From Acidobacteriota bacterium (GTDB lineage Bacteria > Acidobacteriota > Terriglobia > Versatilivoradales > Versatilivoraceae): DNA of 5,828 nt. Positions 1 through 5,828 of the stretch are shown one piece after another. The notes under the pieces are model-generated. The model had not been told where the DNA came from, searched no databases, and was given only the letters and a program-made list of their open reading frames with translations. Position 1 is the first letter of the stretch. The number at the start of each line of letters is the position of its first letter. The DNA lies in contig JAPOZE010000303.1 in assembly GCA_026706225.1 (NCBI GenBank), positions 1 to 5,828 on the forward strand, written 5' to 3'. A program made the translations under genes and the position numbers.

Positions 1-910
1 CACCGGTCCTGTCCGCAACGGCCTCTTCCCGTGTGGCTTGCGGAATTGCACGAGCGCTCACCCTGACGGCTACGTCAATTCCGGTGCTCTCCCCGCCTCG
101 CAGGACACCGCGGGTGGGGGACACATCCCGGTAGTCGCGTCCCACCGCAATACGCACGTGCCGTTCGTCGGCCAGGCACCGGTTGGTAGGGTCGAATCCC
201 ACCCAGCCGAGTTCCGGCAGCAGGCACTCGACCCAGGCGTGGGTGGCATTTTCCGGCGTCTGCTCGCCATCCAGACCGGCGAGGTGCAGATAGCCCGAGA
301 CATAGCGGGCAGGAATGCTCCAGGAGCGTGCGATCGCGATCATGGTGTGGGCGTAGTCCTGACAGACGCCGCTACCTGACTTGAGGATCTGCTCGATGGA
401 GGACATGACCGACGTACTTCCGGGAACGTAGCGGAGGCAGCGGTGGAGCGTGTCTGAAAGCCGTAGAAGCCCCTCCAGAGGATCCCTCCCGGGCTGGATG
501 CCGTGCCGGTCGACGAATTGGGCGAGCAGGGATGACGCTTGGGTCAGAGCGCTCGGGTTGACAAAGTCCCAGAGGGAGAAGGAGTCCTGCCAGGATTGGA
601 TCTCTTTCCAGGCACCCGCGCCAAGGCAGTGCGGCAGGGGACTGAAGGGGGCCGGCGAGACCGTGGAACGGGCGGTGATCTCCAGAACCCGATGTTCGCC
701 GTTGAGATTGAAGACGTGTCGCGTATTGCCGAAACAATCCTGCTCGGAGGTCAGAACAGCGGGCGGGTCGGTTTCGACTTCAAAGTTCAGAACTCGCTGC
801 CCCCGGTCGTTTTGCGGTTTCAGACAGAGCATCATCACGCACTGCTTCGGACCGTGGGTGTAGCGGTAGCGTGAGAGGTGCTCGATGTCGTAGTGAACGG
901 ATTCTGCCAT
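1..910 (-). CDS. Transglutaminase-like cysteine protein, C-terminal end beyond the window
   Basis: My reverse-strand translation gives 303 residues from ATG 910-908 with no stop before the window edge. The N-terminal part (MAESVHYDIEHLSRYRYTHG, then LCLKP near residue 30) matches the N-terminal beta region of bacterial transglutaminase-like proteins. The core follows: SGSGVCQDYAH with candidate nucleophile Cys183, NATHAWVE with His224, and GWVGFDPTN with Asp240. This is a complete Cys-His-Asp triad in the usual order. The tail RIAVGRDYRDVSPTRGVLRGG is also typical. Bacterial members are usually about 270-330 residues, so only a short end is probably missing. Members probably act as peptidases or amide-bond exchangers; the substrate here is unknown. 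The start lies 4 nt after the Alpha-E stop with no clear Shine-Dalgarno sequence, suggesting translational coupling. No signal peptide is visible, so a cytoplasmic location is likely. The family call is firm; the function is inferred. Confidence 0.93.
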   Translation of the reverse strand, partial: MAESVHYDIEHLSRYRYTHGPKQCVMMLCLKPQNDRGQRVLNFEVETDPPAVLTSEQDCFGNTRHVFNLNGEHRVLEITARSTVSPAPFSPLPHCLGAGAWKEIQSWQDSFSLWDFVNPSALTQASSLLAQFVDRHGIQPGRDPLEGLLRLSDTLHRCLRYVPGSTSVMSSIEQILKSGSGVCQDYAHTMIAIARSWSIPARYVSGYLHLAGLDGEQTPENATHAWVECLLPELGWVGFDPTNRCLADERHVRIAVGRDYRDVSPTRGVLRGGESTGIDVAVRVSARAIPQATREEAVADRTG

Positions 911-914
911 GGAA

Positions 915-1883
915 TCAGTGGACGGGAGCGTCCTCGACGTCGTAGTCGATGTAAGCGGCCATTATCTGTTCGTGGAGGCTGCGGCAGTGCTCGCCGATCT
1001 GTCGAAGCATAGCCTCACGATCTTGCCGGTCCGGCCATTCATGCCGGATCAGGGCCTGCACCCGACCTGCGAGCCGACTGGCGGCGGCACTGCTGGACGC
1101 GCTCGGTCCGTGAGCGATGGCAGCCAGTTCCGCGGCGGCGGAGTCGAGCGAACGGCAGAGCGAGTTGGGCAGCAGGGGGTCGGTGGCCAGCAGGTCCAGC
1201 ACCTGGTGGGGCTGGATCTCGACGCTGTGCTTGCGGTCATAGGCATCGAATGCATGGTACAGGCGCAGCAGGGCCGTGCAGTCCCCGTCCGGAGAATCCG
1301 GGTAGAGCCTGGCAGTGGCGATCTGAGACAGGAAGAGCGCCACCGAGAGCTGGGCGCGCTCGATGCAATGGCCCAACTGCATGAAGTGCCAGCCTTCGTC
1401 GCGGTACATGGTGGTCGCGGCCACCCCCGCGAAGGTATGGATGTCTTCCACCGTCTCGGTGTAGAAATTCTCCGGGGAGGTTTTCCAGATGTCCTCGATG
1501 TTCAACTTCTGGATCCTCAGATAGGCCAGGTTCAGGCAGATCCACATCTCGGCGCTGATTCGGTGGCGCATCTGCCGCGCATTCTCGCGCCCCAGGGCGA
1601 AACAGTTCCAGACCGAGTCGGGATTGGAGCGCTCGAAAGTGAGGTCTCCGGCCAGCGTGTAGGAATCGGCCAGGGTGTAGTTGTCTCTCCTGTCGAACTG
1701 GATGCCGGCGAAAGGAGGCTGCCGGTTCAAGGCGCCGTATAGCCTGCTCCAGCCCAGATGAATCTCCCGAACCGGCCTGTCCACCAACGCTTCCACCTGC
1801 AACTGCAGCAGGCGGCAGAGATGCTGCGCACGCTCGAGGTAGCGGCCCATCCAGTAGAGGCCCTGCGCTCTGCGCGAAAGCAT
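915..1883 (-). CDS. Alpha-E domain protein (DUF403 family)
   Basis: This is a 322-residue, probably all-helical protein, close to the usual length of single-domain Alpha-E proteins. The N-terminus MLSRRAQGLYWMGRYLERAQ (1-20) is the family hallmark. Further conserved blocks are NARQMRHRISAEMWICLN (101-118), GWHFMQLGHCIERAQ (164-178), which repeats the G-R/H-ERA pattern of the first helix, and DPLLPNSLCRSL (235-246). The molecular function of Alpha-E is not established. Its genes nearly always accompany circularly permuted ATP-grasp and transglutaminase genes, as here. The reading frame is open upstream to an ATG at 2189, but that start would run into the amt gene and adds a low-complexity Arg/Gly/Ala stretch. 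The ATG at 1883 has GGAG 7 nt upstream (1891-1894) and gives the conserved N-terminus, so I chose it. The stop TGA at 915-917 is 4 nt from the next start. Confidence 0.95.
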   Translation of the reverse strand: MLSRRAQGLYWMGRYLERAQHLCRLLQLQVEALVDRPVREIHLGWSRLYGALNRQPPFAGIQFDRRDNYTLADSYTLAGDLTFERSNPDSVWNCFALGRENARQMRHRISAEMWICLNLAYLRIQKLNIEDIWKTSPENFYTETVEDIHTFAGVAATTMYRDEGWHFMQLGHCIERAQLSVALFLSQIATARLYPDSPDGDCTALLRLYHAFDAYDRKHSVEIQPHQVLDLLATDPLLPNSLCRSLDSAAAELAAIAHGPSASSSAAASRLAGRVQALIRHEWPDRQDREAMLRQIGEHCRSLHEQIMAAYIDYDVEDAPVH

Positions 1884-1890
1884 GATCCCT

Positions 1891-1894
1891 CTCC
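1891..1894 (-). promoter_or_regulatory. Ribosome binding site deciding the Alpha-E start
   Basis: The minus strand reads GGAG followed by 7 nt and the ATG at 1883. This supports the short start over the upstream in-frame ATG at 2189. Confidence 0.6.
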
Positions 1895-2053
1895 GGGTGC
1901 AAAAAGATTCAGGCTGCGCTTCGCCTCCGGCCCGACGGAGGGTCGCCCTGGCCAAGCACCCTTTCCAACCACGCTTGCGGCCGGAGTTCCCCGTTTCCTT
2001 GAACGATTCAACCAGGCCCCGGAACGGGCCCGGGCACGCCCGCTCTGCCGGCC

Positions 2054-3448
2054 TCAGTCGCGATCCTCCTCTTCCGGCATCAGCACGAACTCGGGATAGG
2101 CCTCGATACCCAGCTCCCCGGCGTCCTGCCCCAGTTGCTCGACCTGGCGCGTCACTCGAGCGGTCAAGGTCAGATCCAGCAAACGCCACAGCACCCAGGA
2201 GCTTGCGAACACGAAGGCTCCGATGGCCAGGATGCCGATCAGTTGGACGCCGAGCTGGCCGCCTCCGGCAATGCAGGCAGCCAGCGTTCCCCAGATGCCG
2301 GCGAACAGGTGGGCCGGTATGGCTCCCACCACGTCATCCAGCCTGACCCTCTCCAGGACCTTCAGTCCGGCGGTGCACACAACGCCTCCGATGGCGCCGA
2401 TGATCACGGCCCAGTAGTGGCCCGTGATGTCGGGTGCGGCGGTGATTGAGACCAGTCCGGCGATGGCGCCGTTCAGTCCGGCAAACAGATCCATGCGCCC
2501 CAGGAGAGGCCGCGAGACAGCCAGAGCCATCATGACTCCGGCGGCTGCCGCCAGGTTGGTGTTGACCAGCACGTGGCTCATGGCGATGACGTCGGCCGCG
2601 CTCCCCAGCGCCAGTTGTGAGCCGCCGTTGAAGCCGAACCATCCGAACCACAGGATGAAAACACCCAGGGTCACCGCCAGGATGTTGGAGGGCGGAGTGG
2701 GCTTGGTGGTGCCGTCCTTGCGGAATTTGCCGTACCTCGGCCCGACCACCATGGCCCCGGCAAGCGCCGCCCATCCTCCGGTGCTGTGCACGATGGTCGA
2801 CCCGGCAAAGTCCGTGAAGCCCATTGCGCTGAGCCAGCCCCCGCCCCAGGTCCAGGCGCCCACGATCGGATAGATGATGCCGGTGAGCAGCAGCGTGAAG
2901 AGGAAAAACGGCCACAACTTGACCCGTTCCGCCAGTGTTCCCGACACGATGGAGGCGGCCGTAGCCACGAAGACCATCTGGAAGAACCAGTCCGACATGG
3001 TGGAGTAGCCCTTCTTGAGCAGCTCGGCTGACGGGGCGGCGGCCTCCGTTGCCGCCAGCAGGGCGACCTCGGTCTCCGACGGGCCGTAAAGGAACTTGAA
3101 TGAGCCGATCACGCTCCCCACGTCGACATACATGAGGTTGTAGCCGATGAAATAGTAGGCCAGTCCCGCGATGGAGTAGAGGCCGATGTTCTTCAGGCAG
3201 ATCATGGAGGCGTTCTTGGTGCGCACCGAACCCGATTCGAGCATGGTGAATCCCGCGCACATCCACATCACCAGGGCGCCCCAGAGGAGAAAGGAAAAGG
3301 TGTTGAAGACGAACACGACTTCGCTTTCAACCGCTGCCTGCGCCGCTGTGGTTCCAAGCAGCAGGCAGCCGACCAGGAGGAGTGTCTTTCCCGCCAGGCT
3401 GCCGGCGCGGCTGTTGTTCAAGATTCCGTTCATCACTGGTTTTGGCAT
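2054..3448 (-). CDS. amt: Ammonium transporter, Amt/MEP family
   Basis: This is a 464-residue polytopic membrane protein. Residues 20-39 look like a cleavable signal peptide ending TTAAQAA, as in many bacterial Amt proteins. Family blocks in order: AGFTMLESGSVRTKNA (65-80), FFQMVFVATAASIVSGTLAER (155-175), the Amt signature DFAGSTIVHSTGG (213-225), WFGFNGGSQLA (270-280), LNGAIAGLVSITA (325-337) and DDVVGAIPAHLFAGIWGTLA (371-390). Asp213 and the twin-histidine pore pair His221/His380 are present. The residue after His380 is Leu where Gly is common. The cytosolic C-terminal tail (from about 430) keeps the AYPEF end; in characterised Amt proteins this tail contacts PII. Amt proteins move NH4+/NH3 across the inner membrane under nitrogen limitation. 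Unusually, no PII (glnK) gene is adjacent; the neighbours are the ATP-grasp and Alpha-E genes on the same strand. A strong AGGAGGT site fixes the start. The stop is TGA. Confidence 0.97.
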   Translation of the reverse strand: MPKPVMNGILNNSRAGSLAGKTLLLVGCLLLGTTAAQAAVESEVVFVFNTFSFLLWGALVMWMCAGFTMLESGSVRTKNASMICLKNIGLYSIAGLAYYFIGYNLMYVDVGSVIGSFKFLYGPSETEVALLAATEAAAPSAELLKKGYSTMSDWFFQMVFVATAASIVSGTLAERVKLWPFFLFTLLLTGIIYPIVGAWTWGGGWLSAMGFTDFAGSTIVHSTGGWAALAGAMVVGPRYGKFRKDGTTKPTPPSNILAVTLGVFILWFGWFGFNGGSQLALGSAADVIAMSHVLVNTNLAAAAGVMMALAVSRPLLGRMDLFAGLNGAIAGLVSITAAPDITGHYWAVIIGAIGGVVCTAGLKVLERVRLDDVVGAIPAHLFAGIWGTLAACIAGGGQLGVQLIGILAIGAFVFASSWVLWRLLDLTLTARVTRQVEQLGQDAGELGIEAYPEFVLMPEEEDRD

Positions 3449-3452
3449 GGAT

Positions 3453-3459
3453 ACCTCCT
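3453..3459 (-). promoter_or_regulatory. Strong Shine-Dalgarno sequence of amt
   Basis: AGGAGGT on the minus strand lies 4 nt before the ATG at 3448. It selects this start over the internal ATG at 3433 and is the strongest ribosome binding site in the window. Confidence 0.8.
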
Positions 3460-3478
3460 GACCTGTCGAGTGGTAACG

Positions 3479-3493
3479 GTTAAGATGATTAAC
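3479..3493. promoter_or_regulatory. Palindrome upstream of amt, candidate operator
   Basis: GTTAA-N5-TTAAC is a perfect 5+5 inverted repeat with a 5-bp spacer, 31 to 45 bp upstream of the amt ATG. It stands out as an AT-rich island in GC-rich DNA. The placement suits an operator or the core of a promoter, but I cannot name a regulator. Confidence 0.3.
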
Positions 3494-3557
3494 GGCACTT
3501 TACATCTGCCCCTGACTGCTGCCGCAGGAGATGACTCGCCGGATCGATCTCCCTTGT

Positions 3558-3590
3558 CGGCCTGGCGGCCGAGGCGCTTCTTCCAGGCCG
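3558..3590. repeat. GC-rich hairpin between the ATP-grasp and amt genes
   Basis: CGGCCTGG (3558-3565) and CCAGGCCG (3583-3590) form a perfect 8-bp stem with a 17-nt loop, 25 nt downstream of the ATP-grasp stop. No T-run follows on the minus strand, so it is not a canonical intrinsic terminator. It could partly terminate transcription or stabilise a processed mRNA end. Confidence 0.35.
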
Positions 3591-3614
3591 GCAGCCGCAC
3601 TGCGCCGGCGCCGT

Positions 3615-5063
3615 TCAAGCTTCCAACACCCAAAGATCCTTGCCCCCGCCTCCCTGGCTGGAGTTCACCACCAGGCTGCCACGCCGCAAGGCCACGCGGC
3701 AGAAGGCCCCGGGCACCAGGCGGGTCCTGGTCCCGTGGAGCACGAAAGGGCGCAGGTCCACGTGCCTGGGTTCGGGGCGGCCCTCGATCAGGCAGGCTGC
3801 GCGCGACAGCGGCAGCACCGGCTGAGAGATGAAATCGGCCGGGTCGGCGCGCACCTGCCTGGCGTAGGCCTCGCGCTCTTCGGGGGTCGAGTGGGGACCG
3901 ACCAGCATGCCGTAGCCCCCCGACTCGCCCACTCGCTTCACCACCAGGTTCTCCAGGTTGTCCAGCGTGTACTCGAGATCCTCGGGCCGCCGGCACAAGT
4001 GGGTCCGGACGTTGCCCAGGATGGGTTCCTCTCCCAGGTAGTAGCGAATCATGTCGGGGACGTAGGCATAGACGCTCTTGTCGTCCGCGATGCCCGTTCC
4101 GGGGGCGTTGACGACGGCCACATTGCCGAGCTTGTAGGCGTGGATCAACCCGGGGACCCCCAGCAGGGAGTCCTCGCGGAAGACCAGGGGATCCAGAAAG
4201 TCGTCGTCCACTCGCCGGTAGACCACGTCCACGCGCCGCAGTCCCGTGGTGGTGCGCATGTACACGAAACCGCCGTTGACCAGCAGGTCGCGGCCTTCCA
4301 CCAGTTCGGCGCCAATCTCCCGGGCCAGGAACATGTGTTCGTAGAAGGCGGAGTTGTAGACTCCCGGTGTCAGCAGGGCAATGCAGGGGTCGCTGCGGCC
4401 GCTCGGCGAGAGCTCGCGCAGCGTCTTCTGCAGCAGGCGCCCGTAGTTCTCGACCCCCCGCACCCGGGAACTTCGGTATAGACGGCGCAGGCTGGTCTTG
4501 ACCACCTTGCGGTTTGCGATCATGTAGGAAACGCCTGAGGGCACCCTCAGGTTGTCTTCCAGCACCTGGAAGCCCTGGTTGGTGCGCACCAGGTCGGTGC
4601 CGCAGATGGCGACCCAGGTTCCGTGAGGCACGGTGACGCCGCACATTTCGCTGCGGTACTGGGGGCAGCCGCGCACGATGTCCGCCGGAATCACGCCGTC
4701 CTCGATGATGCGGGCTTCCCCGTAGACATCGTTCAGAAAGCGGTTCAGGGCCGCCAGGCGCTGGGTCAGGCCGATTTCAAGATGTTTCCACTCGGCGGCC
4801 GGCAGGATCCGGGGCAGACAGTCAACCGGAATAATCCGCTCGTTGGCTTCGGCGTCCCCATAGACAGTGAAGGAGATGCCCTCATTCGAAAAGGAGCGGG
4901 TGACCCGCTCCTGGATGCTGTTGATCTCGTCGCTGGAGAGTTGGCACAGGGTCTCGTAGAGCAGTCGGGAATGCTCCCGGGGCTCCCCGTTCGGCAACAG
5001 CATCTCGTCGTAGATCCCGTCGTCAAGATCGTAACCGGCAAATTCCATGGAGCCGTTCACCAT
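3615..5063 (-). CDS. Circularly permuted type 2 ATP-grasp protein (DUF404/DUF407)
   Basis: The 482-residue length is typical of the family. Conserved blocks in order: EGISFTVYGD (61-70) with ERIIPVDCLPRI (75-86), LNRFLNDVYGEARI (106-119), VLEDNLRVPSGVSYMIANRK (167-186), LTPGVYNSAFYEHMFLARE (231-249), VNAPGTGIADDKSVYAYVPD (318-337), YYLGEEPILGNV (341-352), LVVKRVGESGGYGMLVGP (373-390) and HVDLRPFVLHG (434-444). The Lys376 and GGYG region is the likely nucleotide-binding part. ATP-grasp enzymes activate a carboxylate as an acyl-phosphate and join it to an amine or thiol; the substrate of this subfamily is unknown. The stop is TGA. The start at 5063 has AGGA 5 nt upstream; the internal ATG at 5048 has a poorer site. 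It is the first gene of a same-strand series with amt, Alpha-E and transglutaminase genes, and its upstream DNA is an inverted-repeat element. Confidence 0.95.
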   Translation of the reverse strand: MVNGSMEFAGYDLDDGIYDEMLLPNGEPREHSRLLYETLCQLSSDEINSIQERVTRSFSNEGISFTVYGDAEANERIIPVDCLPRILPAAEWKHLEIGLTQRLAALNRFLNDVYGEARIIEDGVIPADIVRGCPQYRSEMCGVTVPHGTWVAICGTDLVRTNQGFQVLEDNLRVPSGVSYMIANRKVVKTSLRRLYRSSRVRGVENYGRLLQKTLRELSPSGRSDPCIALLTPGVYNSAFYEHMFLAREIGAELVEGRDLLVNGGFVYMRTTTGLRRVDVVYRRVDDDFLDPLVFREDSLLGVPGLIHAYKLGNVAVVNAPGTGIADDKSVYAYVPDMIRYYLGEEPILGNVRTHLCRRPEDLEYTLDNLENLVVKRVGESGGYGMLVGPHSTPEEREAYARQVRADPADFISQPVLPLSRAACLIEGRPEPRHVDLRPFVLHGTRTRLVPGAFCRVALRRGSLVVNSSQGGGGKDLWVLEA

Positions 5064-5064
5064 G

Positions 5065-5096
5065 AGTGTCCTGTCCGAGAAATAGGGCTACCATTT
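5065..5096 (+). repeat. Left arm of the inverted repeat
   Basis: This 32-bp arm pairs with 5303-5334 with 4 mismatches. It begins 2 nt from the ATP-grasp start codon and includes that gene's AGGA ribosome binding site on the opposite strand. Confidence 0.85.
5069..5072 (-). promoter_or_regulatory. Ribosome binding site of the ATP-grasp gene, inside the repeat arm
   Basis: AGGA (in CAGGACACTC) lies 5 nt before the ATG at 5063. It decides that start. It lies wholly within the left inverted-repeat arm, so the repeat now supplies the translation signal. In the right arm the matching tetrad is AGAA. Confidence 0.45.
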
Positions 5097-5194
5097 CCGC
5101 TGGAGGTTCCATCTGGAAACGGTCGGCAGGAGAGGCCCGTTGCGATTCAGCGATCCGGCACCGTTGTGCTCTCCCTCTCCGGAACCTCCATCGG
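5097..5194. repeat. Nested inverted repeat inside the element
   Basis: 5097-5110 and 5181-5194 form a 14-bp inverted repeat with one mismatch, including the perfect 10-bp pair TGGAGGTTCC/GGAACCTCCA. It abuts the left terminal arm directly. Confidence 0.6.
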
Positions 5195-5298
5195 CCCTCC
5201 GGGTTCGGGCGGAACGGCGCCGTCTTCGTCGTCGCTCCTCCTAACAATGAATGGGCATTGCGTCGTCGTCGCTCCTAGAATCCGGCGCCGTTGCGCTC
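5153..5298 (+). repeat. Direct repeats inside the element
   Basis: Two 19-bp copies, 5153-5171 and 5280-5298, read ATCCGGCRCCGTTGYGCTC and match at 17 of 19 positions; both differences are transitions. A second pair, CGTCGTCGCTCCT, is exact at 5227-5239 and 5264-5276. Repeated subterminal motifs of this kind can be transposase binding sites, but that is inference. Confidence 0.55.
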
Positions 5299-5403
5299 CG
5301 AAAGATGGCAACCCTATTTCTCGGACAGAACACTAGGGAGGTTTTCGGAGGACCTGTTTCTGATTTCGGGCATTATCAGGCGTCATGCGGCCGTTGTCAA
5401 TCC

Positions 5404-5439
5404 GGTGGGGGTGCCGGTGGGTGTGCCGGCGGGGGTGCA
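5404..5439 (+). repeat. Three G-rich 12-bp tandem repeats
   Basis: Units 5404-5415, 5416-5427 and 5428-5439 follow the consensus GGYGGGKGTGCM, with one to three differences between copies. The tract lies 82 nt upstream of the formate dehydrogenase start and is rich in G-runs on the plus strand. Function unknown. Confidence 0.6.
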
Positions 5440-5486
5440 AGGGACTTGCGCTTGCATCGGTTCCGGTTGTGACGGTAGACTTTTGA

Positions 5487-5505
5487 GCCCCTGGAATTCA
5501 GGGGC
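5487..5505 (+). promoter_or_regulatory. Leader hairpin ahead of the formate dehydrogenase ribosome binding site
   Basis: GCCCCTG and CAGGGGC form a perfect 7-bp stem around a GAATT loop. It ends 4 nt before the AGGAAGG ribosome binding site (5509-5515) and 15 nt before the ATG. A purine-rich tract follows instead of a T-run, so an intrinsic terminator is unlikely. A role in mRNA stability or translation is possible. Confidence 0.4.
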
Positions 5506-5508
5506 GAA

Positions 5509-5515
5509 AGGAAGG
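5509..5515 (+). promoter_or_regulatory. Ribosome binding site of the formate dehydrogenase gene
   Basis: AGGAAGG lies 5 nt before the ATG at 5521. The same frame is closed upstream by TAG at 5476-5478. Together these make 5521 the most likely start even though the usual N-terminal iron-sulfur domain is then missing. Confidence 0.55.
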
Positions 5516-5520
5516 CTTTC

Positions 5521-5828
5521 ATGGAGTGGAAACGAGGCGAGCGGCTGACCGAGCCTCTGGTGAGGGACGGCAGCGGTCTTCGCCCGGCAGGTTGGGACGA
5601 GGCGCTGGATCGGGCCGCCCGAGGATTTCAGAGGGTTGCCAGGGACAAGGGGCCGCAGGCTTTCGGGATGTTCAGTTGTTCCAAGACGACCAACGAGCTC
5701 AACTTCGCCGCCCAGAAGTTCGTTCGTACGGTCATTGGCTGCAACAACATCGACAGTTGCAACCGCACTTGACACGCTCCCAGCGTCGTCGGTCTGGCGA
5801 CGGTTTTCGGGATGGGTGGCGGCACCAG
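5521..5828 (+). CDS. fdhA: Selenocysteine-containing formate dehydrogenase alpha subunit, N-terminal part
   Basis: Molybdopterin oxidoreductases of this group oxidise formate to CO2 at a bis-MGD Mo or W centre ligated by Sec or Cys. The first 83 residues, RLTEPLVRDGSGLRPAGWDEAL (8-29, with one residue omitted from the run here: R8-L29), GMFSCSKTTNEL (49-60), FAAQKFVRTVIGCNNIDSCNRT (62-83), match the family up to the active site. Codon 84 is TGA (5770-5772). The frame then continues HAPSVVGLATVFGMGGGT to the window end, as homologues do (for example NRT-U/C-HAPSVVGL). Escherichia coli FdhF has Sec140 in RVUHGPSVAGL at the same place. A bSECIS-like hairpin follows. The start corresponds to about residue 54 of FdhF, so the [4Fe-4S] domain with its four cysteines is absent from the visible frame. 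A decayed Cys gene (TGC to TGA) is the main alternative. It is divergent from the ATP-grasp cluster. Confidence 0.88.
5770..5772 (+). other. In-frame TGA read as selenocysteine (Sec84)
   Basis: The TGA sits between NRT and HAPSVVGL, exactly where formate dehydrogenases carry the metal-ligating Sec or Cys. Family sequence continues in the same frame on both sides with no shift. Confidence 0.85.
5784..5802 (+). promoter_or_regulatory. bSECIS hairpin for selenocysteine insertion
   Basis: CGUCGUC (5784-5790) pairs with GGCGACG (5796-5802) over 7 bp, one of them a U-G wobble, closing the 5-nt loop GGUCU (5791-5795). Eighteen nt separate the UGA from the loop. As I recall the E. coli fdhF message, it also has 18 nt followed by GGUCU, whose G and U contact SelB. 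The fdhF bulged U is not evident here; the U-G wobble lies near its place. Confidence 0.8.

Follow-up and report, generated by a model that had tools for sequence, protein, structure and literature searches.

A stretch of Acidobacteriota DNA very probably ends inside the catalytic-subunit gene of a split, selenocysteine-containing formate dehydrogenase

The window analysed here, a stretch of 5828 bases of Acidobacteriota DNA, closes with a plus-strand open reading frame that runs from ATG5521 for 83 codons (5521–5769) to a TGA at 5770–5772, 18 codons before the window ends. This raises the question of whether the frame is a short peptide, the remains of a formate dehydrogenase (FDH) or a gene read through its UGA, and, in the last case, what kind of FDH it encodes. 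Upstream lie four minus-strand genes, identified as transglutaminase-like (2–910, cut), Alpha-E (915–1889), Amt transporter (2054–3448) and circularly permuted ATP-grasp (CP-ATPgrasp; 3615–5063), and none of them seems to have a visible link to formate. The CP-ATPgrasp, Alpha-E and transglutaminase-like genes, with the Amt gene in between, are collinear in the window and in the related locus L003. Outside a repeat element (5061–5335 in this alignment), nearly all of the window aligned with L002 and L003 at approximately 90–94% identity, and most of it with L004, all three being Acidobacteriota; a further locus, L001, was 97.4% identical in DNA over 388 bp, with an FDH protein 99% identical to that of the window.

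Upstream of ATG5521 the frame is closed by TGA5470 and TAG5476 (5470–5478), and a putative Shine–Dalgarno-like AAAGGAAGG (5507–5515, plus strand) was read from the sequence 5 nt before the ATG. Together these place the start at 5521 and leave no upstream extension that could encode an N-terminal [4Fe-4S] domain. The sequence-only reading had given the coordinates of the 83-codon frame correctly but had overlooked the stops and the ribosome-site-like sequence that fix its start. With the TGA read as selenocysteine (Sec), the 102 residues from ATG5521 matched TIGR01591 (formate dehydrogenase alpha) at 5.9e-29 over residues 6–100, on both sides of the TGA, in agreement with the earlier claim that the frame continues as FDH sequence (HAPSVVGLATVFGMGGGT, 5773–5828; 18 codons to the window end and 534 more in L001). 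The same residues matched 7qv7_S (FdhF of the hydrogen-dependent CO2 reductase) at 5.1e-26 and 1aa6_A (E. coli FDH-H) at 1.5e-16, and in both alignments the TGA falls in the Sec/Cys column; E. coli fdhF has its Sec at residue 140, the position to which the TGA had been assigned. Nor was the frame lost soon after 5828: in L001 it stays open for 552 codons past the TGA and ends at a TAG.

A genome scan returned at least 549 confirmed relatives, and the loci examined were the best 80 of these. Their 81 catalytic genes carry only TGA or Cys codons at the catalytic position (64 TGA, nine TGC, eight TGT), one locus, L071, having two catalytic genes, one with TGA and one with TGC. The frame after this codon runs for 546–580 codons at these best 80 loci, except in the genes of L002, L004 and L043, which run off their contigs. 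That UGA5770 is a true stop, leaving a decayed FDH or an 83-residue peptide, would agree with the ORF caller, which halts there, and with the protein database, where 24 of 32 fetched relatives terminate exactly at the Sec position. It is nevertheless highly improbable, given that the relatives' frame is open and conserved for about 550 codons past the TGA, that only TGA and Cys codons occur in the 81 genes, that the codons after the TGA are near-invariant and that close kin carry sel genes. The same codon pattern, codon conservation and sel genes, with a hairpin described below, bear out the earlier proposal of a selenoprotein FDH gene, and the reading of UGA5770 as Sec is well supported.

Database entries of 80–90 residues named "formate dehydrogenase major subunit" share the N-terminus of the window protein and appear to be gene-caller fragments of the split-FDH family rather than proteins. 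Entries P0014 and P0017 show W, and P0016, P0019 and P0023 show G, at the Sec position, most likely an annotation artefact, as if UGA had been translated as Trp or Gly. A UAA-encoded Sec, considered because TAA seemed to lie "inside" some FDHs, was rejected after G064, G100 and G040 had been checked: their Sec positions are TGC, TGC and TGA, respectively, and the TAA sits at the gene end.

Synonymous conservation was scored at 204 conserved four- or six-fold columns in the 64 TGA genes of the best 80 of at least 549 loci. The four highest columns were L92 (100% CTG), V89 (98% GTC), A93 (98% GCG) and G91 (97% GGT); the fifth-ranked column reached 84% and the median was 54%. Across these genes, GGT accounts for 14% of Gly codons. 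At the G91 position it occurs in 63 of 65 TGA genes, the window included, versus one of 17 Cys genes; because the Cys genes in this set are all from Actinomycetota, the within-gene codon control is stronger than this Sec-versus-Cys comparison. Folding, codon conservation and comparison with E. coli fdhF point to a bSECIS-like hairpin on the plus strand (5784–5802; 7-bp stem, loop GGUCU at 5791–5795), and in E. coli fdhF a GGUCU loop likewise starts at +19 after the UGA. The folding energy of the hairpin showed no excess stability over shuffles (z −0.1 to −0.9), and an Rfam search of the SECIS region returned no SECIS family and a single chance lncRNA match (E 3.8).

The sequence-only reading had also required SelA, SelB, SelC and SelD to be encoded elsewhere if the gene is functional. 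In the four nearest genomes (G001–G004) this was so for SelB and SelD (4/4 each) and only in part for tRNA-Sec (3/4, at 69 bits) and for SelA, whole or nearly whole in 2/4: it was whole in G003, covered 72–454 of 455 positions with one TGA inside the match in G002, amounted in G001 to a sub-threshold fragment, and went undetected in G004 by the nearest-genome search. A wider survey took in 30 genomes from the 80 loci; the fetched locus carries a TGA gene in 23 of them and a Cys gene only in seven. SelB exceeded its cut-off in 21 of the 23 TGA-locus genomes (17 full length; four of the 21 matches stop at about position 340 of 581), in three of the seven Cys-only genomes and in two of 14 controls. 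SelD was found in 21/23 and 4/7, and SelA in 19/23 and 4/7. The tRNA-Sec family exceeded its gathering score in 21/23 and 4/7, G001 and G013 doing so with just 47–51 bits; five of the 14 control genomes passed it as well, so little can be read from weak matches, and the G001 match (50.9 bits) may be another tRNA. In the Cys-only genomes of L044, L053 and L075, neither SelA nor SelD was detected at 1e-30 and no tRNA-Sec match reached the gathering score, although many surveyed genomes are draft MAGs, so that absences carry little weight. All four components were found in the L003 genome, its tRNA-Sec being confirmed by both ARAGORN and Rfam. SelD carries one in-frame TGA in 16 of 25 SelD-bearing genomes, including G001–G004, and is therefore probably itself a selenoprotein in those four. 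ARAGORN detected a linked tRNA-Sec at only one (L065) of the 49 of 80 loci searched, so selC is not generally linked to the locus across the flanks fetched.

In FDHs, the catalytic subunit normally includes a [4Fe-4S] domain in its own chain. The window chain opens directly at the RLTEPLVRDG segment, without a Molybdop_Fe4S4 domain, and its TIGR01591 match begins at profile position 51; this lack had been overlooked when the gene was, rightly, called a Sec-FDH. The L001 catalytic protein (P0122) scored 632.1 and so stayed below the TIGR01591 equivalog threshold of 666.25; its chain lacks profile positions 1–50. Its predicted structure (pLDDT 85.2) aligned to FdhF residues 56–696 and FDH1 residues 340–981. 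The Sec (C84), H85 and R277 (L001 numbering) were invariant in an alignment of 36 of the 81 genes and aligned with E. coli FdhF.

The window stops within the catalytic gene, and the downstream gene content comes from L001 and other relatives. Their order is catalytic gene, NuoE–NuoF fusion and Fe-S protein, the last with an Fe4S4 domain and a Lys at its tail. In L003 the catalytic gene (10001–11911) is followed by the fusion (P0124; 12188–14059; PF01257, PF01512 and PF10589) and by a 342-residue Fe-S protein (P0123; 14135–15163) with Fer2_4, ferredoxin-type 4Fe-4S and PF04879 Molybdop_Fe4S4 domains. PF04879 is thus present on P0123 and absent from P0122. TIGR01591 is covered from 1 to 53 by P0123 and from 51 to 672 by P0122, and the same two proteins tile FdsA of Rhodobacter capsulatus (24–304 and 307–932, respectively). 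The L001 Fe-S gene (4273–5303) is frameshifted into two overlapping frames, perhaps through a low-coverage assembly error, since the L003 gene is intact.

An ordinary fused FDH whose [4Fe-4S] domain was lost here, by assembly error or by a repeat insertion at 5065–5334, might be suspected from the 270-bp inverted-repeat element that lies about 190 bp upstream. Such a loss is scarcely credible, because in L001–L004, which do not contain the element, the ATG is likewise placed 83 codons ahead of the TGA. Moreover, an Fe4S4 piece adjoins the catalytic gene upstream at none of the best 80 of at least 549 loci, versus directly before the catalytic part in all seven fused controls (FDHs from plasmid records), and TIGR01591 positions 1–53 are found on the downstream Fe-S protein. 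A split FDH remains our preferred reading.

The element itself has 30-nt inverted repeats that are 90% complementary, with a CTGTCCGAGAAATAGGG core, and is missing at the same site of L001–L004. The genomes of G001, G003 and G004 contain several near full-length copies, mostly at 84–90% identity, and G002 has partial ones; these features mark the element as a MITE-like repeat belonging to this group of Acidobacteriota.

Among the best 80 of at least 549 loci, the complete gene order was present at 71, the contig ended too early at eight (L002, L004, L043, L060, L028, L068, L051 and L070), and the Fe-S gene was on another contig at one (L031, where a different gene occupies its position and the genome has a standalone Fe-S gene elsewhere). 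The NuoEF gene lay downstream at 76 of these 80 loci, the Fe-S gene at 73 and its Fe4S4 tail at 71. The best Fe-S match was always downstream on the same strand, and the NuoG-like N-terminus was a separate gene at all 73 loci having it. Weak second matches occurred at L030, L048 and L065, that of L065 being upstream, on the other strand and >9 kb from the catalytic gene. The genomes of L002 and L004 also carry an Fe-S gene; that of L060 gave a weak match only. An even sample of 80 Acidobacteriota genomes, that of L003 among them, contained split members in five, all scoring ≥1137 bits and each having a single TGA in a short frame (650–672 residues); the next best match in this survey scored 717 bits with a 940-residue frame. 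A pattern search of viral contigs gave five matches, none a relative.

A tree built from 62 Sec, 17 Cys and seven fused sequences (86 rows) separated split from fused genes with an SH-aLRT of 100, and the separation held in an 84-row repeat with five fused rows. The members are labelled to eight phyla, many of them MAGs. At least two Sec/Cys changes are needed on the tree, and since the Cys genes are nested inside the Sec genes, Sec looks ancestral in the split clade, as judged against few, long-branched outgroups, a weakness that the tree program itself flags.

The window thus very probably ends inside the catalytic-subunit gene of a split, NAD-linked Sec FDH of Acidobacteriota, and this gene almost certainly makes a real FDH of unusual and widespread design, its Fe-S piece coming from a separate gene. 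UGA5770 would be decoded by SelB and tRNA-Sec with the hairpin just downstream, as the codon conservation suggests. The catalytic chain would hold a Mo or W bis-MGD together with Sec84, His85 and Arg277 (L001 numbering). The electron-accepting [4Fe-4S] cluster would not be on this chain; with a conserved Lys, it would form the C-terminal ~55 residues of the Fe-S subunit, which is predicted to bear, in addition, a NuoG-like [2Fe-2S] site as well as two [4Fe-4S] sites of the ferredoxin type. In the presumed assembly of the two proteins, electrons would pass from formate, the likely substrate, through Sec-Mo/W to the trans-supplied [4Fe-4S] cluster, on through the Fe-S subunit to the NuoE/NuoF-like subunit (FMN), and finally to NAD+, the likely acceptor.

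Alternatively, the catalytic subunit may need no adjacent [4Fe-4S] cluster, the Fe4S4 tail being a relic or serving another partner. The predicted Fe-S subunit is of low confidence (pLDDT 51.5, not used), which leaves some room for this idea, but we consider it unlikely: all 24 Fe-S subunits aligned (of 73 found) keep the four tail Cys and Lys327, the split point corresponds to a short linker between the two parts, and the genes stay together at 71 of the best 80 of at least 549 loci. Lys327 aligns with E. coli Lys44, which is reported to stabilise the [4Fe-4S] cluster and to matter for activity (PMC12176258).

In Actinoallomurus iriomotensis (L071, 7966–11896), tandem Sec (TGA) and Cys (TGC) catalytic genes precede one NuoEF and one Fe-S gene, and we conjecture that their products are exchangeable catalytic subunits. 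Extending a trans-supplied cluster to the whole family, we tentatively suggest that an entire FDH lineage may have cut the chain between the metal site and the first acceptor, the cluster and Lys being lent to catalytic subunits exchangeable on one platform. If so, the L071 genes on their single Fe-S/diaphorase platform would permit a selenium-dependent swap, and the electron relay would reside on another protein throughout the split family. This would be a natural system in which metal site and first relay can be separately made, mutated and recombined, which would open the contributions of the relay and the Lys44 equivalent to direct testing. The family is also a large selenoprotein set that gene callers tend to trim to ~83-residue fragments, and formate metabolism is therefore likely under-annotated in Acidobacteriota, Acidimicrobiia and Chloroflexota.

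The Sec part of this enzyme is ordinary, since few bacterial selenoproteins are as widespread as FdhA (PMC5029168, PMC13188914). No description of a split FDH was recognised in an open-licence literature search, and the excerpts of PMC13397495, PMC8808070 and PMC1242214 do not mention one. By sequence, the nearest catalytic chains are 7qv7_S (471.9 bits) and 1aa6_A (430 bits). The E. coli and 7qv7 FdhF share the Sec/Cys-His and Arg with the split catalytic chain, although E. coli FdhF has a [4Fe-4S] part of its own, ahead of roughly residue 56, which the split chain lacks. The NuoE/NuoF-like diaphorase subunit is common to the split family and the NAD-dependent FdsABG/FDH1 type. In FdsA of R. 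capsulatus (6tg9) and FDH1 of Methylorubrum extorquens (8j83, 7vw6), however, the alpha subunit is one chain, whereas here it is two proteins split at about FdsA residue 305, the NuoG-like N-terminus is not fused to the catalytic part, the order is inverted (catalytic, NuoEF, Fe-S) and most members have Sec. The Cys-rich DHPLDCLTCAANGDC motif of FdsA, which we take to be its His-Cys cluster, is absent from the split-family Fe-S subunits. In Halococcus dombrowskii (L107), a NuoG-N-like Fe-S protein is also a separate gene beside fdhF, but there FdhF retains the Fe4S4 piece (2821–3006), in frame and ahead of the catalytic part.
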